Assembly (NCBI RefSeq): GCF_019599275.1
Contig: NZ_JAHZTD010000001.1
Coordinates: forward strand, 868,001 to 932,000
DNA length: 64,000 nt
Source of the DNA: Hymenobacter sp. HSC-4F20
Lineage (GTDB): Bacteria; Bacteroidota; Bacteroidia; Cytophagales; Hymenobacteraceae
Reading direction: 5' to 3'
In this document: positions 1 through 64,000 of the stretch, one piece after another
Layout: each line of letters opens with the position of its first letter
Numbering within the stretch: position 1 is the stretch's first letter
Program-made: the position numbers and the translations under genes
Notes under the pieces: model-generated
The model's database searches: none
What the model saw: the letters and a program-made list of their open reading frames with translations, nothing else
What the model was told of the DNA's origin: nothing

Positions 1-265
1 GGGGTAGCAATTCGCCATCCAAGGTTGCCGATAAATCGGCCCCGGTCAGGGCCAGCAGGTGGTCAGCTTCAAACCGGAGGGTAGGCCCCAGCAAGGTGAT
101 TTCCAGGCCGGCCGCTCCGGGCGGGTTGTTCACCAGCAGATTGGCTACGCGCAGGGCCAGGCTGTCCATGGGGCCGCTGACAATCACGCCCGCCTGCCGG
201 TAGCCCCGGCGGCCGCCATCCTGAATGGTGGTGAGCAGGCCCGGCCGAAGAACGCTACAGCTCAT
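1..265 (-). CDS. pxpC: 5-oxoprolinase subunit C (PxpC), 5' part only
   Basis: Partial gene whose remainder lies beyond the left edge; about 88 N-terminal codons are visible. The product should be the carboxyltransferase-type subunit of the PxpABC complex, which opens 5-oxoproline to glutamate with ATP in the cytoplasm. The start reads MSCSVLRPGLLTTIQDGGR, and 'LTTIQDGGRxGY...GxxxSGPMD' is typical of the family (KipA/biotin-dependent carboxyltransferase). Its ATG overlaps the end of pxpB by 11 nt, so translation is probably coupled. The catalytic region cannot be judged because it is missing. Confidence 0.85.
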   Translation of the reverse strand, partial: MSCSVLRPGLLTTIQDGGRRGYRQAGVIVSGPMDSLALRVANLLVNNPPGAAGLEITLLGPTLRFEADHLLALTGADLSATLDGELLP

Positions 266-998
266 GTTCCTGCAGGTGCTGGTACTCGGCTTCAGAAATG
301 GGCACGAACCGCAGCCGCTGGCCCGCTTGCAGCAAGCTCGGCGACGCGGCCTCGGGCGTGAACAGGCGGCGCGGGGTGCGCCCAATCAGCTGCCAGCCGC
401 CCGGGGTGGGGAGGGAGTAGATGCCGGTCTGGCGACCGGCAATACCCACCGCGCCCGCCGGCACCAGGGGCCGGGGCTGAGTTTTGCGCGGGGCCGCCAG
501 CCGTTCGTTCATTCCGCCCAGGTAGGGAAAGCCGGGCGCAAAACCAATCATATACACCAGGTACTCGGGCTCGGTATGCAGGCGGATGACGTCCGCCGCC
601 GCAAGGCCGGTGTAGCGGCTCAGCAGGTCCAGATCAGGCCCGAAAGCGCCACCGTAGCACACCGGAATTTCGACCACAGGTGTCGCGTCAGGGGCGGGTA
701 GTTCGGGCAATTGGTGCAGCAGCTGCCGGAGCGACTCCGAAACCCGTTGGTAGGGGTCTTGCTGGCCTGCCTGGCTCACCACCCACGGGTCGTAGTACAC
801 GGTGAGGGTAGTGAAGGCCGGCACGTATTCCAGCAACCCCGGAAACGGGTGAGCGTCGAGGCTGGCGCCCACGGCCTGAATGGTGCGGTGCGTAGCCTCA
901 CTGATACTTCCGCCGAATTGCAGCACCACGGCCGCGTCGCCGAGGGGGTAGAGCTGAACCGGCGTTGGGCCGGAAGGTGGGGGTAGGGGCTGGTCCAT
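255..998 (-). CDS. pxpB: 5-oxoprolinase subunit B (PxpB/KipI-like)
   Basis: A 247-aa protein of the PxpB/KipI family, partner of PxpC in 5-oxoproline hydrolysis. It shows 'YPLGDAAVVLQFG' near the N-terminus and the family signature 'IGFAPGFPYLGGM' in the middle, followed by 'VPAGAVGIAGRQTGIY'. The ATG at 998 was chosen because the family starts shortly before the 'GDxAxxxxFG' segment; upstream in-frame codons give a low-complexity extension with no resemblance to the family. PxpA (LamB/YcsF type) is not in the window and may follow pxpC. It is transcribed away from the M1 aminopeptidase gene, 51 bp away. Confidence 0.9.
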   Translation of the reverse strand: MDQPLPPPSGPTPVQLYPLGDAAVVLQFGGSISEATHRTIQAVGASLDAHPFPGLLEYVPAFTTLTVYYDPWVVSQAGQQDPYQRVSESLRQLLHQLPELPAPDATPVVEIPVCYGGAFGPDLDLLSRYTGLAAADVIRLHTEPEYLVYMIGFAPGFPYLGGMNERLAAPRKTQPRPLVPAGAVGIAGRQTGIYSLPTPGGWQLIGRTPRRLFTPEAASPSLLQAGQRLRFVPISEAEYQHLQEHEL

Positions 999-1049
999 CG
1001 GAGGGTTTGCGTTACCTTGGGTGTTCGACCTGATGGAATTTCTCTCGGA

Positions 1050-3659
1050 ATGAAGCTTCAATATAGTACCGGCGCGCGCCGCAGCGTGTTTTTGTTGGCC
1101 CTGGGCCTGGTAGCCTGCTCTAAAAAACTCATGGTTTCTACCCCTGCTACCCCCGCCGCAGCCCCGGTTGCCGTAGTGCCCGGCGTCAGTCAGGAGCTGG
1201 CCCAGGACCGCTCCCGACGCCTTTCCCGCCTGGGCTATGAGCTGCATCTGTTCGTGCCGTCGCGCAAGGAGCAGCCCATTGCCGCCACCGAAACCGTCCG
1301 CTTTCACCTCACCGATGCCAGCCAGCCCGTGCAGCTCGATTTCAAGGAGCAGCCCGACCACCTAAAAAGCCTGACGGTGAATGGTAAACCCACGACAATT
1401 GACTTCCGGCAGGAGCACCTGGTGCTACCCCCCGCCAGCCTGCAAACCGGCCCGAACGAGGTGAAGATTGAGTTTACGGCCGGCAACCAGAGCCTCAACC
1501 GCAACGAGGACTTTCTGTACACCCTGCTCGTGCCCGACCGCGCCCGCACCGTGTTTCCGGTCTTCGACCAGCCTAATCTGAAGGCGTCCTTTCAACTCAC
1601 GCTCACGATGTCGCCCGAATGGCAAGGCCTGGCCAACGGTCCGCTGCTAGATTCCACGTCCACGGCCACGAGCAAGACTTTGCGCTTCGCACCCTCGGAT
1701 ACCATCAGCACCTACCTGTTCTCGTTTGCGGCCGGCCGGTTCACGCGGGTTGCGCGCACGTTGGGGGGTAGGGAGATGCAGTTTCTGCACCGCGAAACCG
1801 ACCCGGATAAAGTGCGGCTGAGCCTGGACCCCATCTTCCAGATTCATGCCGATGCGCTGAAGTTTCTGGAGCAGTACACCGCCATTCCGTACCCGTTCCG
1901 CAAGTTCGATTTTGTGGCCCTGCCCGACTTCCAGTACGGAGGCATGGAGCACGTAGGCGCCATCGACTACAAAGCCAGCACCCTGTTTCTGGACGAAGGT
2001 GCCACCCAGGACCAAAAAATCAGTCGCTCCAACCTCATTGCCCACGAAACCGCTCACATGTGGTTCGGCGATTTGGTGACCATGCAGTGGTTTAACGACG
2101 TGTGGATGAAGGAGGTGTTTGCCAACTTCATGGCCGACAAAATCACCCAGGTGGCCGTAGCCAATTCCAACTACGACCTCAAATTCGTCATCGACCACTA
2201 CCCCGCCGCCTACGGGGTAGACCGCACTACTGGCGCCAACCCCATCCGCCAGGACCTAGATAATCTGAAGGACGCTGGCTCGCTCTACGGCAACATCATC
2301 TACCACAAGGCGCCCATTATGATGCGGCAGTTAGAGCGGCTGATGAGCGAGGAGCCTTTCCGCCAGGGCCTGCAGGAGTACCTGCGGAAATACAGTTTCG
2401 GCAACGCCACCTGGCCCGACCTCATCCAGATCCTCGACGAGCGCACCCCCGCCGATTTGCAGGCCTGGAACCAGGTGTGGGTCAACCAGCCCGGCCGCCC
2501 TGTCTTCGACTACCAGCTGCAAACCAAGGACGGTACCAGCACCGAGGTGGTGATTACCCAGCAGGCCGAGGACAAATCGGACCGGCTGTGGCCCCAGCTA
2601 TTTGAGGTGCTGCTGGTGTACCCCGATGGCCGCACCAAGGAGATGACCGTGAACATGAACCAGCGCCAGGTGGTGCTACCCCAGCCGGCAGGGCAAGCCG
2701 CTCCCGCGTTTATGTTGTTCAACTCTACCGGCCTGGGCTACGGGGTGTTTCCGGTTGATAAACAGCTGACCGCTAACTTGGGCAAGTTGCAGAACCCCGT
2801 GGCGCGGGCTGCCGCCTACGTAAACCTCTACGAGAACATGCTCACCGGCCGGGCGCTGTCGCCGCGCCAGTTGCTGGAGGTGTACCGCCGGACGCTGCCC
2901 CAGGAGAAGGAGGAGTTGAACATCAAGCTGCTAACGGGCCAGCTGACCGATATATATTGGAAGCTACTAAAGCCCGCGGAGCGCTTGGGTCTGGCCCCGG
3001 CCCTGGAAAAAGAGCTATGGCAAGCCATGCAGCAAAACCCAGCCGCCAACTCTAAGAAGCTGCTGTTCAAGGCCTACCAGTCGGTGGCCCTGACCAAGGA
3101 CGCGCAAACGCGCCTCTACCAGCTCTGGGACCAGCAGCAGGCCCCCGCGGGCGTGAAGCTCACCGAAGACGACTACACCGCCCTGGCCCTCGCCCTGGCT
3201 GTGCGCGACTACCCCGCTGCTACCCCCATACTACCCCGCCAACTCACCCGCATCCAGAACCCCGACCGCAAAAAGCGCATGGAGTTCCTGATGCCCGCCC
3301 TCTCGCCCGACGTGCAGACGCGCGACGCCTTCTTTGCCTCTCTCAGCGAGGAGAAAAACCGCGAGAAAGAGGCCTGGGTGACTTCGGCGCTGGCCTACCT
3401 GCACCACCCCCTGCGAGCCGCAACCTCCGAGAAATACCTACCCCAAAGCCTGGCCCTGCTCGAAGAAATCCAGCAAACCGGCGACATCTTCTTTCCGGCT
3501 TCCTGGCTGCAAGCTACCCTAGGCTCCTACCAAACGCCCACCGCCGCCCGCACCATCCGCGACTTCCTGGCCGCCCACCCGAACTACAACCCGAAGCTCC
3601 GGGCCAAGCTGCTGCAGGCCGCCGATGATGTGTTTCGGGCCGAAAAGCTAGTGTTGTAG
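1050..3659 (+). CDS. M1 family zinc aminopeptidase, lipoprotein
   Basis: An 869-aa zinc aminopeptidase (gluzincin, M1) that removes N-terminal residues from peptides. The ATG at 1050 starts a signal peptide ending in a lipobox (LVAC, Cys after about 20 residues), so the protein is probably anchored in the periplasm or outer membrane; a start 33 nt upstream would only add an unrelated stretch. The exopeptidase motif is GGMEH (about residue 297, in place of GAMEN). The zinc site is HETAH (about 332-336) with the third ligand Glu 19 residues after the second His (355). An alpha-helical C-terminal half follows, as in full-length M1 enzymes. A monocistronic gene is likely, since both neighbours are on the other strand. 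Confidence 0.93.
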   Translation: MKLQYSTGARRSVFLLALGLVACSKKLMVSTPATPAAAPVAVVPGVSQELAQDRSRRLSRLGYELHLFVPSRKEQPIAATETVRFHLTDASQPVQLDFKEQPDHLKSLTVNGKPTTIDFRQEHLVLPPASLQTGPNEVKIEFTAGNQSLNRNEDFLYTLLVPDRARTVFPVFDQPNLKASFQLTLTMSPEWQGLANGPLLDSTSTATSKTLRFAPSDTISTYLFSFAAGRFTRVARTLGGREMQFLHRETDPDKVRLSLDPIFQIHADALKFLEQYTAIPYPFRKFDFVALPDFQYGGMEHVGAIDYKASTLFLDEGATQDQKISRSNLIAHETAHMWFGDLVTMQWFNDVWMKEVFANFMADKITQVAVANSNYDLKFVIDHYPAAYGVDRTTGANPIRQDLDNLKDAGSLYGNIIYHKAPIMMRQLERLMSEEPFRQGLQEYLRKYSFGNATWPDLIQILDERTPADLQAWNQVWVNQPGRPVFDYQLQTKDGTSTEVVITQQAEDKSDRLWPQLFEVLLVYPDGRTKEMTVNMNQRQVVLPQPAGQAAPAFMLFNSTGLGYGVFPVDKQLTANLGKLQNPVARAAAYVNLYENMLTGRALSPRQLLEVYRRTLPQEKEELNIKLLTGQLTDIYWKLLKPAERLGLAPALEKELWQAMQQNPAANSKKLLFKAYQSVALTKDAQTRLYQLWDQQQAPAGVKLTEDDYTALALALAVRDYPAATPILPRQLTRIQNPDRKKRMEFLMPALSPDVQTRDAFFASLSEEKNREKEAWVTSALAYLHHPLRAATSEKYLPQSLALLEEIQQTGDIFFPASWLQATLGSYQTPTAARTIRDFLAAHPNYNPKLRAKLLQAADDVFRAEKLVL

Positions 3660-3686
3660 GCTTATATTATCTGCGGGAGGGGTGAC

Positions 3687-4250
3687 TTATTGAAAGAAGG
3701 TTCGATCAACACGTACGCCCCAGCCGTGCATGTTCTGCTCTGAGAAAGGTGAACGAAGAAAGTTGTTAATGCTAGGCAATGGGTAGCCTTCAAGTAACAT
3801 GTAACGGACTACCTGCATTGTTGGCGCAAGCGTATACTCACTGTGGTCAACAATTCCAGCGTACAAATTGCCTCGCCCAACTTCTATTGCACTATCGATG
3901 CAGCGGAGCAAGCTAGCCGGGAGAGAGGCGTATATTTTTTTCAGGTTTTCAGCCTGTTGTTGACACAGAAGATTTAGTTCTCTGTCCGAATCTTCAGCAA
4001 CTACTTCTGGAAGAAATTCTACGATATGTTCCTCCCAATTACTTAAGTCTGGGTTGCTAGTGAAATCCCATAAGCAGGCAAGCAAAGCTTCCAGTTCTGA
4101 TTCGTGAAGCTGTTTGATAGCAAAAACGGTTTCTAAGCAAGATGCACAATAAGCAACTCGGCCTGTAATGGACACCATTTGCAATTGTACTTCTAATGGA
4201 GATTGACTAGGACGAAGAAAACTGCAGATCCTGTTGAGCAAGCTTGACAT
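3687..4250 (-). CDS. hypothetical protein, 187 aa
   Basis: No family recognised. It is a soluble-looking, acidic, mostly helical protein with a possible CxxC pair near the N-terminus (YCASCLE). Base composition is clearly lower in GC than the flanking aminopeptidase and DUF5682 genes, which suggests recent acquisition. It is convergent with the aminopeptidase gene (27 bp between stops) and lies just downstream of the DUF5682 gene on the same strand. Small single-domain proteins beside SMI1/KNR4 genes are often immunity proteins, but nothing in this sequence proves that here. Confidence 0.7.
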   Translation of the reverse strand: MSSLLNRICSFLRPSQSPLEVQLQMVSITGRVAYCASCLETVFAIKQLHESELEALLACLWDFTSNPDLSNWEEHIVEFLPEVVAEDSDRELNLLCQQQAENLKKIYASLPASLLRCIDSAIEVGRGNLYAGIVDHSEYTLAPTMQVVRYMLLEGYPLPSINNFLRSPFSEQNMHGWGVRVDRTFFQ

Positions 4251-4287
4251 AAGTCACTACTATCAGATTTGAATAGCAAGTCGATAT

Positions 4288-6603
4288 CTAAACTCCCAGT
4301 AGCTCTCGCAGCACGGGTAGCACCCGCAGCCCACGCTCCAGGTCAAACTCCGCTTCTGGGGCCGCCGTGGCGGCTGGGCCACCTGTAGCCAGCGCTAGCA
4401 CCTGCTGGCGCTCGGGCTGACTGAAATCGGCGAAGGAGCGGCGTAGTAGGGGTACGGTTTCCTGAAAAACAGCTTCATCGAGGCCAGAAAGCCACTGATC
4501 CAGCAAGTCGAAGAGGGCGCGGTTGTGGATGAGCAGCAGCCCGCTACCCCGCAGGAAGCCTTCAACCCAAGCAGTGGCGTAGTCCGTGGATTGGGCGGGC
4601 GCCAGGGCCAGGCCCAGCAGGGTAGCCGTATCGTCGGGGGCGAGTTCTTGGGTATCGAAAAGCAGGCGGGTGGCCACGCCGGCCAGGAGGCCACTGCTGG
4701 CTGGTTGGCGCGCAATGAGGTGCAAGGCGGCGTACCAGTGCGCCTGTTGATCCTCTTCGGGGAGCAGGCGAATGGCTTGGTGCGCGGCCTCGATTTGCTC
4801 CAGGAGCTGACTGGCGGCGTCCCGGTCGAGGCCGGTGCAGGCCAGGGGCAGGGAAATGCACAGGCGCGGCACCAAATGGTGCACTACCTGAGCTACCTGG
4901 GCGGTTTCGGTGCGGCGCACGTTGCCGTAGCGCAGCACGTTTACCAGCGGGGGCAGCGCCGTGAGCAGGTGGGCTACGTCGCGGGTACCGGCGCTTAGGG
5001 TTTCGAGGCGGGCCACCAGCGCGGGCAGGGCGGGGCCGAGGTCGGCGCGCAATGCCTCCTCCAGCAGCTGGCTGACCTGGCCTAAGTCGGTGGCCTGGTC
5101 GGCGCGGTGACGGGCGGCTCCGCTGGCGGCGGCCAGAATGGTATTGCCCCAACGGCCCGCTTCCAGTACGCCCAGCACCATTTCCGGGCGCCACTGCAGT
5201 TCCCATACCTCGTGGAACGTGCCGCTTTTGCCTTGTACGCGCTGCGGCTGGCCCCACCGGATGCTGAGCAGCTGCAGGCGGTGGAGCAGGTGGCTGCGGC
5301 TCAGGTCCAGGTCTTTGCGCAGGTCGAGGGCCAGGGTTTTGTGGGTGGCTTCGGGCTTGAGGCGGAGGGCTTTTTGCTGCTGGGCCAGGTCTTGCTGCAA
5401 GGGCGAGGCGGATAGATCTTCGGGCACTTCACCCAGGGCTTCGCCTATTACCAGCTGCTGATGTACCAGCTCAAGAGCCTCGGCGTAGCCACCCCCGAAG
5501 ATGCTCACGGCTGCTTCTTCCAGTTCCTCAATGCCGGGCAGGGCCAGTCCGCGCACGGCGGCCAGGGCCTCGGCCAGGCGCACGGCCTCAATGGCGTGGG
5601 CCGACGACGCATCTATCTGCTGGGCACGCAACAGGTGGGCTGCCCGCACCATCCAGTGCGTGACTACCCGCTCGTGGGGCTCCTGAAACAGCAACTCATA
5701 CCAGGCCGGCGACAACACCCCCGCCCCGTAGCCCGATTGTCGGGCCAGGCGCTCGTAGGTCCAGGGCACCCAGGTGGCTTCGGTGGGCGCTTTCTTCAGG
5801 CTTTTGAGGCGGGCTTTATCGTCTTTGGCGTAGGTAGGCAGCTCTTCGGCCCGTAGCACCGGCGCGTGCCAGGCCCCGCACACCACGGCCACCCGCTGAT
5901 AGCCCTGCTTGAGGGTAGCGCGCAGGGTTTCGCGCATGTAGGCCTCCCGCAGCAAAGTTTCCTCCGATTCGGGTTGGGCCAGCTCCTCGCGCAGTGCCGT
6001 CATCATCTGCAGTACCACCCCGAAGGTATCGGCGTGGCCAGCGCTATGCTCAATACGGGCTTCCCACCACCGCTCTCCGTCGGTGTAGCCATCGAGGCGA
6101 GCGAGGTGGGCAATGGGGTCGAGGTGCAGCGGAGCTTCTTCTAGGGCTAGTGCTTCGGCGGGTTCTGGGTTTGTCGCGGGTACTTCTGCTTCCGTCGGCG
6201 CGGTAGCTGGGGTAGGAGCGAGAGTTGTTTCGGCGGCTACTTCAGCCGGGGGCAGCGGCTCGTGCTCCACGGCATCCGGGAGGGCAAAGCGCAGCGTCAT
6301 CGGCAGATCGAAGCAGCGCAGGTGGGCGCCGTGCTGCTGGCACCACTGCGCCGCCTGCCACTCCGGCGAGAAGTGGGCGAAGGGCAGAAACGTGGCCTGG
6401 GCGTGCTGCTTGGGGTTGTAGATGAGCAGGGCCACCGGCGGCTTCAGCTCCGGGGTGGAAGCCAGCGCCAGGGCCTTCTCCCCATCGGCGGGGCACTCCA
6501 GCAGCACCATGTCGGGCTGGTAGTCGTCCAGGGCTTTCAGGAGGCTGGCGGTGCTGCCGGGGCCGTGGTGGCGGATGCCGAAGAGGCGGAGTTCGGAAGG
6601 CAT
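4288..6603 (-). CDS. DUF5682 family protein (YehM-like)
   Basis: A 771-aa protein recognised as DUF5682 by its start 'LFGIRHHGPGS(T)ASLLKAL', followed by 'LLECPADGEKAL' and 'PVALLIYNP', a fold related to TraB/ChaN-type proteins. A Glu/Ala/Pro-rich insert lies at roughly residues 115-160, and the C-terminal half is Leu/Ala-rich and helical. This family is encoded with a MoxR-type AAA ATPase, a VWA protein and a SWIM protein (yehLMPQ in E. coli); the ATPase and SWIM genes lie upstream here at 9713 and 12581. The biochemical activity is unknown. The 771 aa are within the usual range and no frame break was seen. Confidence 0.85.
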   Translation of the reverse strand: MPSELRLFGIRHHGPGSTASLLKALDDYQPDMVLLECPADGEKALALASTPELKPPVALLIYNPKQHAQATFLPFAHFSPEWQAAQWCQQHGAHLRCFDLPMTLRFALPDAVEHEPLPPAEVAAETTLAPTPATAPTEAEVPATNPEPAEALALEEAPLHLDPIAHLARLDGYTDGERWWEARIEHSAGHADTFGVVLQMMTALREELAQPESEETLLREAYMRETLRATLKQGYQRVAVVCGAWHAPVLRAEELPTYAKDDKARLKSLKKAPTEATWVPWTYERLARQSGYGAGVLSPAWYELLFQEPHERVVTHWMVRAAHLLRAQQIDASSAHAIEAVRLAEALAAVRGLALPGIEELEEAAVSIFGGGYAEALELVHQQLVIGEALGEVPEDLSASPLQQDLAQQQKALRLKPEATHKTLALDLRKDLDLSRSHLLHRLQLLSIRWGQPQRVQGKSGTFHEVWELQWRPEMVLGVLEAGRWGNTILAAASGAARHRADQATDLGQVSQLLEEALRADLGPALPALVARLETLSAGTRDVAHLLTALPPLVNVLRYGNVRRTETAQVAQVVHHLVPRLCISLPLACTGLDRDAASQLLEQIEAAHQAIRLLPEEDQQAHWYAALHLIARQPASSGLLAGVATRLLFDTQELAPDDTATLLGLALAPAQSTDYATAWVEGFLRGSGLLLIHNRALFDLLDQWLSGLDEAVFQETVPLLRRSFADFSQPERQQVLALATGGPAATAAPEAEFDLERGLRVLPVLRELLGV

Positions 6604-6632
6604 AAAGGGGGTAGGACTACAATAGGGGTAAC

Positions 6633-7115
6633 TCAGGTTTCGGCAATGCCGCCCATTTCGGCCAGCTGGTTCACCTCAAACCTGATTTCCAGGCCGTGTT
6701 CCGGATTAAGGCCGTAGCGAATGGACAGGCGGAGCGTTTGCCCTTCCGTAATGCGGAGGTAAGCCACGTCCTGCAAATAAGCAAAATGCTCTTCGGGCGT
6801 GCGCAGGTGCAGCGCCGGGGCACCCGACTGGGCCGGGTCCTCATAGAAAGAAGCATACAGCTCCTGGTACCGGGCAAAGGTCTGCTGCTGGAACTCGGGG
6901 AGCAGGCGCGGAGCCTCCGCAATGAAGGCCTGGAAGGTAGCCGCATACTCGTCGAGTTGCGCCAGGGAAAGGTCGTATTCCTCGTCTGCCTCAAACAGCT
7001 CCTCGCCCAGAAATACCTCCACGGGCTGCTCAAAGCCCGGCAGATCAAACTTCTTTTGCGGGGCCATGCCGGCCCAGCTTTCCTCCACAATTCCCCAGAA
7101 CGGATGCGTTAGCAT
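6633..7115 (-). CDS. hypothetical protein, 160 aa (DUF6985-like?)
   Basis: A small acidic cytosolic protein starting MLTHPFWG, with an early segment 'LPGFEQPVEVFLGEE' that recalls DUF6985-type proteins found in immunity clusters; this link is weak. The ATG at 7115 was preferred to a longer frame that would overlap the end of the SMI1 gene at 7123. It lies between the DUF5682 gene (29 bp downstream) and an SMI1/KNR4 gene (7 bp upstream), so all three are probably cotranscribed. Confidence 0.7.
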   Translation of the reverse strand: MLTHPFWGIVEESWAGMAPQKKFDLPGFEQPVEVFLGEELFEADEEYDLSLAQLDEYAATFQAFIAEAPRLLPEFQQQTFARYQELYASFYEDPAQSGAPALHLRTPEEHFAYLQDVAYLRITEGQTLRLSIRYGLNPEHGLEIRFEVNQLAEMGGIAET

Positions 7116-7122
7116 AGATAGG

Positions 7123-7773
7123 TTAGTTATAGGCCGCAGGAGGTAGCACACCTTGCCACCGCGCCGCCTGGTACCAATTTACCACGTCAATGTTTTCCGC
7201 GGCGGCCAGAAACTCGTTGCCGTCTTCCAGGGCGTCGGGCTCCAGAAAGTAGCGCCCCTGCTCCAGGTCGTCGGCGAACTGGGCGAGCAAGGCCTCAACA
7301 GACTCGGCCACCTGGAAAGCGGCTTGGGTTTCCTCATCCACGAGAATGACTTGCCCATAGCGGCCCGCCGGAGCCGGGTCAAGATCCACGCACAGCCACG
7401 TATGTGAGCCGTCGAAGCCTAATTGAAGCCAGTAAGGATGCAACACGTTATCGGCTTTTACCAAGGCCTGCGCATATACCGCCGGAAACATTTCTGGGTC
7501 TTGTGAGCGACTCTGAAACGCAGCTGCTACCCTTGCCAGAGGCACAAAGCTCAGGCCGTAGAATAGGCTACCGAGGTTGTTAGCGTCTTCATCCAGACCG
7601 TTGCGCCAGCGGTACAAGGCCTTGTAGTCATTAGGCAGCGGCCTGCCAACGGCAGCCTCTAGTCCACTCAGCTCGCTTTCGGCAGCGCCATCGTTCAGCG
7701 ACTCAGTTAGAATTTGCGGGGCGTGGACCGTCAGCCAAGTTTCAATTCGGCGGATGGATTCAGATGGGCTCAT
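7123..7773 (-). CDS. SMI1/KNR4 family protein
   Basis: A 216-aa protein of the SMI1/KNR4 superfamily, which occurs as immunity proteins of polymorphic toxins and as general protein-protein interaction modules. Family features are 'LSGLEAAVGRPLPNDYKALYRWRNG' in the N-terminal third, the central 'LGFDGSHTWLCVDLDP' strand pair, and an acidic C-terminus. It has only 26% or so spacing-level resemblance by eye to the second SMI1-type protein at 7869, so the two are diverged and not a recent duplication. No toxin gene is next to it. Confidence 0.85.
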   Translation of the reverse strand: MSPSESIRRIETWLTVHAPQILTESLNDGAAESELSGLEAAVGRPLPNDYKALYRWRNGLDEDANNLGSLFYGLSFVPLARVAAAFQSRSQDPEMFPAVYAQALVKADNVLHPYWLQLGFDGSHTWLCVDLDPAPAGRYGQVILVDEETQAAFQVAESVEALLAQFADDLEQGRYFLEPDALEDGNEFLAAAENIDVVNWYQAARWQGVLPPAAYN

Positions 7774-7868
7774 CAGGTAGGGAAAGAGTTGGCCGGGCTA
7801 TCGGTTTTCGGTTCGGGAAGTTGAAGGAGGTAGGACGTGGCCATAGGCAACGACGTACCGGAAGCAGC

Positions 7869-8441
7869 CTACCCCGCTTCAAATTCCTGCGGAAACCCTT
7901 TCGGATGCTCTGGTTCTAGTTCCTCCAGGTGCTCATCAGTCAGCAACGCCGACTCGGCGCCGGCTTGTTCGTAGACCTGTACCACGGCTGTTAGCCAGGC
8001 GGTCAGATTCGGGAACAGCACGGTGCGGGCTTCCCAGTCGTGCCAGTGCTCCAGTATCTGCCCTGGCTGGCCAGTGAAGGTGCCGTGCAAATCCACGCAG
8101 ACATGGTCGCCGCCGCCATTTTCCAGGAAGGGCACCCAGGCTGGATGCCACCAGTTCGCCACGAAGTCGCCATCGGCCAGCAGCTCGTTGTTGATGCGCA
8201 TGCTTTCGGCCGCGCTGTCCAGCGACTGGAGGCAGTTGTTCTGGAAGAAGCTGTCGTAGCCTTCCTGCCCGTTGTGCCAGCTAAACCACTGCCGCAGCTC
8301 CGTTGGCAACACTAGGTTAAACTCCGCCTCAAAAGCGGCCAGCTCCGCCGCCGTAGCCGGTGGGCCCAGGCTGGCGTAGTAGTCCGGCCGGTGCTGTTGG
8401 AGCAAGGTGTCGAGACGGGTAAGTAGGTCGGGAAAGGTCAT
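7869..8441 (-). CDS. SMI1/KNR4 family protein
   Basis: A 190-aa SMI1/KNR4-type protein. It has 'TAAELAAFEAEFNLVLPTELRQWFSWHNG' near the N-terminus and the characteristic 'NGGGDHVCVDLHGT...GQILEHWHDW' core. The ATG at 8441 begins MTFPDLLTRL; an upstream in-frame start would add 12 residues of poor quality. It belongs to the same minus-strand run as the SMI1 gene at 7123. By family it may be an immunity or substrate-recognition protein; its partner is unknown. Confidence 0.85.
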   Translation of the reverse strand: MTFPDLLTRLDTLLQQHRPDYYASLGPPATAAELAAFEAEFNLVLPTELRQWFSWHNGQEGYDSFFQNNCLQSLDSAAESMRINNELLADGDFVANWWHPAWVPFLENGGGDHVCVDLHGTFTGQPGQILEHWHDWEARTVLFPNLTAWLTAVVQVYEQAGAESALLTDEHLEELEPEHPKGFPQEFEAG

Positions 8442-8559
8442 GTGGATAATTAGAAGCTGTATGTGCTGCCTTAGCAAATTGCATACAAGTAAAATTTGGT
8501 TGCTATGTATAAAGAATGGGGTCTCTATCCTACTTATGGTAATGTATATGCGGAAGGTA

Positions 8560-9117
8560 TTAATTCCTCCTCATATGAAGAAAGTCTCTTGAATTCTTTA
8601 ATTGCTTTTTGGCGGCCTCGCGTGCTTGTTTAGTGCTGAAGCCATCTTTTCTATATTTTTTGGATAAACTATTATATATAATATTATTCCATTTCTTATC
8701 GAAACCTAAATTTGGCACATCAATTAGAATTCTATCAACTGACAGATCAGAAACTTTGTCATAAATTGTGCCTATGCAAAGATAAAGCCCCCGTGATTGA
8801 ATTATACCATCTACAAGCATTCCTTGGCTTTTTATATCAAACTTAATTCCAAATTGTACAATAAGTGGTTTGGTAAATTCAAAATTCAATACTACATATT
8901 CATTTCCTATTAGAGGTGTCGACCACGTCATTAATGTATCACCTGGTGGCGTAGTTTGATGAAGCTTTATCATGTCTGATATAGACTTATTAGTTATAGG
9001 GTTGATAATGACAGCAGGAATGAACCTTCCTTCTCCGATTCCGGGTAGAGATATAGCCCCATCTGCAACAACATTGAATACATCATGTTTGAATCTCTTT
9101 ATGCGTGGAAATATCAT
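8560..9117 (-). CDS. hypothetical protein in an AT-rich island, 185 aa
   Basis: No family recognised. The protein starts MIFPRIKRFKHD and is rich in Ile, Lys and Asn, with a basic C-terminal tail (KKYRKDGFSTKQAREAAKK). Base composition is strongly AT-rich compared with everything around it. Its ATG overlaps the stop of the upstream gene by 4 nt (9114-9117), so the two form a translationally coupled pair. This pair sits between the SMI1 genes and the MoxR-type ATPase gene and is probably a transferred cassette. The function is unknown. Confidence 0.72.
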   Translation of the reverse strand: MIFPRIKRFKHDVFNVVADGAISLPGIGEGRFIPAVIINPITNKSISDMIKLHQTTPPGDTLMTWSTPLIGNEYVVLNFEFTKPLIVQFGIKFDIKSQGMLVDGIIQSRGLYLCIGTIYDKVSDLSVDRILIDVPNLGFDKKWNNIIYNSLSKKYRKDGFSTKQAREAAKKQLKNSRDFLHMRRN

Positions 9118-9680
9118 TGTTCTAAATTTTTAAGTAGTGATGAAGAAATTTGTTTTTCATTGCCGTTTAGATCATGAATCTTTATAGTGTATATATCTGC
9201 TCTGTAATTTACAAAAACATCAGATTCTTCGAATAAAAGCCATTTTGATTCAACTGTCCGCTCTGATAAATTTATATGATCTTCGAATACCCCTGAATTT
9301 AATTTATTTTTATTTATTAGATCATAGAGTTTTGGGTTGTGTTCGTAATTAGCTTTGAATACAGAGTTATCATCTCTAATATACTCTATTTCTAAAATAG
9401 GTTTAAATGAATTGCTTGTTTCGGATTTGTTATTAATAGTTATATTGAATGCAATTGCTTTTGTATTTCTATTTTTGTCAATAAGTCTGAAGCTATTTAC
9501 TAAATATATTGAGAAATAAGGTGTTTTGTTTCCATATTCTTCTTTGGCTAATAAGAATGCTTTTTTAGAAAATACATTACTTCTATGTGATAAATACAGG
9601 GCAATAAACGAAACAATTGCAGCAAAGCCTGCAATTATTGTATCTAAGCTAATAGACTTTGGAAGGGCAATGTTAACCAT
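9114..9680 (-). CDS. membrane-anchored hypothetical protein, 188 aa
   Basis: No family recognised. One N-terminal transmembrane segment (about residues 12-30: TIIAGFAAIVSFIALYLSH) is followed by a basic stretch and a soluble, Asn/Lys/Ile-rich domain of about 150 residues with alternating hydrophobic strands. The ATG at 9680 was chosen over a TTG codon 21 nt upstream. It is strongly AT-rich and coupled to the next gene (9117) by a 4-nt overlap. The arrangement of a membrane-anchored protein with a small cytosolic partner is seen in defence and toxin-immunity pairs, but no catalytic motif is visible. Confidence 0.7.
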   Translation of the reverse strand: MVNIALPKSISLDTIIAGFAAIVSFIALYLSHRSNVFSKKAFLLAKEEYGNKTPYFSIYLVNSFRLIDKNRNTKAIAFNITINNKSETSNSFKPILEIEYIRDDNSVFKANYEHNPKLYDLINKNKLNSGVFEDHINLSERTVESKWLLFEESDVFVNYRADIYTIKIHDLNGNEKQISSSLLKNLEQ

Positions 9681-9712
9681 TATTAAAATGTTAGAATGCA
9701 AGAATCGATTAC

Positions 9713-10810
9713 TTACTCAACCACCTCCCGGCAGGCGCGGTAGAGGTCCTTCCAGCCGTCGCGCTCTTTTACTACGGTTTCCAGGTACTCCAGCCACACG
9801 ACGCGGTCCTGCACGGGGTCTTTGATGACGGCGCCGGTGAGGCCGGCGGCGAGGTCGGCGGCTTGCAGGGTGCCATCGCCGAAGTAGGCGGCCAGGGCCA
9901 GGCCACTGTTGAGTACGGAAATAGCCTCGCCGGTGCTGAGCGTGCCGCTGGGGCTCTTGAGCTTAGTTTTGCCGTTCTCCGTCACGCCCGAGCGCAGCTC
10001 CCGGAAGATGGTCACGAGACGGCTGATTTGCTCCAGGGCCGCCGTGGTTTCGGGCAACTGCAGGGCCCGGCCGGTTTTCTCCACCCGCGAGTGCACAATC
10101 TGCACTTCCTCGGCTACGGACGTGGGTAGGGGTAGTACCACGGTGTTGAAGCGGCGACGCAGGGCGCTGCTCAGCTCGTTCACGCCCTTGTCCCGGTCGT
10201 TGGCGGTGGCAATAACGTTGAAGCCGCGGGTGGCCTGCACCTCGGTAGCCAGCTCGGGCACGGGCAGTACCTTCTCGGAAAGGACTGTGATGAGCGTGTC
10301 CTGCACGTCGGAAGGAATGCGGGTCAGCTCTTCCACCCGCACCAAGGCGCCTTCCTGCATGCCTTTGAGCAGGGGCGAAGGCACCAGGGCCGCCGCCGAA
10401 GGTCCTTCGGCAATGAGGCGGGCGTAGTTCCAGGAGTAGCGAATGGCATCTTCAGAAGTGCCCGCCGTGCCCTGGATGAGCAGGTTGGAGTGCCCGCTGA
10501 TGGCCGCCGTGAGGTGCTCCGATACCCAGCTTTTAGCCGTACCGGGCACGCCCAGCAGCAGCAGGGCGCGGTCGGTGGCCAGGGTAGCCACAGCAATTTC
10601 CATCAGTCGCCGCTGCCCAATGTACTTAGGCTCAATCACGAACCCGTTGTCCAGGGTGCCGCCCAGCAGGTAGGTCACCACGGCCCAGGGCGAGAGCTGC
10701 CAGTTTGGGGGCTTGGGCCGGTCGTCGAGGGCGGCCAGCGCGGCCAGTTCTTCGGCATATTGCACCTCGGCGTGCGGACGCAGGATTTCGGAGGACGAAT
10801 TTAAGGCCAT
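9713..10810 (-). CDS. MoxR-type AAA ATPase (YehL-like)
   Basis: A 365-aa AAA+ ATPase of the MoxR group. It has a Walker A motif GVPGTAKS (about 87-94), a Walker B-like 'GALVRVEELTRIP', sensor 1 'FNVIATANDRD' and an arginine-finger region 'SSALRRRFN'. MoxR ATPases usually act with a VWA-domain protein as a chaperone-like remodelling machine. Here the partners in the same strand run are DUF5691 and SWIM proteins upstream and DUF5682 downstream, as in yehLMPQ-type loci. The ATG at 10810 is preferred to the TTG two codons upstream. Confidence 0.92.
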   Translation of the reverse strand: MALNSSSEILRPHAEVQYAEELAALAALDDRPKPPNWQLSPWAVVTYLLGGTLDNGFVIEPKYIGQRRLMEIAVATLATDRALLLLGVPGTAKSWVSEHLTAAISGHSNLLIQGTAGTSEDAIRYSWNYARLIAEGPSAAALVPSPLLKGMQEGALVRVEELTRIPSDVQDTLITVLSEKVLPVPELATEVQATRGFNVIATANDRDKGVNELSSALRRRFNTVVLPLPTSVAEEVQIVHSRVEKTGRALQLPETTAALEQISRLVTIFRELRSGVTENGKTKLKSPSGTLSTGEAISVLNSGLALAAYFGDGTLQAADLAAGLTGAVIKDPVQDRVVWLEYLETVVKERDGWKDLYRACREVVE

Positions 10811-10979
10811 AAACAAGCGAAGGGTTTGGAGGCGGAAGAGAGGTAGGAAAAGGTAGTCAGCTGACTTTTAACTGGCCTAATGAGGACTAAGAAGCGGTAG
10901 AGCTGCTTCGACTGCGCGGGCGCTAGAGTAAGGATGACGGTTTTATTTGCGTACTGCTGAAGCAGTGTTTACCAAAGGC

Positions 10980-12581
10980 CTAACCCGGACCAGGCGGCTC
11001 GTTGAGCGCCTCGTCGAGCTGCCGGCGGAAGTGCAGGGTGTTGAGCAGGCGGGCGAGGCTGTTGTGGAGGTAGGGCACATCCTGAAGCAGCGGCTGCAGC
11101 GGCTGAGCGCAGAGGTCGTACTGGGCCGCCGGCACTACGCGACCCATGTGCTCCAGCAGCTGACTGGCGGCATACTGAATACGGTGCAGCCGCTCGGGCC
11201 GACTTAGAGCTGCGCGTAGGACCTCCACCACGCGGCGGGTAAGGCGTTCGGGCCAGGGCGCTGGTATTAGCTGCAGCAGGGGCAGCCAGCGTACTTCCGG
11301 GCCAAACTCCGGCGCCGCCTCCAGCAGAGGCAACACGAGGTCGAGGAGCTGCTGGGGGGGGAGCTGCCGGACCAGGCCGACTATGGGCAGGGGGAAGGGC
11401 TGCTTGCGCGGTAGCTCAAACAGCCAGCGTAACAGAGCATTGGCCCACTCGGCATCGTGATGCAGGATGGCGGCCTCGGCCCAGCTGGTACATAACAGCG
11501 CGGCCCACTCAGTAGCGGCGGCCAGCTCTAGGATGCGGGCGGGCAGGAGGTTCCAGTGCGCTTCCCAGCGTCGGGGCGGGAGCAGGGCCAGCATCTGCCC
11601 CAGCAAGGCGGTCTTTTCGCCCTGAAAGCGCGCGTCGCGCTGCTCAATGCCATCCATCAGCCAGGTTTTGTCCCATTCGGTAGCGGGTAGCTCCACCAGA
11701 AGCTTTTTGTTCAGGAGGGTTTTTTTCAAGTGCACGAGTGGCTCGGCGCGCTGCCACAGGCGCTCGGGCAGGGTACTGGTGGAAAGCCTGGCTAGCAGGG
11801 GTAACACAGTTTGGCGGACCTCCTTGCTTTTGGAAGCCAAGTACTGCTCCAGCAGGGCGGCATCGTCGGGGGAGGCGTTTTCGCCCAGCGTGGCCAGTAA
11901 GGCTGCCTGGTTTTTGGCTGGCTCCTGGGGTAGGACGGCCGTTAGCAACTCGCGGGCCTGAGTGGGATGGTGGCGGCGCAGATTTTCCAGATACAGAACG
12001 CGCTGACGCAGGGAGCCGGTTTCCCAGATTCCCTCATCTGCTTGAATCGATGCGGCCAGCAGGGGTTGCCAGTCCGGGTTCTGGGCCGCCAGCCAGTTTC
12101 CGCGTTGGCCCAGCACCGCCGTGGCTGCCGGGTGTAGGGCCGGGCGGGTGCGCACATACTCCAGCAGGTGCACCAGTTGCGGATGCGGCACCCGCCGCTG
12201 GTGTTCGGCCATAGCCGCCAGGAAATCGGGTAGCAGCTCTACATATTGACCTTCCAACAGCACACGAAGGGCTTGGGCACCGTTGGGGCCAAGCGCCACC
12301 TGCATTTCGGCGGGAGCGGGTGGCACGGCAGGGGCAGTGCTGGGGGCGGGTTGGTAGCCGGCCTTGCGGATCAGTGCCAGCGCTCCAGCCGTCAGGAGTA
12401 GGTGCTTTTCGCGGTGGGCTTCACCGGTTGCCGGTGCTGGGGGTAGACCGGGCACGGTGGGCAGGGCGTCGGGGCTTTGGCGGGTGCCTAGCAGAGCCAC
12501 GCGCATCAGCTGCTGCCAATCGGCCTCGGGCCGGAGGGGGGGTACTGGTAGGCGGGGGGTAGGCGCTTCGGGGTGGGGCAT
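10980..12581 (-). CDS. DUF5691 family protein
   Basis: A 533-aa protein with 'WQQLMRVALLGTRQSP' at the N-terminus, typical of DUF5691, and a long Leu/Ala-rich helical body resembling HEAT-type repeats ('LLPLLARLSTSTLPERLWQRAEPLV'). The role is unknown; the family is encoded next to SWIM zinc-finger proteins and MoxR ATPases. Its ATG shares one base with the stop codon of the SWIM gene (TGATG at 12579-12583), so the two are translationally coupled. A 169-bp spacer separates it from the ATPase gene; no terminator is evident there. Confidence 0.85.
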   Translation of the reverse strand: MPHPEAPTPRLPVPPLRPEADWQQLMRVALLGTRQSPDALPTVPGLPPAPATGEAHREKHLLLTAGALALIRKAGYQPAPSTAPAVPPAPAEMQVALGPNGAQALRVLLEGQYVELLPDFLAAMAEHQRRVPHPQLVHLLEYVRTRPALHPAATAVLGQRGNWLAAQNPDWQPLLAASIQADEGIWETGSLRQRVLYLENLRRHHPTQARELLTAVLPQEPAKNQAALLATLGENASPDDAALLEQYLASKSKEVRQTVLPLLARLSTSTLPERLWQRAEPLVHLKKTLLNKKLLVELPATEWDKTWLMDGIEQRDARFQGEKTALLGQMLALLPPRRWEAHWNLLPARILELAAATEWAALLCTSWAEAAILHHDAEWANALLRWLFELPRKQPFPLPIVGLVRQLPPQQLLDLVLPLLEAAPEFGPEVRWLPLLQLIPAPWPERLTRRVVEVLRAALSRPERLHRIQYAASQLLEHMGRVVPAAQYDLCAQPLQPLLQDVPYLHNSLARLLNTLHFRRQLDEALNEPPGPG

Positions 12582-13993
12582 CAGAGAGTAGGCGAAAGTT
12601 CAACAACAGGGCCCCAGCCTACCAGAGGGCGCAGGCCCCGGCCGGTCCATTCTCCAAACACCGTGAGCGGCGCGCCTCCGCCAACCGCCTGCAGCTCCCA
12701 CCCAAACAGGCTGTCGCAGAGCAGGGGCACTTCCAGGATTTTCGGGATAGAAGAGACGGGCGCGGCAGGGTCAGTGGGTGGTTCTGCCGCAAACTGTAGC
12801 ACCCAGCGGCCAGCCGGGGTGAAAACAGGTGTGCCGCCCGCCAGCAGCACCGGCCACTCGCGCAGCCAGGGCTGGAGGGCCAGGGCGCTGGCATAGGCAT
12901 TTAGCAGCTCAGGCAGGGTAAGGGAGTAAGGCGGGGCGGCATCGGAGCTTAAGCCAGCAAATGTGAGGGAGCCGGCCACGGCCCGCACGGGCAGCAGACC
13001 AGGGTAGAAGCTGAGCGTGCCGGTGTAGGTGCCATCGGGCACCAGGGCGGTAGCAAACGGCTGGCCCCCGAAGGAAAACTCTACTAGCAGCGCCAAGCGC
13101 CCGGTTTGCTGGCCCTGCAGCCAGCAGCGGCGCGCCGTCAGGCGGTCTTCTTCGGTGATGGCCAGTGAGAGCACCCTCCACTCGTCCGTCACCGCCGGCT
13201 GAGTGGCCAGCAGATCTTCCTTCTTCAGATTCAGCCCAGCCAGTTGCAGCACAGCCTGGCGGGCGGCATCCGAGAGCTGCGGCAGGCGTTGAAACGTTTG
13301 GGTCAGCAGATAAAGCTCCCCTAGGCGGCCCAGCAGCCGCTCGGGCCAGTCGGGACTCTGGTGGCGAAGGTCGGGCAGTTCCCGCACCACTGTGGCCAGG
13401 CCAGGGAGTTGGTTGTCAACCAAGCGGGCCGCCTGGTTTTCCCAGAAGCTCAGGGGATGGCTTTCAGTGGCTGCCAGTCCGGCCCGCATCAGGTCCACCA
13501 GCCACATTTCCAGTTCCTGGGTGCCGCGCTGCATGCGGCTCATGCGCTGGGCCTCGCGCTTCTGCCGGGCCAGCTCACTGTCGGATGAAGCCGGGGCCGG
13601 AGTGGCATTGTCGGCGCCCGGGAGGGGTAGCTCGGCTTCTTTGACGGCTTTCTTGCCGGAAGCTTGCTGGCGCTTCTCCAGCCATTCCTGCAGCCAGGCC
13701 GGGGGGGTAGGGTCGTTCAGCAACTGGGGCTGGCGGGCCAGCAGCAGCAGTAGGGCCGCGCCGTGCTTGCACGGAAACACCCGGCTGGGACAGGAGCACT
13801 TAAAGGCGGGCTCGGTCAGGTCGAGGCCGGTTTGGTAGGGCTGACTGCCGCTGCCTTTGCACTCGCCCCAGGCGGCGGTAGCTGTGCGGCCCAGGTTGCT
13901 CCATCTGGCGGGGGCGGCCAGTTCTTGGCCGCGCTTGAGCGTGCCGGGGTCGGTAATGAGGGCGCGGGCCTGTTCTTCGGTCCAGGAGGTCAA
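12581..13993 (-). CDS. SWIM zinc-finger protein (YehQ-like)
   Basis: A 470-aa protein with a SWIM motif CxCx6CxH: Cys66, Cys68, Cys75 and His77 in 'FKCSCPSRVFPCKHG'. SWIM domains bind zinc and are thought to contact DNA or proteins. It begins MTSWTEEQARALITDPGTLKRG, as in YehQ-type proteins, then has a basic linker (about 100-160) and a C-terminal helical and beta-rich region. It is the first large gene of the minus-strand cluster, ahead of DUF5691, and shares a stop/start overlap with it. Confidence 0.9.
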   Translation of the reverse strand: MTSWTEEQARALITDPGTLKRGQELAAPARWSNLGRTATAAWGECKGSGSQPYQTGLDLTEPAFKCSCPSRVFPCKHGAALLLLLARQPQLLNDPTPPAWLQEWLEKRQQASGKKAVKEAELPLPGADNATPAPASSDSELARQKREAQRMSRMQRGTQELEMWLVDLMRAGLAATESHPLSFWENQAARLVDNQLPGLATVVRELPDLRHQSPDWPERLLGRLGELYLLTQTFQRLPQLSDAARQAVLQLAGLNLKKEDLLATQPAVTDEWRVLSLAITEEDRLTARRCWLQGQQTGRLALLVEFSFGGQPFATALVPDGTYTGTLSFYPGLLPVRAVAGSLTFAGLSSDAAPPYSLTLPELLNAYASALALQPWLREWPVLLAGGTPVFTPAGRWVLQFAAEPPTDPAAPVSSIPKILEVPLLCDSLFGWELQAVGGGAPLTVFGEWTGRGLRPLVGWGPVVELSPTL

Positions 13994-14052
13994 GGCTTAC
14001 GGAGGGTTATAGCTGCCACAGGGCAGACCGGATACCCCGGCAAAGTAGTAGG

Positions 14053-14403
14053 TCAGCGGGGAAATTCCGCGCCGCAGCTCCGGCATTCGTGCAGGGTAGT
14101 CCCCACGTAAAACAAGCGTTTCCACCAAGCTAAGCGCAAGACGGGCACCGGATCCGGGGTTCCGCAACGGGGGCAGCGCGGCGCCAACGAGGTAGCGCGT
14201 TGCAGTTCAAAGGCTTCTACCACAGCTCGCGCGGCCACGGTGTCCGTCTCCTCAATCAGCAATTGATAATACATGCCCTCTCCGAAGGGAAAAGTGGGCG
14301 GCCCGCCGGTTTTCACCAGGGCATCTACTCCACTCGCCTGCAGCTGCTGGTACAGCATCACGGCCTCGGCGTAGGTCAGGTACTGGGCGGCGGGGGTAAG
14401 CAT
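14053..14403 (-). CDS. DUF2007-like protein with C-terminal zinc ribbon
   Basis: A 116-aa protein. The N-terminal 70 residues ('YAEAVMLYQQLQASGVDALVK...YQLLIEETD') resemble the DUF2007/putative signal-transducing domain. The C-terminus carries two CxxC pairs (Cys77/80 and Cys107/110; CPRCG and CRSCG) that should bind one zinc. It is 59 bp upstream of the SWIM gene on the same strand and may be the first gene of that operon. The function is unknown. Confidence 0.78.
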   Translation of the reverse strand: MLTPAAQYLTYAEAVMLYQQLQASGVDALVKTGGPPTFPFGEGMYYQLLIEETDTVAARAVVEAFELQRATSLAPRCPRCGTPDPVPVLRLAWWKRLFYVGTTLHECRSCGAEFPR

Positions 14404-14748
14404 GTAGCAGAAAGAAGGTCACAAACAAAGCGGAAAAACAGCTCTTTTATTGAGGAGGTGGAACGCGAAAAGAAGTCTTGGGAGGGTAATGCCAGATATA
14501 TAGCTGACAGGAGCCCGGCAAAATTTCCCGTTCTGGCTGGTTGCGTGCGTCACAAGCACAGCTTCTTTTTCCTTTCTGGTGCCGGTAAAAGTGCCTCTCT
14601 TTGCCCCGGGAATGACGGAGGAATAAGTCCCTCTGCGCGCCCCTGCAGACCGTTCGGCTGGTGAGTGACGAATTCTCTACGGGTAGGCCTCTCCGCTGCA
14701 ACGGAGAGGCCTTTGCGGTTACCCAACCGTGAGCGGCTGAAAGACAGG
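14404..14748. other. intergenic region of 345 bp
   Basis: No gene that looks real. It contains the promoter region of the minus-strand cluster starting at 14403 and a hairpin at 14685-14712. Short frames here lack family resemblance and are probably chance. Confidence 0.5.
14685..14712 (-). terminator. hairpin downstream of the 14749-17708 gene pair
   Basis: Perfect 11-bp inverted repeat (AGGCCTCTCCG / CGGAGAGGCCT) with a 6-nt loop, 37 bp after the stop of the gene at 14749. No long T-run follows on either strand, so terminator function is likely but not certain. Confidence 0.55.
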
Positions 14749-15336
14749 CTATTTGCGCCGCCGCGCCGGAGCAGCGTTCAGGCGGCCCCGCAGGCGGAGC
14801 ACGTACCAGAGCAAACCTGCGCAGAGCACGGCCAGGCCGGCGGCCAGCAGTTCGCGGCTGGTGCGGGCCTGCGTGGCCTCGTCGGCGGTGGCTTGCAGGT
14901 CCAGGAGCTTTTTTTCCCGCTGCTTGTCGCGCAGCTCCAGGTTGGCAATCTGGTTTTGCAGGTCGTAGAAGCGCTGGCGGGTGGTGCTCTGGTCGGTCTG
15001 GGCTACCGTAATTTGCTGCTTGGCCTGCTGGTTTTCGGCTACCACGGCGGCCGTGCGCCGCAGGGTAGCGGCCTGCACGGCCCGCACAATTTCGGTGTCT
15101 TTGCGGATAATGCCTTTCAGGGCGTCGACTACTTCCTGCAGGTCTTTTTTGCTGGGCTTGTTGCCGAAGAGGCTGTTGCGCTGGGCGTTGGCTTCCTCAT
15201 ACTCCCGCACCATTTGCTGGCGCTCCTGAATCAGGCGGGGCAGCGGGTCGTTGTCAGGCGTAGGGGTAGCGGGCGTTTGCGCAAGGATAGAACCGCAGGA
15301 GAAGGCAAAAAGAAGGGGCAGGAGGCGTTTCGTCAT
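14749..15336 (-). CDS. exported coiled-coil protein with C-terminal membrane anchor
   Basis: A 195-aa protein with a signal peptide (MTKRLLPLLFAFSCGSILAQ), a long charged Gln/Glu/Arg-rich helical region (about 45-155) that should form a coiled coil, and a C-terminal transmembrane segment (about 165-182) followed by a basic tail. The ATG at 15336 was chosen because it begins the signal peptide. It lies 71 bp downstream of an RND/MMPL exporter gene on the same strand and may assist it. No named family was recognised. Confidence 0.75.
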   Translation of the reverse strand: MTKRLLPLLFAFSCGSILAQTPATPTPDNDPLPRLIQERQQMVREYEEANAQRNSLFGNKPSKKDLQEVVDALKGIIRKDTEIVRAVQAATLRRTAAVVAENQQAKQQITVAQTDQSTTRQRFYDLQNQIANLELRDKQREKKLLDLQATADEATQARTSRELLAAGLAVLCAGLLWYVLRLRGRLNAAPARRRK

Positions 15337-15407
15337 AGCGCAAAGTAACGGCGAAGCCGGCTGTGGAGTTTGCTCGGGTAGCTGCTCTGCTTGCTCCGGA
15401 AAATTTC

Positions 15408-17708
15408 CTACCCACCCAGCGCCGGCACGGGCTGCCGGATTTCCTTGGGCTTGTGGCGGTAGAACCACAGAATCAGGATGGGCAGCAGGGTCAGCTCGGC
15501 TACTACCCCGAACAGCAGCGTCAGGCCGATAAGCAAACCCACGTAGAAGGTCCCATCAAAGGAGGAGAAAATCAGGGTAGAGAAGCCGCCCACCAGAATC
15601 AGAGACGTGACGATGACGGCCTTGCCGGCCATGAGGTAGGTTTTGCGCACGGCCCGGAACAGGCTAGGCTCCTGCAGCAGCACCAGCTTGAGCTTGCTGA
15701 TAAAGTGAATGGTGTCATCGACGGCAATGCCGAAGGCAATGGTGAAGATGATGCTGGTGCTCACTTTCATGCTCACGCCGGCCGCGCCCATCACACCCGC
15801 CACAATCAGGATGGGCACCAGGTTGGGCACGAGCACCACCAGGGTCATGCGCAGGGAGCGAAACAGCAGCAGCACAATGAGCGTGACCATCACAATGTCG
15901 ATGCTCATGCCCGTAATCATGTTCAGGGTGAGGTTTTCGTTGTTTTTGTCGATGAGGTTGGCCGAGCCGGTGAGGCGGGTGTGCAGCACGGTGCTGTCCA
16001 CGGAGGCGCGCAAGTAACGGCGCAGATCGGTGTTCAGCTTATCGGCCCGGATGGAGCCCACATCGGGCATGCGGCCCGTGAGGCGGCCTTCGGAGCCGTC
16101 GGGCAGGGCCAGGGCCCGAAACTCCGGCTTCTTCCGGAATAGCTTCACCTTGCGCGTCAGCCGCTCTAGCTCCGCCTCGGAGTCGGGGAGGCGGTACTCG
16201 GTCAGCAGGCCGCCGTTCAGGGCCTTGCGCACCGATTTGATGATGGTAACCGGCGAAGCCACGAAGTTCAGGCCGTAGGTGCGCTGCAAATAGCCCTCAA
16301 TTTTCTCGGTCTGGCGCAGCACTTCCAAGTCGTAGATGGTGCGGCCGGGAGCGGGCTTTAAGTCCAGCTCAAACGGGCGCACGCCGGCAAACTGCCGCTC
16401 GAAAAACTTGAAATCCAGCTTTACCGGGTCGTTTTGGGAGAGGTCGTCGAGCAGGGCTGAGTTGATGCGGATGCGCGAGGCCGAGGCTACCGATAGCCCC
16501 AGCACTAGGGCGCTGATGGCCACTACCCAGTGCCGCCGCGCCAGCACCACCCGGAACAGGCGGCCCAGCACCCCGTCCCAGCTGTGGCCGGTTTCGCGGG
16601 GCACCCGCAGCTGGGGCTTGCGCAGCAGCACCAGCATGGCCGGCAGCAGGGTGAAGCTCAGGGCAAACGTGAGCAGCACAGCAATGCCCGTAAACAGCCC
16701 GAAGTTGTAAATGGGCCGGATAGTGCTGGTCATCAAGGTGAAGAAGCCGATGCTGGTGGTCAGGGCCGAAAGCCCGGAGCCAAACCCCGATTCTTTGAGG
16801 GCAATCAGCAACGAGTCCCGCTTGCTGGCTCCGTAGCCCAGCTCCGTGACGTAGCGCGTGATGATGTGGATAGTATCGGACATGCCCACCACGAACAGCA
16901 TCACCGGCAGCAGGGCCGTCATCAAGTCAATGCTCACCCCGAAGGCCGACATCACCCCCAGGCCCCACACAATGGCGCCCAGCACCACCACCAGCGGCAG
17001 CACTACCCCCCACCAGGTCCGGAACGTCAGCCACAAGAGCCCCGTCACCAGCACCACCGACAGGCTCATAAACACCATCAGCTCCACCTGCAGCCGGTCC
17101 ACAAACACCGATTGGGCCACCATTTTGCCGGCCAAGTGGTACTCTTCTTCCGCGAAGCCCTGGCGCTGCAGCTCCGTGCGGACGGCCGCCAGCAGGGAGT
17201 CGCCGGGGGGCTTGCTCAGGTTGGGAGAGGTCTGGAACAGGATGGTAGCGGCCCGCGCATCCCGCGAAATCAGGTTGCCCACCAGCCCCGGCGTGCGGTA
17301 CACCAGCGCCGAGTCCTGGGCCCGGCGGGTTGGGTCCTGGGGATGGAGGTAGGGGACGTTGAACACGCCCAGCCCCTCCACCACCGGGTTCACGGCATTA
17401 GTGGGCGAGGACACCTGCGTGACGTGGCGCCGCTGCTGGATAAAGCGCGTCAGTGAATCCACCTGGGTCAGGAAGCGGGGCTCGAATACGGTTTGGCCCT
17501 GCGGAGCTTCCAGGCCCAGCAGCACGTAGTCGTTGTCGTTGCCGAAGCGGCCGGAGTACTGCATATAGTAGTCCAGGTCCGGGTCGCCGGCGGGGTAGAA
17601 GTCGTTGAAATTATAGTTGAAGCGCAGCTGGGCCACGAAAAACACGGCCAGAGCCGTGAGCAGCCCGAGGGCCACGAGGGTAAGATGAGCGAGTTTGCGA
17701 AGCGGCAT
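15408..17708 (-). CDS. RND/MMPL-family exporter
   Basis: A 766-aa inner-membrane protein of the RND superfamily, of the shorter MMPL-like type. It has an N-terminal transmembrane helix, a periplasmic loop (about 30-215), a block of five or six membrane segments around 'LLPVMLFVVGMSDTIHII', a second periplasmic loop and a second membrane block with the matching 'TIAFGIAVDDTIHFISKL'. These Gly/Asp-containing helices carry the proton-relay residues in RND pumps. The substrate is unknown; relatives export lipids or hopanoids. No membrane-fusion or TolC-like gene is adjacent, which fits the MMPL type. Confidence 0.88.
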   Translation of the reverse strand: MPLRKLAHLTLVALGLLTALAVFFVAQLRFNYNFNDFYPAGDPDLDYYMQYSGRFGNDNDYVLLGLEAPQGQTVFEPRFLTQVDSLTRFIQQRRHVTQVSSPTNAVNPVVEGLGVFNVPYLHPQDPTRRAQDSALVYRTPGLVGNLISRDARAATILFQTSPNLSKPPGDSLLAAVRTELQRQGFAEEEYHLAGKMVAQSVFVDRLQVELMVFMSLSVVLVTGLLWLTFRTWWGVVLPLVVVLGAIVWGLGVMSAFGVSIDLMTALLPVMLFVVGMSDTIHIITRYVTELGYGASKRDSLLIALKESGFGSGLSALTTSIGFFTLMTSTIRPIYNFGLFTGIAVLLTFALSFTLLPAMLVLLRKPQLRVPRETGHSWDGVLGRLFRVVLARRHWVVAISALVLGLSVASASRIRINSALLDDLSQNDPVKLDFKFFERQFAGVRPFELDLKPAPGRTIYDLEVLRQTEKIEGYLQRTYGLNFVASPVTIIKSVRKALNGGLLTEYRLPDSEAELERLTRKVKLFRKKPEFRALALPDGSEGRLTGRMPDVGSIRADKLNTDLRRYLRASVDSTVLHTRLTGSANLIDKNNENLTLNMITGMSIDIVMVTLIVLLLFRSLRMTLVVLVPNLVPILIVAGVMGAAGVSMKVSTSIIFTIAFGIAVDDTIHFISKLKLVLLQEPSLFRAVRKTYLMAGKAVIVTSLILVGGFSTLIFSSFDGTFYVGLLIGLTLLFGVVAELTLLPILILWFYRHKPKEIRQPVPALGG

Positions 17709-17915
17709 AAGGTAGGAACGCGCCGCAGGGGCGGCGCGAATCGTGGCAGCTGGTTGTGTTGCCTCTTCAATAGGGTGAGTGTACTACGCGAGGCGCTTTA
17801 CGGGGCTTCGCGCTACTTTCATTACCTTAGAGAACCGCAGTAACCGGCCGGGAGAATATCCTTACGCCAACTGCCAATTTCCTGCTTTTGTTTCCTCCTA
17901 ACTTATCTTCTCCCC

Positions 17916-18122
17916 ATGAAAAACGCCCTGCTTGCTTTAGCCCTGTTTGCTTTCGTTGGATCTGCTAGTGCCCACGAGGGCCACAACGAGGGCAAAGGCA
18001 AGAAAGCCAAGAAAGAAACCTGCTCAAAAGGTACTGCCGGTGCCTCCTGCTGCATGAAGAAGGACGCCAAAACTGCGGCGGCAACGCCCGCACCTGCTAC
18101 CCCAGCCGTGAAGTCGCTGTAA
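17916..18122 (+). CDS. small exported His/Cys/Lys-rich protein, 68 aa
   Basis: A signal peptide (MKNALLALALFAFVGSASA) is followed by a mature peptide of about 49 residues with 'HEGHNEG', a Lys-rich stretch, three Cys (ETCSKG, SCCMKK) and a Pro/Ala/Thr tail. The His and Cys content suggests periplasmic metal binding, for example copper; this is inference only. The gene has its own intrinsic terminator at 18151-18186. No named family was recognised. Confidence 0.7.
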   Translation: MKNALLALALFAFVGSASAHEGHNEGKGKKAKKETCSKGTAGASCCMKKDAKTAAATPAPATPAVKSL

Positions 18123-18150
18123 AATTCCACGACCCCCGAGTAGTGAAGAA

Positions 18151-18186
18151 TACCCCACGTAAGCTTAGCTGCGTGGGGTATTTTCT
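18151..18186 (+). terminator. intrinsic terminator of the small exported protein gene
   Basis: Inverted repeat TACCCCACG / CGTGGGGTA, with an AAGCTT-containing inner part that can extend the stem, followed directly by TTTTCT, 28 bp after the stop at 18122. Confidence 0.85.
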
Positions 18187-18219
18187 AAAAAATGAGTCAA
18201 GGGCAGTAACCTATCAGCA

Positions 18220-18798
18220 ATGCAACCAAGCAAGCAGTGTACGTTGCCTCTGGTTTTGCTAACGCTTCTCTGCAGTGTGAGCAACTCAGCCTGGGCCCAA
18301 ACAACGTATAACCGCTGGGAAGCTAAGCCAGCACCAACGCCCGGGCCTATCACTTCTGCCAAGCAACGAGGAACGCAGGTACTACGAGCCAAGGCGCGGC
18401 AAGATTCTGTTGCCCAAGCTCAGCGCCTATACCAGGATTCACTACGCATTGCGGCTACTACGGAAGTAGCTCTGCTAAAACGTGGCATTGGCCAGCGCAT
18501 ACAGGACAAGCGCATGTTGCCAGAAGACAATAGGTATTATGAGTACGTTAGGCAGTTTATCACTTATCCGGTAGACGCCCTGCGGGCCCAGACAGAGGGC
18601 GAAGTAAAGATGAAATTAACAGTAGATGCCGCCGGTAAAGTGGTGCGCATGCACCTTGTGGAGAGCACCATTCCGTCAGGCGCCACCGGAGAAAGTGTAA
18701 TGATTCAGCAAGCCCGTTTGCTGCTGCGGCAGCTTAGATTTGAACCAGCAGCCGGCACCTCTGAAGAAGAGATGAAAATAGGCTATAAGTTTTATTAG
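18220..18798 (+). CDS. exported protein with TonB C-terminal domain
   Basis: A 192-aa protein with a signal peptide ending SAWAQ and a C-terminal TonB-like domain (about 105-192): 'YVRQFITYPVDALRAQTEGEVKMKLTVDAAGKVVRMHLVES' followed by 'LLLRQLRFEPA'. Exported one-domain versions are common in Bacteroidota and their role is unclear; it lacks the proline-rich spacer and membrane anchor of a true energy transducer. The SRPBCC gene starts 4 nt after its stop, so the two are cotranscribed. Confidence 0.82.
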   Translation: MQPSKQCTLPLVLLTLLCSVSNSAWAQTTYNRWEAKPAPTPGPITSAKQRGTQVLRAKARQDSVAQAQRLYQDSLRIAATTEVALLKRGIGQRIQDKRMLPEDNRYYEYVRQFITYPVDALRAQTEGEVKMKLTVDAAGKVVRMHLVESTIPSGATGESVMIQQARLLLRQLRFEPAAGTSEEEMKIGYKFY

Positions 18799-18802
18799 GG
18801 AG

Positions 18803-19195
18803 ATGCCAGTCATCGAAGTGACGACCCCCATTAACGCTCCACCGGCCGTTTGCTTTCAGCTGGCCTTACGTGTTGATTTGCACGCCATTTCCACGCGCCA
18901 AACGCGGAAGGAAATTGTAGGCGGGGTTCGAAGCGGCGTGTTGCAGCTGGGCGACTCGGTTACTTTCCGAGCCCGGCACTTTAGGGTTTGGCAGACGCTC
19001 ACCAGTAAAGTGACTGAGTTGAAGCCGCCAACCTATTTCTGCGACGAAATGCAGCAGGGAGCTTTCAAGCGAATGCGCCACGAATATTATTTCGAGGCCG
19101 ATGGCTCAGGTAGGCTTATGCGGGATGTGGTTGTCTTTAAGTCGCCACTCGGGTATTTAGGTAAGCTGGTTGATGCGCTGATATTGCGCCGCTAG
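18803..19195 (+). pseudogene. SRPBCC/cyclase-like protein, apparently truncated by an in-frame TAG
   Basis: A 130-aa START/SRPBCC-fold protein ('MPVIEVTTPINAPPAVCFQLALRVDLH' and 'SPLGYLGKLVDALILRR'), of the type that binds hydrophobic ligands in a helix-grip cavity. The frame ends at TAG (19193-19195). Read in the same frame past this stop it continues LQEFLEARCAVIRQYAES, which matches the C-terminal helix tail these proteins normally have (pattern RxLxxxLExRNxVIxxxAE). The C-terminal helix that closes the cavity is therefore cut, by mutation, by sequencing error or by readthrough. The upstream GGGAG four bases before ATG is a good ribosome site. It may still be expressed as a shortened protein. 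Confidence 0.65.
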
Positions 19196-19352
19196 CTGCA
19201 AGAGTTTCTCGAAGCCAGATGTGCTGTTATCAGGCAGTATGCCGAATCGGATGCTTCGCACATCGTGGCCCCCCGTCAGCTCGCTCCAATGCAACCTATA
19301 GCCCGCCCGATTGCTCCTGATCCTATACACATCTTCCTACCCGTCTGGCGCT

Positions 19353-19721
19353 ATGAAACAAACACTATCCTACCTGCTTATCGGAACATTATACTTCGGT
19401 CTGACTAGCTGCGAAAAAGACGACGACTCAGCCCAGGCCGCCTGTGAAGCCAAATCCGACGTAGTTAGGCAGGCCGATAAATGGGAAGGGCGCATCGTGT
19501 TCGATTCGGCCCTGAATACCTACGTAGTACGATACTCCGTGCCCGGCTCCATTGATTCCGTGCTCGATGGCCTGGTCTGTTCCCTGCCTGCTGATTTGCG
19601 GCAACCGGGCCAACTAGTGACTTTCAGTGGTAATTACCGGGCCTACACCGGGGCAAGCAAGCCGCAGATTGGCGGACAGGAGTACTACTACCTGGAGCTA
19701 ACCAGCATTACGGCCCGCTAG
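19353..19721 (+). CDS. small lipoprotein, 122 aa
   Basis: ATG at 19353 starts a lipoprotein signal (YFGLTSC, Cys about residue 20) followed by the acidic EKDDDS sorting-type stretch. The mature part has 'WEGRIVFDSALNTYVVRY' and a beta-rich end. It is probably attached to the outer membrane. No family with known function was recognised. Confidence 0.72.
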   Translation: MKQTLSYLLIGTLYFGLTSCEKDDDSAQAACEAKSDVVRQADKWEGRIVFDSALNTYVVRYSVPGSIDSVLDGLVCSLPADLRQPGQLVTFSGNYRAYTGASKPQIGGQEYYYLELTSITAR

Positions 19722-19776
19722 CCGTTCGGCCCCGCAGAAATTCGCCCGTTGGTGCGAGCGGCTAGGCGGGTTTCTG

Positions 19777-19784
19777 TACTTTTG
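19777..19784 (+). promoter_or_regulatory. candidate -7 element upstream of thyA
   Basis: TACTTTTG matches the Bacteroidota -7 consensus TAnnTTTG exactly and lies 31 bp before the thyA ATG. No convincing -33 TTG at the usual distance was found. Confidence 0.45.
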
Positions 19785-19814
19785 GCCTCTCATTTCGCCA
19801 AGTCCCGCTACCCC

Positions 19815-20609
19815 ATGCGCCAGTACCAGACCCTTCTGCAGCACATCCTCGACCACGGCACCCGCAAAACCGACCGCACCGGCACCGGCACGCTGTCGGT
19901 GTTTGGCTATCAGATGCGCTTTAACCTGCAGGAAGGCTTTCCGCTGGTCACCACCAAGAAGGTGCACCTGAAAAGCATCCTCTACGAGCTGCTCTGGTTT
20001 CTGCGCGGCGACACCAACATTGCCTACCTCAAGGAGCACGGGGTAAGCATCTGGGACGAATGGGCCGACGAGCAGGGGGAGCTGGGCCCCATTTACGGCA
20101 AGCAGTGGCGCAGTTGGTTGGCCCCCGATGGGCAAAGCATTGACCAGATCAGCCAGATGGTGCACCTGCTGCGCACCCAGCCCGACTCCCGCCGCATGGT
20201 GGTATCGGCCTGGAACGTGGCCGAGCTGCCGCTCATGCGCCTTACGCCCTGCCACGCCCTGTTCCAGTTCTACGTGGCCGATGGCCGCCTCAGCTGCCAG
20301 CTGTACCAGCGCTCCGCCGACGTATTCCTGGGCGTACCCTTCAACATTGCCTCCTACGCCCTGCTTACCCTGATGATGGCCCAGGTAGTAGGGCTGGAGC
20401 CCGGCGAGTTCATCTGGACCGGCGGCGATACTCACCTCTACAGCAACCATCTGGAGCAGGCCCGCCTGCAGTTGGAGCGCGAGCCCCGTCCGCTGCCCCA
20501 GATGCACCTGAACCCAGCCGTGCAGGATATTTTTGGTTTTCAATTCGAGGATTTCAAGCTAGCGAACTACGACCCCTGGCCGGCCATTAAGGCGCCAGTA
20601 GCCGTGTAG
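19815..20609 (+). CDS. thyA: thymidylate synthase
   Basis: A 264-aa thymidylate synthase, the same length as E. coli ThyA. It converts dUMP to dTMP with methylenetetrahydrofolate. Visible landmarks are '[13 protein letters not shown]' (phosphate-binding loop), the catalytic Cys146 in [10 protein letters not shown], '[18 protein letters not shown]' and 'GDTHLYSNH'. The ATG at 19815 (MRQYQTLLQ) is preferred to an upstream in-frame start because the family begins here and a promoter element lies between the two. No dihydrofolate reductase gene follows. Confidence 0.97.
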
Positions 20610-20631
20610 TACCTACTCTTCGAACTCCCAT

Positions 20632-20739
20632 ATGCCGGAGCTTATCGTCGAAATTATTGCTGAATCAGCTTTCAGCGCGTTGTTTGGCTCGCTCGTGCAG
20701 GTTTTAAACGGGCTGTTTCGGCTGGTAGCATCCCTTTAG
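20632..20739 (+). CDS. possible small hydrophobic peptide, 35 aa
   Basis: The ATG is 22 bp after the thyA stop. The peptide begins MPELIVEIIAES and ends LFRLVASL; it is amphipathic to hydrophobic with one possible membrane helix. It has no recognised family and may be a chance frame. Confidence 0.25.
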   Translation: MPELIVEIIAESAFSALFGSLVQVLNGLFRLVASL

Positions 20740-21075
20740 TGGCTACTGCGTGGCTGGCTGCATAGCTAAGAGCCACGTAACCGGAGTACGCAACTCAGGG
20801 CAAGGAGAAGCGCAGCGTCCCAGGGCAGGCAGCGTGCTAGCAGTGATTGTGGCGCTGCCGCTGCTGGCTCTGAGCGTCGCGGGAATGCAGTCCGGGCCCG
20901 GGGGCCAAGAAATGGAAGTAAGGCTGCGCTAGTAAGGAGTGGGTGGGCCTACCCGGGCCTGGAGCAGCAACTTGGGAAATGAAGGGCTGAAAAGTAACTG
21001 CCTGATGGTAAACTCAAAGCAGTATGCATGCCGCAGAATTATGAATAGATATACCCGTAGCTACATATGAATTCT

Positions 21076-21083
21076 TAGATTTG
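21076..21083 (+). promoter_or_regulatory. candidate -7 element upstream of the tandem small paralogues
   Basis: TAGATTTG fits TAnnTTTG and lies 70 bp before the ATG at 21154 in AT-rich sequence. The -33 element is unclear. Confidence 0.35.
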
Positions 21084-21153
21084 TTAAGAAAATAATACAA
21101 AAAGTGGTGCTGGGGTAAATCCGAGTTCCGTTTTGATTCCGTAATTGGGATAT

Positions 21154-21363
21154 ATGAAGGAAACCTTTACGCAATTTCCCGTGTTTACCGGCGCTTCGTT
21201 TCTAACTCGTCAGCAGCGCGCCTGGGTCGCGCTGTACTCCCTAAGCGCGGGCCGCTCCGACCGGTCCGAGATTTTGCGGCAAAACGCTGTTACAGAGGCG
21301 GATTTGGCCGAATTTATTGACAGTTGGTTGCGGCTGCGCAGCCGCACGGCAATGCGTATGTAG
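21154..21363 (+). CDS. small paralogue 1, 69 aa, unknown
   Basis: Starts MKETFTQFPVF; the core is 'LTRQQRAWVALYSLSAGRSD' and then 'SEILRQNAVTEADLAEF' and 'SWLRLRSR'. The same core occurs in the next gene (21465), so this is a tandem duplicate pair. The predicted fold is two or three helices, possibly a small helix-turn-helix, but no DNA-binding family was recognised. The ATG at 21154 was preferred to a TTG three codons upstream; both paralogues are then nearly equal in length (69 and 68 aa). Confidence 0.68.
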   Translation: MKETFTQFPVFTGASFLTRQQRAWVALYSLSAGRSDRSEILRQNAVTEADLAEFIDSWLRLRSRTAMRM

Positions 21364-21464
21364 CAAAGGTCGGGGAGGCTTGTATTTTCGCTTTACTACG
21401 AAACTTTATATTTTTCTATCATAAAAGAAAAATCCAATTAGCTGGTCCGTGCGTATACATCTGC

Positions 21465-21671
21465 ATGACTAGCTCCATTTTATCTTATCCCACTATATCA
21501 ATATCTCCTCCCACATTGAGCCGGCGTCAGCGCGTCTGGATTGCGTTATATTCCCTGGATGCTGGTCATTCCAATCGGGCCGAAGTATTACAGCAGAATA
21601 ACGTCACGGAATCAGACCTCCTTGAGTTTGAGGAAAGCTGGCTGCAGATGCGCTGTCGGCTGGATGGCTAA
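21465..21671 (+). CDS. small paralogue 2, 68 aa, unknown
   Basis: Starts MTSSILSYPTISISPP; the core 'LSRRQRVWIALYSLDAGHSN' then 'AEVLQQNNVTESDLLEF' and 'SWLQMRCRL' aligns without gaps with the gene at 21154. The changes are mostly conservative (R/K, V/I, E/D), which argues that both copies are coding and selected. The N-terminal 17 residues differ between them. An AT-rich 101-bp spacer separates the two genes and may carry a separate promoter. The function is unknown. Confidence 0.68.
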   Translation: MTSSILSYPTISISPPTLSRRQRVWIALYSLDAGHSNRAEVLQQNNVTESDLLEFEESWLQMRCRLDG

Positions 21672-21722
21672 GCTACTAAGCTGTGGGGAGTGGCCCGTTA
21701 TACTTGCTATACTACCTAGGTA

Positions 21723-22556
21723 TTAGTCGTGGCGGGTATCTGCCGCGCACAACGCCTGTAACAGTGGGTGAGCAACCGAGTTAATAGCAACTGCCGCGAC
21801 TTGCTGAATTGGACGGATGCCTGCCACGTTTGCCGTAAATACTGCTTCAGCAGCCACTAGCTCGCTTGGAGAGAAGAGGCCTTCCTGCCACTCTATGCCC
21901 AGTTGGTGCGCCTTCTCGCGGAGATGGGCCAAACGGGTGCCTGCCACGCACCCTGTAGCCTCGGTGGGGCAATACACTGTGCCCTCGCGAATCCAGGCTA
22001 TGGCTGCTGCCACGGCTTCGGCTACGTGCCCGGCGCTGGAGAGAAGCACCAGCTCATCAAGGTTGCGCTGAGCCCGCTCCTGGGCGGCCAGTACGTAGAG
22101 TAGGGCATTGGGCCCCTTGCAAAACGAAACCGGGGAAGCATGTACCTGAACAGAGCGGGCAAAATCAGCCGTTGTCACGGGGGCAGCATGGGCCACGAAG
22201 GGTTGCAGGGTAGCCAGCCAGTTGGGGTGGGTGGTAGTAGGCAGATACAAGCCGCCCCCATCGCGCCAAAGCTGTAACCGCACCCGCGCCGGGGCCTGTT
22301 GGTACTCGGGGTGCTGGGTTACTAGCCCGGCTAGCGCATTAATAAGCGCCTGGGGAGAAGCTAGGTCGGGCGGTAAGACATAGCCGAGCACCGTCGCAGC
22401 CCGCTTCAGGCGCTGCCAGTGATGCGGTAGGTACCGTACGGAGCCCTCGGCCCACACCATTGTTTCGAAAAAGCCATCATTGAAATAAAGTCCCCGGTTG
22501 GGCAGGCTCAGGGCAAAATCCGAGTCAGAAAGCAGAGCGCCGTTATATAGCAGCAC
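21723..22556 (-). CDS. class IV aminotransferase (aminodeoxychorismate lyase-like)
   Basis: A 277-aa PLP enzyme of fold type IV. The PLP lysine is probably Lys147 in 'SFCKGPNALLYVLAAQE', followed by the conserved Glu at about 180 ('AGHVAEAVAAA') and the 'CVAGTRLAHLRE' phosphate loop. The N-terminal 'NRGLYFNDGFFETM' is typical of PabC-like members, so 4-amino-4-deoxychorismate lyase (folate pathway) is the best guess; branched-chain or D-amino acid transaminase cannot be excluded. It lies 60 bp downstream of dprA on the same strand. Confidence 0.85.
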   Translation of the reverse strand: MLLYNGALLSDSDFALSLPNRGLYFNDGFFETMVWAEGSVRYLPHHWQRLKRAATVLGYVLPPDLASPQALINALAGLVTQHPEYQQAPARVRLQLWRDGGGLYLPTTTHPNWLATLQPFVAHAAPVTTADFARSVQVHASPVSFCKGPNALLYVLAAQERAQRNLDELVLLSSAGHVAEAVAAAIAWIREGTVYCPTEATGCVAGTRLAHLREKAHQLGIEWQEGLFSPSELVAAEAVFTANVAGIRPIQQVAAVAINSVAHPLLQALCAADTRHD

Positions 22557-22616
22557 GAAAGGGTGGGTTGAATAGAACAGATCAGTAAAGAAGCCCGGTT
22601 TAGTCAGTGGTGGGCC

Positions 22617-23756
22617 CTATAACAGCGCAAATCGTTTGCCTGGCAGGGCCTTCACCACGGCCCGGAATTCCAGCGCCAGCAAAAGAGAGGCGGCAGTATG
22701 TACGGGCAGCTGGGCTTTCCAGGCCAGGGCATCAAGGTGTTCCTCGCGGTTGGTGGCCGCCTGGAGTACCGTTATTACCTGAAATTCTTCCGGGGAGAAG
22801 TCAGCGGCATCGTAAGTGGTCGGGCCCTTGAACTTGCCCGCCAGGTGCAGTGCCGCGTCCCAGTTCAGCAGCTGTTCCACATCCTTGGGCTCTGAGTACA
22901 ACGCGGCTTTGTTGGCCTTAATCAGCTCATGGCAGCCCTCTGAAACCGCAGAGCCCAGCGGGCCTGGCACGGCCAGTACGTCCCGGTCGTAGCCCTGGGC
23001 CAGGTCGGCAGTGATAAGGGCACCACCTTTGCGGGCGGCTTCTACTACCACCGTGCCATCGGCCAGGCCCGCTATAATGCGGTTCCTGGCCGGGAAATTA
23101 TACTTATCGGGCGGGGTGCCGAAGGGAAACTCGGTGAGCAGGCCGCCCTGGGTAAGCATCTTCTCGGCGGTTTTACGGTGAGCCGGGGGGTAGAGCTTAT
23201 CCAGCCCCGTGGCCATCACGCCAACGGTTTCCAAGCCTTCCTGCAACGCAGCCCGGTGGGCGGCAATGTCAATGCCATACGCCAAGCCGCTGATGATGAG
23301 CGGCTGGTGCGAGGCAATGCCCTGCACCAGCTTCTCGGTTTGTTCCCGGCCGTAGTCGGTGGCCTGGCGGGTGCCTACCAGAGCCACAGTTTTGGGGTGG
23401 TTCAGGTTAGCAGTGCCCTGGTAGTAGAGCAGCACCGGGGCGTCGGGTAGCTGCTTGAGCCGCGCGGGAAACTGCTTGCTGGTGTAGAACAGCAGCTGCA
23501 TTCCTTCCTTTTCCGCTTTCCGGAGGCTGTCTTCCGCTTGCTTCAGGGCGGCCGTACGCTCTGCTCCGGTCAGGATGGCCACTGTGGCGGGGCCTACCCC
23601 CGGAATCTTGCGCAGCTTGCCCGGCGGCAGGTGCAGCACATTCCGGGCCGAGCCCCCGTAACTCATCAGCTGCCGCGTCAGCTGCGGCCCGATGTTGGGG
23701 AATAAAGTAAGGGCGACTTCGTGGAGGAGGGTATCGTCGAGGGTGGAAATAGGCAT
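22617..23756 (-). CDS. dprA: DNA-processing protein DprA
   Basis: A 379-aa DprA/Smf protein, which loads RecA on incoming single-stranded DNA during natural transformation. It has an N-terminal helix-hairpin-helix ('LRKIPGVGPATVAIL'), the Rossmann-like core 'KTVALVGTRQATDYG', 'ISGLAYGIDIAAHRAAL', 'FPARNRIIAGLADGTVVVEA', and a C-terminal winged-helix (DprA_WH-like, about 315-375). It belongs to a minus-strand set with the aminotransferase gene downstream. Confidence 0.95.
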   Translation of the reverse strand: MPISTLDDTLLHEVALTLFPNIGPQLTRQLMSYGGSARNVLHLPPGKLRKIPGVGPATVAILTGAERTAALKQAEDSLRKAEKEGMQLLFYTSKQFPARLKQLPDAPVLLYYQGTANLNHPKTVALVGTRQATDYGREQTEKLVQGIASHQPLIISGLAYGIDIAAHRAALQEGLETVGVMATGLDKLYPPAHRKTAEKMLTQGGLLTEFPFGTPPDKYNFPARNRIIAGLADGTVVVEAARKGGALITADLAQGYDRDVLAVPGPLGSAVSEGCHELIKANKAALYSEPKDVEQLLNWDAALHLAGKFKGPTTYDAADFSPEEFQVITVLQAATNREEHLDALAWKAQLPVHTAASLLLALEFRAVVKALPGKRFALL

Positions 23757-23769
23757 AATAACGGGTTAG

Positions 23770-24192
23770 CTATACTCTAGAATTATCATTCCGCCAATCC
23801 CAATAAGGATTTTGCATTATCTTAGACACAAAGCTATCAGCTGTCAGGAATGTGCCAAAATCATTATCAATCAGCATTTTTTGAGATGCTGCGACTTCCA
23901 TAATTACCTTCTTTATAGTCTCGATGCTCCGATAATGAATATTATACAAATGAAATCCAGCCGGAAAATGGTGGTCTATTAATGCAAGTTCAGTTTCGGT
24001 CCAACCAAGTATAGCGCTCAGTGATGAGCCATAATAATCTACATAGAGCCGGTTTGACTTCTTAACCTGAACGACAAAGCCAGTTAAACCCGGCTGATCA
24101 TTAATTACACTACATGGAAAGGCTTTTTGGATAGATTCTTTGAAAGCAGGTAATAAGGTTGCCTTCTCAGCAATAAGTAGTATAGATTCCAT
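23770..24192 (-). CDS. hypothetical protein, 140 aa
   Basis: No family recognised. A soluble alpha/beta protein starting MESILLIAEKATLL, with 'LYVDYYGSSLSAILGWTETELALIDHH' in the middle. GC content is lower than that of the neighbours. It sits 3 bp after the stop of the MerR gene and 13 bp before dprA, so it is cotranscribed with one or both. Confidence 0.68.
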   Translation of the reverse strand: MESILLIAEKATLLPAFKESIQKAFPCSVINDQPGLTGFVVQVKKSNRLYVDYYGSSLSAILGWTETELALIDHHFPAGFHLYNIHYRSIETIKKVIMEVAASQKMLIDNDFGTFLTADSFVSKIMQNPYWDWRNDNSRV

Positions 24193-24195
24193 TTC

Positions 24196-24558
24196 CTACC
24201 CCTGCTGGGCCTTACCAATGGCGTCCAGCTCCTTCTTCATCGTAACCATGAACTTGCGGACCCGCTCCAGGCTCTGAATCACGTCGATTTTCTCCTTGAG
24301 CTGGGGGCCTTTCTGCTTGAGCATGTCGCGGGCCCCAGGGATGGTATAGCCGCGTTCCTTTACCAGGTGGTAAATGGTGCGGAAGATGTCAATGTCCTGG
24401 GGCGTATAGAGGCGGTTGCCCTTCTTGCTTTTGCGCGGGCGCAGTTCCTCAAACTCGGTTTCCCAGAACCGAATTAGGGAAGGAGCCACGTTGAACTGGG
24501 CCGCTACCTCACCGATAGTGAAGTATTGCTTCTCGATGTCGCGCTCTTTATAGGGCAT
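24196..24558 (-). CDS. MerR family transcriptional regulator
   Basis: A 120-aa MerR-type regulator. The N-terminal winged helix shows 'QYFTIGEVAAQFNVAPSLIRFWETEFEELRPRK' and 'GNRLYTPQDIDIFRTIYHLVKERGYTIPGARDML', followed by a short coiled-coil dimerisation helix. No effector domain or metal-binding Cys is present, so the signal is unknown. It is divergent from alaS and shares the 237-bp intergenic region with it. Confidence 0.92.
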   Translation of the reverse strand: MPYKERDIEKQYFTIGEVAAQFNVAPSLIRFWETEFEELRPRKSKKGNRLYTPQDIDIFRTIYHLVKERGYTIPGARDMLKQKGPQLKEKIDVIQSLERVRKFMVTMKKELDAIGKAQQG

Positions 24559-24682
24559 TTTTTAGAAATGAGAAGTTAGAATGGAGATGGGAGAAGGAGG
24601 TGGGAACTGAAAAAGAGCGGGAGGAAAAGACCAGACTGCCTCTGAGCTCTCATTTCTCATTTCTCACTTCTGCAAGATGGGC

Positions 24683-24690
24683 TACCTTTG
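24683..24690 (+). promoter_or_regulatory. candidate -7 element upstream of alaS
   Basis: TACCTTTG matches TAnnTTTG exactly, 105 bp before the alaS ATG. The region just upstream contains pyrimidine-rich TTTCTCA repeats. Confidence 0.45.
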
Positions 24691-24795
24691 CCGCTGGCGC
24701 AATTATTTTTACTTGCGAAAAGTAGCCAAAATACCGGCCGCTGCCAATTCCTCCGAACCTTACACTTCGCGAAGCTTCTGCTTCGTGCTACTATC

Positions 24796-27480
<2,685 letters not shown>

Positions 27481-27533
27481 ACTTGGATGTTAAGCGGAAG
27501 ACGGTATTTTTGACCGTTCATCCGAGCAATGAC

Positions 27534-27585
27534 AATGGGCGTTGGGCGATAGTGAATTCACTGCTGCTCAACGCCCATTTTGTTT
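27534..27585 (+). terminator. intrinsic terminator after alaS
   Basis: Inverted repeat AATGGGCGTTG / CAACGCCCATT with a 24-nt loop, then TTTG, 54 bp after the alaS stop. Confidence 0.7.
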
Positions 27586-27662
27586 GTCTGTTACCATTCG
27601 TCTGACTCCTAGTGAAGCGTATTGTATTTGCTAGGCTGGCGGCGACGTAGTCAAGTTATTAT

Positions 27663-28400
27663 ATGAAGTATCTTCTTGCGTTGGCGGTAGTGCTAACGCT
27701 GTCTATGTCTGCGGCCGCTCAGCAGCCCGTCAAAACCTTCTACCTCGACTACGGATTCCAGGAAATCTTCGTCAATGATGATGTAGCTTATCTTGTGGAC
27801 CGCCACATCACTGGCCCCGGCCGCTGGACCGACAGCGTGTTTACGGTAGCCAACAGCTATCTGCGGGAAGTAGTGCATGCCAGTATCCGGTCTCAGGGCG
27901 ACACCAGCTTCAGTACCACGCGCTGGCAACCCAACGGCCTAGTGCAATGGCGGGAGGAAAAACTAGGCAAGCGGCAGAACGGAACGCAACTTTATTACGA
28001 CCAAGCTGGCCGGCTCCGGCATCGGCACCAGTATGTGGCGGGCATACAAAAGAGTACGGAATGTGTGTCCGCAACGGGCACTCCGGAGGCATGCCACTAC
28101 GCGGAGGAAATAGCGCAGTACCCGGCTGGAATGCCCGGCCTATTGAGCTACGTTGCGCAACATCTGCACTACCCCATGGATGCCCTGGCGAGCCGGATTC
28201 AGGGGAAAGTGCTTGTGTATTTCGTGGTTGATGAAGAGGGGCAAGTGCGCAACATTCGCGTGAAAAATTCTTTGTTTCCCAGTTTGGATGCGGAAAGCAT
28301 GCGGGTAGTAAAGCAGCTGAGCCGCTTTGCGCCTGGCCGCAAAGCGGGCCTCACAGTTCCAACCCGCTATGCCGTTCCAGTAACATTTTCCATTAACTAA
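27663..28400 (+). CDS. exported protein with TonB C-terminal domain
   Basis: A 245-aa protein with a signal peptide (MKYLLALAVVLTLSMSAAAQ), a middle region with 'YYDQAGRLRHRHQY', which resembles a toxin-antitoxin-type beta-wing repeat (MORN/YwqK-like), and a C-terminal TonB domain (about 160-245): 'LSYVAQHLHYPMDALASRIQGKVLVYFVVDEEGQVRNIRVKNS'. The same C-terminal domain occurs at 18220. The role is unknown; it is probably periplasmic. Confidence 0.8.
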   Translation: MKYLLALAVVLTLSMSAAAQQPVKTFYLDYGFQEIFVNDDVAYLVDRHITGPGRWTDSVFTVANSYLREVVHASIRSQGDTSFSTTRWQPNGLVQWREEKLGKRQNGTQLYYDQAGRLRHRHQYVAGIQKSTECVSATGTPEACHYAEEIAQYPAGMPGLLSYVAQHLHYPMDALASRIQGKVLVYFVVDEEGQVRNIRVKNSLFPSLDAESMRVVKQLSRFAPGRKAGLTVPTRYAVPVTFSIN

Positions 28401-28424
28401 CTCCATCACCCTTACTTCCAATCT

Positions 28425-29393
28425 ATGCGCTTTTCTACCCTCCTGATTACCGCTGGCCTGCTCACGGGCCTGGCTACCCTCGCCCAGGCTCAAACCTTTA
28501 CTGACCCCGGCGCTTACAATAACTTTATTGTGGCCGAACAGCGGGCCATGCTCAAGAAAAACCTGCGCTACATCAGCAAGTCGGCCCATTCCGACAACGA
28601 GAAGAAGATTGATGCCAAGCGCCAGGACCTAATTAAGCAAACCGAAGCTTCCCTGAATAAAGTGGCCAAAATGCCCGCGTTCAAGGATGATAAGGGCTTC
28701 AAGGAGCAAACCACCGAGGCCTTTTACCAGCTGCTGAAAGTGTACTCCGAGGACTACAAGGCGGTGGATATGCTGGCCGCTACCCGCACGGCGACGGTTG
28801 AGAACATGGAGCAGTACTTCAAGCTCCAGGAAATTGCCGAAGCCAAGCTGCAAGTTGTCAACGACTCCGTGGACGCAGCCCAGCGCCGGTTTGCCAAGCG
28901 GCACAACATGACTATTTCCGCCGACCCCGAGGGCAAGCGCCTGGCCGAGTACATGCGCCAGGTATCGGAGGTGAACAGCTACCAGCACAAGGTGTACCTG
29001 GCCCAGTTTCGCATTGAAAAGGCCACGGCCAAGCTCACCGATGCGATGAGCGCCCAAGACCCGGCAGCTTTTGAAGCCGCCCGCCTGCAGCTAGTAGAAG
29101 ACTCAAAAACCGCTACCACCGAGCTAACCGCCATTCCTGCCTTCCGCGGCAAAGATGCCCGCTACCGCGACGCGGCCCGCAACCTGGTGAAGTTCTACGC
29201 TGGCTTTGCCGCTACCCAGGCTGCCCAAATGAAGGAGCTACTGGAGCGCAAAGACGCCCTCACCAAAGCCGACGCTGACAAGTTCAACGGCTTCATCAAC
29301 CTCTACAACACCCAGAACCAGAAGCTGGCCGCCGCCTACAACCAGGCCGGCAATGCCTTCCAGGCTACCTACATTCCGGTCTTCAACGATTAA
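28425..29393 (+). CDS. LIC11966-like exported helical protein
   Basis: A 322-aa protein with a signal peptide (ending ATLAQAQ) and an all-helical mature part: 'NNFIVAEQRAMLKKNLRYISKSAHSDNEKKIDAKRQDLIKQTEASL'. This pattern recalls the LIC11966 family of surface proteins in Bacteroidota and Leptospira. The function is unknown. It starts 24 bp after the TonB-domain gene and is probably cotranscribed with it. Confidence 0.72.
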   Translation: MRFSTLLITAGLLTGLATLAQAQTFTDPGAYNNFIVAEQRAMLKKNLRYISKSAHSDNEKKIDAKRQDLIKQTEASLNKVAKMPAFKDDKGFKEQTTEAFYQLLKVYSEDYKAVDMLAATRTATVENMEQYFKLQEIAEAKLQVVNDSVDAAQRRFAKRHNMTISADPEGKRLAEYMRQVSEVNSYQHKVYLAQFRIEKATAKLTDAMSAQDPAAFEAARLQLVEDSKTATTELTAIPAFRGKDARYRDAARNLVKFYAGFAATQAAQMKELLERKDALTKADADKFNGFINLYNTQNQKLAAAYNQAGNAFQATYIPVFND

Positions 29394-29564
29394 GCCAGAA
29401 GCTGACAAGCTCTGTTTCCTTGTTACCCGAAGCGCCACCCAGAACTGCTACCAGGCCTGCCAGAGGATAAGGCGCACCTTGCGGGTTGTTGGCTGAAAGT
29501 TGGCAGCACAAAAGCTAGCCGTGCCGTATCTTGCAGCCTCGGCGGCCTACCCGCCCGACTATCT

Positions 29565-31022
29565 ATGGACGAAAGCATTAAAGCCAAATACCAGCCCGTC
29601 ATTGGTCTGGAGGTACACGCCCAGCTGCTCACGCGCAGCAAAATGTACTCTTCCGACGAAAACGAGTACGGCGCTCTGCCCAATAATAACCTCAGCGTCA
29701 TTACCCTGGGCCACCCTGGCACGCTACCCCGCGTGAACTACACGGCCGTGGAGTACGCTATGAAAATGGGCCTGGCCACCAACTGCCAGATCCGGCGCGA
29801 CAACCTGTTTGCCCGCAAAAACTACTTCTACCCCGACCTGCCCAAGGGTTACCAGATTACCCAGGATAAAACCCCCATCTGCACCGGCGGGCACGTAGAA
29901 GTCCGCCTGTCAGATGGTTCGACCAAGAAAATCGGCATCACGCGCATTCACATGGAGGAAGACGCGGGCAAGAGCATGCACTTGGCCGGGGAGGTAGAAA
30001 CCCTTGTGGACCTGAACCGCGCCGGCGTGCCCCTGATTGAAATTGTGTCGGAGCCGGATATCCGAACTTCGGAGGAAGCCTACGCCTACCTCTCGGAAAT
30101 CAAGAAACTGGTGCAGTACCTGGGCATCTGCGACGGCAACATGGAGGAAGGCTCCCTGCGCTGCGACGCCAACATTTCGGTGATGCTGAAAGGCGCCGAC
30201 CAGTTCGGGACCAAGGTGGAGGTGAAGAACATGAACTCCTTCCGCAATGTGCAGCGCGCCATCGACTACGAAATCGAGCGGCAGATTGCCCTGGTGGAAG
30301 CTGGCGAGGTGATTGACAGTGAAACCCGCGGCTTCGACGCGCAGACCGGCACTACCAGCGGGCAGCGCAGCAAGGAGACGATGAACGACTACCGCTACTT
30401 CCCGGAGCCTGATTTGCCCCCGGTTATCATCGACGATGAGTGGCTACACCGCGTGCAGGCCGAGCTGCCAGCCCTGCCGCAGCAGCTGTACGCCCGCTTT
30501 ACCGGTGAGCTGGGCCTTTCGGATTATGATGCCAACGTATTGACGGCTGATAAGGACGTAGCCCTGTTCTTCGATGAGCTGACCCGCCTGACCCCGAACG
30601 CCAAAGCGGCCGCCAACTGGGTGACCGGCCCCGTAAAAGCCTACCTTAATGAGCGCGCTCTAACTCTCGACCAGTTCCCGCTCACTCCCCAGCACCTGGC
30701 CGACATCATCGGACTCATCGACGAAAACAAGGTAGGCCACTCGGTAGCCAGCAAGCAGCTGTTTCCCTACCTGCTCGAAAACCCGGCGCAAACCGCCGCC
30801 GCCGCCGCCGAAGCCCAGGGCTTGTTGCAGCAGTCGGACGCCGGTGCCCTGGAAACCATGATTCAGCAGGTGCTGGACGCCAACCCGGCCAAAGTAGCCG
30901 AGTATCGGGCTGGCAAAAAGAGCCTGACCGGCATGTTCATGGGTGAGCTGATGAAGCTGACTGGTGGCAAGGCCGACCCCAAGCTGGCCAACCAGCTCCT
31001 GCGCCAGAAACTAGAAGCGTAA
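29565..31022 (+). CDS. gatB: aspartyl/glutamyl-tRNA amidotransferase subunit B
   Basis: A 485-aa GatB, the kinase and tRNA-binding subunit of the GatCAB complex that converts Glu-tRNA(Gln) to Gln-tRNA(Gln), or the Asp/Asn equivalent. Visible are 'YQPVIGLEVHAQLLTRSKMYSS', 'LGHPGTLPRVN', 'YFYPDLPKGYQITQ' and the C-terminal YqeY-like domain ending 'GMFMGELMKLTGGKADP'. gatA and gatC are not adjacent, which is usual in Bacteroidota. Confidence 0.97.
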   Translation: MDESIKAKYQPVIGLEVHAQLLTRSKMYSSDENEYGALPNNNLSVITLGHPGTLPRVNYTAVEYAMKMGLATNCQIRRDNLFARKNYFYPDLPKGYQITQDKTPICTGGHVEVRLSDGSTKKIGITRIHMEEDAGKSMHLAGEVETLVDLNRAGVPLIEIVSEPDIRTSEEAYAYLSEIKKLVQYLGICDGNMEEGSLRCDANISVMLKGADQFGTKVEVKNMNSFRNVQRAIDYEIERQIALVEAGEVIDSETRGFDAQTGTTSGQRSKETMNDYRYFPEPDLPPVIIDDEWLHRVQAELPALPQQLYARFTGELGLSDYDANVLTADKDVALFFDELTRLTPNAKAAANWVTGPVKAYLNERALTLDQFPLTPQHLADIIGLIDENKVGHSVASKQLFPYLLENPAQTAAAAAEAQGLLQQSDAGALETMIQQVLDANPAKVAEYRAGKKSLTGMFMGELMKLTGGKADPKLANQLLRQKLEA

Positions 31023-31045
31023 GCAGCGTTGTTTGCTAGTCTGCA

Positions 31046-31082
31046 AAAAACCACTGGCCCAACGGCCAGTGGTTTTTTGTTT
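31046..31082 (+). terminator. intrinsic terminator after gatB
   Basis: Perfect 15-bp arms (AAAAAACCACTGGCC and its complement) around a CAAC-containing loop with a T6 run, 23 bp after the stop. It lies directly before the TlpA-like lipoprotein gene. Confidence 0.9.
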
Positions 31083-31115
31083 ACTTCAAGCATCCTTTAC
31101 CTCACTTATGCAGGT

Positions 31116-31649
31116 ATGCGCTTTTTGTCTGGTAGCGTATGTATTGCGGGCCTTTTCACCGTCGGGGTAAGCTCCTGTCAGCGTCCGGCTACTTCCAACG
31201 CAGTGCCGCCGGTTGCGCCCGCCAAGGCCTCCTCGGCGGCAGCTCCGGAAATCAACCTACCTCGACTCGACGGTACCAAATTGGCGCTAAGTAGCCTGCG
31301 CGGCAAGTACGTGCTCGTGGATTTCTGGGCTTCCTGGTGCGGGCCTTGCCGTCAGGAAAGCCCCAATCTGCGCAAAATCTACGGCCAGTTTCACAGCCGC
31401 GGGCTGGAAATTTACAGCGTATCGTTGGACGTGAACAAGGCGCGGTGGCACCAGGCCATTGCCGCCGACGAGCTGACCTGGCATCACGTTTCGGACCTGC
31501 GGGGCTGGCAAAGCGAGGGGGCCCGGGCCTATGGGGTGCACTCTATTCCGTACTCCGTGCTGCTGGACCCGGAAGGCCGAGTCTTGGCTCGCAACCTGCG
31601 CGGCCGGGCCCTGGGGCAGAAAATAGCCGAATATATTCCGCTGGATTAG
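31116..31649 (+). CDS. TlpA-like thioredoxin-fold lipoprotein, 177 aa
   Basis: A lipoprotein signal (lipobox VSSC) is followed by a TlpA/ResA-type thioredoxin domain with the active site WCGPC (about residues 72-76) and the cis-Pro segment 'GVHSIPYSVLLDPEGR'. It probably reduces or oxidises disulfides outside the cytoplasm. The domain is closely similar to that of the next gene (31813): both have 'LSSLRGKYVL(V/I)DFWASWCGPCRQE'. Compared with that gene it lacks the N-terminal DUF4369-type domain, so it looks like a shortened tandem copy. The ATG at 31116 begins the signal peptide. Confidence 0.87.
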   Translation: MRFLSGSVCIAGLFTVGVSSCQRPATSNAVPPVAPAKASSAAAPEINLPRLDGTKLALSSLRGKYVLVDFWASWCGPCRQESPNLRKIYGQFHSRGLEIYSVSLDVNKARWHQAIAADELTWHHVSDLRGWQSEGARAYGVHSIPYSVLLDPEGRVLARNLRGRALGQKIAEYIPLD

Positions 31650-31812
31650 GGCCCGCAGCAGCCTGCGCCGGAAGCCGGAACCAAACCCAGCGCCTTGCGT
31701 GTAGGTAGGCTGAGGAAGCGCCGCCGCAATTCCCGCCAAAAGTGGCAACTTGCGGCCCGTTTCTACGTCCATTGCCACACGGTGCCGGTGCCACCACCGG
31801 TCAGTTTTCCGA

Positions 31813-32967
31813 ATGATGCACAAGATGAAAAGCTTGCTTTACGTGGGTGCCCTGCTGGGCATGACCAACGCCTGCAATAAAAACACGACACCCACCAGCA
31901 GCGCTACCGGCTCGGCTGACGCCAGCAGCTACCAGCTCAGCGGCCAGCTGCAAAATGCCCCTGCCGGTACCAAGGTGTACCTAGCCGAGCTGGGGGAAAC
32001 GCAGTTTGTGTCGCGCGACACGGCTACGGTGGACGACAAAGGCCAGTTCCGCTTCACGGGCAACCTGCCGGAGGCAGGCATCTATCAGGTGAAGCTCAAT
32101 GACCAGAACCAGGCACTGGTGACCTTGGAGAACGGCCGGCAGGTGCAGCTTACCGGCGATGCGCAGCAGCTGGGCCAGAGCTACACCGTGAAGGGCTCGC
32201 CCGATTCGGAGCTGCTCCAGCAGATTAACCGCACCATGCAGACCTCGCGCCAGCAGATGCAGCGCCTGGAGCAGCGCTACACCCAAGCCGCGCAAAGCGG
32301 CCGCACCGATTCGCTGGCCGCGCTGCAGCAAAAAGCCATGACCTTGCAAAGCCGGGGCTCCTCCGACCTGGCCCGCCTTGTGCGCCAAAACCCTAACTCC
32401 GTGGTATCGGCGTTTGTGGTGACCAGCGTTATCAACCCCGATGATAACTTTACCCTGGCCGACTCAGTAGCCAACGTATTGAAGAAAAACCGGCCCGATT
32501 CGCGTTACACGAAAGCGCTGGTAGCCCGCTTAGAGCCGCTGCGGACCACGGCAGTAGGTGTGCAGGCACCGGAAATCAGCCTGCCCAGTCCCGAGGGAAA
32601 AGATGTAACCCTGAGCAGCCTGCGCGGCAAGTACGTGCTCATCGACTTCTGGGCCTCCTGGTGCGGACCCTGCCGTCAGGAAAACCCGAATGTTGTAAAG
32701 GCTTACAACAAGTTCAAAACTAAAGGCTTCGAGATTTACAGCGTTTCCTTTGACCAAGACCGCGGCAAGTGGCTGAAGGCCATTCAGAACGATAAGCTGA
32801 CCTGGACCCATGTTTCAGACCTGAAAGGCTGGGAAAGTGCTGCTGGCCAGACCTACGGCATCAAGTCCATCCCGCAGTCCTACCTGCTTGACCCCCAGGG
32901 CCGCATCATCGCCAAAAACCTGCGCGGCGAAGCCCTGGAAGCTACCCTGGCTTCGGTGCTGAAGTAG
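31813..32967 (+). CDS. TlpA-like thioredoxin lipoprotein with DUF4369-type N-terminus
   Basis: About 384 aa. The start is uncertain between ATGs at 31813, 31816 and 31825; the last gives MKSLLYVGALLGMTNAC, a clean lipoprotein signal. The N-terminal domain (about 40-140) is beta-rich and DUF4369-like ('YQLSGQLQNAPAGTKVYLAEL'). A helical linker rich in Gln (150-200) follows, then a C-terminal AhpC/TSA-thioredoxin domain with WCGPC. Such proteins are periplasmic disulfide reductases or oxidases of Bacteroidota. An intrinsic terminator follows at 32987. Confidence 0.88.
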   Translation: MMHKMKSLLYVGALLGMTNACNKNTTPTSSATGSADASSYQLSGQLQNAPAGTKVYLAELGETQFVSRDTATVDDKGQFRFTGNLPEAGIYQVKLNDQNQALVTLENGRQVQLTGDAQQLGQSYTVKGSPDSELLQQINRTMQTSRQQMQRLEQRYTQAAQSGRTDSLAALQQKAMTLQSRGSSDLARLVRQNPNSVVSAFVVTSVINPDDNFTLADSVANVLKKNRPDSRYTKALVARLEPLRTTAVGVQAPEISLPSPEGKDVTLSSLRGKYVLIDFWASWCGPCRQENPNVVKAYNKFKTKGFEIYSVSFDQDRGKWLKAIQNDKLTWTHVSDLKGWESAAGQTYGIKSIPQSYLLDPQGRIIAKNLRGEALEATLASVLK

Positions 32968-32986
32968 AGGGTAGGAGAGTTTAACG

Positions 32987-33018
32987 AAAAAGGTCGGCCA
33001 CCGTGGCCGACCTTTTTT
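32987..33018 (+). terminator. intrinsic terminator after the TlpA-like gene
   Basis: Inverted repeat AAAAAGGTCGGCCA / TGGCCGACCTTTTT, a 3-nt loop and a T6 run. Confidence 0.9.
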
Positions 33019-33118
33019 GTTGTGGCAAGAAGAGCCACACGAGTCTTTGGCTCTCAGGTGTAAGCTGAGCACTTCTGCAATGGGTAGCAGCGCCCAGCTT
33101 ACTTGAAAGCCTGTTATG

Positions 33119-33970
33119 CTAACTCATGAACATGCGCTGTACGGCTTGCCAGAGCTGTTTTTTGCGGCCGGCATCGTACTCTAGCATGCTGATTTCACTG
33201 GCTCCCAGAAAAGCCGTATCGCCGAAGAGCAGGACGGGCTCGTAAGGCTGGGTGGTATACACCGCCACATCAAGCAGGTTTTTGCCGAACGCCAAGAACT
33301 GCCGGGCTGCCAAATGCTGGCGCAAGCTGCACAGCGCCACCGGGTAGCTCGGGTGCTCCACGTTTACCAGCACCACATCCTCCACAATCAGGCGGATGGC
33401 CTTGAGGAGGTTGTTGAGAAACACATTGCGCGGCAGCTTCCGAAACTCGTCGGGGGATACGCGCACCAGAATCACGAGGCCGTTGGGGTTGCTGCCCAGC
33501 GTGGAGAAGGGAATGTGCGCAACCGGCGACTGGGTAGGCGTTGGCTGCACCCGGCCGGCCGGGGCGGCCGCGGCGGCCGGCAGCTGCGCTACCGTTAGCG
33601 TAACCGCCTGGCGCGAAGGCTCGGCGGCCGCTGGCGGGGTAGGAGCCGAGGCAACGGGAGCTACTGGTGCCCGTTCTGCTACCGGAGCAGCGGAAGCCGC
33701 CGCTGCAGCCGGAGCCGCGTTGCCGGACAGGGGCAGATTGCTCAGGGAAGGAAGCTTACCGGAAAGAGCGGGGGTAGGCGGCGGGGCAGGAGCGCCAGGT
33801 ACATTAGGCGGTGGCGTAGCAGCCGGGGCTGGGGTAGGAGCCGCCGCCGGTGTCGCTGGTGCCGTTGCTTCTGGAGTGTTAAGGGGGGCAGCAGTAGGTT
33901 CGGCTACTACGTACAGCGGAGCATCGGTGTAGAAGTTTTGAAAGAAAGCGAGGGTAGCGGCAGTATCCAT
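33119..33970 (-). CDS. unknown protein with Pro/Ala-rich linker, 283 aa
   Basis: Three parts are visible: a short N-terminal helix with 'FFQNFYTDAPLYVVAEP'; a Pro/Ala/Thr linker from about 25 to 150; and a folded C-terminal domain from about 155 with 'GLVILVRVSPDEF', 'FLNNLLKAIRLIVEDVVLVNV' and 'YEPVLLFGDTAFLG', ending 'KKQLWQAVQRMFMS'. The C-terminal domain reads as alpha/beta with hydrophobic strands. No family is recognised; a tether between two partners, as in clamp-loader psi-type subunits, would fit the layout but is speculative. There is no signal peptide. Confidence 0.75.
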   Translation of the reverse strand: MDTAATLAFFQNFYTDAPLYVVAEPTAAPLNTPEATAPATPAAAPTPAPAATPPPNVPGAPAPPPTPALSGKLPSLSNLPLSGNAAPAAAAASAAPVAERAPVAPVASAPTPPAAAEPSRQAVTLTVAQLPAAAAAPAGRVQPTPTQSPVAHIPFSTLGSNPNGLVILVRVSPDEFRKLPRNVFLNNLLKAIRLIVEDVVLVNVEHPSYPVALCSLRQHLAARQFLAFGKNLLDVAVYTTQPYEPVLLFGDTAFLGASEISMLEYDAGRKKQLWQAVQRMFMS

Positions 33971-34049
33971 TCAGGTACAGTTCGGCAAGCAGCCAGGGGT
34001 AGCGGAAAATACAGGTTTTTCTAGACTTTATGACCGCCGAAAGAACCTG

Positions 34050-34568
34050 CTATTCCATGTTAAAAAGTGCCTTCAGCTCCGTGGCTTCGTGCGGGCTCAT
34101 ACGGCCGCCCAGCACCAGGCGCAACTGCCGACGGCGCAGGGCCCCATCGTATAGCTGAATTTCCTCTTCCGACTCGGCCACAGCCTCCGGCACATCAATT
34201 GGTCGGCCCGATTGGTCTACGGCCACAAAAGTGAAAAACGCCTCGTTGGATTTGATTTTGGTGTCGCTCGGAATGTCTTCGGCCCACACGTTGATGTGCA
34301 CTTCCATAGAGGAGCTAAAGGAGCGCGTTACCTGCGCTTCCAGCGTCACGACGCTGCCCAGCTTAATCCCTTCCCGGAACGATACGTTATCCACAGAAGC
34401 CGTGACGACAATGCGGTTGGAGTGGCGCTGGGCCGAAATGGCCGCGGCTACGTCCATCAGGTGCATCATGCGGCCCCCCATCAGGTTGTTAAGCGTGTTT
34501 GTATCGTTGGGTAACACCAGTTCGGTCATCCGAACAAAAGAGTCTTTGACGGGCTTTTGTTTGCGCAT
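34050..34568 (-). CDS. acyl-CoA thioesterase (hotdog fold)
   Basis: A 172-aa YciA/BFIT-type acyl-CoA hydrolase. It has 'VLPNDTNTLNNLMGGRMMHLMDVAAAISAQRHS' (hotdog core with the conserved Asn/Gly loop) and 'VTASVDNVSFREGIKLGSVVTLEAQV'. It hydrolyses acyl-CoA to free acid and CoA in the cytoplasm; the chain length is unknown. The C-terminal tail is rich in Glu and Arg. Confidence 0.92.
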   Translation of the reverse strand: MRKQKPVKDSFVRMTELVLPNDTNTLNNLMGGRMMHLMDVAAAISAQRHSNRIVVTASVDNVSFREGIKLGSVVTLEAQVTRSFSSSMEVHINVWAEDIPSDTKIKSNEAFFTFVAVDQSGRPIDVPEAVAESEEEIQLYDGALRRRQLRLVLGGRMSPHEATELKALFNME

Positions 34569-34653
34569 TTTGCGGCAGAGTAAGGGGTAGCACTTGAAGC
34601 CGCAAAGATACGGACGCGGCGCCGTGTGCCATGTGTTTTCCGCCGGGCAGCCT

Positions 34654-35712
34654 TTATGGCGTCGTAACCAGGCTTCTTAGCTTCTCCTCAATGGGGCCTA
34701 GCTGCGAAGCCATGACCAGCAGCTTGCCCTGCTTATCTAGTAGCATGTACGTAGGAAACTGCTCCACATGCAGCTGTTCAATTACTCCTTTATCTGCTTT
34801 GAGTTCTGATAACTGCGTCCAGGTAAGTTGGTTTTTCCGGATAGCTTTCAGCCAAAGCGGCTTATCCTCGGCTGACTCCATGCCAATACCCACTATGGAC
34901 ATCTGAGCGGCATACTGCGCCTGGAGTTGCTTTAAGTGTGGCATTGACTGAATACAGGGCCGGCACCAATGGCCCCAGAAATCAAGCAGCACATACTGGC
35001 CCTTAAATCGGGCTAGCGAGACGGCAACATTGGCTGTATCGGGTATGGTGAAGGTGGGCAGCAGCTGACCTATCTGGGGCTGACTGCGTAGCACCGTTAA
35101 GCGGCGTGCTACCGCTTGGCCTTGGTGGCTACTCTGAACCGTCGGGGAAAGAAGTCGTAGCAACTGTTCATACTCGGCTACCGGCCGGTCGTTTTTGTAT
35201 TTAGCCTCTTGGTAGAGCAGGTCGGCACTGGTTCGAGCTTTCGGGTGCGCCGCTATAAATGCCCGCGTGGCTTGGCCTACTAACGCGCCAAGAATTGGAA
35301 TTGAGTCGGGATGTGCCGCGGCACGTTGCTCAAATTTCCAGTTTATACGCTGGTTGTAGTAGGTTGTGAGGGTATTCTCTGGAGTACCCGTAACAGTGAG
35401 CTTAGCTGGTTCTGCAATGCTGCCGGTTACTGTTACCTGCCCCGGCTCAAACCAAATTGTGGTAAAGCGGCTCGGAACAATCTTAAGATTGAGCTGACCA
35501 TCGTCGGTAGGGTGCGCAGTGTAGCTGAAACGGTCGTTTTGAGCCCGTACCGTATCGCGGCGCTGCTGCCCCTGCCAGTCGTAGAAAAAAATGACCGACT
35601 GATTGCCTACTCCTTTGATGTTGCCTGTAATCTGGCAAGCGGCCGTGGTTTGCGCGTGCGTGGCAGAGGCAGACACGCTTAAAAGTGCGAGAAGGATAAG
35701 GTGTCTTTTCAC
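34654..35712 (-). CDS. TlpA-like thioredoxin with DUF4369-type N-terminus
   Basis: A 352-aa exported protein with a signal peptide (ending SATHAQ), a DUF4369-like N-terminal beta domain ('CQITGNIKGVGNQSVIFFYDWQG'), a helical linker and a thioredoxin domain with the active site WCRPC in 'LLDFWGHWCRPCIQSMPHL'. It is of the same architecture as the gene at 31813 but clearly diverged. It is probably a periplasmic thiol-disulfide oxidoreductase. Confidence 0.87.
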   Translation of the reverse strand: MKRHLILLALLSVSASATHAQTTAACQITGNIKGVGNQSVIFFYDWQGQQRRDTVRAQNDRFSYTAHPTDDGQLNLKIVPSRFTTIWFEPGQVTVTGSIAEPAKLTVTGTPENTLTTYYNQRINWKFEQRAAAHPDSIPILGALVGQATRAFIAAHPKARTSADLLYQEAKYKNDRPVAEYEQLLRLLSPTVQSSHQGQAVARRLTVLRSQPQIGQLLPTFTIPDTANVAVSLARFKGQYVLLDFWGHWCRPCIQSMPHLKQLQAQYAAQMSIVGIGMESAEDKPLWLKAIRKNQLTWTQLSELKADKGVIEQLHVEQFPTYMLLDKQGKLLVMASQLGPIEEKLRSLVTTP

Positions 35713-35788
35713 AAGCTGGGGCTATACAATCTACCTGACACAGACAATATAGGCCCTTTAGGTAAGCCAGCTTCTCGCCGCCCAGCCT

Positions 35789-36442
35789 TTATTCTTTCCA
35801 CCCGGCCTGGCCGAGTAGGGGCACAAAGCGAAACTCCTCCAGCACCTGTCGGGAAAACTCCTCCTCGCTTTCGCGTACTACCCGCACCATGCGCTGGGTA
35901 TGCTCATCGCCGACGGGAATAACCAGGGAGCCGCCTACCCGTAGCTGGCGCAGCAGGGGGCGCGGCAGCGCCGGGGAGCCGGCCGTTACCAAGATCTTAT
36001 CGAAAGGCGCGTGCTGGGGTAGCCCCAGGGAGCCGTCGCCGCAGAACAGATGAGCGGGCCGGTGCAAGGTGGCTAGGCGGCGGGCAGTGCGCTCAAACAG
36101 AACCTGGTTGTACTCGATGCTGAACACGTGCGGGGTCAGCTCCAGCAGCACGCAGCATTGGTAGCCCGAGCCCGTTCCGATTTCCAGTACCCGCTCGCCG
36201 GGCTGCACTTGCAGCAACTCAGTTTGGTAGGCCACCGTGTACGGCTGTGAAATAGTCTGGCCCTCCCCAATGGGAAACGCTTTATCCTGGTAAGCATGAG
36301 GCTGAAAGGCAGCCTCAAAAAACAAGTGGCGCGGCACCGTGCCAATGGCCGTGAGTACCCGCTCATCGCGGATGCCTTTCCGGCGCAGCTCTTCTACCAG
36401 AGCGCGGCGCAATCCACGATGGCGGTAGGTATCAGCGTGCAT
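35789..36442 (-). CDS. pcm: protein-L-isoaspartate O-methyltransferase
   Basis: A 217-aa SAM-dependent enzyme that repairs isoaspartyl residues in aged proteins. It has 'AIGTVPRHLFFE', 'GQTISQPYTVAYQTELL' and the SAM-binding motif I 'VLEIGTGSGYQ' with 'FDKILVTAGSPALP'. Length and order match Pcm. Confidence 0.95.
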   Translation of the reverse strand: MHADTYRHRGLRRALVEELRRKGIRDERVLTAIGTVPRHLFFEAAFQPHAYQDKAFPIGEGQTISQPYTVAYQTELLQVQPGERVLEIGTGSGYQCCVLLELTPHVFSIEYNQVLFERTARRLATLHRPAHLFCGDGSLGLPQHAPFDKILVTAGSPALPRPLLRQLRVGGSLVIPVGDEHTQRMVRVVRESEEEFSRQVLEEFRFVPLLGQAGWKE

Positions 36443-36532
36443 GAGACAAGCAGGAAAAAGCCCGGGGAACAGCTCGGACCGAAGAATGGGGAGCGAGCAG
36501 GCAGTGCTCCGCCGCAGATTGCGGGTATTTCC

Positions 36533-36540
36533 TACCTTTG
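36533..36540 (+). promoter_or_regulatory. candidate -7 element upstream of the sugar transferase gene
   Basis: TACCTTTG fits TAnnTTTG and lies 118 bp before the TTG start at 36658. Confidence 0.4.
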
Positions 36541-36657
36541 CGCGACTCCGAAAGACTGGGCCAGCACGGCGCAGAACTTTGAACGGAGCGCGAAATTACA
36601 GCATTAGCCCCATAAAATTACCCCGATTGCCGGCTCCGCCGGGTAGTTTCCTCCCTC

Positions 36658-38073
36658 TTGATTCGTACTCTCCAAAAACTGAAGCTGATAGCAGCCGACT
36701 TCGGGGCGGCCTTGTTGGCCTGGATGTGCTTTTTCCTGTTGCGCAAGTATCTGCTGCAGGAAATCAGCGGCAACTACCGCTTCGCGGCTGATGCAGCCTT
36801 CCTCTCCGGCTCAGCCCTGCTGATAGCCGGTTTCTGGACGGTGCTGTACGCCCTGATGGGGGAATACCGCGACATTTTCCGCAAGTCGCGCCTCTCGGAG
36901 CTAATCCGATTGGGGCAGGTTTCTGTTCTGGGCGCCATTATCATCTTTTTCGTGCTGCTGCTCGACGATCAAGGCGTGCAGAATTACCACAGCTATTACA
37001 AAACGATTTCCGCTTACTTTCTGCTGCACTTCACCCTTACGGCCGTGCTGCGGGTGTGGGCCGTGAGCAGCGTGCAGCGGCTGGTGCGCGGCGGCATTAT
37101 CACGTTCAACACCCTGCTGGTCGGCTCCGGCACGCTGGCCCGCGAAACGTATCAGGAACTGCGCCGTACCGGGCGCCACCTGGGCCTGCAGTTGGTCGGC
37201 TTTACGCCCCTGGGCGAGGTGGTGGATGAGGCCCTGGCCGCTGAGCTACCGGCGCGCGGCTCCTACCGGCGGCTGCCGGCCCTGATTCGGGTGCTGCACG
37301 TGGAGCAGGTAATAATTGCCATTGAACCTTCCGAACACCGCACCATTGAGGAAATTCTGACCCTGCTGGAAGGCACGCCCGCCCGTATCAGCATCCTGCC
37401 CGACCTCTACCAGATGCTGCTGGGCTCGGTAAAGGTCAGCCACGTATTTGGGACGCCCCTGATTGAAATCAAGCAGGATTTGATGTCGCCCTGGCAGCGC
37501 GTGGTCAAGCGCCTGCTCGACGTGGTAGTTTCGGTGCTGTTTCTGCTGCTGGCCTGGCCCGGCTACGCCTTTGCCGCCATCATGGTGAAGCTCTCCTCGC
37601 CCGGGCCGGTGTTCTATTCCCAGGAGCGCATTGGCCGGCATGGGCACCCGTTTCGCATTTATAAGTTCCGCTCCATGTACGTAGATGCCGAAAAGCAGGG
37701 CCCCGCCCTCAGCTCCGACCACGACCCGCGTATCACGCCCTGGGGCCGCTTTATGCGCAAGGTGCGCGTCGACGAGCTGCCCCAGTTCTGGAACGTCATC
37801 AAGGGCGATATGAGCATTGTAGGGCCCCGCCCGGAGCGGCAGTTTTTCATTGATCAGATTGTGCAGCTGGCCCCGCACTACCGCCACCTGCACCGCGTCC
37901 GCCCCGGCCTCACTAGCCTCGGACAGGTGAAATATGGCTACGCCGAAACGGTGCAGCAAATGGTGGAGCGGCTCAAATTCGATATTCTCTACATCGAAAA
38001 TATGAGCTTGGCCATGGATTTCCGGGTACTGCTTTACACCCTTAAAATCATTGTGGAAGGTAGGGGGAAGTAG
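36658..38073 (+). CDS. polyprenyl glycosylphosphotransferase (sugar transferase)
   Basis: A 471-aa initiating sugar transferase that moves a sugar phosphate from a nucleotide sugar to undecaprenyl phosphate. It has four N-terminal membrane helices (about 5-130), a CoA-binding-like Rossmann domain ('TLLVGSGTLARETYQEL', about 140-265), one more helix and the C-terminal bacterial sugar transferase domain from about 283 ('KRLLDVVVSVLFLLLAWP', 'YKFRSMYVDAE', 'VRVDELPQFWNVI', 'GPRPERQFF'). The start is TTG at 36658; the first ATG would remove the first helix. No other polysaccharide genes are nearby. Confidence 0.92.
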   Translation: MIRTLQKLKLIAADFGAALLAWMCFFLLRKYLLQEISGNYRFAADAAFLSGSALLIAGFWTVLYALMGEYRDIFRKSRLSELIRLGQVSVLGAIIIFFVLLLDDQGVQNYHSYYKTISAYFLLHFTLTAVLRVWAVSSVQRLVRGGIITFNTLLVGSGTLARETYQELRRTGRHLGLQLVGFTPLGEVVDEALAAELPARGSYRRLPALIRVLHVEQVIIAIEPSEHRTIEEILTLLEGTPARISILPDLYQMLLGSVKVSHVFGTPLIEIKQDLMSPWQRVVKRLLDVVVSVLFLLLAWPGYAFAAIMVKLSSPGPVFYSQERIGRHGHPFRIYKFRSMYVDAEKQGPALSSDHDPRITPWGRFMRKVRVDELPQFWNVIKGDMSIVGPRPERQFFIDQIVQLAPHYRHLHRVRPGLTSLGQVKYGYAETVQQMVERLKFDILYIENMSLAMDFRVLLYTLKIIVEGRGK

Positions 38074-38175
38074 CACCAATAGGAAGAATCACGAAGGAGG
38101 AATTGACCACTATTGCTGTTTAACACCCATCTGGTTCGTTCCTGCTTTTCCCTCCTGACTTTTAATTGCAAGCAT

Positions 38176-38766
38176 ATGTTCACTGGCATTATTGAAACCT
38201 TGGGTACCATTCGGGCTGTGCGGCGCGAAGGCACTAATATTCACTTTACAGTAGCCTCCGGCTTCGCTCCTGAGCTGAAAATCGACCAGAGCGTGGCCCA
38301 CGACGGGGTATGCCTGACGGTGGTGGCCGTGGACACGGCGGCGGGCACCCACGTGGTAACGGCCATTGATGAAACTCTGCAGAAAACCAACCTGAGCCAG
38401 TGGGTTCCCGGCAAGCGCGTGAACCTGGAGCGGTGCCTGGCCGCCAATGGCCGCTTTGATGGCCACATCGTGCAAGGCCACGTCGACCTGACGGCGGAGT
38501 GCGAGTCGGTAGAGGACCAGAACGGCTCCTGGCTGTTCCGCTTCCGCCACGAGCCGGGCCCCGGCCGCGTAACCGTGGAGAAAGGCTCCATCTGCATCAA
38601 CGGCACCAGCCTGACCTGCTTTAACAGCACCGACGACGGCTTCAGCGTGGCTATTATTCCCTACACCTACGAGCACACCACTTTCCAGGATCTGCGGCCC
38701 GGCCACCGCGTAAATCTGGAGTTTGACATTGTGGGCAAATACGTAGCGAAATTGCTGGGAAAATAA
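38176..38766 (+). CDS. ribE: riboflavin synthase (alpha chain)
   Basis: A 196-aa enzyme that dismutates two 6,7-dimethyl-8-ribityllumazine molecules to riboflavin. It has two lumazine-binding repeats: the first starts MFTGIIETLGTI and the second 'NGRFDGHIVQGHVD'. The ATG at 38176 is the family start. No FMN riboswitch was seen upstream, and no other rib gene is adjacent. Confidence 0.95.
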   Translation: MFTGIIETLGTIRAVRREGTNIHFTVASGFAPELKIDQSVAHDGVCLTVVAVDTAAGTHVVTAIDETLQKTNLSQWVPGKRVNLERCLAANGRFDGHIVQGHVDLTAECESVEDQNGSWLFRFRHEPGPGRVTVEKGSICINGTSLTCFNSTDDGFSVAIIPYTYEHTTFQDLRPGHRVNLEFDIVGKYVAKLLGK

Positions 38767-38820
38767 GCCAACCGCGGGCAGAGAGCTGCGTATCAGGAAG
38801 GTACCTATCCGCTGAACATC

Positions 38821-39027
38821 ATGTCGAAACGCGAATTGATAGAGCCTACGCCTGGCGATAAGCGCTACGTGCGCCGTAACGAAAAAGGCGAATTTACCAG
38901 CTCCGTGGACGTCAACCGTTCCTTGTCTCAGGATGACCGCCACAACTCCAAAGTAACCAGCCAGCCCGGTCAGGGTGACCAAGGCGATGGGCACACGGGC
39001 AACCGAAAGCCCGCCGGAGATAAGTAA
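38821..39027 (+). CDS. small conserved hydrophilic protein, 68 aa
   Basis: Starts MSKRELIEPTPGDKRYVRRNEKGEF, with 'VDVNRSLSQDDRHNSK' next. The RYVRR-x-E-KGxF and (V/I)DVxRSLSxDxR pattern is a conserved unnamed small protein seen in many bacteria. It is very hydrophilic and probably disordered; the Gly/Asp/Lys-rich tail has no structure signal. The function is unknown. A strong terminator follows. Confidence 0.72.
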   Translation: MSKRELIEPTPGDKRYVRRNEKGEFTSSVDVNRSLSQDDRHNSKVTSQPGQGDQGDGHTGNRKPAGDK

Positions 39028-39040
39028 TTCTGAAGAAGCA

Positions 39041-39077
39041 GAAAGCCCCGCAGCATAGTGCTGCGGGGGCTTTTTTA
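39041..39077 (+). terminator. intrinsic terminator after the small conserved gene
   Basis: AAAGCCCCGCAG / CTGCGGGGGCTTTT with a 7-nt loop and a T6 run. It is between convergent genes and may act on both strands. Confidence 0.88.
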
Positions 39078-39089
39078 TGGCCTGAAAAG

Positions 39090-39872
39090 CTAGTCAGGGC
39101 GCAACGTCAAGGAAACGTCTAGGTTGTCGGGTTGGCCGGGTTTATAGCTGGGGCGGGGTATCCACGCTGGGTGATGACAGTGTTTAAAGACTGTGGCAAC
39201 GGACGTGAGAGAGGTTGCGAAGGCAACGGCCGGAAACTTGCCGGCCGGAGTACGCCGGTGCGTAGCGGGGTTCAGCGCATCGGTAGCGGTGATAATCTGC
39301 CAGGGGGTAGGGTCATCTTTCGTCATCGGTACGCACGTTTCAACTGGGCTGGTGGTCAGGCCTTCAACCAGCACGTAGGCCCCCTCAGGCGGCAGCCGCA
39401 CCTCATTGCGAGCAATATTCAGCGTGAGCAGGGGGGTAGGGAGTGCAGCAAGATAGGCCGCTGAGTACACGGGCGCGTCGGGCAAAAGGTCATGCGCGCC
39501 GGGCGCAGGTGAGGCTCCTGGCGCCACGCTAACCAGCCGAATGCGAATGCGCCCTTCTGTTGGCTTGTTGGGCTTCAGGCGGACAGTAATCGTTTCTACG
39601 ATTCCGGTTTCACTACCTGGTTCAAGCCGAAACAGTACCCCGTATTGATATCCCGGAATAACTAAAGCCCCATGGGGAGAAGATCGTTTTCGGCCGATAC
39701 TTGACAACTCAGTGGTCGCTTTCGGGCGCACTTTTACCTCGGCGAGAGGAATGGAGCTGAGTAGCGTGTCAGGAGCCGCCGCGGCAGTAAAGCTACTAGC
39801 GTTTCCTTGGGCAACAGCAGTAGCTTCCAGGAGGAAGGCTGCTAGCAGGGAAAATAGACGGCTACTAATCAT
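39090..39872 (-). CDS. exported protein of unknown function, 260 aa
   Basis: Signal peptide (ending TAVAQG), then 'SSIPLAEVKVRPKATTELSSIG', an N-terminal segment often seen before carboxypeptidase-like regulatory domains. A beta-sandwich-like domain follows (about 70-190: 'YGVLFRLEPGS', 'IRIRLVSVAPG'). No catalytic motif is seen. It is probably periplasmic or surface located. Confidence 0.7.
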   Translation of the reverse strand: MISSRLFSLLAAFLLEATAVAQGNASSFTAAAAPDTLLSSIPLAEVKVRPKATTELSSIGRKRSSPHGALVIPGYQYGVLFRLEPGSETGIVETITVRLKPNKPTEGRIRIRLVSVAPGASPAPGAHDLLPDAPVYSAAYLAALPTPLLTLNIARNEVRLPPEGAYVLVEGLTTSPVETCVPMTKDDPTPWQIITATDALNPATHRRTPAGKFPAVAFATSLTSVATVFKHCHHPAWIPRPSYKPGQPDNLDVSLTLRPD

Positions 39873-39922
39873 TCATCAGAAATACGGCAGGATAGGCAGT
39901 AGAATAGGGTTAGTATCTCATC

Positions 39923-40501
39923 TTACGAAGCTGTAACCGGCCACCAGCGTGGTGCTAGGCGCTGATAAGCCGTCGCACAGGCCCACGCCGTGGCGGAGCC
40001 GAGCAAAGCGCCCGCCACTACGTCGGAGGGGTAGTGGGCCCCGAGGTACATGCGGCTGTAGCTGACCAATGCGGCCCAGATATACAGCAGCACTTTAGGG
40101 ATTCTGTACTGCGCGGGTAGCACCAGGCCCATAAAAACGGCCAGGGCAAACGAGTTAGCGGCGTGCGAAGAAAGAAAGCCGAACTGGCCGCCGCAACCGT
40201 TCACCAGGTTCAGGGTTGTGGAGAGGGTAGCGTCGTGGCAGGGCCGCAGCCGGGCGAAGTAAGGTTTGAAAAAGCGGCTGGAAATAACATCGGCCAACGC
40301 TACACTGAGACCCAGCAGGGGCAGCAGCAGCAGGGCGCGGCGCTGGAAGAGGTAGCAAAGCACCACCACCAGCACGAAGTAGGCCGGAAACCACACCAGG
40401 CGCTCCGAGAAAAAAATCATCCACGCATCCAGCTTGGGCGTGTGGTGGGAGTTGGCGCCCAACAGCAGCCAACGGTCGAGGGCTTGGAGTTGCTCGATCA
40501 A
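39923..40501 (-). CDS. PAP2-family phosphatase (undecaprenyl-diphosphatase-like)
   Basis: A 192-aa membrane phosphatase with the three PAP2 motifs: 'KPYFARLRP' (KxxxxxxRP), 'SSHAANSFA' (a variant of PSGH) and 'SRMYLGAHYPSDV' (SRxxxxxHxxxD). Four to five membrane helices are seen. Relatives dephosphorylate undecaprenyl diphosphate or phosphatidic acid. Its likely start is TTG at 40501, overlapping the hemF stop (TTGA), which keeps the first helix and couples it to hemF; an ATG further upstream would run inside hemF. Confidence 0.88.
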   Translation of the reverse strand: MIEQLQALDRWLLLGANSHHTPKLDAWMIFFSERLVWFPAYFVLVVVLCYLFQRRALLLLPLLGLSVALADVISSRFFKPYFARLRPCHDATLSTTLNLVNGCGGQFGFLSSHAANSFALAVFMGLVLPAQYRIPKVLLYIWAALVSYSRMYLGAHYPSDVVAGALLGSATAWACATAYQRLAPRWWPVTAS

Positions 40502-41448
40502 GCGGTAGTAGGAGGGTCGGTTAGCCAGTCGATGCCCTTCTGCAGCCACCGTTGGGTGGCGGCCTCGGGGGAGCCGGGCTGGGGTTGCAGGTTGTAGTGC
40601 CACTCGGCCTGGGGCGGCAGGCTCATCAGAATGCTCTCGGTGCGGCCCCCGGTTTCCAGCCCGAAGCGCGTCCCCCGGTCGAAGGCCAGGTTAAACTCGG
40701 CGTAGCGGCCGCGGCGCACCAGCTGCCACTGCTTCTGCTCGTCGGAGTAGGGTAGGGCCGCATTCTGGCGCATGATGGCCGCGTAGCTGCGGCCATAGAC
40801 TTCGCCTACGGCCTGCACAAAGGCAAACAGGTGCTCGAACGTACCGTCTTTCCCTACCGTGAGACGGTCGAAGAACAGGCCCCCGATGCCGCGCGTTTCC
40901 TGGCGGTGGGGCAGGTAGAAGTACTCATCGGCCCACTGCTTGAAGCGGGGGTAGTAGCTGGCGTCGTGTTGCTGGCAGACGGCCTGGATCTGCTCGTGAA
41001 ACCAGCGGGCCTGCGCTACATCCACGTAGATGGGAGTCAGGTCCAGCCCGCCCCCAAACCAGGCCTCCCCGCTAGCCGCCTCGAAGTAGCGTACGTTCAT
41101 GTGGGAGATAGGCACCAGGGGGCTGCGCGGGTGCTGCACCACCGACACACCCGTGGCAAAGTAGCCCGGGTCGGGCATCAGCAGCACGCGGGCGGCCTGC
41201 TCGCTCATGGTGCCCTCCACGGCCGAGAAATTGACCCCGCCCTTCTCGATAATGTTGCCCCCGGTGAGTACGCGCGAGCGGCCGCCCCCCCCGCCGTGGT
41301 GCTGCCAGGCATCTTCCTGGAAGCGGCCCAGCCCATCGGCGGCTTCAAGCTGCTGGCACAGCCAGTCCTGAAACTGGCGCATCCATTGCTCCACTGTGTC
41401 GCGGAAGCGGGGCTGGGAACTCGGGGTTGGAAACGGGCTAGAATGCAT
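40498..41448 (-). CDS. hemF: oxygen-dependent coproporphyrinogen III oxidase
   Basis: A 316-aa enzyme that decarboxylates coproporphyrinogen III to protoporphyrinogen IX with O2. Conserved stretches are 'GGGGRSRVLTGGNIIEKGGVNFS', 'HMNVRYFEA', 'WFGGGLDLTP', 'GIGGLFFD' and 'RRGRYAEFNLAFDRGT'. The ATG at 41448 begins MHSSPFPTPSS, as the family allows. It is followed by the PAP2 gene with an overlap of stop and start. Confidence 0.97.
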   Translation of the reverse strand: MHSSPFPTPSSQPRFRDTVEQWMRQFQDWLCQQLEAADGLGRFQEDAWQHHGGGGGRSRVLTGGNIIEKGGVNFSAVEGTMSEQAARVLLMPDPGYFATGVSVVQHPRSPLVPISHMNVRYFEAASGEAWFGGGLDLTPIYVDVAQARWFHEQIQAVCQQHDASYYPRFKQWADEYFYLPHRQETRGIGGLFFDRLTVGKDGTFEHLFAFVQAVGEVYGRSYAAIMRQNAALPYSDEQKQWQLVRRGRYAEFNLAFDRGTRFGLETGGRTESILMSLPPQAEWHYNLQPQPGSPEAATQRWLQKGIDWLTDPPTTA

Positions 41449-41699
41449 ACTGTGGAATTCGGCGCGGGCGCGGCACTGCGCCGGGTTTACCCGAAACAGA
41501 GGGGGAGGGCCGACGCCATTTTTGAGCCGCAAAGGTAGGGGTTTGTCGGCTTTACAAACAGGTGCCAGCCGATGGGCCCGGGCCCGGGGTGTGGCAGGCT
41601 AAAATTCCATCCCGTGCAGTCCGAACAATTACTCATCTTTGCGCCCGCGGCCCGGCGTTTTAGGTCCCAATTCCAGAGTCACTATTCCCTTTTCGTGTT

Positions 41700-42773
41700 A
41701 TGAAATTACCCGTCAGGCCGCTGTGGGCAATTATTGGTATCCTCAGTATTGCGTCGTGCAAAGAGAAGTCCCCGCAGCCCGTCGCGGCCCCCGTATATGT
41801 GGTCAGCACATTGGCTGGTACCGAGTTGGGCGGGTTCCAGGATGGCTCGGCTACTACGGCCCAGTTCAGCAGCCCCGGCAGCGTAGCCGCCGACGCTCAG
41901 GGCAACGTGTACGTAGCCGACTACGGGAACAGCCGCATTCGTAAAATCAGCCCGGCCGGCGTGGTGAGCACCTACGCCGGTACCGGCGGGGAAGGCTACG
42001 TCGATGGCCCTGTTGGTACGGCGCAGATTTACTATCCCAACGGCTTAGCTACCGATGCCCAGGGCAACGTGTACGTGACGCAGTACGGAGACCGGATTCG
42101 GAAGATAACGCCATCGGGTGTCGTCAGCACCCTGGCTGGCAACGGCTACTACGGCTATGCCGACGGAGCCGCCACCGAAGCCCGGTTCCGCGCGCCGAGT
42201 GGCCCGGTTATCGATGCCCAAGGCAATATGTACGTAGCTGATGGCGGCAATAACTGCATCCGTAAGATTTCTCCGGCCGGGGTTGTCAGCACGCTGGCCG
42301 GTAGCGCCGCGGCCAACAGCGGCTTTGCCGACGGAGCCGGCCCCGCCGCCCGCTTTTTTACCCCTACCGATGTAACCATTGATTGTGCGGGTAACCTGTT
42401 AGTCGCGGATTTTTTGAACAACCGCATCCGCAAGATTTCCCCGGCCGGGGTCGTCAGCACCCTGGCTGGCAGTGGAGAACTAGGCTACGCTGACGGCAAT
42501 GCCGCTGCGGCACAGTTTTCGGGGCCGGCTGGCGTCGCCGCCGACTGTCAGGGGAATGTGTACGTTGCCGACATGGGCAACCACCGCATCCGGCGTATTT
42601 CGGCCGACGGACAGGTGAGCACCGTGGCTGGCAATGGGGAGCGAGGCTACGCCGATGGCGTGGGCAACAGCGCCCAGATTGCCTTTCCCAGCGACGTAAC
42701 TCTGGACGCATCGGGCACCCTGTACGTAGCCAACGGCCACAAGCACCGCATCCGCAAAATCACCGTCCAGTAA
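41700..42773 (+). CDS. NHL-repeat beta-propeller lipoprotein
   Basis: A 357-aa lipoprotein (lipobox IASC) built from six NHL-type repeats of about 53-57 residues, each with the pattern VSTxAG(x)GxxGxxDG...F...P..V..D..GNxYVAD..NxxIRKI. This predicts a six-bladed propeller anchored at the cell surface. Relatives bind proteins or other ligands; no enzyme motif is seen. The repeats are very similar to each other ('IRKISPAGVVST' recurs), which suggests recent internal duplication. Confidence 0.88.
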   Translation: MKLPVRPLWAIIGILSIASCKEKSPQPVAAPVYVVSTLAGTELGGFQDGSATTAQFSSPGSVAADAQGNVYVADYGNSRIRKISPAGVVSTYAGTGGEGYVDGPVGTAQIYYPNGLATDAQGNVYVTQYGDRIRKITPSGVVSTLAGNGYYGYADGAATEARFRAPSGPVIDAQGNMYVADGGNNCIRKISPAGVVSTLAGSAAANSGFADGAGPAARFFTPTDVTIDCAGNLLVADFLNNRIRKISPAGVVSTLAGSGELGYADGNAAAAQFSGPAGVAADCQGNVYVADMGNHRIRRISADGQVSTVAGNGERGYADGVGNSAQIAFPSDVTLDASGTLYVANGHKHRIRKITVQ

Positions 42774-42818
42774 AGGCTCCGCCCCAGCCAGCCGGGGGGA
42801 GAATGTCGGCTGGGTCTT

Positions 42819-43343
42819 TTACCCCAGTGGCTTGCGCAGCAGCAACAGCTCTAGCTTCTGGCGCGGGATGCCAAAACGGGTATCGGTAGGGAAGGCAACC
42901 GTTTCGCCGGTGCGCCGGAAGCCGTGACGCTCGTACCAGGCCAGCAGCTCCTCCCGCACGGATATCACCGAAATCAGGAGGCTGGTGCATCCTTGCTGCC
43001 AGGCGTGGGCTTCGGCAGCGGCCAGCAGAAACTTACCCAAGCCCTGGGCTTGCTGCGCCGGTTCCACCGAAAGCATGCCCAGGTACAGGTCGGGCACTTG
43101 GTTTTTCAGATACACACTACCCAGCAGGTGGCCGGCAGGGGTGCGGGCCAGCAGGAAGGTGGCACCGGGTGCCCGCAGCAGCTCTTGCAACTCCTCGGCA
43201 TCGGTGCGCTGCCCGTCCAGGAGGTTGGCTTCGGTGGTCCAGCCCTGCCGGGAGGCGTCGCCACGATAAGCGCGGTTAACCAGGGGGAGCAGGTCGGCGA
43301 GGTCGGCTTCGGTGGCAGGAGTAATCAGCAAATCGGTAAGCAT
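42819..43343 (-). CDS. GNAT family N-acetyltransferase
   Basis: A 174-aa GNAT protein with acetyl-CoA loop motif A in 'EPAQQAQGLGKFLLAAAEAHAWQQG' (Q/RxxGxG/A) and motif B 'ERHGFRRTGET'. The substrate is unknown. It is a single gene, convergent with the NHL gene. Confidence 0.9.
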   Translation of the reverse strand: MLTDLLITPATEADLADLLPLVNRAYRGDASRQGWTTEANLLDGQRTDAEELQELLRAPGATFLLARTPAGHLLGSVYLKNQVPDLYLGMLSVEPAQQAQGLGKFLLAAAEAHAWQQGCTSLLISVISVREELLAWYERHGFRRTGETVAFPTDTRFGIPRQKLELLLLRKPLG

Positions 43344-43533
43344 GGGCGCGAAGGTAAACGGCCGCCGCTAATGGCAGATTACCAAGCGTGCTGCCAACGC
43401 TAGCGGGCCGGGCGTGCTGGCAGCGGGAGGCCTGAGCAAGTAGGGGTAGCGAATAGAATGCGACTCGGAGGAAGACCCGTTCTAACACGTATTCATTGCG
43501 TAATTTCGCCGGACCAACCCCCACCACCCGTCC

Positions 43534-45657
43534 ATGTTGTCCGACGCTACCTCCACTCTGGAAACCGAGTTTACCATCCAGCCCGACCGCGCCACCCTGC
43601 GGCGGGCCTACCTGCTGATGCGCACGGCCGATGAGCTGGCTCGTCTCTACGAAGAAAACAAGGCCGTAACCGCCCGCTACGTGCACGCCACCGCCCGCGG
43701 CCACGAGGCCATTCAGCTGGCCGCCGCCTTCCACCTGACCCCCTACGACTACGCCGCGCCCTACTACCGCGACGATGCGATGCTGCTGGGCATGGGGGTA
43801 GCCCCCTACGAGCTGATGCTGCAGTTGATGGCCAAGCGCGACGACCCCTTCTCGGGCGGGCGCACCTACTACAGTCACCCCTCGTTGCGGCGGCCGGGGC
43901 AGCCTACCATTCCGCACCAAAGCTCGGCCACCGGCATGCAGGCCATTCCGGCTACGGGCGTGGCCCACGGCATCAAGTACCTGGAAGGGCAAGGTCTGCC
44001 TCCGAAAGGCTCGGGTGCCGCTCCCGCTACCCCCGCCGTGCCGCCCGTTGTGCTCTGCTCCATCGGCGACGGAGCCATGACGGAAGGCGAGGTAGCCGAA
44101 GCCCTGCAAATGGCGGTGCTGCACCAGCTGCCCATTATGTACCTGGTGCAGGATAACGACTGGGGTATTTCGGCGACCAGCCGCGAGATGCGCGCCATGA
44201 ATGCCTACGAGTTTGCGGCCGGCTTCAAAGGCCTGCACCGCCTGCAGTTCGACGGGGCCGATTTTCTGGCCAGCTACGCCGGCATGCAGCAGGCTACCGA
44301 GTACGTGCGCCAGCGGCGCGGGCCGGTGCTGGTGCACGCCAAGTGCCCCCTACTGGGCCACCACACCAGCGGCGTACGGCGCGAGTGGTACCGCGGCGAC
44401 AATCTCGCCCACCATACCCTCCAGGACCCGCTGCCCCGCTTTCATCAGCAGTTGCTGGAACTAGGCTTTGAAGAGGCCGATCTGCAGGAGCTAGGAGCCC
44501 AGGCCCGTGCCACCGTGCTGGCCGACTACCAGCGTGCCCTGGCTGCCCCTACCCCCGACCCGGCTACCTTCGCTGAGCACGAGTTTGCGCCCCCGGCTGT
44601 AACCGAGGAAACCGGTGAGCGGAGCCCCGCCGGCGCCGACAAAGCCCTGATGGTAGATGCCGCCCTGCACGCCGTAGATGATATTCTGCGGGAGTTCCCC
44701 GAAGCTTTGTTCTACGGCCAGGACGTAGGGGGGGAGCTGGGCGGCGTGTTTCGCGAAGCGGCCCTGCTGGCTAAAAAGTACGGCGACGCCCGCGTGTTCA
44801 ACACGCCCATCCAGGAGGCCTACATTGTGGGCAGCACGGCCGGCATGAGTGCCGTGGGCGCCAAGGCCATTGTCGAAATTCAGTTTGCCGACTACATCTG
44901 GCCCGGCCTCAACCAGTTGGTGGAGGAGCTAAGCAAATCCTGCTACCTCTCCAACGGTAAGTTTCCGGTGCAAAGCCTGATTCGGGTGCCGGTGGGCGCT
45001 TACGGCGGGGGCGGGCCCTACCACTCGGGCTCGGTGGAAAGCACCCTGCTCACCATCCGGGGCATTAAGGTGGTGTATCCCAGCAACGCGGCCGACATGA
45101 AGGGGCTGCTGCGCGCGGCCTTCCTCGACCCCAACCCGGTAGTGCTGCTGGAGCACAAGGGCCTGTATTGGAGCAAGGTGCCCGGTACCGAAGACGCCAA
45201 AACCGTAGAACCCGCCGCGGGCTACGTTATTCCATTAGGCAAAGCGGCCGTAGCGCAGGAAGCCGATGCCACCAAGCTGCGCAACGGCGAAACCTGCGTG
45301 GTTATCACGTACGGCATGGGCGTGCACTGGGCCAAAACGGCCAGCAAGCAGTTCCCCGGTCAGGTAGAAGTCCTGGACCTGCGCAGCTTGAACCCCTTGG
45401 ATTGGGACGCCGTGCAGGCCGCCGTGCGCCGCCACGGCAAAGCCCTGGTGCTCACGGAAGAACCCCTGCTGAACTCCTTCGCCGAAAGCCTGGCCGGCCG
45501 CATCCAGCGCCACTGCTTCCGCCAGCTCGATGCGCCGGTGTTTACCCTGGGTGCCGCCAACCTGCCCGCCATTGCCCTTAACGTAGAGCTGGAAAAGCAG
45601 ATGCTCCCCAATCCCGAGAAGGTAAGCGCCGCCCTGCAAGAGTTGCTGGCCTACTGA
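43534..45657 (+). CDS. branched-chain 2-oxoacid dehydrogenase E1, alpha-beta fusion
   Basis: A 707-aa fused E1 (alpha domain about 1-345, beta domain about 365-707), the thiamine-diphosphate decarboxylase of the branched-chain or pyruvate dehydrogenase complex. The TPP site is 'IGDGAMTEGEV...DNDWGIS' (about 178-210); the beta domain has 'QDVGGELGG', 'FADYIWPGLNQLVEE' and 'GGGGPYHSGSVES'. The fused form is usual in Bacteroidota. E2 and E3 genes are not in the window. A 60-bp perfect palindrome follows as the terminator. Confidence 0.93.
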   Translation: MLSDATSTLETEFTIQPDRATLRRAYLLMRTADELARLYEENKAVTARYVHATARGHEAIQLAAAFHLTPYDYAAPYYRDDAMLLGMGVAPYELMLQLMAKRDDPFSGGRTYYSHPSLRRPGQPTIPHQSSATGMQAIPATGVAHGIKYLEGQGLPPKGSGAAPATPAVPPVVLCSIGDGAMTEGEVAEALQMAVLHQLPIMYLVQDNDWGISATSREMRAMNAYEFAAGFKGLHRLQFDGADFLASYAGMQQATEYVRQRRGPVLVHAKCPLLGHHTSGVRREWYRGDNLAHHTLQDPLPRFHQQLLELGFEEADLQELGAQARATVLADYQRALAAPTPDPATFAEHEFAPPAVTEETGERSPAGADKALMVDAALHAVDDILREFPEALFYGQDVGGELGGVFREAALLAKKYGDARVFNTPIQEAYIVGSTAGMSAVGAKAIVEIQFADYIWPGLNQLVEELSKSCYLSNGKFPVQSLIRVPVGAYGGGGPYHSGSVESTLLTIRGIKVVYPSNAADMKGLLRAAFLDPNPVVLLEHKGLYWSKVPGTEDAKTVEPAAGYVIPLGKAAVAQEADATKLRNGETCVVITYGMGVHWAKTASKQFPGQVEVLDLRSLNPLDWDAVQAAVRRHGKALVLTEEPLLNSFAESLAGRIQRHCFRQLDAPVFTLGAANLPAIALNVELEKQMLPNPEKVSAALQELLAY

Positions 45658-45666
45658 GCTAAAAAA

Positions 45667-45726
45667 CAGCTAGCAACGAAAAACGCCCCACTACTGCAGT
45701 AGTGGGGCGTTTTTCGTTGCTAGCTG
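45667..45726. terminator. 60-bp perfect palindrome, bidirectional terminator
   Basis: Two 30-nt arms, exact reverse complements with no spacer, centred at 45696/45697 (CTGCAG at the centre). Each arm holds an A5/T5 tract and a GC core (CGCCCCACTACT), so both strands give a hairpin followed or preceded by U-runs. It lies 9 bp after the E1 stop and 12 bp before the tamL stop. Confidence 0.85.
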
Positions 45727-45738
45727 ACCTTTGCCCTG

Positions 45739-48414
45739 TTAGAAGGGGTAGCCGATGCCTAAGTTGAACGCCGTCTGGTCTTCGGCCAGGCTGAACTTGC
45801 GGATGGCCCACTTGCTACCCGGTGCTGTGGGGTCGTATACCTTGGTTGCCACGTCCAGGCGCAGAATCAGGAAGGTGAAATCAAACCGGAAGCCGATGCC
45901 GGAGCCCACCGCAAATTGCCGGTAGAAGTTGTTCAGGCGGAAGGTAGATTCCTGCTGCCGCTGGCGCTGCTCGTCCTGCTGTGTCTGGCTCTGATTGGGG
46001 TTAATAGGCTGGTTGCGTAGTATCCACACATTACCAAAATCAGTGAACACGGCACCCTTAATAAAGCTGTAAAGCGGAAAACGGTACTCTACGTTGCCTT
46101 CCAGCAGGAGTTCACCAGGTTGCTCCAGGTCGTAGTCGCGCACCTTTTCTCCGTTTACTTTGAGGAAGTCAGCCGGATTCTCGGGGTCGTATTTGTACTG
46201 CGTAGCGGAGCCCACCCCCAGACGGCGGGGCTTCCAGGCCCGCACGCTGGAGCTACCGCCGGCAAAAAGGTACTTGTCGTACGGAATCAGGTAGGCGTTG
46301 TCAACCTCGCCGGTAACCGTGTTCTGAATACGGGTTGAAGTAAGCGCCGCCGCCGCGCCGCCGGCCAGGCGGTACACCAGGTAAGACTCCGGCCCCAGCT
46401 TATAGTAGCGGCGGTAATCAGCGGTGAACTTGGCGAAATCGTAGATCTTCAGGCGGTTGCCCTGCTGATTTTCGGGGTTGTTCAGCAAGGGCTGCTTTTG
46501 ATACAGGCTGCGGGTCAGGCCACCTACTTCCGCGAACAGCCGCAGGTAGCGCGCGTCGCGGGTTTCGTTGAAATCGTTGGAATTAAAGAGCGAGGTAGCG
46601 TTGATGCTGGGAATAAACAGGTTATCGAAGCTGCGGTAAAGCGGTGAGCCCTGGCGGATCAGGAGGGTTTGCAGGTAGTCAGCAAACGCCTGATCTATTT
46701 TGGCAGTCCGAATTACGCTTACGTCAATGGGCGTAAGCACGTACTGCTGGAAAGCCGAGCGCTGCCAGATGTAGTCCAGCGTGCCTTCAACGTTCGTGCG
46801 CGTGTAGTCCGGCCGCTGCACGTAGGTGTACGTGGCGTTGAGGCGGGTGCGCGGGTTGTACTGACTGAGGTAGCGGTTGGGCCGCCACGGCACCAGAAAC
46901 TGGGGTAGTACCAGGTTCACGTTGGCTCCCAACTGAGTAGTCAGCACGCTACGGCCCCGGCTCACGTCGCCTACCTGGCCAACCAGGCTGTATTGTCCTT
47001 CGAAACCAGCCCGCAAGCCAAACTCCAGCAGCTCGGCCCCACCAAACACGTTCCTGATTTTCAGGCGCACGTTGCCAAACGGGCCCGTTTTTTCCGCCAC
47101 GTAGGTAGCCCCGAACTCGGAGGTTTCCTGGAATTTCTTGGCCGGCGACGCATTCACCGTCGCGTCGAGCAGGCCGCGGGCGGAGTCGGCCGGCGCTTCC
47201 GCACCCCGCACGCGCCGGTACGTAACGGTGCTGAAGCGGAACATATCCAGGTTGGAAAGCTGGCGCTGCGTCAGTTGGGTTTTCGCCACGCTGTAGGCGT
47301 CGCCGGGGCGCACCACCAGCTTGCGGTCCAGGGCCCGGGTGCTGAACTTGTGCTGATACGCCAGGTAGTACACCGAGTCGCGGATGATGGTGTCGCGCTG
47401 CCGGCCAAAGCGCACCAGCCCGGCATCCGTGATAAAGCTGACCCGCCGGACGGTGTAGAGGCGGTGCTGCTCGCCGCGCAGAGGCTTGGAAATAATAGTG
47501 CGCAGCCGCACGGAGGTAGGCGCGAAGCTGGTATCCGCCTCCAGGGTAATGTACTGCTGGCGAAAATCGTAGTAGCCCTGGTTTTTGAGCAGGTCCTCAA
47601 TCCGGTTGCGCTCGGCCCCAATCTGTTCCTCGTCGTACTGGTTGCCTACCCGGAGCAGGCTCTGGGGCTGGCTGGCCAGCACCCGGCGCGAAATAGCCGT
47701 GTCGGCAATATCGTAGTCGAGCTGGGAGTAGTGAAAGGCTGGCCCTTCGTGAATGCGGTACACCACCGTGACGCGCTGGGAATCGGTGTGGAAGGGCGAG
47801 CGGAGGGTGAAGATGCGCAGGGGGGCAAACTGCCGGGTAGGCACGGTATCCGTAACGGAAACCGAGCTGCGAAAAAAGCCCTTCGACTTCAGGAACGTTC
47901 CCAGTTGCTCCACCGACACGGCCGTCAGCGTGGAGTCGTAGATAACCGGCGGCTCGCCCAGGCGCATAATGGCGTTGCCTTTGTCGAGGGCCAGCTGGTG
48001 GCGTTGGGTGTGCCGCTCGCGCTTCGTGAGCAGCTTGCCTACCTCAGCCGAGTCGGTGCCGGCGGCCTTAATCAGCTGGTCATAGTGGGTGCGGTCCTCT
48101 TCGAGCTTGCGTTGCAGGCGCTCGGGGTTATAAAAGGAGCGGCCTAGCTGGTAGATGGCTACCTTTGGCAGCGGAAAGGTGCTGTTTGGCTTCTGCTGCA
48201 CCAGTGTTTGCAGCCGCTCAACATCGGCCTTTTCAGTGCCTTCTACCTTTACGCGGCTGAGCAGGCGCTGCCCTGGTTTCAGCAAGCGCAGGGGCGAGCA
48301 GCCGCTCAGGCCGCCTGCTATCAGCAAGCTGCCCAGCGCCACCCGCGCCCCGTTTTTCCCCGACAAAAGCCCTGCAGTGGGGCCACGACCCTTAATTGGC
48401 GAATATGATTTCAA
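45739..48414 (-). CDS. tamL: translocation and assembly module lipoprotein TamL (BamA/TamA family)
   Basis: An 891-aa outer-membrane protein: lipoprotein signal (GGLSGC), POTRA-like domains (about 45-400; 'LGTFLKSKGFFRSSVSV', 'YRIHEGPAFHYSQLDYDIAD') and a C-terminal beta-barrel with 'LFAGGSSSVRAWKPRRLG', 'VFTDFGNVW' and a final aromatic 'GIGYPF'. Lipid-modified TamA is typical of Bacteroidota. There is no ATG near the N-terminus: candidate starts are TTG at 48414, TTG at 48366 and GTG at 48336; 48366 gives a compact lipoprotein signal. tamB is not adjacent. Confidence 0.88.
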   Translation of the reverse strand: MKSYSPIKGRGPTAGLLSGKNGARVALGSLLIAGGLSGCSPLRLLKPGQRLLSRVKVEGTEKADVERLQTLVQQKPNSTFPLPKVAIYQLGRSFYNPERLQRKLEEDRTHYDQLIKAAGTDSAEVGKLLTKRERHTQRHQLALDKGNAIMRLGEPPVIYDSTLTAVSVEQLGTFLKSKGFFRSSVSVTDTVPTRQFAPLRIFTLRSPFHTDSQRVTVVYRIHEGPAFHYSQLDYDIADTAISRRVLASQPQSLLRVGNQYDEEQIGAERNRIEDLLKNQGYYDFRQQYITLEADTSFAPTSVRLRTIISKPLRGEQHRLYTVRRVSFITDAGLVRFGRQRDTIIRDSVYYLAYQHKFSTRALDRKLVVRPGDAYSVAKTQLTQRQLSNLDMFRFSTVTYRRVRGAEAPADSARGLLDATVNASPAKKFQETSEFGATYVAEKTGPFGNVRLKIRNVFGGAELLEFGLRAGFEGQYSLVGQVGDVSRGRSVLTTQLGANVNLVLPQFLVPWRPNRYLSQYNPRTRLNATYTYVQRPDYTRTNVEGTLDYIWQRSAFQQYVLTPIDVSVIRTAKIDQAFADYLQTLLIRQGSPLYRSFDNLFIPSINATSLFNSNDFNETRDARYLRLFAEVGGLTRSLYQKQPLLNNPENQQGNRLKIYDFAKFTADYRRYYKLGPESYLVYRLAGGAAAALTSTRIQNTVTGEVDNAYLIPYDKYLFAGGSSSVRAWKPRRLGVGSATQYKYDPENPADFLKVNGEKVRDYDLEQPGELLLEGNVEYRFPLYSFIKGAVFTDFGNVWILRNQPINPNQSQTQQDEQRQRQQESTFRLNNFYRQFAVGSGIGFRFDFTFLILRLDVATKVYDPTAPGSKWAIRKFSLAEDQTAFNLGIGYPF

Positions 48415-49157
48415 AAGCAGTAGCGAAATACGTGCACGCGCTGCACCTGAAGAAGTACCGTTCCCGGCACGGGGCCTTCCTGGTAGAAGGCGGTAAAAGC
48501 GTGCGGGAGCTGCTAAGTTCCGGGATTCTAACGGAACGGCTGGTGGTTACGTCTGAATTCGGTGAGAAAATCCGGCAGGAAATTCCGGCGGGCCTACCCG
48601 TGGACGTGGTATCTGAAGAGGAACTCACCCGCCTGGGCACGCTCAGTACCAACAATACGGCCCTAGCCGTAGCCCGCCTGCCCCCGGAAAAACCCCTGCA
48701 GCCCGCCGCCGGCCAGCTTTTCCTGGCCCTCGACGAAGTACGTGACCCTGGTAATGTGGGCACCCTCATCCGCCTGGCCGACTGGTACGGACTGGCCGGG
48801 GTAGTCTGCTCCGATACGTGCGCCGACCCCTGGGCTCCCAAAACTGTGTCGGCTACGATGGGCTCCTTTACCCGCGTGCCCGTCTGGCAGCGCGACCTGC
48901 CTACTTGGCTGAGCGCGCTACCCTCTGATCTGCCCGTGTACGGCGCCGACCTGCACGGCGACAATGTGCACCGCCTGACTCTGCAGCCCTCCGGCGTGCT
49001 CGTGATGGGTAGTGAGAGCCACGGCCTGACGCCCCCCGTGGAAGCCTGCCTTACCCAGCGCCTGCACATTCCGGGCCGCGGCCAGGCCGAAAGCCTCAAC
49101 GTTGCCGTGTCGGCGGCCATTCTGCTGGATAACTTCTACCGCCATGAGGTGAAATAG
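48405..49157 (+). CDS. SpoU/TrmH-type RNA 2'-O-methyltransferase
   Basis: A 250-aa SPOUT methyltransferase. The N-terminal substrate-binding domain has 'RHGAFLVEGGKSVREL'; the SPOUT trefoil-knot domain has 'LALDEVRDPGNVGTLIRLADWYG' (motif 1), 'MGSESHGL' (motif 2) and 'LHIPGRGQAESLNVAVSAAIL' (motif 3). It methylates rRNA or tRNA ribose. The ATG at 48405 is used; it is divergent from tamL and their 5' ends meet or overlap by up to 10 nt depending on the tamL start. Confidence 0.92.
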   Translation: MISKAVAKYVHALHLKKYRSRHGAFLVEGGKSVRELLSSGILTERLVVTSEFGEKIRQEIPAGLPVDVVSEEELTRLGTLSTNNTALAVARLPPEKPLQPAAGQLFLALDEVRDPGNVGTLIRLADWYGLAGVVCSDTCADPWAPKTVSATMGSFTRVPVWQRDLPTWLSALPSDLPVYGADLHGDNVHRLTLQPSGVLVMGSESHGLTPPVEACLTQRLHIPGRGQAESLNVAVSAAILLDNFYRHEVK

Positions 49158-49248
49158 TGGGGTAGCCAGCAGTCTGACGCGCAAGTTGCGCCGTAGAGCA
49201 GCCCCAGCGGGTGGCATACCGGTAGTACGCCTACCCCCTTACCCGTTT

Positions 49249-49307
49249 AAAGCCCGAGTGGGGCGACACCATCCGTTAAACGATTGGTGTCGCCCCACTC
49301 GGGCTTT
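49249..49307. terminator. bidirectional terminator between convergent genes
   Basis: Perfect 23-bp arms (AAAGCCCGAGTGGGG... and complement) around a 13-nt loop, followed by a T-rich run. It lies between the methyltransferase gene and the beta-barrel gene. Confidence 0.88.
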
Positions 49308-49360
49308 TATTTTCTGCCTATAAGCTGCCCTTAGGGGCTCGCGGGACGGTCAATTCATTG

Positions 49361-50506
49361 CTACTGCAGCACGGAGATGCCGAAGCTGAGGGTTTGAGCC
49401 TGGGGTCCGCGGTTGTTTTTGAACGTGTCGTTGAGGTTGTACTTGGCGAAGAGGTCGAGGCCGCGGATGCCGATGGTGCCCTGCAGGCCGTACTGGAAGT
49501 CGGCCAGGTTGTAGGAGCCGCGGTCCTTGTCTTTCTTGGTGTTGCCCTCCTGCTCGTACTTGATTTTGGTGTGCGAGCCCAGGCGGTAGCCCACAAACCC
49601 GCCGGCGCCGATGCGGAAGGCGTCGCGGCCTTTCTTGTTCTTGAAGTTGAGCGTAGCCATCAGCGGCAGGTTGATGCTGGAAACAGACAGCTTGCTTTTC
49701 TGTAGCTCCCGGTCGGGGAAGAACGGATCTACGGTGACGACCGTGCGACCGGCCAGATCAAAAAACTGGTAGTTCTTGTCTAGCATGTAGTTGTTAAAGG
49801 CCAGCTCAGGACCGGTAACCAGGTGGAAGGGCGAGCCTTTTTCTCCTACCCGGATGTCATAGTGCCAGTTCAGGCTGAGGTAGCGCGAACCGATGGGGCG
49901 GAGGTCAAAGCCCTCGCCGCCCACGGGCGTTTCACGGTTTACCAGCGTGTTCAGGCCCAGGTCGATGTTAAAGTTGCTGTGTACGGCGCGGTTAGATTTT
50001 TCATCATTCTTGGCTTTGCGCTGGGCTTCTTTTACCGAGTCTGGCGTAGAGCTGATCCGAACGGACACGCCTTCCTTGTCATCGGGCTTGTCATACACTG
50101 TCATCCCAAAGGCCCGGCCCAGTACTACGTCCACCCGGTCCGCTGATTTGGTCTGGCTGCCGGGGCCTTGGTTGCGCACCGTAATACGGATTTGCTCGGG
50201 TACCTTTTTGCCGGGTTGCTCCTTGGCGGGATAGAACTCCATGGTCACCTGCTCCGATTTAGAGTTTTTGCCAGCGGCCTCAGCCTGGGTGATGTAAGCG
50301 TCGAGCAGCACCAGCAGGGAGTCAAGCTTGTACTGGCGCATCTGCCGGAGCTGGGCTTTATCCTTGACGTAAAGCGTCATGGTAGCCTGGTTGGGCAGCT
50401 TCACCAGAATAGTGTCGTCGTTGCCGGGGTGCGCGGCGGCGCGGGCAGTGCTGGTCGAGGCCAGACCCATCAGCAGAAAGGCAAGGAGAGCAAAGTAGCG
50501 TTTCAT
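49361..50506 (-). CDS. outer-membrane beta-barrel protein
   Basis: A 381-aa protein with a signal peptide (ending STARA), a helical N-terminal part with an unusual Leu/Arg/Gln segment ('QLRQMRQYKLDSLLVLLDAYI'), a linker with 'KSNRAVHSNFNIDLGLNTLVN' and a C-terminal barrel ('NWHYDIRVG', 'RIGAGGFVGYRLGSHT', 'LDLFAKYNLND'), with the final strand ending FGISVLQ. It is the last gene of a run headed by an ECF sigma factor and probably its target. The function is unknown. Confidence 0.8.
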   Translation of the reverse strand: MKRYFALLAFLLMGLASTSTARAAAHPGNDDTILVKLPNQATMTLYVKDKAQLRQMRQYKLDSLLVLLDAYITQAEAAGKNSKSEQVTMEFYPAKEQPGKKVPEQIRITVRNQGPGSQTKSADRVDVVLGRAFGMTVYDKPDDKEGVSVRISSTPDSVKEAQRKAKNDEKSNRAVHSNFNIDLGLNTLVNRETPVGGEGFDLRPIGSRYLSLNWHYDIRVGEKGSPFHLVTGPELAFNNYMLDKNYQFFDLAGRTVVTVDPFFPDRELQKSKLSVSSINLPLMATLNFKNKKGRDAFRIGAGGFVGYRLGSHTKIKYEQEGNTKKDKDRGSYNLADFQYGLQGTIGIRGLDLFAKYNLNDTFKNNRGPQAQTLSFGISVLQ

Positions 50507-50532
50507 GATACAAGGCGCGTAAAGCGGGAGAG

Positions 50533-51327
50533 TTAGAGTTGAATGGTTTTGGTAAGCGTACGACCAGCCACATGAGCCTGCACCGTTACCGATTCGGGTA
50601 GCCCGGCCTCGGTGAGGCTCACCCGCTCGCCTTTCACGGCGTTGCGGGCCTGCCGGAGCAAGGAAGTCAGGCGGGGGCGGCGGGTAGGCGCGGCCGCTAA
50701 AGCCGCAGCTTCCGTGCCCGGGCGCACTTCCACTTCAATGGGGCCGGTAAGGGCCACCGTAGCGGTAGGCAACTCCGCGGGGCGGTCCAGCTCCGGGTCC
50801 GGTCCACGTTCCGGAAGTGTAGGACGGGTAGGAGCAGCGGGGGCACTGGCCAGGGCGAGCTGGCGCGGCGCGGGGGCCGTAGAAGCCTGGGGCCGGGCGG
50901 GCAGGCTGTTCTCCGAAGCGGGGGCTGGTTGTACACCCGCAGACCGGGCTTCGGAAGAAGGTGCCGTAGTGGCCACTACGGCGGCTGGCTTATTGGCCTG
51001 GGCTTCTGGGAGGCTAGATGGAGAAGCGGGGGTAGGCGTTGCCTGGGGAGCAGAAATATTTTCTTTACTGATTCCGGGCGTGGGGCGGGTCGTAGTAGCC
51101 GCCATTTCGCGGGTGCCGGGGCGGCCGGGGCTGCTACCCGTCAGCACCCACCAGGCGCCGCCCAGCAGTGTGAGCAGCGTTACGGCCGCCGCAGCCAGCC
51201 ATAGCACAGGGCGCTTGCGGCGGGGCTGCATCTCGGCCTCAATTTCGGCCCAGAGGAAAGCGGGCGGGGTAGGCGCGTGGCCCTGCAGCCGCTCGCGAAA
51301 CAGCTTATCAATATCTTCCGGTTGCAT
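50533..51327 (-). CDS. anti-sigma-like membrane protein
   Basis: A 264-aa protein with a short N-terminal cytosolic domain ('DIDKLFRERLQGHAPTPPAFLWAEIEAEM') that should bind the sigma factor, a single membrane helix (about 39-62), and a long periplasmic Pro/Ala/Thr-rich region. It overlaps the ECF sigma gene by 20 nt, so the two are coupled. No ZAS zinc motif is seen, unlike many RsrA-type anti-sigma factors. It is the likely regulator of the sigma factor at 51308. Confidence 0.78.
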   Translation of the reverse strand: MQPEDIDKLFRERLQGHAPTPPAFLWAEIEAEMQPRRKRPVLWLAAAAVTLLTLLGGAWWVLTGSSPGRPGTREMAATTTRPTPGISKENISAPQATPTPASPSSLPEAQANKPAAVVATTAPSSEARSAGVQPAPASENSLPARPQASTAPAPRQLALASAPAAPTRPTLPERGPDPELDRPAELPTATVALTGPIEVEVRPGTEAAALAAAPTRRPRLTSLLRQARNAVKGERVSLTEAGLPESVTVQAHVAGRTLTKTIQL

Positions 51328-51898
51328 ACAGTTCTTTCGGAGTGTGGGTGGAGGAGGCCGCCGGTTGGGCTTGGGCGCTGGCTACCGCGAGGCGGCGCTG
51401 GAGCATGGCCCGGGCCTTACTGAGCTGCGACTTACTGGTGCCCTCCGAAATACCGAGCAGCTCGCCGATTTCGGGGTGGGTGTAGCCCTCCAGGGCGTAC
51501 AGGTTAAAAACGGTCCGGTAGCCGGCCGGCAGCTCAGCCAGCAGGGCCAGCATATCGTCGGCATTTAGGCGGCTTTCGGCTTCGGCGGGGGTAGCGGGCG
51601 TTTCGTAGGTCAGGTCGTCGATGGCCAGGTGCAGGGGCTCTTTGCGCCGCAGCATGCCCAGGGCCTCGTTTACGACAATCCGGCGAATCCAGCCCTCGAA
51701 GGAGCCTTCGTGCCGGTACTGATCCAGGGCCCGGAACACTTTTGTGAACCCCACAATGAGGGCTTCCTCGGCATCTTCGCGCCGTCGCAGATAGCGCAGG
51801 CACACGGAGAGCATCAGCCCGGCAAACCGCTCGTAAAGCAGCTTCTGGGCCCGACTGCTCCCTTGGCGGCAGGCGGCTATGAGGTCAGCATCAGTCAC
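51308..51898 (-). CDS. ECF-type RNA polymerase sigma factor
   Basis: A 196-aa sigma-70 family factor: region 2 'SRAQKLLYERFAGLMLSVCLRYLRRREDAEEALIVGFTKVFRALDQY' with the polymerase-binding 'YRHEGSFEGWIRRIVVNEAL', and region 4 'LPAGYRTVFNLYALEGYTHPEIGELLGISEGTSKSQLSKARAML'. Its gene starts the run sigma factor - anti-sigma - beta-barrel protein. Confidence 0.93.
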   Translation of the reverse strand: MTDADLIAACRQGSSRAQKLLYERFAGLMLSVCLRYLRRREDAEEALIVGFTKVFRALDQYRHEGSFEGWIRRIVVNEALGMLRRKEPLHLAIDDLTYETPATPAEAESRLNADDMLALLAELPAGYRTVFNLYALEGYTHPEIGELLGISEGTSKSQLSKARAMLQRRLAVASAQAQPAASSTHTPKELYATGRY

Positions 51899-52365
51899 GG
51901 AAGGAAGGGTAAAGTTCAGATCAAAGCAGGGCGTTTGAGGGGCTAGATGGAAAGTGAGGGGTAGGGGTTGCCTGGGAAGTAAAAAAAGGTGCTGTCTAAC
52001 TCAGCGGAAATATAATGCCACTGATAATCAGCCAGAAAAATTCTCAAGGAGCTTATTGCTGCTGATAAAGCAAAGAGCCTTCTATGATAAGCGCGCCGCA
52101 GCATCTGGCCCGAAGCTAACCGTTGGCTCGGAACCGTAGCGCTGGTGGGCTAAGTGTCGGGGGTTGGCATGGCGAGCTGATTTTCCGGATGTTGCTACCT
52201 GCCTGTTTACTCTGAACCCCCTGGCCGGCTTCGGCTACGTTTTAGTGACTAATAGGAATAGTATTTATAATAAAAATATATGTTTGACGTAGGGTTTTAT
52301 TAGGTAATACAAATATATTATTTCAAATTGGTGAGCCGAATTACCAATATCATTAGTAGTCAGAA
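51899..52365. other. intergenic region of about 470 bp upstream of the cas operon
   Basis: No credible gene. The right half (52230-52350) is strongly AT-rich and contains the likely cas promoter at 52279-52286. The left half holds the upstream region of the sigma gene. Confidence 0.6.
52279..52286 (+). promoter_or_regulatory. candidate -7 element of the cas operon
   Basis: TATGTTTG matches TAnnTTTG exactly, in the AT-rich stretch 80 bp before the cas6 ATG. No clear -33 TTG is at 19 bp, so the spacing is uncertain. Confidence 0.5.
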
Positions 52366-53031
52366 ATGCGTCTGCAGCTATACCTCACAGCCAGCCAGGC
52401 TGTCCCATTCGACCACCTACCTACCCTGAAAGGCGCCTTCCACCGCTGGCTGGGCCACAACGACGACCTCCACGATGGCCTTTCGCTCTATTCCCTCTCC
52501 TGGCTGCGCGGCGGCCGGGGCAGCCGTGGCGGCCTCTGGTTCCGCGACGGCGCCCACTGGAGCATCTCCGCCCACGACCCGCAGCTGATTCACCAGCTCG
52601 TCGGCGGCATTATCCGGGTGCCAGAGCCGGGTCTGGGCCTGACCGTGCGCGACGCCCGCCTTATCACGCCGCCCGCCTTCCAGGATGGTGAGCAGTGGTT
52701 TCGGGTGCTCAGCCCTGTATTTGTGAAGTGGGAAACCCAGCCCGGCAAACCGGCCGATCATCTTACTTACCACGACCCGCGCACCGACGAGCTGTTGACC
52801 CAAACCCTGCGCCACAAGCTTCGCCAAGCCGGCCTCGATGATACCGGCGCCGCCGTCCGCTTTGACCGGGACTACCCCGGCGCGAAAAGCAAGCTGTTCC
52901 GGTACAAAGCCGTGCAGTGCCGCGCCAGCCAGTGCCCCGTCATCGTCACCGGCACCGCCGAGCAAATCCGGTTTGCCTGGTGCGTAGGAGTAGGCCACTC
53001 GACGGGGCTGGGATGCGGAGCGCTGGAGTAG
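52366..53031 (+). CDS. cas6: CRISPR-associated endoribonuclease Cas6
   Basis: A 221-aa Cas6, the RAMP nuclease that cuts the repeat RNA to make crRNA. It shows the N-terminal ferredoxin-like start 'MRLQLYLTAS', a Trp/Gly-rich strand and the C-terminal glycine-rich loop 'GVGHSTGLGCGALE' that marks Cas6. A conserved-looking His is present at about residue 28 (FHRWLGH), but the catalytic residue cannot be assigned with certainty. It is the first gene of the operon, 29 bp before cas5. Confidence 0.88.
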   Translation: MRLQLYLTASQAVPFDHLPTLKGAFHRWLGHNDDLHDGLSLYSLSWLRGGRGSRGGLWFRDGAHWSISAHDPQLIHQLVGGIIRVPEPGLGLTVRDARLITPPAFQDGEQWFRVLSPVFVKWETQPGKPADHLTYHDPRTDELLTQTLRHKLRQAGLDDTGAAVRFDRDYPGAKSKLFRYKAVQCRASQCPVIVTGTAEQIRFAWCVGVGHSTGLGCGALE

Positions 53032-53060
53032 ATTGTTACACGATTTATCAAGTTCGCACT

Positions 53061-53621
53061 ATGCTTTACGCAGTGAAGTACACCGGCCCGTTTGGCTACC
53101 TCAAGCCATGGACGGCCGTTCGGGACGGAGAAACCTATTCCCAGCAATTCTTAACTCCTTCAGTCATTGAAGGTATGCGCCAAAAGCTCGGCGTTTCTGC
53201 TATTCTCCGGCATAAGCTGACCTATACCGGGCTGAGTATGCAGCAGGAACAGACCCAACCCCGGGGCTGGATTCACGAGAAGAAAAAGCAGCAGATGACG
53301 CGCCCTCGCGCTATTCTAATGCGGGGAGTACTACTGGAGCCAGAACTGCACCTGGCCTTTGCCAGCGCGGAAGAAGCCGATTTGGCTGCCAGCCAGCATC
53401 TGTGCCTATGTCGCAACGAAGATATTGTCCTGCCCACCGAGCCCCTGATCTTAGATGAGGCCGATTTTAACGCCTTAGCCGGGTTCGAACTCCGCCCAGC
53501 AGACGCCTCCGAAACAGGGGCTTTTCTGGTAGGCTTCAACCGTTTCGCAGAAGGTGCTCCGATGCATGGACGGCTGGAAATTACCGGCAACCCTATTCGC
53601 CAGGTGGCCGCGGCGCTATGA
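53061..53621 (+). CDS. cas5: CRISPR-associated protein Cas5
   Basis: A compact 186-aa Cas5-type RAMP protein, which should hold the 5' handle of the crRNA in Cascade. The N-terminal RAMP strand 'MLYAVKYTGPFGYLKPWTAV' is followed by 'FLTPSVIEGMRQKL' (the usual Cas5 'pPs.ieGl..' position) and 'RPRAILMRGVLLEPELHLAF'. No better subunit fits. The ATG at 53061 is the first ATG that fits this start; its stop overlaps the cas3 ATG by 4 nt (ATGA). It is shorter than many Cas5 proteins (about 200-250 aa). Confidence 0.68.
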   Translation: MLYAVKYTGPFGYLKPWTAVRDGETYSQQFLTPSVIEGMRQKLGVSAILRHKLTYTGLSMQQEQTQPRGWIHEKKKQQMTRPRAILMRGVLLEPELHLAFASAEEADLAASQHLCLCRNEDIVLPTEPLILDEADFNALAGFELRPADASETGAFLVGFNRFAEGAPMHGRLEITGNPIRQVAAAL

Positions 53622-55765
53622 ATACCGACGATATCTTGGCCAAAAGTGCCAGCCACGGCGGCGAGCTTAGCCTTGAAGCCCACACCCGGCACGTTATGGA
53701 AGTGGCTACTGCCGTGGCGCGGGCTACCGGGCACGATGAGCGCCTGACGTTGCTCGGGGCCGCCCTGCATGACCTGGGCAAAGCACATCCTGCCTTTCAG
53801 AGTAAACTACGGGCACCTAAAACCACTCTGGCCGCAAACACGATTCTGCACCGGCACGAGTTATCGTCGCTGGGGTTTCTGCCGCTGGTAGCGCGGGCAG
53901 ACTGGCCGGCTGTAATCGATATGGTAGTGGCGCACCATAAGCCTATGCACCAGCCCAACGACCTGTTTGGTAAAGGCATCCTGGACCTAGAAGACCGAAG
54001 CCATACCTGGCAGCGGGACCATCTGGCTGGCTGGGATGACTGGGCACCCGGCGCGCTGGCTGTGCTGGCAAAGCTGGGTATTGCCACGCGCCCCATACCC
54101 AGGGCCGAAGCCGAAGCCGCGGTGCAGTTCGCGGTGCAGCACTGTGAGGCCAAGCGTAAAGGCTGGTCCGCATGGCGCGGGGTGCTGCAAGCAGCAGATC
54201 ATTTCGCCTCCGCACTTCAGCACGATGCGGCTGACCAGTTGGCAACCCTTTTTGCCACGCCCGATCTGTCCTTTTTCAATCGGTCGGCGCCTTTGTATCC
54301 CCTGTCTCTGGAGCGGGCCGATCAGCCTCAACAGCACACACTGGTAGTAGCTCCCACGGGTGCCGGCAAAACCGATTATCTGCTTCGCCGCTGCCGGGGG
54401 CGCGTATTCTATACGCTGCCCTTCCAAGCCTCTATTAACTCCATGTTTCGGCGGATGCTGGCGGCCAACACAGGTGGTCATGTACGGCTGCAACATGCTA
54501 TTTCACAGCTGGTAGAAGAGCGGGGCATAGTAGAAAAACAGCTCCAATCTTTGGTAGGGGCCTCGGTGAAGGTATTAACGCCGCATCAGTTGGCTGCTGT
54601 AGTATTCGGTACACCAGGCTATGAGGCGGTCATCCTGGATATACGCGGCGCGGATATTATTCTGGACGAGGTGCATACCTATGCAGCCCAGGCCCAATCG
54701 ATGGTGTTGGAAATTGTGGCTGCACTGGCCCGGCTGGGCTGCCGCATCCACATCGGGACGGCCACTATGCCCTCGGTGCTTTACCAAGAATTGCTGCGCC
54801 GGTTGGGTGGCCCGGATGCCGTGGCAGAAGTAGCCTTACCCCCTGAAACTCTCCGCCAGTTTGATCGGCACGCCGTGCATAAGATGGCTCGTAACCCCGA
54901 AAACCCGGCGGCCTGGCCTGAAGAGGCTGATGATATTCTGCAGGCGGCGCTGGATGCTGGGGAAAAGGTATTAGTCATCTGCAATACGGTGCAAGGCGCT
55001 CAGCAACGGTATAAGCAACTGCGTCACCAGTTTCCTGATGTTAAGCGGCTCTTGTTGCACAGCCGCTTCAAGCGCGGTGACCGGGCCGAGCGGGAACAGC
55101 GCCTCGAAAATGACTTTAATGACCCAAGAAATCCTGGCCCCTGCCTCGTGGTTTCCACGCAGGTAGTGGAAGTAAGTCTGGACATCAGCTTTGACCGGAT
55201 GATTACCGAAGCCGCGCCGCTGGACGCATTGGTGCAACGGTTTGGGCGCGTAAACCGCCGCCGTACTGCCGACACTATTGGTAAGCTTAAGCCAGTCCAT
55301 GTATTGGAACCCGCGCCTAGCTGCCTGCCCTACGACCGCGCCATCGTCGAAGCCAGCTTTGCCCAGCTGCCTGACCACGGCCACGTATTGCCGGAGCAAG
55401 AGTTGCAGGCTCGCATCGACGTAGTATACCCGACGTTGGAAGTGTCCAATATCAGTACCCACGTCATTTGGGACGGTGACCGGTGTACGCTGCGAGAATT
55501 GTGTAACAATGCCCGCTCGGTATTGGTGGACGTGCTGGACATTGAGTCGACGGCCTGCATTCTGGAAGCAGACCGGCAAGCCTACCTCGATGCTAAGTGG
55601 GAGGCGCGTACGATGCTGGAAATTCCGGTGAGCTGGCGCAGTATGTACGCCCATAAAACCAAGTATGAGCGGCTGGAAGTAGGCAATATGCCGTTCGTAG
55701 TGCCCGGCAATGAGGAATATGAAGAGCTAGGCCTCCAGTTCGAAGAGCACAATCCATTTCTATAA
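53618..55765 (+). CDS. cas3: CRISPR-associated helicase-nuclease Cas3
   Basis: A 715-aa Cas3 with both activities. The N-terminal HD nuclease domain has 'LGAALHDLGKAHPAF' (His51-Asp52), 'HRHELSSL' and 'VVAHHKP'. The SF2 helicase has Walker A 'APTGAGKT' (about 246-252), DEVH (about 350-353), 'GTATMP' and motif VI 'DALVQRFGRVNRR'. It degrades target DNA after Cascade binding. Placed between cas5 and cas8, it is coupled to cas5 by the ATGA overlap. The C-terminal part is of normal size and no frame break was seen. Confidence 0.96.
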   Translation: MNTDDILAKSASHGGELSLEAHTRHVMEVATAVARATGHDERLTLLGAALHDLGKAHPAFQSKLRAPKTTLAANTILHRHELSSLGFLPLVARADWPAVIDMVVAHHKPMHQPNDLFGKGILDLEDRSHTWQRDHLAGWDDWAPGALAVLAKLGIATRPIPRAEAEAAVQFAVQHCEAKRKGWSAWRGVLQAADHFASALQHDAADQLATLFATPDLSFFNRSAPLYPLSLERADQPQQHTLVVAPTGAGKTDYLLRRCRGRVFYTLPFQASINSMFRRMLAANTGGHVRLQHAISQLVEERGIVEKQLQSLVGASVKVLTPHQLAAVVFGTPGYEAVILDIRGADIILDEVHTYAAQAQSMVLEIVAALARLGCRIHIGTATMPSVLYQELLRRLGGPDAVAEVALPPETLRQFDRHAVHKMARNPENPAAWPEEADDILQAALDAGEKVLVICNTVQGAQQRYKQLRHQFPDVKRLLLHSRFKRGDRAEREQRLENDFNDPRNPGPCLVVSTQVVEVSLDISFDRMITEAAPLDALVQRFGRVNRRRTADTIGKLKPVHVLEPAPSCLPYDRAIVEASFAQLPDHGHVLPEQELQARIDVVYPTLEVSNISTHVIWDGDRCTLRELCNNARSVLVDVLDIESTACILEADRQAYLDAKWEARTMLEIPVSWRSMYAHKTKYERLEVGNMPFVVPGNEEYEELGLQFEEHNPFL

Positions 55766-55776
55766 TCCATTCAGCC

Positions 55777-57108
55777 ATGTATACCAGCTATATCGGCCGG
55801 CGGCTGCTCAGACTTTACCGGGAGCAAACCGGGGAAGAATTGTCAGCCCGACAGTTTTTCGAGCAGCAGCTCTACCCGCTTTTTTACGCACACAAACGCT
55901 ACCTGCAGTGGGTGCCCAGCTCACCCTTTGCGCAGAAAGTAGCGCAGGGCAACCTGGTAGCCGGCAAAACCGAAGCGGATATTCAGTTAGCTACTCTGCA
56001 CCACAAAATAGCCAATGTGGCTCCTGACGCCAGCTTTGTAATCGGGTTTCCGGCGGCTGGGGTGGAAGGCACTACGTCCGGGCAAGTATCGGGCGTAGGG
56101 CCCACGGTAGGCACCGAAGAAATTTACTGCTCCTGGATTGGCGGAGCCTTGGGTATCGGCGTCAGCGGTGGACTGTCGTTGCTGCTGGATGAAGATGACG
56201 TGTTATGGACGCTGTTTCAGGGCTGGGCGCACTACCGCACTTATCTGGAGCAACGTCCTAACATGAAAGGCAACCAAATTGACACTTGGAATGGCCATTG
56301 GCTTACTCATGCACTTAGCCCGCTATTTGAGGCTGCACACCCTTGGGACGGCTTCACTATTGAGCTAGCAGATACCAGCGGCACGCTTTCGATGCCGACG
56401 AAAGAATGGGTACAGGTAATTTTCTCTCTGGCGAGCCACTATAAGCGTAACCTGACGGCCTATGTATACAGCTTGGCTCAAACCAACCGCACCATTGGGT
56501 TTGTACCGCTGCATCTGGATGGAATAAATCGGGTGCGTGACTTAAACAGTAGGCTATTTCTGTTTCCGGAAGCCGTGCAAAGTGCGGGTATCGATGCGCT
56601 ATTACGGCTCTACGCCACTTATTACGGATTCGCTCGGGCCTGTCAGCTGGGAGCTATCGGCCTAGCAGCAATTGAGCCCGCCAAACTGCGCGAGTACGTA
56701 GGTGGTCCCGATTACGCTCCCAAGCCCCTTTCCGTCAAAACCGAAGAAGCCGCCATTCAATTTGCCTTTCAACAAATCTGGATACTTGCCATGCTCAACA
56801 ATCAGGAACTCTATACCGCCGCCGACCGATTAGCGGAGGCGCTGCAGCAGTACGCTGGTACAGCCACCCAAGGAAAAACCACGCTAGACCGCCAAGTGGA
56901 GAAGGTCTTCGTCAAGCATCGTCCTGCGTTTATCGAGCGTCTGACCGAAATTCTTGAAGAAGCCAAGAGCAGTGCGACGGAGTACGTGCCTGCTTTTGAT
57001 GAAGCAGTACGCCAGATTATGCTCATGCCTGTAGACAACTTCCCTTTGTTTGCCATTCTCACCCGGTTCCGCTACGTGGCCCGCCGAGCCGGCAGTGGCT
57101 CCAATTAG
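55777..57108 (+). CDS. cas8: probable Cas8 (large subunit of Cascade)
   Basis: A 443-aa protein with no family that I recognise from motifs. It is called Cas8 by position (between cas3 and cas7) and size. Features: 'QFFEQQLYPLFYAHKRYLQW' and 'WIGGALGIGVSGGLSLLLDEDD', a Trp/Tyr-rich middle ('WAHYRTYLEQRPNMKGNQI') and a helical C-terminus. Cas8 recognises the PAM and is the least conserved Cascade subunit. It starts 12 bp after cas3. Confidence 0.6.
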   Translation: MYTSYIGRRLLRLYREQTGEELSARQFFEQQLYPLFYAHKRYLQWVPSSPFAQKVAQGNLVAGKTEADIQLATLHHKIANVAPDASFVIGFPAAGVEGTTSGQVSGVGPTVGTEEIYCSWIGGALGIGVSGGLSLLLDEDDVLWTLFQGWAHYRTYLEQRPNMKGNQIDTWNGHWLTHALSPLFEAAHPWDGFTIELADTSGTLSMPTKEWVQVIFSLASHYKRNLTAYVYSLAQTNRTIGFVPLHLDGINRVRDLNSRLFLFPEAVQSAGIDALLRLYATYYGFARACQLGAIGLAAIEPAKLREYVGGPDYAPKPLSVKTEEAAIQFAFQQIWILAMLNNQELYTAADRLAEALQQYAGTATQGKTTLDRQVEKVFVKHRPAFIERLTEILEEAKSSATEYVPAFDEAVRQIMLMPVDNFPLFAILTRFRYVARRAGSGSN

Positions 57109-57136
57109 TTTTTAACTCATTCATTTCTCTTAACTA

Positions 57137-58216
57137 ATGAATCCTTACATCTACCTCCGGGGCCTGCGCCACGCCGAACACACCGTCTTTGCCGTGCAGG
57201 ACGGCCAGAAATATTATACGGATGCGCAGTTCGGTATCCGCCAAGCTTATTCCAGCGGGCAGCAAGTGAAGCGCAGCATTATGGATGCGCTGACTACTGG
57301 CCTCAACGTGCCGCCAGCTCCCATTACCTTCAACTGGCAAATCAAGAAGGGCAAAAACACAGAAGTACAGTTCGAGCAGAAAGAACCCTGGTCGCCCTGC
57401 GACCCAACCCATGTAGATCAGCTGTTAGGCGGCTATATGCGCGCTGAAACCGGGGAGTTTACGATCAAGCGCCGTAGCCCGCTCTCTATTTCGGCCATGC
57501 GCCCCCTGCATCCACTGCTCGGTGGCCTGGAAAGAGAGCGGGAGAATCTGACGTTTGACCGCACCTCGCATCCTACCCATCATCCAGTACGGGTACGCGA
57601 CGAAAAGGGCAACGAACTATCTCAAGACGATGTGGATACCTTGCTGCTCAATACCAAGCGTAACCTGCCCAACCGCATCTGGATTCCGGACCATAGCCGC
57701 GCGTCTGGTCTGTTTGTGTACGATGTATGTGTGGACCTGCGCACGTTGTTCTGTGTTTCCACCAACACACTGGAGCCCGAGTTGCACCCGTCAAAAACGC
57801 AGGAATTGAAGGATAAAGGCTGGACCGAAACGCGCAATGTGTTTGGCCCTTGTCTGCTGGCCCCCAAGGAACACCGCGAAAAGTACATCCCAGCCTTGGC
57901 CTATGCTCTTATCAACTGGCGCATTACCAGCAACCAGGCCCGCACCTTCAGCCTGATGGAAACACTGGCGCTGGCCGTAAGCGATAATGCGAATCATCTG
58001 GCCGGAGCTATTCGGGGACAACTGCGTGAGGACACGGAAAAGCCGACTGCGAAGCCTATATTGGACGAAACCGCCGGAGCTACGGTCTATATCGCGCTAC
58101 CGGCTGGCGGCTACATTGCCGGAGCTTATGGCGCTGCCGATGCCTTAGAGCGGGCCGAGCAGGATATTGCTCAGCGTCTGCGTGACTTTGACTATGAGAA
58201 TCAGATAGCCGGCTAA
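57137..58216 (+). CDS. cas7: probable Cas7 (backbone subunit of Cascade)
   Basis: A 359-aa RAMP-type protein called Cas7 by 'SGQQVKRSIMDAL' (about 37-49), a pattern close to the SGQQ.KR region of DevR/Cst2-like Cas7 proteins, by 'YLRGLRHAEHTVFAV' at the N-terminus and by its place next to the large subunit. It would polymerise along the spacer part of the crRNA. It is followed directly by a strong terminator (58215-58263) before cas4. Confidence 0.65.
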   Translation: MNPYIYLRGLRHAEHTVFAVQDGQKYYTDAQFGIRQAYSSGQQVKRSIMDALTTGLNVPPAPITFNWQIKKGKNTEVQFEQKEPWSPCDPTHVDQLLGGYMRAETGEFTIKRRSPLSISAMRPLHPLLGGLERERENLTFDRTSHPTHHPVRVRDEKGNELSQDDVDTLLLNTKRNLPNRIWIPDHSRASGLFVYDVCVDLRTLFCVSTNTLEPELHPSKTQELKDKGWTETRNVFGPCLLAPKEHREKYIPALAYALINWRITSNQARTFSLMETLALAVSDNANHLAGAIRGQLREDTEKPTAKPILDETAGATVYIALPAGGYIAGAYGAADALERAEQDIAQRLRDFDYENQIAG

Positions 58217-58263
58217 AACAGGACGGGCAGCCTTCAGCAATGAGGCTGCCCGTCCTGTTTTTA
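58215..58263 (+). terminator. intrinsic terminator inside the cas operon
   Basis: Perfect 19-bp arms (AAAACAGGACGGGCAGCCT and complement) with a 9-nt loop and a T5 run; the left arm starts inside the cas7 stop codon and the structure ends 18 bp before the cas4 ATG. It separates interference genes from adaptation genes. Confidence 0.9.
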
Positions 58264-58280
58264 ACTCATGCGCTAGCGTT

Positions 58281-58784
58281 ATGCACATCACCGGCAAGCA
58301 TATCAATTACTACCATATCTGCCACCGCAAGCTGTGGCTGTTTCACAATGGCATCAGCTTTCAGCACACGCACGCCAACGTGGCCGATGGTACGCTGCTA
58401 CACCAGACGGCGTATCCGCAACGGGCAGCCCGCTTCCGAGAAGTGCAGATTGCGGGCATTAAGATAGATTTCTATGATCCGCAGGACCGGGTAATCCACG
58501 AAATTAAGCGTTCCGATAAGTTAGAGCACGCCAGCGTCGCGCAGCTGCACTACTACCTCTATGTGCTGGAGCGGCACGGGATAGAAGGGCCTACCGGCGT
58601 TCTGGAATATCCAAAGAGCCGCCAGACGCACGCGGTAACGCTCACGGACGTCGAGCGGGCCGCCATTCCGGAGTGGGAATCTGCTATTGAGCTTATCGTC
58701 ACTAAACCCGAGTGCCCACCTGTCATTAACAAACCTCTCTGCAGGCAATGTAGCTATTATGAGTTCTGCTACGTGGGCGAGTAA
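58281..58784 (+). CDS. cas4: CRISPR-associated exonuclease Cas4
   Basis: A 167-aa Cas4, a RecB-type nuclease with a 4Fe-4S cluster that trims prespacers and checks the PAM. Iron-sulfur ligands are Cys14 (ICHRKLWL) and the C-terminal Cys154, Cys157 and Cys163 (CRQCSYYEFC). Nuclease residues are probably His41, Asp63, Glu74 and Lys76 ('HEIKRS') and Gln88 (QLHYYLY). It is a complete short Cas4, not fused to cas1. Confidence 0.93.
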   Translation: MHITGKHINYYHICHRKLWLFHNGISFQHTHANVADGTLLHQTAYPQRAARFREVQIAGIKIDFYDPQDRVIHEIKRSDKLEHASVAQLHYYLYVLERHGIEGPTGVLEYPKSRQTHAVTLTDVERAAIPEWESAIELIVTKPECPPVINKPLCRQCSYYEFCYVGE

Positions 58785-58862
58785 AGCAGACGCGACGTTG
58801 ATGTAATCGAACTAGCGGTTTAACCTACCAAGCCCGATAAGTATTTCTAAGCCCAAAATCTC

Positions 58863-59870
58863 ATGCGAAAGACCTATTACTTATTCAACCCTGGCCGGCT
58901 GGCCCGCAAGGATAATACGCTGCAATACACTGCCTATGATGAGCAGGGGCTGCCAGGGCAGGTGAAATACCTGCCGGTGGAAGACGTATCCGACCTGTAT
59001 GTGTTCGGTTCGCTCGATGCGAACTCATCACTCTATAACTTTCTGGGGAAGAGCGGCATTTCGGTGCACTTTTTCGATTACTACGAGCACTACACCGGCT
59101 CGTTTATGGCTAAAGAGTATCTGCTGGCGGGCAAGCTGCAGGTGCAGCAGACCCAACACTACACCTCCAAAGCCAAGCGCATTACCCTGGCCCGCAAGTT
59201 TGTGGAAGGCTCGGCGTTCAATCTGCTCAAGAACCTGCGCTATTACCAGGGCCGTGGCCGGGAGGTAGGGCAGGAGATAGGCCAGATTGAAGGCTACGTA
59301 GCGGCGCTGCCCTTCGCCACGGCCGTGGATGAGCTGATGGGCCTGGAAGGCAACATCCGCCAGACCTACTACGGCGCCTTTGACCGTCTCGTGCCCACCG
59401 ATTACGCCTTCGGGACCCGCACCACCCAACCCCCACAAAACGAGCTGAATGCGCTCATGTCGTTTGGCAACATGCTCTGCTATTCGGCCTGCCTCTCGCA
59501 GATTTATCATACCCAGCTCAACCCCACCATCAGCTTTCTGCACGAGCCCGGCACCCGCCGTTTCTCCTTGGCCTTGGACCTGGCCGAAATCTTTAAACCC
59601 CTGTTGGTGGACCGCCTAATTTTTCGGGTGCTCAATAAGAAGGAAATTCAACCAAAGGATTTTATGCAGGATTTAGGTCGCTGCGTGCTCAAGGAAGCAG
59701 GTAGGAAAACGGTGGTACGCGTGTTTGAGGAGCGCTTGAAGGAAACGATTCAGCACCGCAGCCTCAAGCGTAGCGTCAGCTACCAGCACCTGATCAAGCT
59801 TGAATGCTACAAGCTGACCAAACACCTGATGCAGATGGAGGAATACAAACCCTTTAAAGCTTGGTGGTAA
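58863..59870 (+). CDS. cas1: CRISPR-associated integrase Cas1
   Basis: A 335-aa Cas1, the spacer integrase. The catalytic residues are Glu162 ('LEGNIRQTYY'), His227 ('FLHEPGTRRFSL') and Glu242 ('LAEIFKP'). The N-terminus 'RKTYYLFNPGRLARKDNTL' is typical of I-B-like Cas1. It follows cas4 after 78 bp and ends one base before cas2. Confidence 0.97.
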   Translation: MRKTYYLFNPGRLARKDNTLQYTAYDEQGLPGQVKYLPVEDVSDLYVFGSLDANSSLYNFLGKSGISVHFFDYYEHYTGSFMAKEYLLAGKLQVQQTQHYTSKAKRITLARKFVEGSAFNLLKNLRYYQGRGREVGQEIGQIEGYVAALPFATAVDELMGLEGNIRQTYYGAFDRLVPTDYAFGTRTTQPPQNELNALMSFGNMLCYSACLSQIYHTQLNPTISFLHEPGTRRFSLALDLAEIFKPLLVDRLIFRVLNKKEIQPKDFMQDLGRCVLKEAGRKTVVRVFEERLKETIQHRSLKRSVSYQHLIKLECYKLTKHLMQMEEYKPFKAWW

Positions 59871-59871
59871 G

Positions 59872-60135
59872 ATGTACGTACTATTGGTGTATGATATTCG
59901 GGAGAAGCGGGTAGGTAAGATGCTTAAGCTCTGCCGCCGCTACCTGAACTGGATTCAGAATTCAGTTTTCGAAGGCGAGATTTCGGAGGTTAAGCTAAAA
60001 GAGTTGCTCGCCAAAGCGCATGACTTCCTGGATACTGATGAGGACAGCGTGTTAATCTTTAAGAGCCGTAGCCAGCAGTGGCTGGAGAAACAGGTAGTGG
60101 GTCAGGAGCGTAATCGTCTGGATACCTTTCTGTGA
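59872..60135 (+). CDS. cas2: CRISPR-associated protein Cas2
   Basis: An 87-aa Cas2 with the ferredoxin-like start 'MYVLLVYDIREKRVGKML' (Asp8) and 'NSVFEGEISEVKLKEL'. It forms the scaffold of the Cas1-Cas2 integration complex. It lies directly upstream of the CRISPR leader. Confidence 0.95.
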   Translation: MYVLLVYDIREKRVGKMLKLCRRYLNWIQNSVFEGEISEVKLKELLAKAHDFLDTDEDSVLIFKSRSQQWLEKQVVGQERNRLDTFL

Positions 60136-60331
60136 AGACGTGCCGTCGTCGGTCAGGTAGCATGTCCTGTGGGTTGGGTGCTTATAGAGTCTGTTAAAAA
60201 GCTAACTGCCTGACCGTCAAAGGTCGTCGCTGCCCCAGTAAAATCCTGGTATTGCCATTCGACGACTTTTCTATGCAAGATTACTGGCAAAAGTGTAGCT
60301 TCAGGCTTCAGTAGCGGCCTTTTCGTGACGA
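60136..60331 (+). promoter_or_regulatory. CRISPR leader
   Basis: 196 bp between cas2 and the first repeat. It should hold the array promoter and the integration site. It has an inverted repeat CGGTCAGG / CCTGACCG (60150-60157 and 60209-60216) and an AT-rich part around 60185-60205. No promoter match is convincing. Confidence 0.75.
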
Positions 60332-63300
60332 CCTTCAATCGGACTGTGTGGAATTGAAATGCGAACATTCTGCTGCGGGCCTTTTCGGATGGTGACACCT
60401 TCAATCGGACTGTGTGGAATTGAAATGACCATGCCTGGCGTATACAACCCGGCCACCTTCCGCCTTCAATCGGACTGTGTGGAATTGAAATTTTCGTACT
60501 AGTTGGCTCTGCAAACCTAAGACAGCACCTTCAATCGGACTGTGTGGAATTGAAATTAATTTCCATTTGCAGCGCAAAATGTTGCCTAAAAACCCTTCAA
60601 TCGGACTGTGTGGAATTGAAATAGCCCAAAAGGAGCAGATTCTGAGCCTGCTCAATAACCTTCAATCGGACTGTGTGGAATTGAAATCGTAATACTCAGC
60701 GGGGGCCAACACGACAACACTATCCTTCAATCGGACTGTGTGGAATTGAAATTTCATTGGCGGCAAAAAATCTACCTCTCGCTATAAGCCTTCAATCGGA
60801 CTGTGTGGAATTGAAATGAGTATGCCCGAACGATTCTCAACAACCTGAACCCCCTTCAATCGGACTGTGTGGAATTGAAATCCGCCTGGCGTGGTCGTGC
60901 ATTGCAGCAACGCGCTGCCTTCAATCGGACTGTGTGGAATTGAAATCATCTACCGTAATCGCTATAGTGGCGACCAGCGGCCCCCTTCAATCGGACTGTG
61001 TGGAATTGAAATGGCGGGGGCGTGAGTCTCCAAGGCTTCGGGGCCGTGCCTTCAATCGGACTGTGTGGAATTGAAATACAGCTACGTGCAGCCCTCGCGG
61101 CCGCAAAACAGCACCCTTCAATCGGACTGTGTGGAATTGAAATAGGTAATGCGCACGTCGGGCTCGGCAGGAATAAAGCCCTTCAATCGGACTGTGTGGA
61201 ATTGAAATAGGGAGTAGGCTGCCCGCTCGTCGGTGGGCAGGCGGCCTTCAATCGGACTGTGTGGAATTGAAATTTGTTAGTTGCTCGGTTCCTCTCCCTG
61301 CTGAATCAGACCTTCAATCGGACTGTGTGGAATTGAAATCTGCTCCCCGGCCAGCAGCAGGGAGTTGTTCAATAGTCCTTCAATCGGACTGTGTGGAATT
61401 GAAATTACGCTGGAAGAAGCGTTGGCTGCTCAGGCCCCGGCCTTCAATCGGACTGTGTGGAATTGAAATGTTTACCAGGTAGCGAATGAATAGTTGCCCA
61501 TCCTTCAATCGGACTGTGTGGAATTGAAATGTAAGAGGGAAAGAACAACCTATAGGGAAGCAGTAACCTTCAATCGGACTGTGTGGAATTGAAATGCCGA
61601 CCTATTTCAGCGGTCCGACCAGGTAAGCCGTCCTTCAATCGGACTGTGTGGAATTGAAATTAGAAGAAAGCTGGCACCCGGACTTGTTCGACGAGCCTTC
61701 AATCGGACTGTGTGGAATTGAAATAGCTCACGGAGTAGGTGCGGTTGCTGTTCACCCGGCCTTCAATCGGACTGTGTGGAATTGAAATTACGAGCACCTG
61801 AGCCAGGGGACCCACGGCCTCCTGCCTTCAATCGGACTGTGTGGAATTGAAATAGCGCCTCCTCGCCGATGCGGGCTAGCAGATATTCCCCCTTCAATCG
61901 GACTGTGTGGAATTGAAATTTCAGGGCGGTGTCGTTTGCACACCTGGTTGGTGGACCTTCAATCGGACTGTGTGGAATTGAAATTAAAATCTATGTCAAA
62001 CTATTTTCCAAAATAGAGCCCTTCAATCGGACTGTGTGGAATTGAAATGTTTGTATCTATCCACACGGTGATGTGCCCGTAAACCTTCAATCGGACTGTG
62101 TGGAATTGAAATTGGGATAAAGATCATATCTATGGCGTAATCCGGCAAGCCTTCAATCGGACTGTGTGGAATTGAAATACGTTCACGTCGCGCAGGTAGA
62201 GTTGAGAGCGGCCCGCCTTCAATCGGACTGTGTGGAATTGAAATACGGTGGCCTTGTTCCTGTCCAGCTCCACGGCCGCGCCTTCAATCGGACTGTGTGG
62301 AATTGAAATGGTTGAGCTGCTCAATATCACTGCGATACTTCACCTCCCTTCAATCGGACTGTGTGGAATTGAAATCCGGCTTCGAGGGGACGGTGCTGCA
62401 CGAGGGCAAAGCCTTCAATCGGACTGTGTGGAATTGAAATCACTGCTGAACGGGCAAGGCAGCCTGCATACCACGGTCCTTCAATCGGACTGTGTGGAAT
62501 TGAAATTCTATGAGCAGGCTGAGTTGTCCCCGAAGCAGCACTCCTTCAATCGGACTGTGTGGAATTGAAATGTCGGGCCGCTGGAGCAGCGCGCGGAACG
62601 GGTATTCCCTTCAATCGGACTGTGTGGAATTGAAATAGCCCTACGAAATTGAGTTGGTACCCAGCGTCACCGACCTTCAATCGGACTGTGTGGAATTGAA
62701 ATTGAAGGAGGAGTTGATTGCCCGTGGCTACCAAGCATCCTTCAATCGGACTGTGTGGAATTGAAATGGTATCCTTAGCGGCCGGGGGCGACTTGTCCGT
62801 GCCCTTCAATCGGACTGTGTGGAATTGAAATTCGTCCGTGTTCCTGTATGAGCCGGTAACTATTTCCCTTCAATCGGACTGTGTGGAATTGAAATAGCTT
62901 AGCGAAAGCGATTTCCGCGTCACCCATGAGGGCCTTCAATCGGACTGTGTGGAATTGAAATGGTAGCCGTGGATAATACCATGCTTGCAGCCGAAGCCCT
63001 TCAATCGGACTGTGTGGAATTGAAATTCCGCTAGCCGCTTCGGAACGACCACCGCGATTAGACCTTCAATCGGACTGTGTGGAATTGAAATGAAATAAGC
63101 ACCAGCAGCAACAGCGCCAGCAATAACCCTTCAATCGGACTGTGTGGAATTGAAATAAACATACGAAAAATTCCGAATGCAGTTGCACCAGGCCTTCAAT
63201 CGGACTGTGTGGAATTGAAATCCCTTCCGCCGTTTGAGTGAGGTAGGTGACAAGGGCCTTCAATCGGACTGTGTGGAATTGAAATAGGTGCTCCGGTTTC

Positions 63301-64000
63301 TCAAAAAACACCCGTGCCGACCTTCAATCGGACTGTGTGGAATTGAAATCGTTCTGCCCTGTGCCGCTGGTAATGGGCTTATTCTCCTTCAATCGGACTG
63401 TGTGGAATTGAAATAGCACCTGCTTTTCCCGGCGCACGAACGAGGTGATGCCTTCAATCGGACTGTGTGGAATTGAAATAGCGGGCCGGCGACTACCACA
63501 CCGACCTGAAGGTGACCTTCAATCGGACTGTGTGGAATTGAAATAATCAGGAAGATTTTCTGATTGGGATCGGCCATCAGCCTTCAATCGGACTGTGTGG
63601 AATTGAAATCAGCTTCACTTCCGAAACAATAGAAGCAAATTCCTCCTTCAATCGGACTGTGTGGAATTGAAATTTGGCCACCAACTCGTTTACGACCAAC
63701 GTAAACACGTCCTTCAATCGGACTGTGTGGAATTGAAATGCGCTCGAAGCGCTGGATAATGATGCTGCCGAACGCCTTCAATCGGACTGTGTGGAATTGA
63801 AATAGGGCTACTTTGCGGTTGGCAATGGCCGAGGCCGCCCTTCAATCGGACTGTGTGGAATTGAAATAATCAGCTCTACTATTGTCACATCCTGAATCCA
63901 GCACCTTCAATCGGACTGTGTGGAATTGAAATGTAGCTCCAGATATGGTCACGTACTTCTGCTGCTGCCTTCAATCGGACTGTGTGGAATTGAAATGCGG
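60332..64000 (+). CRISPR. CRISPR array, at least 57 repeats, open at the right edge
   Basis: 57 copies of a 29-nt repeat that begins CCTTCAATCGG and ends GGAATTGAAAT, with 56 complete spacers, mostly 35-37 nt (one of 32 nt at 61470-61501), giving a 61-66-nt period. All repeats appear identical by eye, including the most leader-distal seen. The leader is to the left, so the oldest spacers lie beyond the right edge. The 3' part ATTGAAAT would be the 8-nt 5' handle of the crRNA after Cas6 cutting, as in type I-B and III systems. The last repeat starts at 63968 and the sequence ends 4 nt into the next spacer. Confidence 0.99.

Follow-up and report, generated by a model that had tools for sequence, protein, structure and literature searches.

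A type I-B CRISPR-Cas operon with lineage-typical gene order in Hymenobacter sp. HSC-4F20

An operon of eight cas genes in the genome of Hymenobacter sp. HSC-4F20, in which cas5 and cas3 stand ahead of cas8 and cas7, raises the question of whether such an order marks an undescribed type I CRISPR-Cas variant, a recent reshuffling of the canonical I-B order or the normal arrangement of a lineage of its own. The operon lies in a window of 64,000 nucleotides, the whole stretch of DNA analysed here, and an initial annotation made from the letters alone had read it as either a diverged I-B lineage or an undescribed variant. The first of these readings stands and the second does not: the locus is a new member of a known Bacteroidota type I-B lineage, its gene order is normal for that lineage, and we hold with high confidence that it is best explained as a Cas8b6-type I-B system of Bacteroidota residing in a Hymenobacter genome.

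Eight genes and their families

All eight open reading frames lie on the + strand between positions 52366 and 60135, in the annotated order cas6-cas5-cas3-cas8-cas7-cas4-cas1-cas2, and are followed by a leader and by an array that runs beyond the window end; every other feature of the locus described below is on the same strand. PADLOC models match each of the eight genes, including Cas4b, Cas1b and Cas2b. The first gene, cas6 (52366..53031), encodes a Cas6b endoribonuclease of 221 residues (PDLC02101, 2.6e-83) that is also matched above cut-off by Pfam PF01881 (2.7e-8), with an NCBIfam score slightly below that model's cut-off. It is followed by cas5 (53061..53621), which encodes a Cas5b of 186 residues (PDLC02093, 1.1e-82; PDLC01480 CAS-I-B, 2.3e-75) and whose end at 53621, with cas3 starting at 53618, confirms the ATGA overlap reported for this pair. 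The product of cas3 (53618..55765) is an HD nuclease-helicase of 715 residues (PADLOC Cas3b PDLC02079, 1.9e-298), in which TIGR01587, TIGR01596 and PF22590 all score above cut-off and supply the HD nuclease and helicase domains that define type I. Read directly, its translation contains LHDLGK, GAGKT and LDEVH, which we take to be motifs supporting the same identity.

The large subunit gene cas8 (55777..57108, 443 residues) is matched over residues 1-435 by the Cas8b CAS-I-B effector_LS model PDLC01511 (1.7e-128), and the gene for the Cas7b backbone, cas7 (57137..58216, 359 residues), by the CAS-I-B effector_G7 model PDLC01493 (1.6e-162). The operon ends with cas4 (58281..58784, 167 residues; PF01930, 2.5e-48, and TIGR00372 above cut-off), an I-B-type cas1 (58863..59870, 335 residues; TIGR03641 Cas1b, 443.8 bits against a cut-off of 304.1), beside which the host genome has no further Cas1 match, and cas2 (59872..60135, 87 residues; PF09827, 3.2e-22).

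Cas5 had been called short, yet its 186 residues are normal for the family, which spans 181-210 residues in 33 loci and is modelled in PADLOC at lengths of 177-178. Nor are the effector subunits assigned mostly by context, as had been stated: Cas5, Cas7 and Cas8 each have a strong direct match to a PADLOC I-B model, and these models cover them almost end to end. The reliance on context can be traced to other collections, since Pfam offered no fitting model for cas5, cas8 or cas7, NCBIfam none for cas5 or cas8, and the two DevR-type NCBIfam matches of cas7 both fall below their cut-offs (among them the DevR family TIGR01875, at 1.5e-6).

Subtype I-B is indicated by the matches to the Cas8b, Cas5b, Cas6b and Cas7b profiles (PDLC01511, PDLC02093, PDLC02101 and PDLC01493, respectively) together with the I-B-type Cas1 (TIGR03641). 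PDLC01511 is matched by 13 of the 13 members of our Cas8 alignment (A1), the window protein included. That this is a diverged I-B is borne out by hhalign, which detected no profile-profile similarity between the Cas8 family and TM1802-type Cas8b (probability 0.1%). Type I-B1 (for example, in Thermotoga maritima; PMC13199841) has the same kinds of subunit, and its small subunit is expected inside cas8, but it is defined by a TM1802-homologous Cas8 and by cas8 before cas3; with that homology undetected and cas3 coming first, the locus is not filed as I-B1.

The lack of similarity to TM1802-type Cas8b would also favour an undescribed type I variant or a new subtype, as would the missing Pfam models and the profile searches against solved chains, in which none convincingly matched the profiles or alignments of Cas8, Cas5 or Cas7. 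We nevertheless consider this very improbable, and 'undescribed' can be rejected: the PADLOC I-B models span Cas5, Cas7 and Cas8 nearly fully, Cas8b is itself reported to be non-monophyletic and is split into the variants Cas8b1-Cas8b15 (PMC13199841), and the arrangement has been in print since 2017 for Bacteroides fragilis (PMC5704556). High-scoring matches to I-B families and a common, named order are the very findings that the initial annotation had set against its own proposal of novelty.

In the accessible text of the 2017 paper (PMC5704556), the B. fragilis neighbourhood consists of cas6, a hypothetical gene (cas5), cas3, two hypotheticals, cas4a, cas1, cas2 and the array. The system is called type I-B there, with cas7 and cas8b6 named as the remaining genes; cas5, cas7 and cas8b6 are credited to the classification of Makarova et al. 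2015, their sequences are described as very divergent, and the order is said to depart from that of the canonical I-B of Clostridium kluyveri. The B. fragilis repeats are 29 nt long, with spacers averaging 37 nt. Our locus resembles this system in its gene order, in the position of the array after cas2 and in its 29-nt repeats; it differs in host and in array, and the Cas proteins were compared through a proxy, a Bacteroides pyogenes relative (L038) with the same gene order, whose Cas8 aligned at 32% identity (E 3e-74). With the label passed on through this proxy, and the matched PADLOC model bearing no variant number, the large subunit probably belongs to the Cas8b6 group. Among the papers searched, the name cas8b6 occurred in one, and none combined Hymenobacter, CRISPR and type I-B or gave the gene order as a joined string. 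The locus itself adds little, as its arrangement is the rule in the lineage and already published; what is left of interest is the little-studied biochemistry of the lineage and a self-targeted prophage, described below.

Structural models were also compared. The AF2 model of Cas5 has a pLDDT of 79, and the first eight rows of its fold search (VIA) are CRISPR entries, the best being 4qyz_J (Z 7.5, rmsd 4.0, 150 aligned); because RNA-binding RRM-type folds follow close behind and no row reaches Z 8, the fold supports, without proving, the identity of Cas5. The Cas8 model is moderate (pLDDT 64), and its VIA matches are all below Z 8, level with unrelated helical proteins. A full-length match to 8dfs_I, which belongs to a type I-C Cascade (Z 5.7, rmsd 9.2, 287 aligned), was set aside as too loose.

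Gene order across the Bacteroidota

The initial annotation had proposed a search for the same order in other Bacteroidota. With profiles built from the locus proteins, cas6-cas5-cas3-cas8-cas7 was found on one strand in all 31 relatives that have the five effector genes, and the order is kept down to about 30% Cas8 identity. Outside these 31, four loci cut by contig ends agree as far as they are readable, and two more (L065 and L066) are fragments. The adaptation genes run cas4-cas1-cas2 in 25 of the 31 and cas1-cas2-cas4 in one; one locus has cas1 only, and four have no adaptation gene within the stretch examined. A contig search yielded 12 named loci, all of them from Bacteroidota (Hymenobacter, Cyclobacterium, Runella, Flectobacillus, Bacteroides pyogenes and MAGs). 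Counting the own genome, Cas7 occurs in 23 of 395 genomes sampled across the phylum, two of these with fragments only (L029/L030), and Cas8 in six of 99 relatives.

As a control, TM1802-type Cas8b (PF09484) was found in seven of 296 genomes of a phylum sample. PF09484 (Cas_TM1802) also matches in Thermotoga maritima, and on this ground we take the TM1802-type loci to represent the I-B1 group. In all five of the Bacteroidota loci of this type examined with their flanks, cas8 comes before cas3, and their Cas8 profiles do not align with the window family. The two counts, 31 of 31 against five of five, indicate that two I-B lineages with different gene orders coexist in the phylum and that the order seen here is typical of its own. 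Had a canonical I-B operon been rearranged recently in this Hymenobacter strain, an order unlike that of TM1802-type loci would follow, but this reading is refuted by the 31 complete relatives across the phylum that share the order, and we give it next to no probability.

Nine of the 31 complete loci (L036, L039, L040, L041, L048, L049, L055, L061 and L068) have a second, weaker Cas6-like open reading frame upstream of the operon. Some copies in relatives are decaying: cas3 is split in L040 and in L043, where about 2.4 kb lie between the parts, cas1 is split in L040 and cas7 in L068, and fragments alone are left in L065 and L066.

A candidate internal small subunit and a hairpin after cas7

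The gaps among the eight genes are all shorter than 80 bases, too short to hold a separate cas11. Sequence signals point to a candidate Cas11b small subunit of 105 residues inside cas8 (56791..57108), which would start at Met339 of Cas8. Internal translation of Cas11b has been described for other I-B systems (PMC11899642; PMC11096372). In that of Haloferax volcanii, which is archaeal and is likened to ours by description, Cas11b is started at an internal cas8b methionine (PMC11899642). In that of Synechocystis sp. PCC 6714, Cas11b likewise comes from inside cas8b and joins Cas8b, Cas7b, Cas5b and Cas6b in Cascade (PMC11096372); the Synechocystis system differs in its Cas8b3 and its PAM, AYG (PMC13199841), whereas the flanks here suggest CC.

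In an alignment of 34 cas8 genes, from which L042 and L068 had been removed beforehand, codon 339 is ATG in every gene, and 95-134 codons remain after it. Just upstream there is a synonymous excess of AT3 relative to each gene's own codon use: the eight-codon window ranks third of 434, none of 300 synonymous shuffles reaches it, and the same holds in 21 sequences of less than 60% identity. Met339 might be merely structural, with the C-terminal bundle of Cas8 never made as a separate Cas11b. Indeed, the residue lies within a conserved stretch (W335, M339 and N341 are invariant in 13 of 13 sequences), and the signal weakens when the 12 GC-rich cas8 genes are taken alone, the same window then ranking 18th of 435, or 37th when widened to ten or fifteen codons. 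Against this reading stand the universal ATG and the local synonymous excess over all genes, the latter left unexplained by constraint on the amino acids, and the same device is reported for the haloarchaeal and cyanobacterial I-B systems cited above (PMC11899642; PMC11096372). We therefore regard a purely structural Met339 as unlikely, and internal translation of Cas11b from this codon as likely. In the AF2 model the C-terminal part of Cas8 is helical, and its matches to Cse2 (2zca_B; Z 5.9, rmsd 3.4, 81 aligned) and to an I-C Cascade (7kha_I; Z 5.4, rmsd 3.5, 89 aligned) are level with those to unrelated helical proteins.

Reading and folding of the sequence directly after cas7 gave a hairpin (58215..58261) with an MFE of -38.7 kcal/mol, a z of -9.7 and a 3' arm ending in UUUUU, which we tentatively interpret as an intrinsic terminator parting the effector from the adaptation genes. 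Generic scans for promoters and terminators in the operon stayed at chance level, and this hairpin is absent from the scan list. In eight of eight further loci from Hymenobacter, the 55-nt fold that scores best within 140 bases begins 0-6 nt after cas7; these folds, of unrelated sequence, have raw folding energies of -23 to -41 kcal/mol, and four U follow the stem in only two of the eight. At the same position in other genera the folds are mixed.

Arrays, spacer targets and a self-targeted prophage

A leader of 196 bases (60136..60331) lies between cas2 and the first repeat; neither it nor the array that follows was mentioned in the initial annotation. The array occupies 60332..64000 in the window and continues to the equivalent of 68023; counted over the window plus the adjoining sequence (L067), it has 119 repeats of 29 nt, all identical, and 118 spacers, which are 32-38 nt long and in 63 cases 36 nt. 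The repeat ends in ATTGAAAT, which we take to be a 5' tag of the sort that type I crRNAs should carry, and the array is accordingly read in the direction of the operon.

The arrays of the relatives carry related repeats. Matches to spacers of the main array and of its relatives lie in other Hymenobacter genomes, many of the weaker rows being near chance. Nine proteins at or near such matches were scanned, of which five match PHROG families (portal, tape measure twice, methyltransferase or ParB, and methyltransferase or unknown) and four match none. The window portion of the array, roughly spacers 1-56 of the 118, had no match in the phage collection; its sole plasmid match, to a Hymenobacter record, was discarded as apparently a further array (64.9% identity, 17 places).

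For the PAM, we pooled 1415 distinct spacers and compared them with 226 kb of matched loci, the related spacers coming from 26 of 44 arrays detected, several of the others being second copies of the same array. The count was limited to matches that had up to 6 mismatches and lay more than 12 bases away from a locus end, and 19 spacers qualified. These 19 are not fully independent, in that several spacers fall on the same phage gene and the loci were chosen by spacer match; their 5' flanks have C at -2 in 13 cases (p 0.0006 at C = 0.3 and 0.003 at 0.35) and C or T at -1 in 15. The flank is CC in all three matches that are perfect or have a single mismatch. The main-array spacers alone give a weak signal, with C at -2 in 7 of 12 at up to 7 mismatches (p 0.039 at C = 0.3). 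In the accessible text of PMC13199841, PAMs are tabulated for Cas8b1, 2 and 3 only, and the Cas8b with a full PAM profile are all said to recognise a pyrimidine at -2. Together with the flank counts, this makes 5'-CC a plausible PAM.

Presuming, as we infer, that the operon is expressed and active, it would follow the established pathway of type I systems. Cas4-Cas1-Cas2 would insert spacers at the leader end, and Cas6 would process the array transcript to crRNAs bearing a AUUGAAAU 5' tag. Cascade, composed of Cas8, Cas7, Cas5, Cas6 and the internally translated Cas11b, would check the PAM (probably 5'-CC) and open the target DNA, after which Cas3 would be recruited and the target DNA degraded.

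Perfect matches to two spacers, 71 and 80, lie on contig C20 of the host itself, at 286207-286242 and 291937-291972, and both matches have a CCC 5' flank. They are surrounded by genes for a portal, a head protease, an endolysin, a tape measure protein, a methyltransferase, a repressor and an integrase, from which we recognise a prophage at roughly C20:283-322 kb (L145, L146 and L148). An active system would be expected to attack this prophage, whose presence would make sense if there were an inhibitor or if the system were silent. We identified no anti-CRISPR (inhibitor) gene. On the strength of the two matches, interference may be inhibited or silent. A system that looks intact yet is non-functional or silenced would fit the two perfect, CCC-flanked matches and would have parallels in the broken copies of some relatives (cas3 split in L040 and L043, only fragments left in L065 and L066), but none of the eight reading frames is interrupted and the 119 repeats do not differ from one another, and we consider it quite unlikely. 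A further reading, possible though less likely than not, is that the lineage has a biochemically uncharacterised Cascade that uses a 5'-CC PAM and includes a Cas11b started inside cas8, and that the host lives with the prophage because the latter carries an anti-CRISPR against this I-B variant.

A second array lies on the same contig as the main one, about 1 Mb from the cas genes (C9:1965882-1966875; L147). It consists of 16 exact copies of the repeat followed by a degenerate one, and its 15 spacers have none in common with the main array. Upstream of it, comparison by eye shows blocks in common with the main leader.
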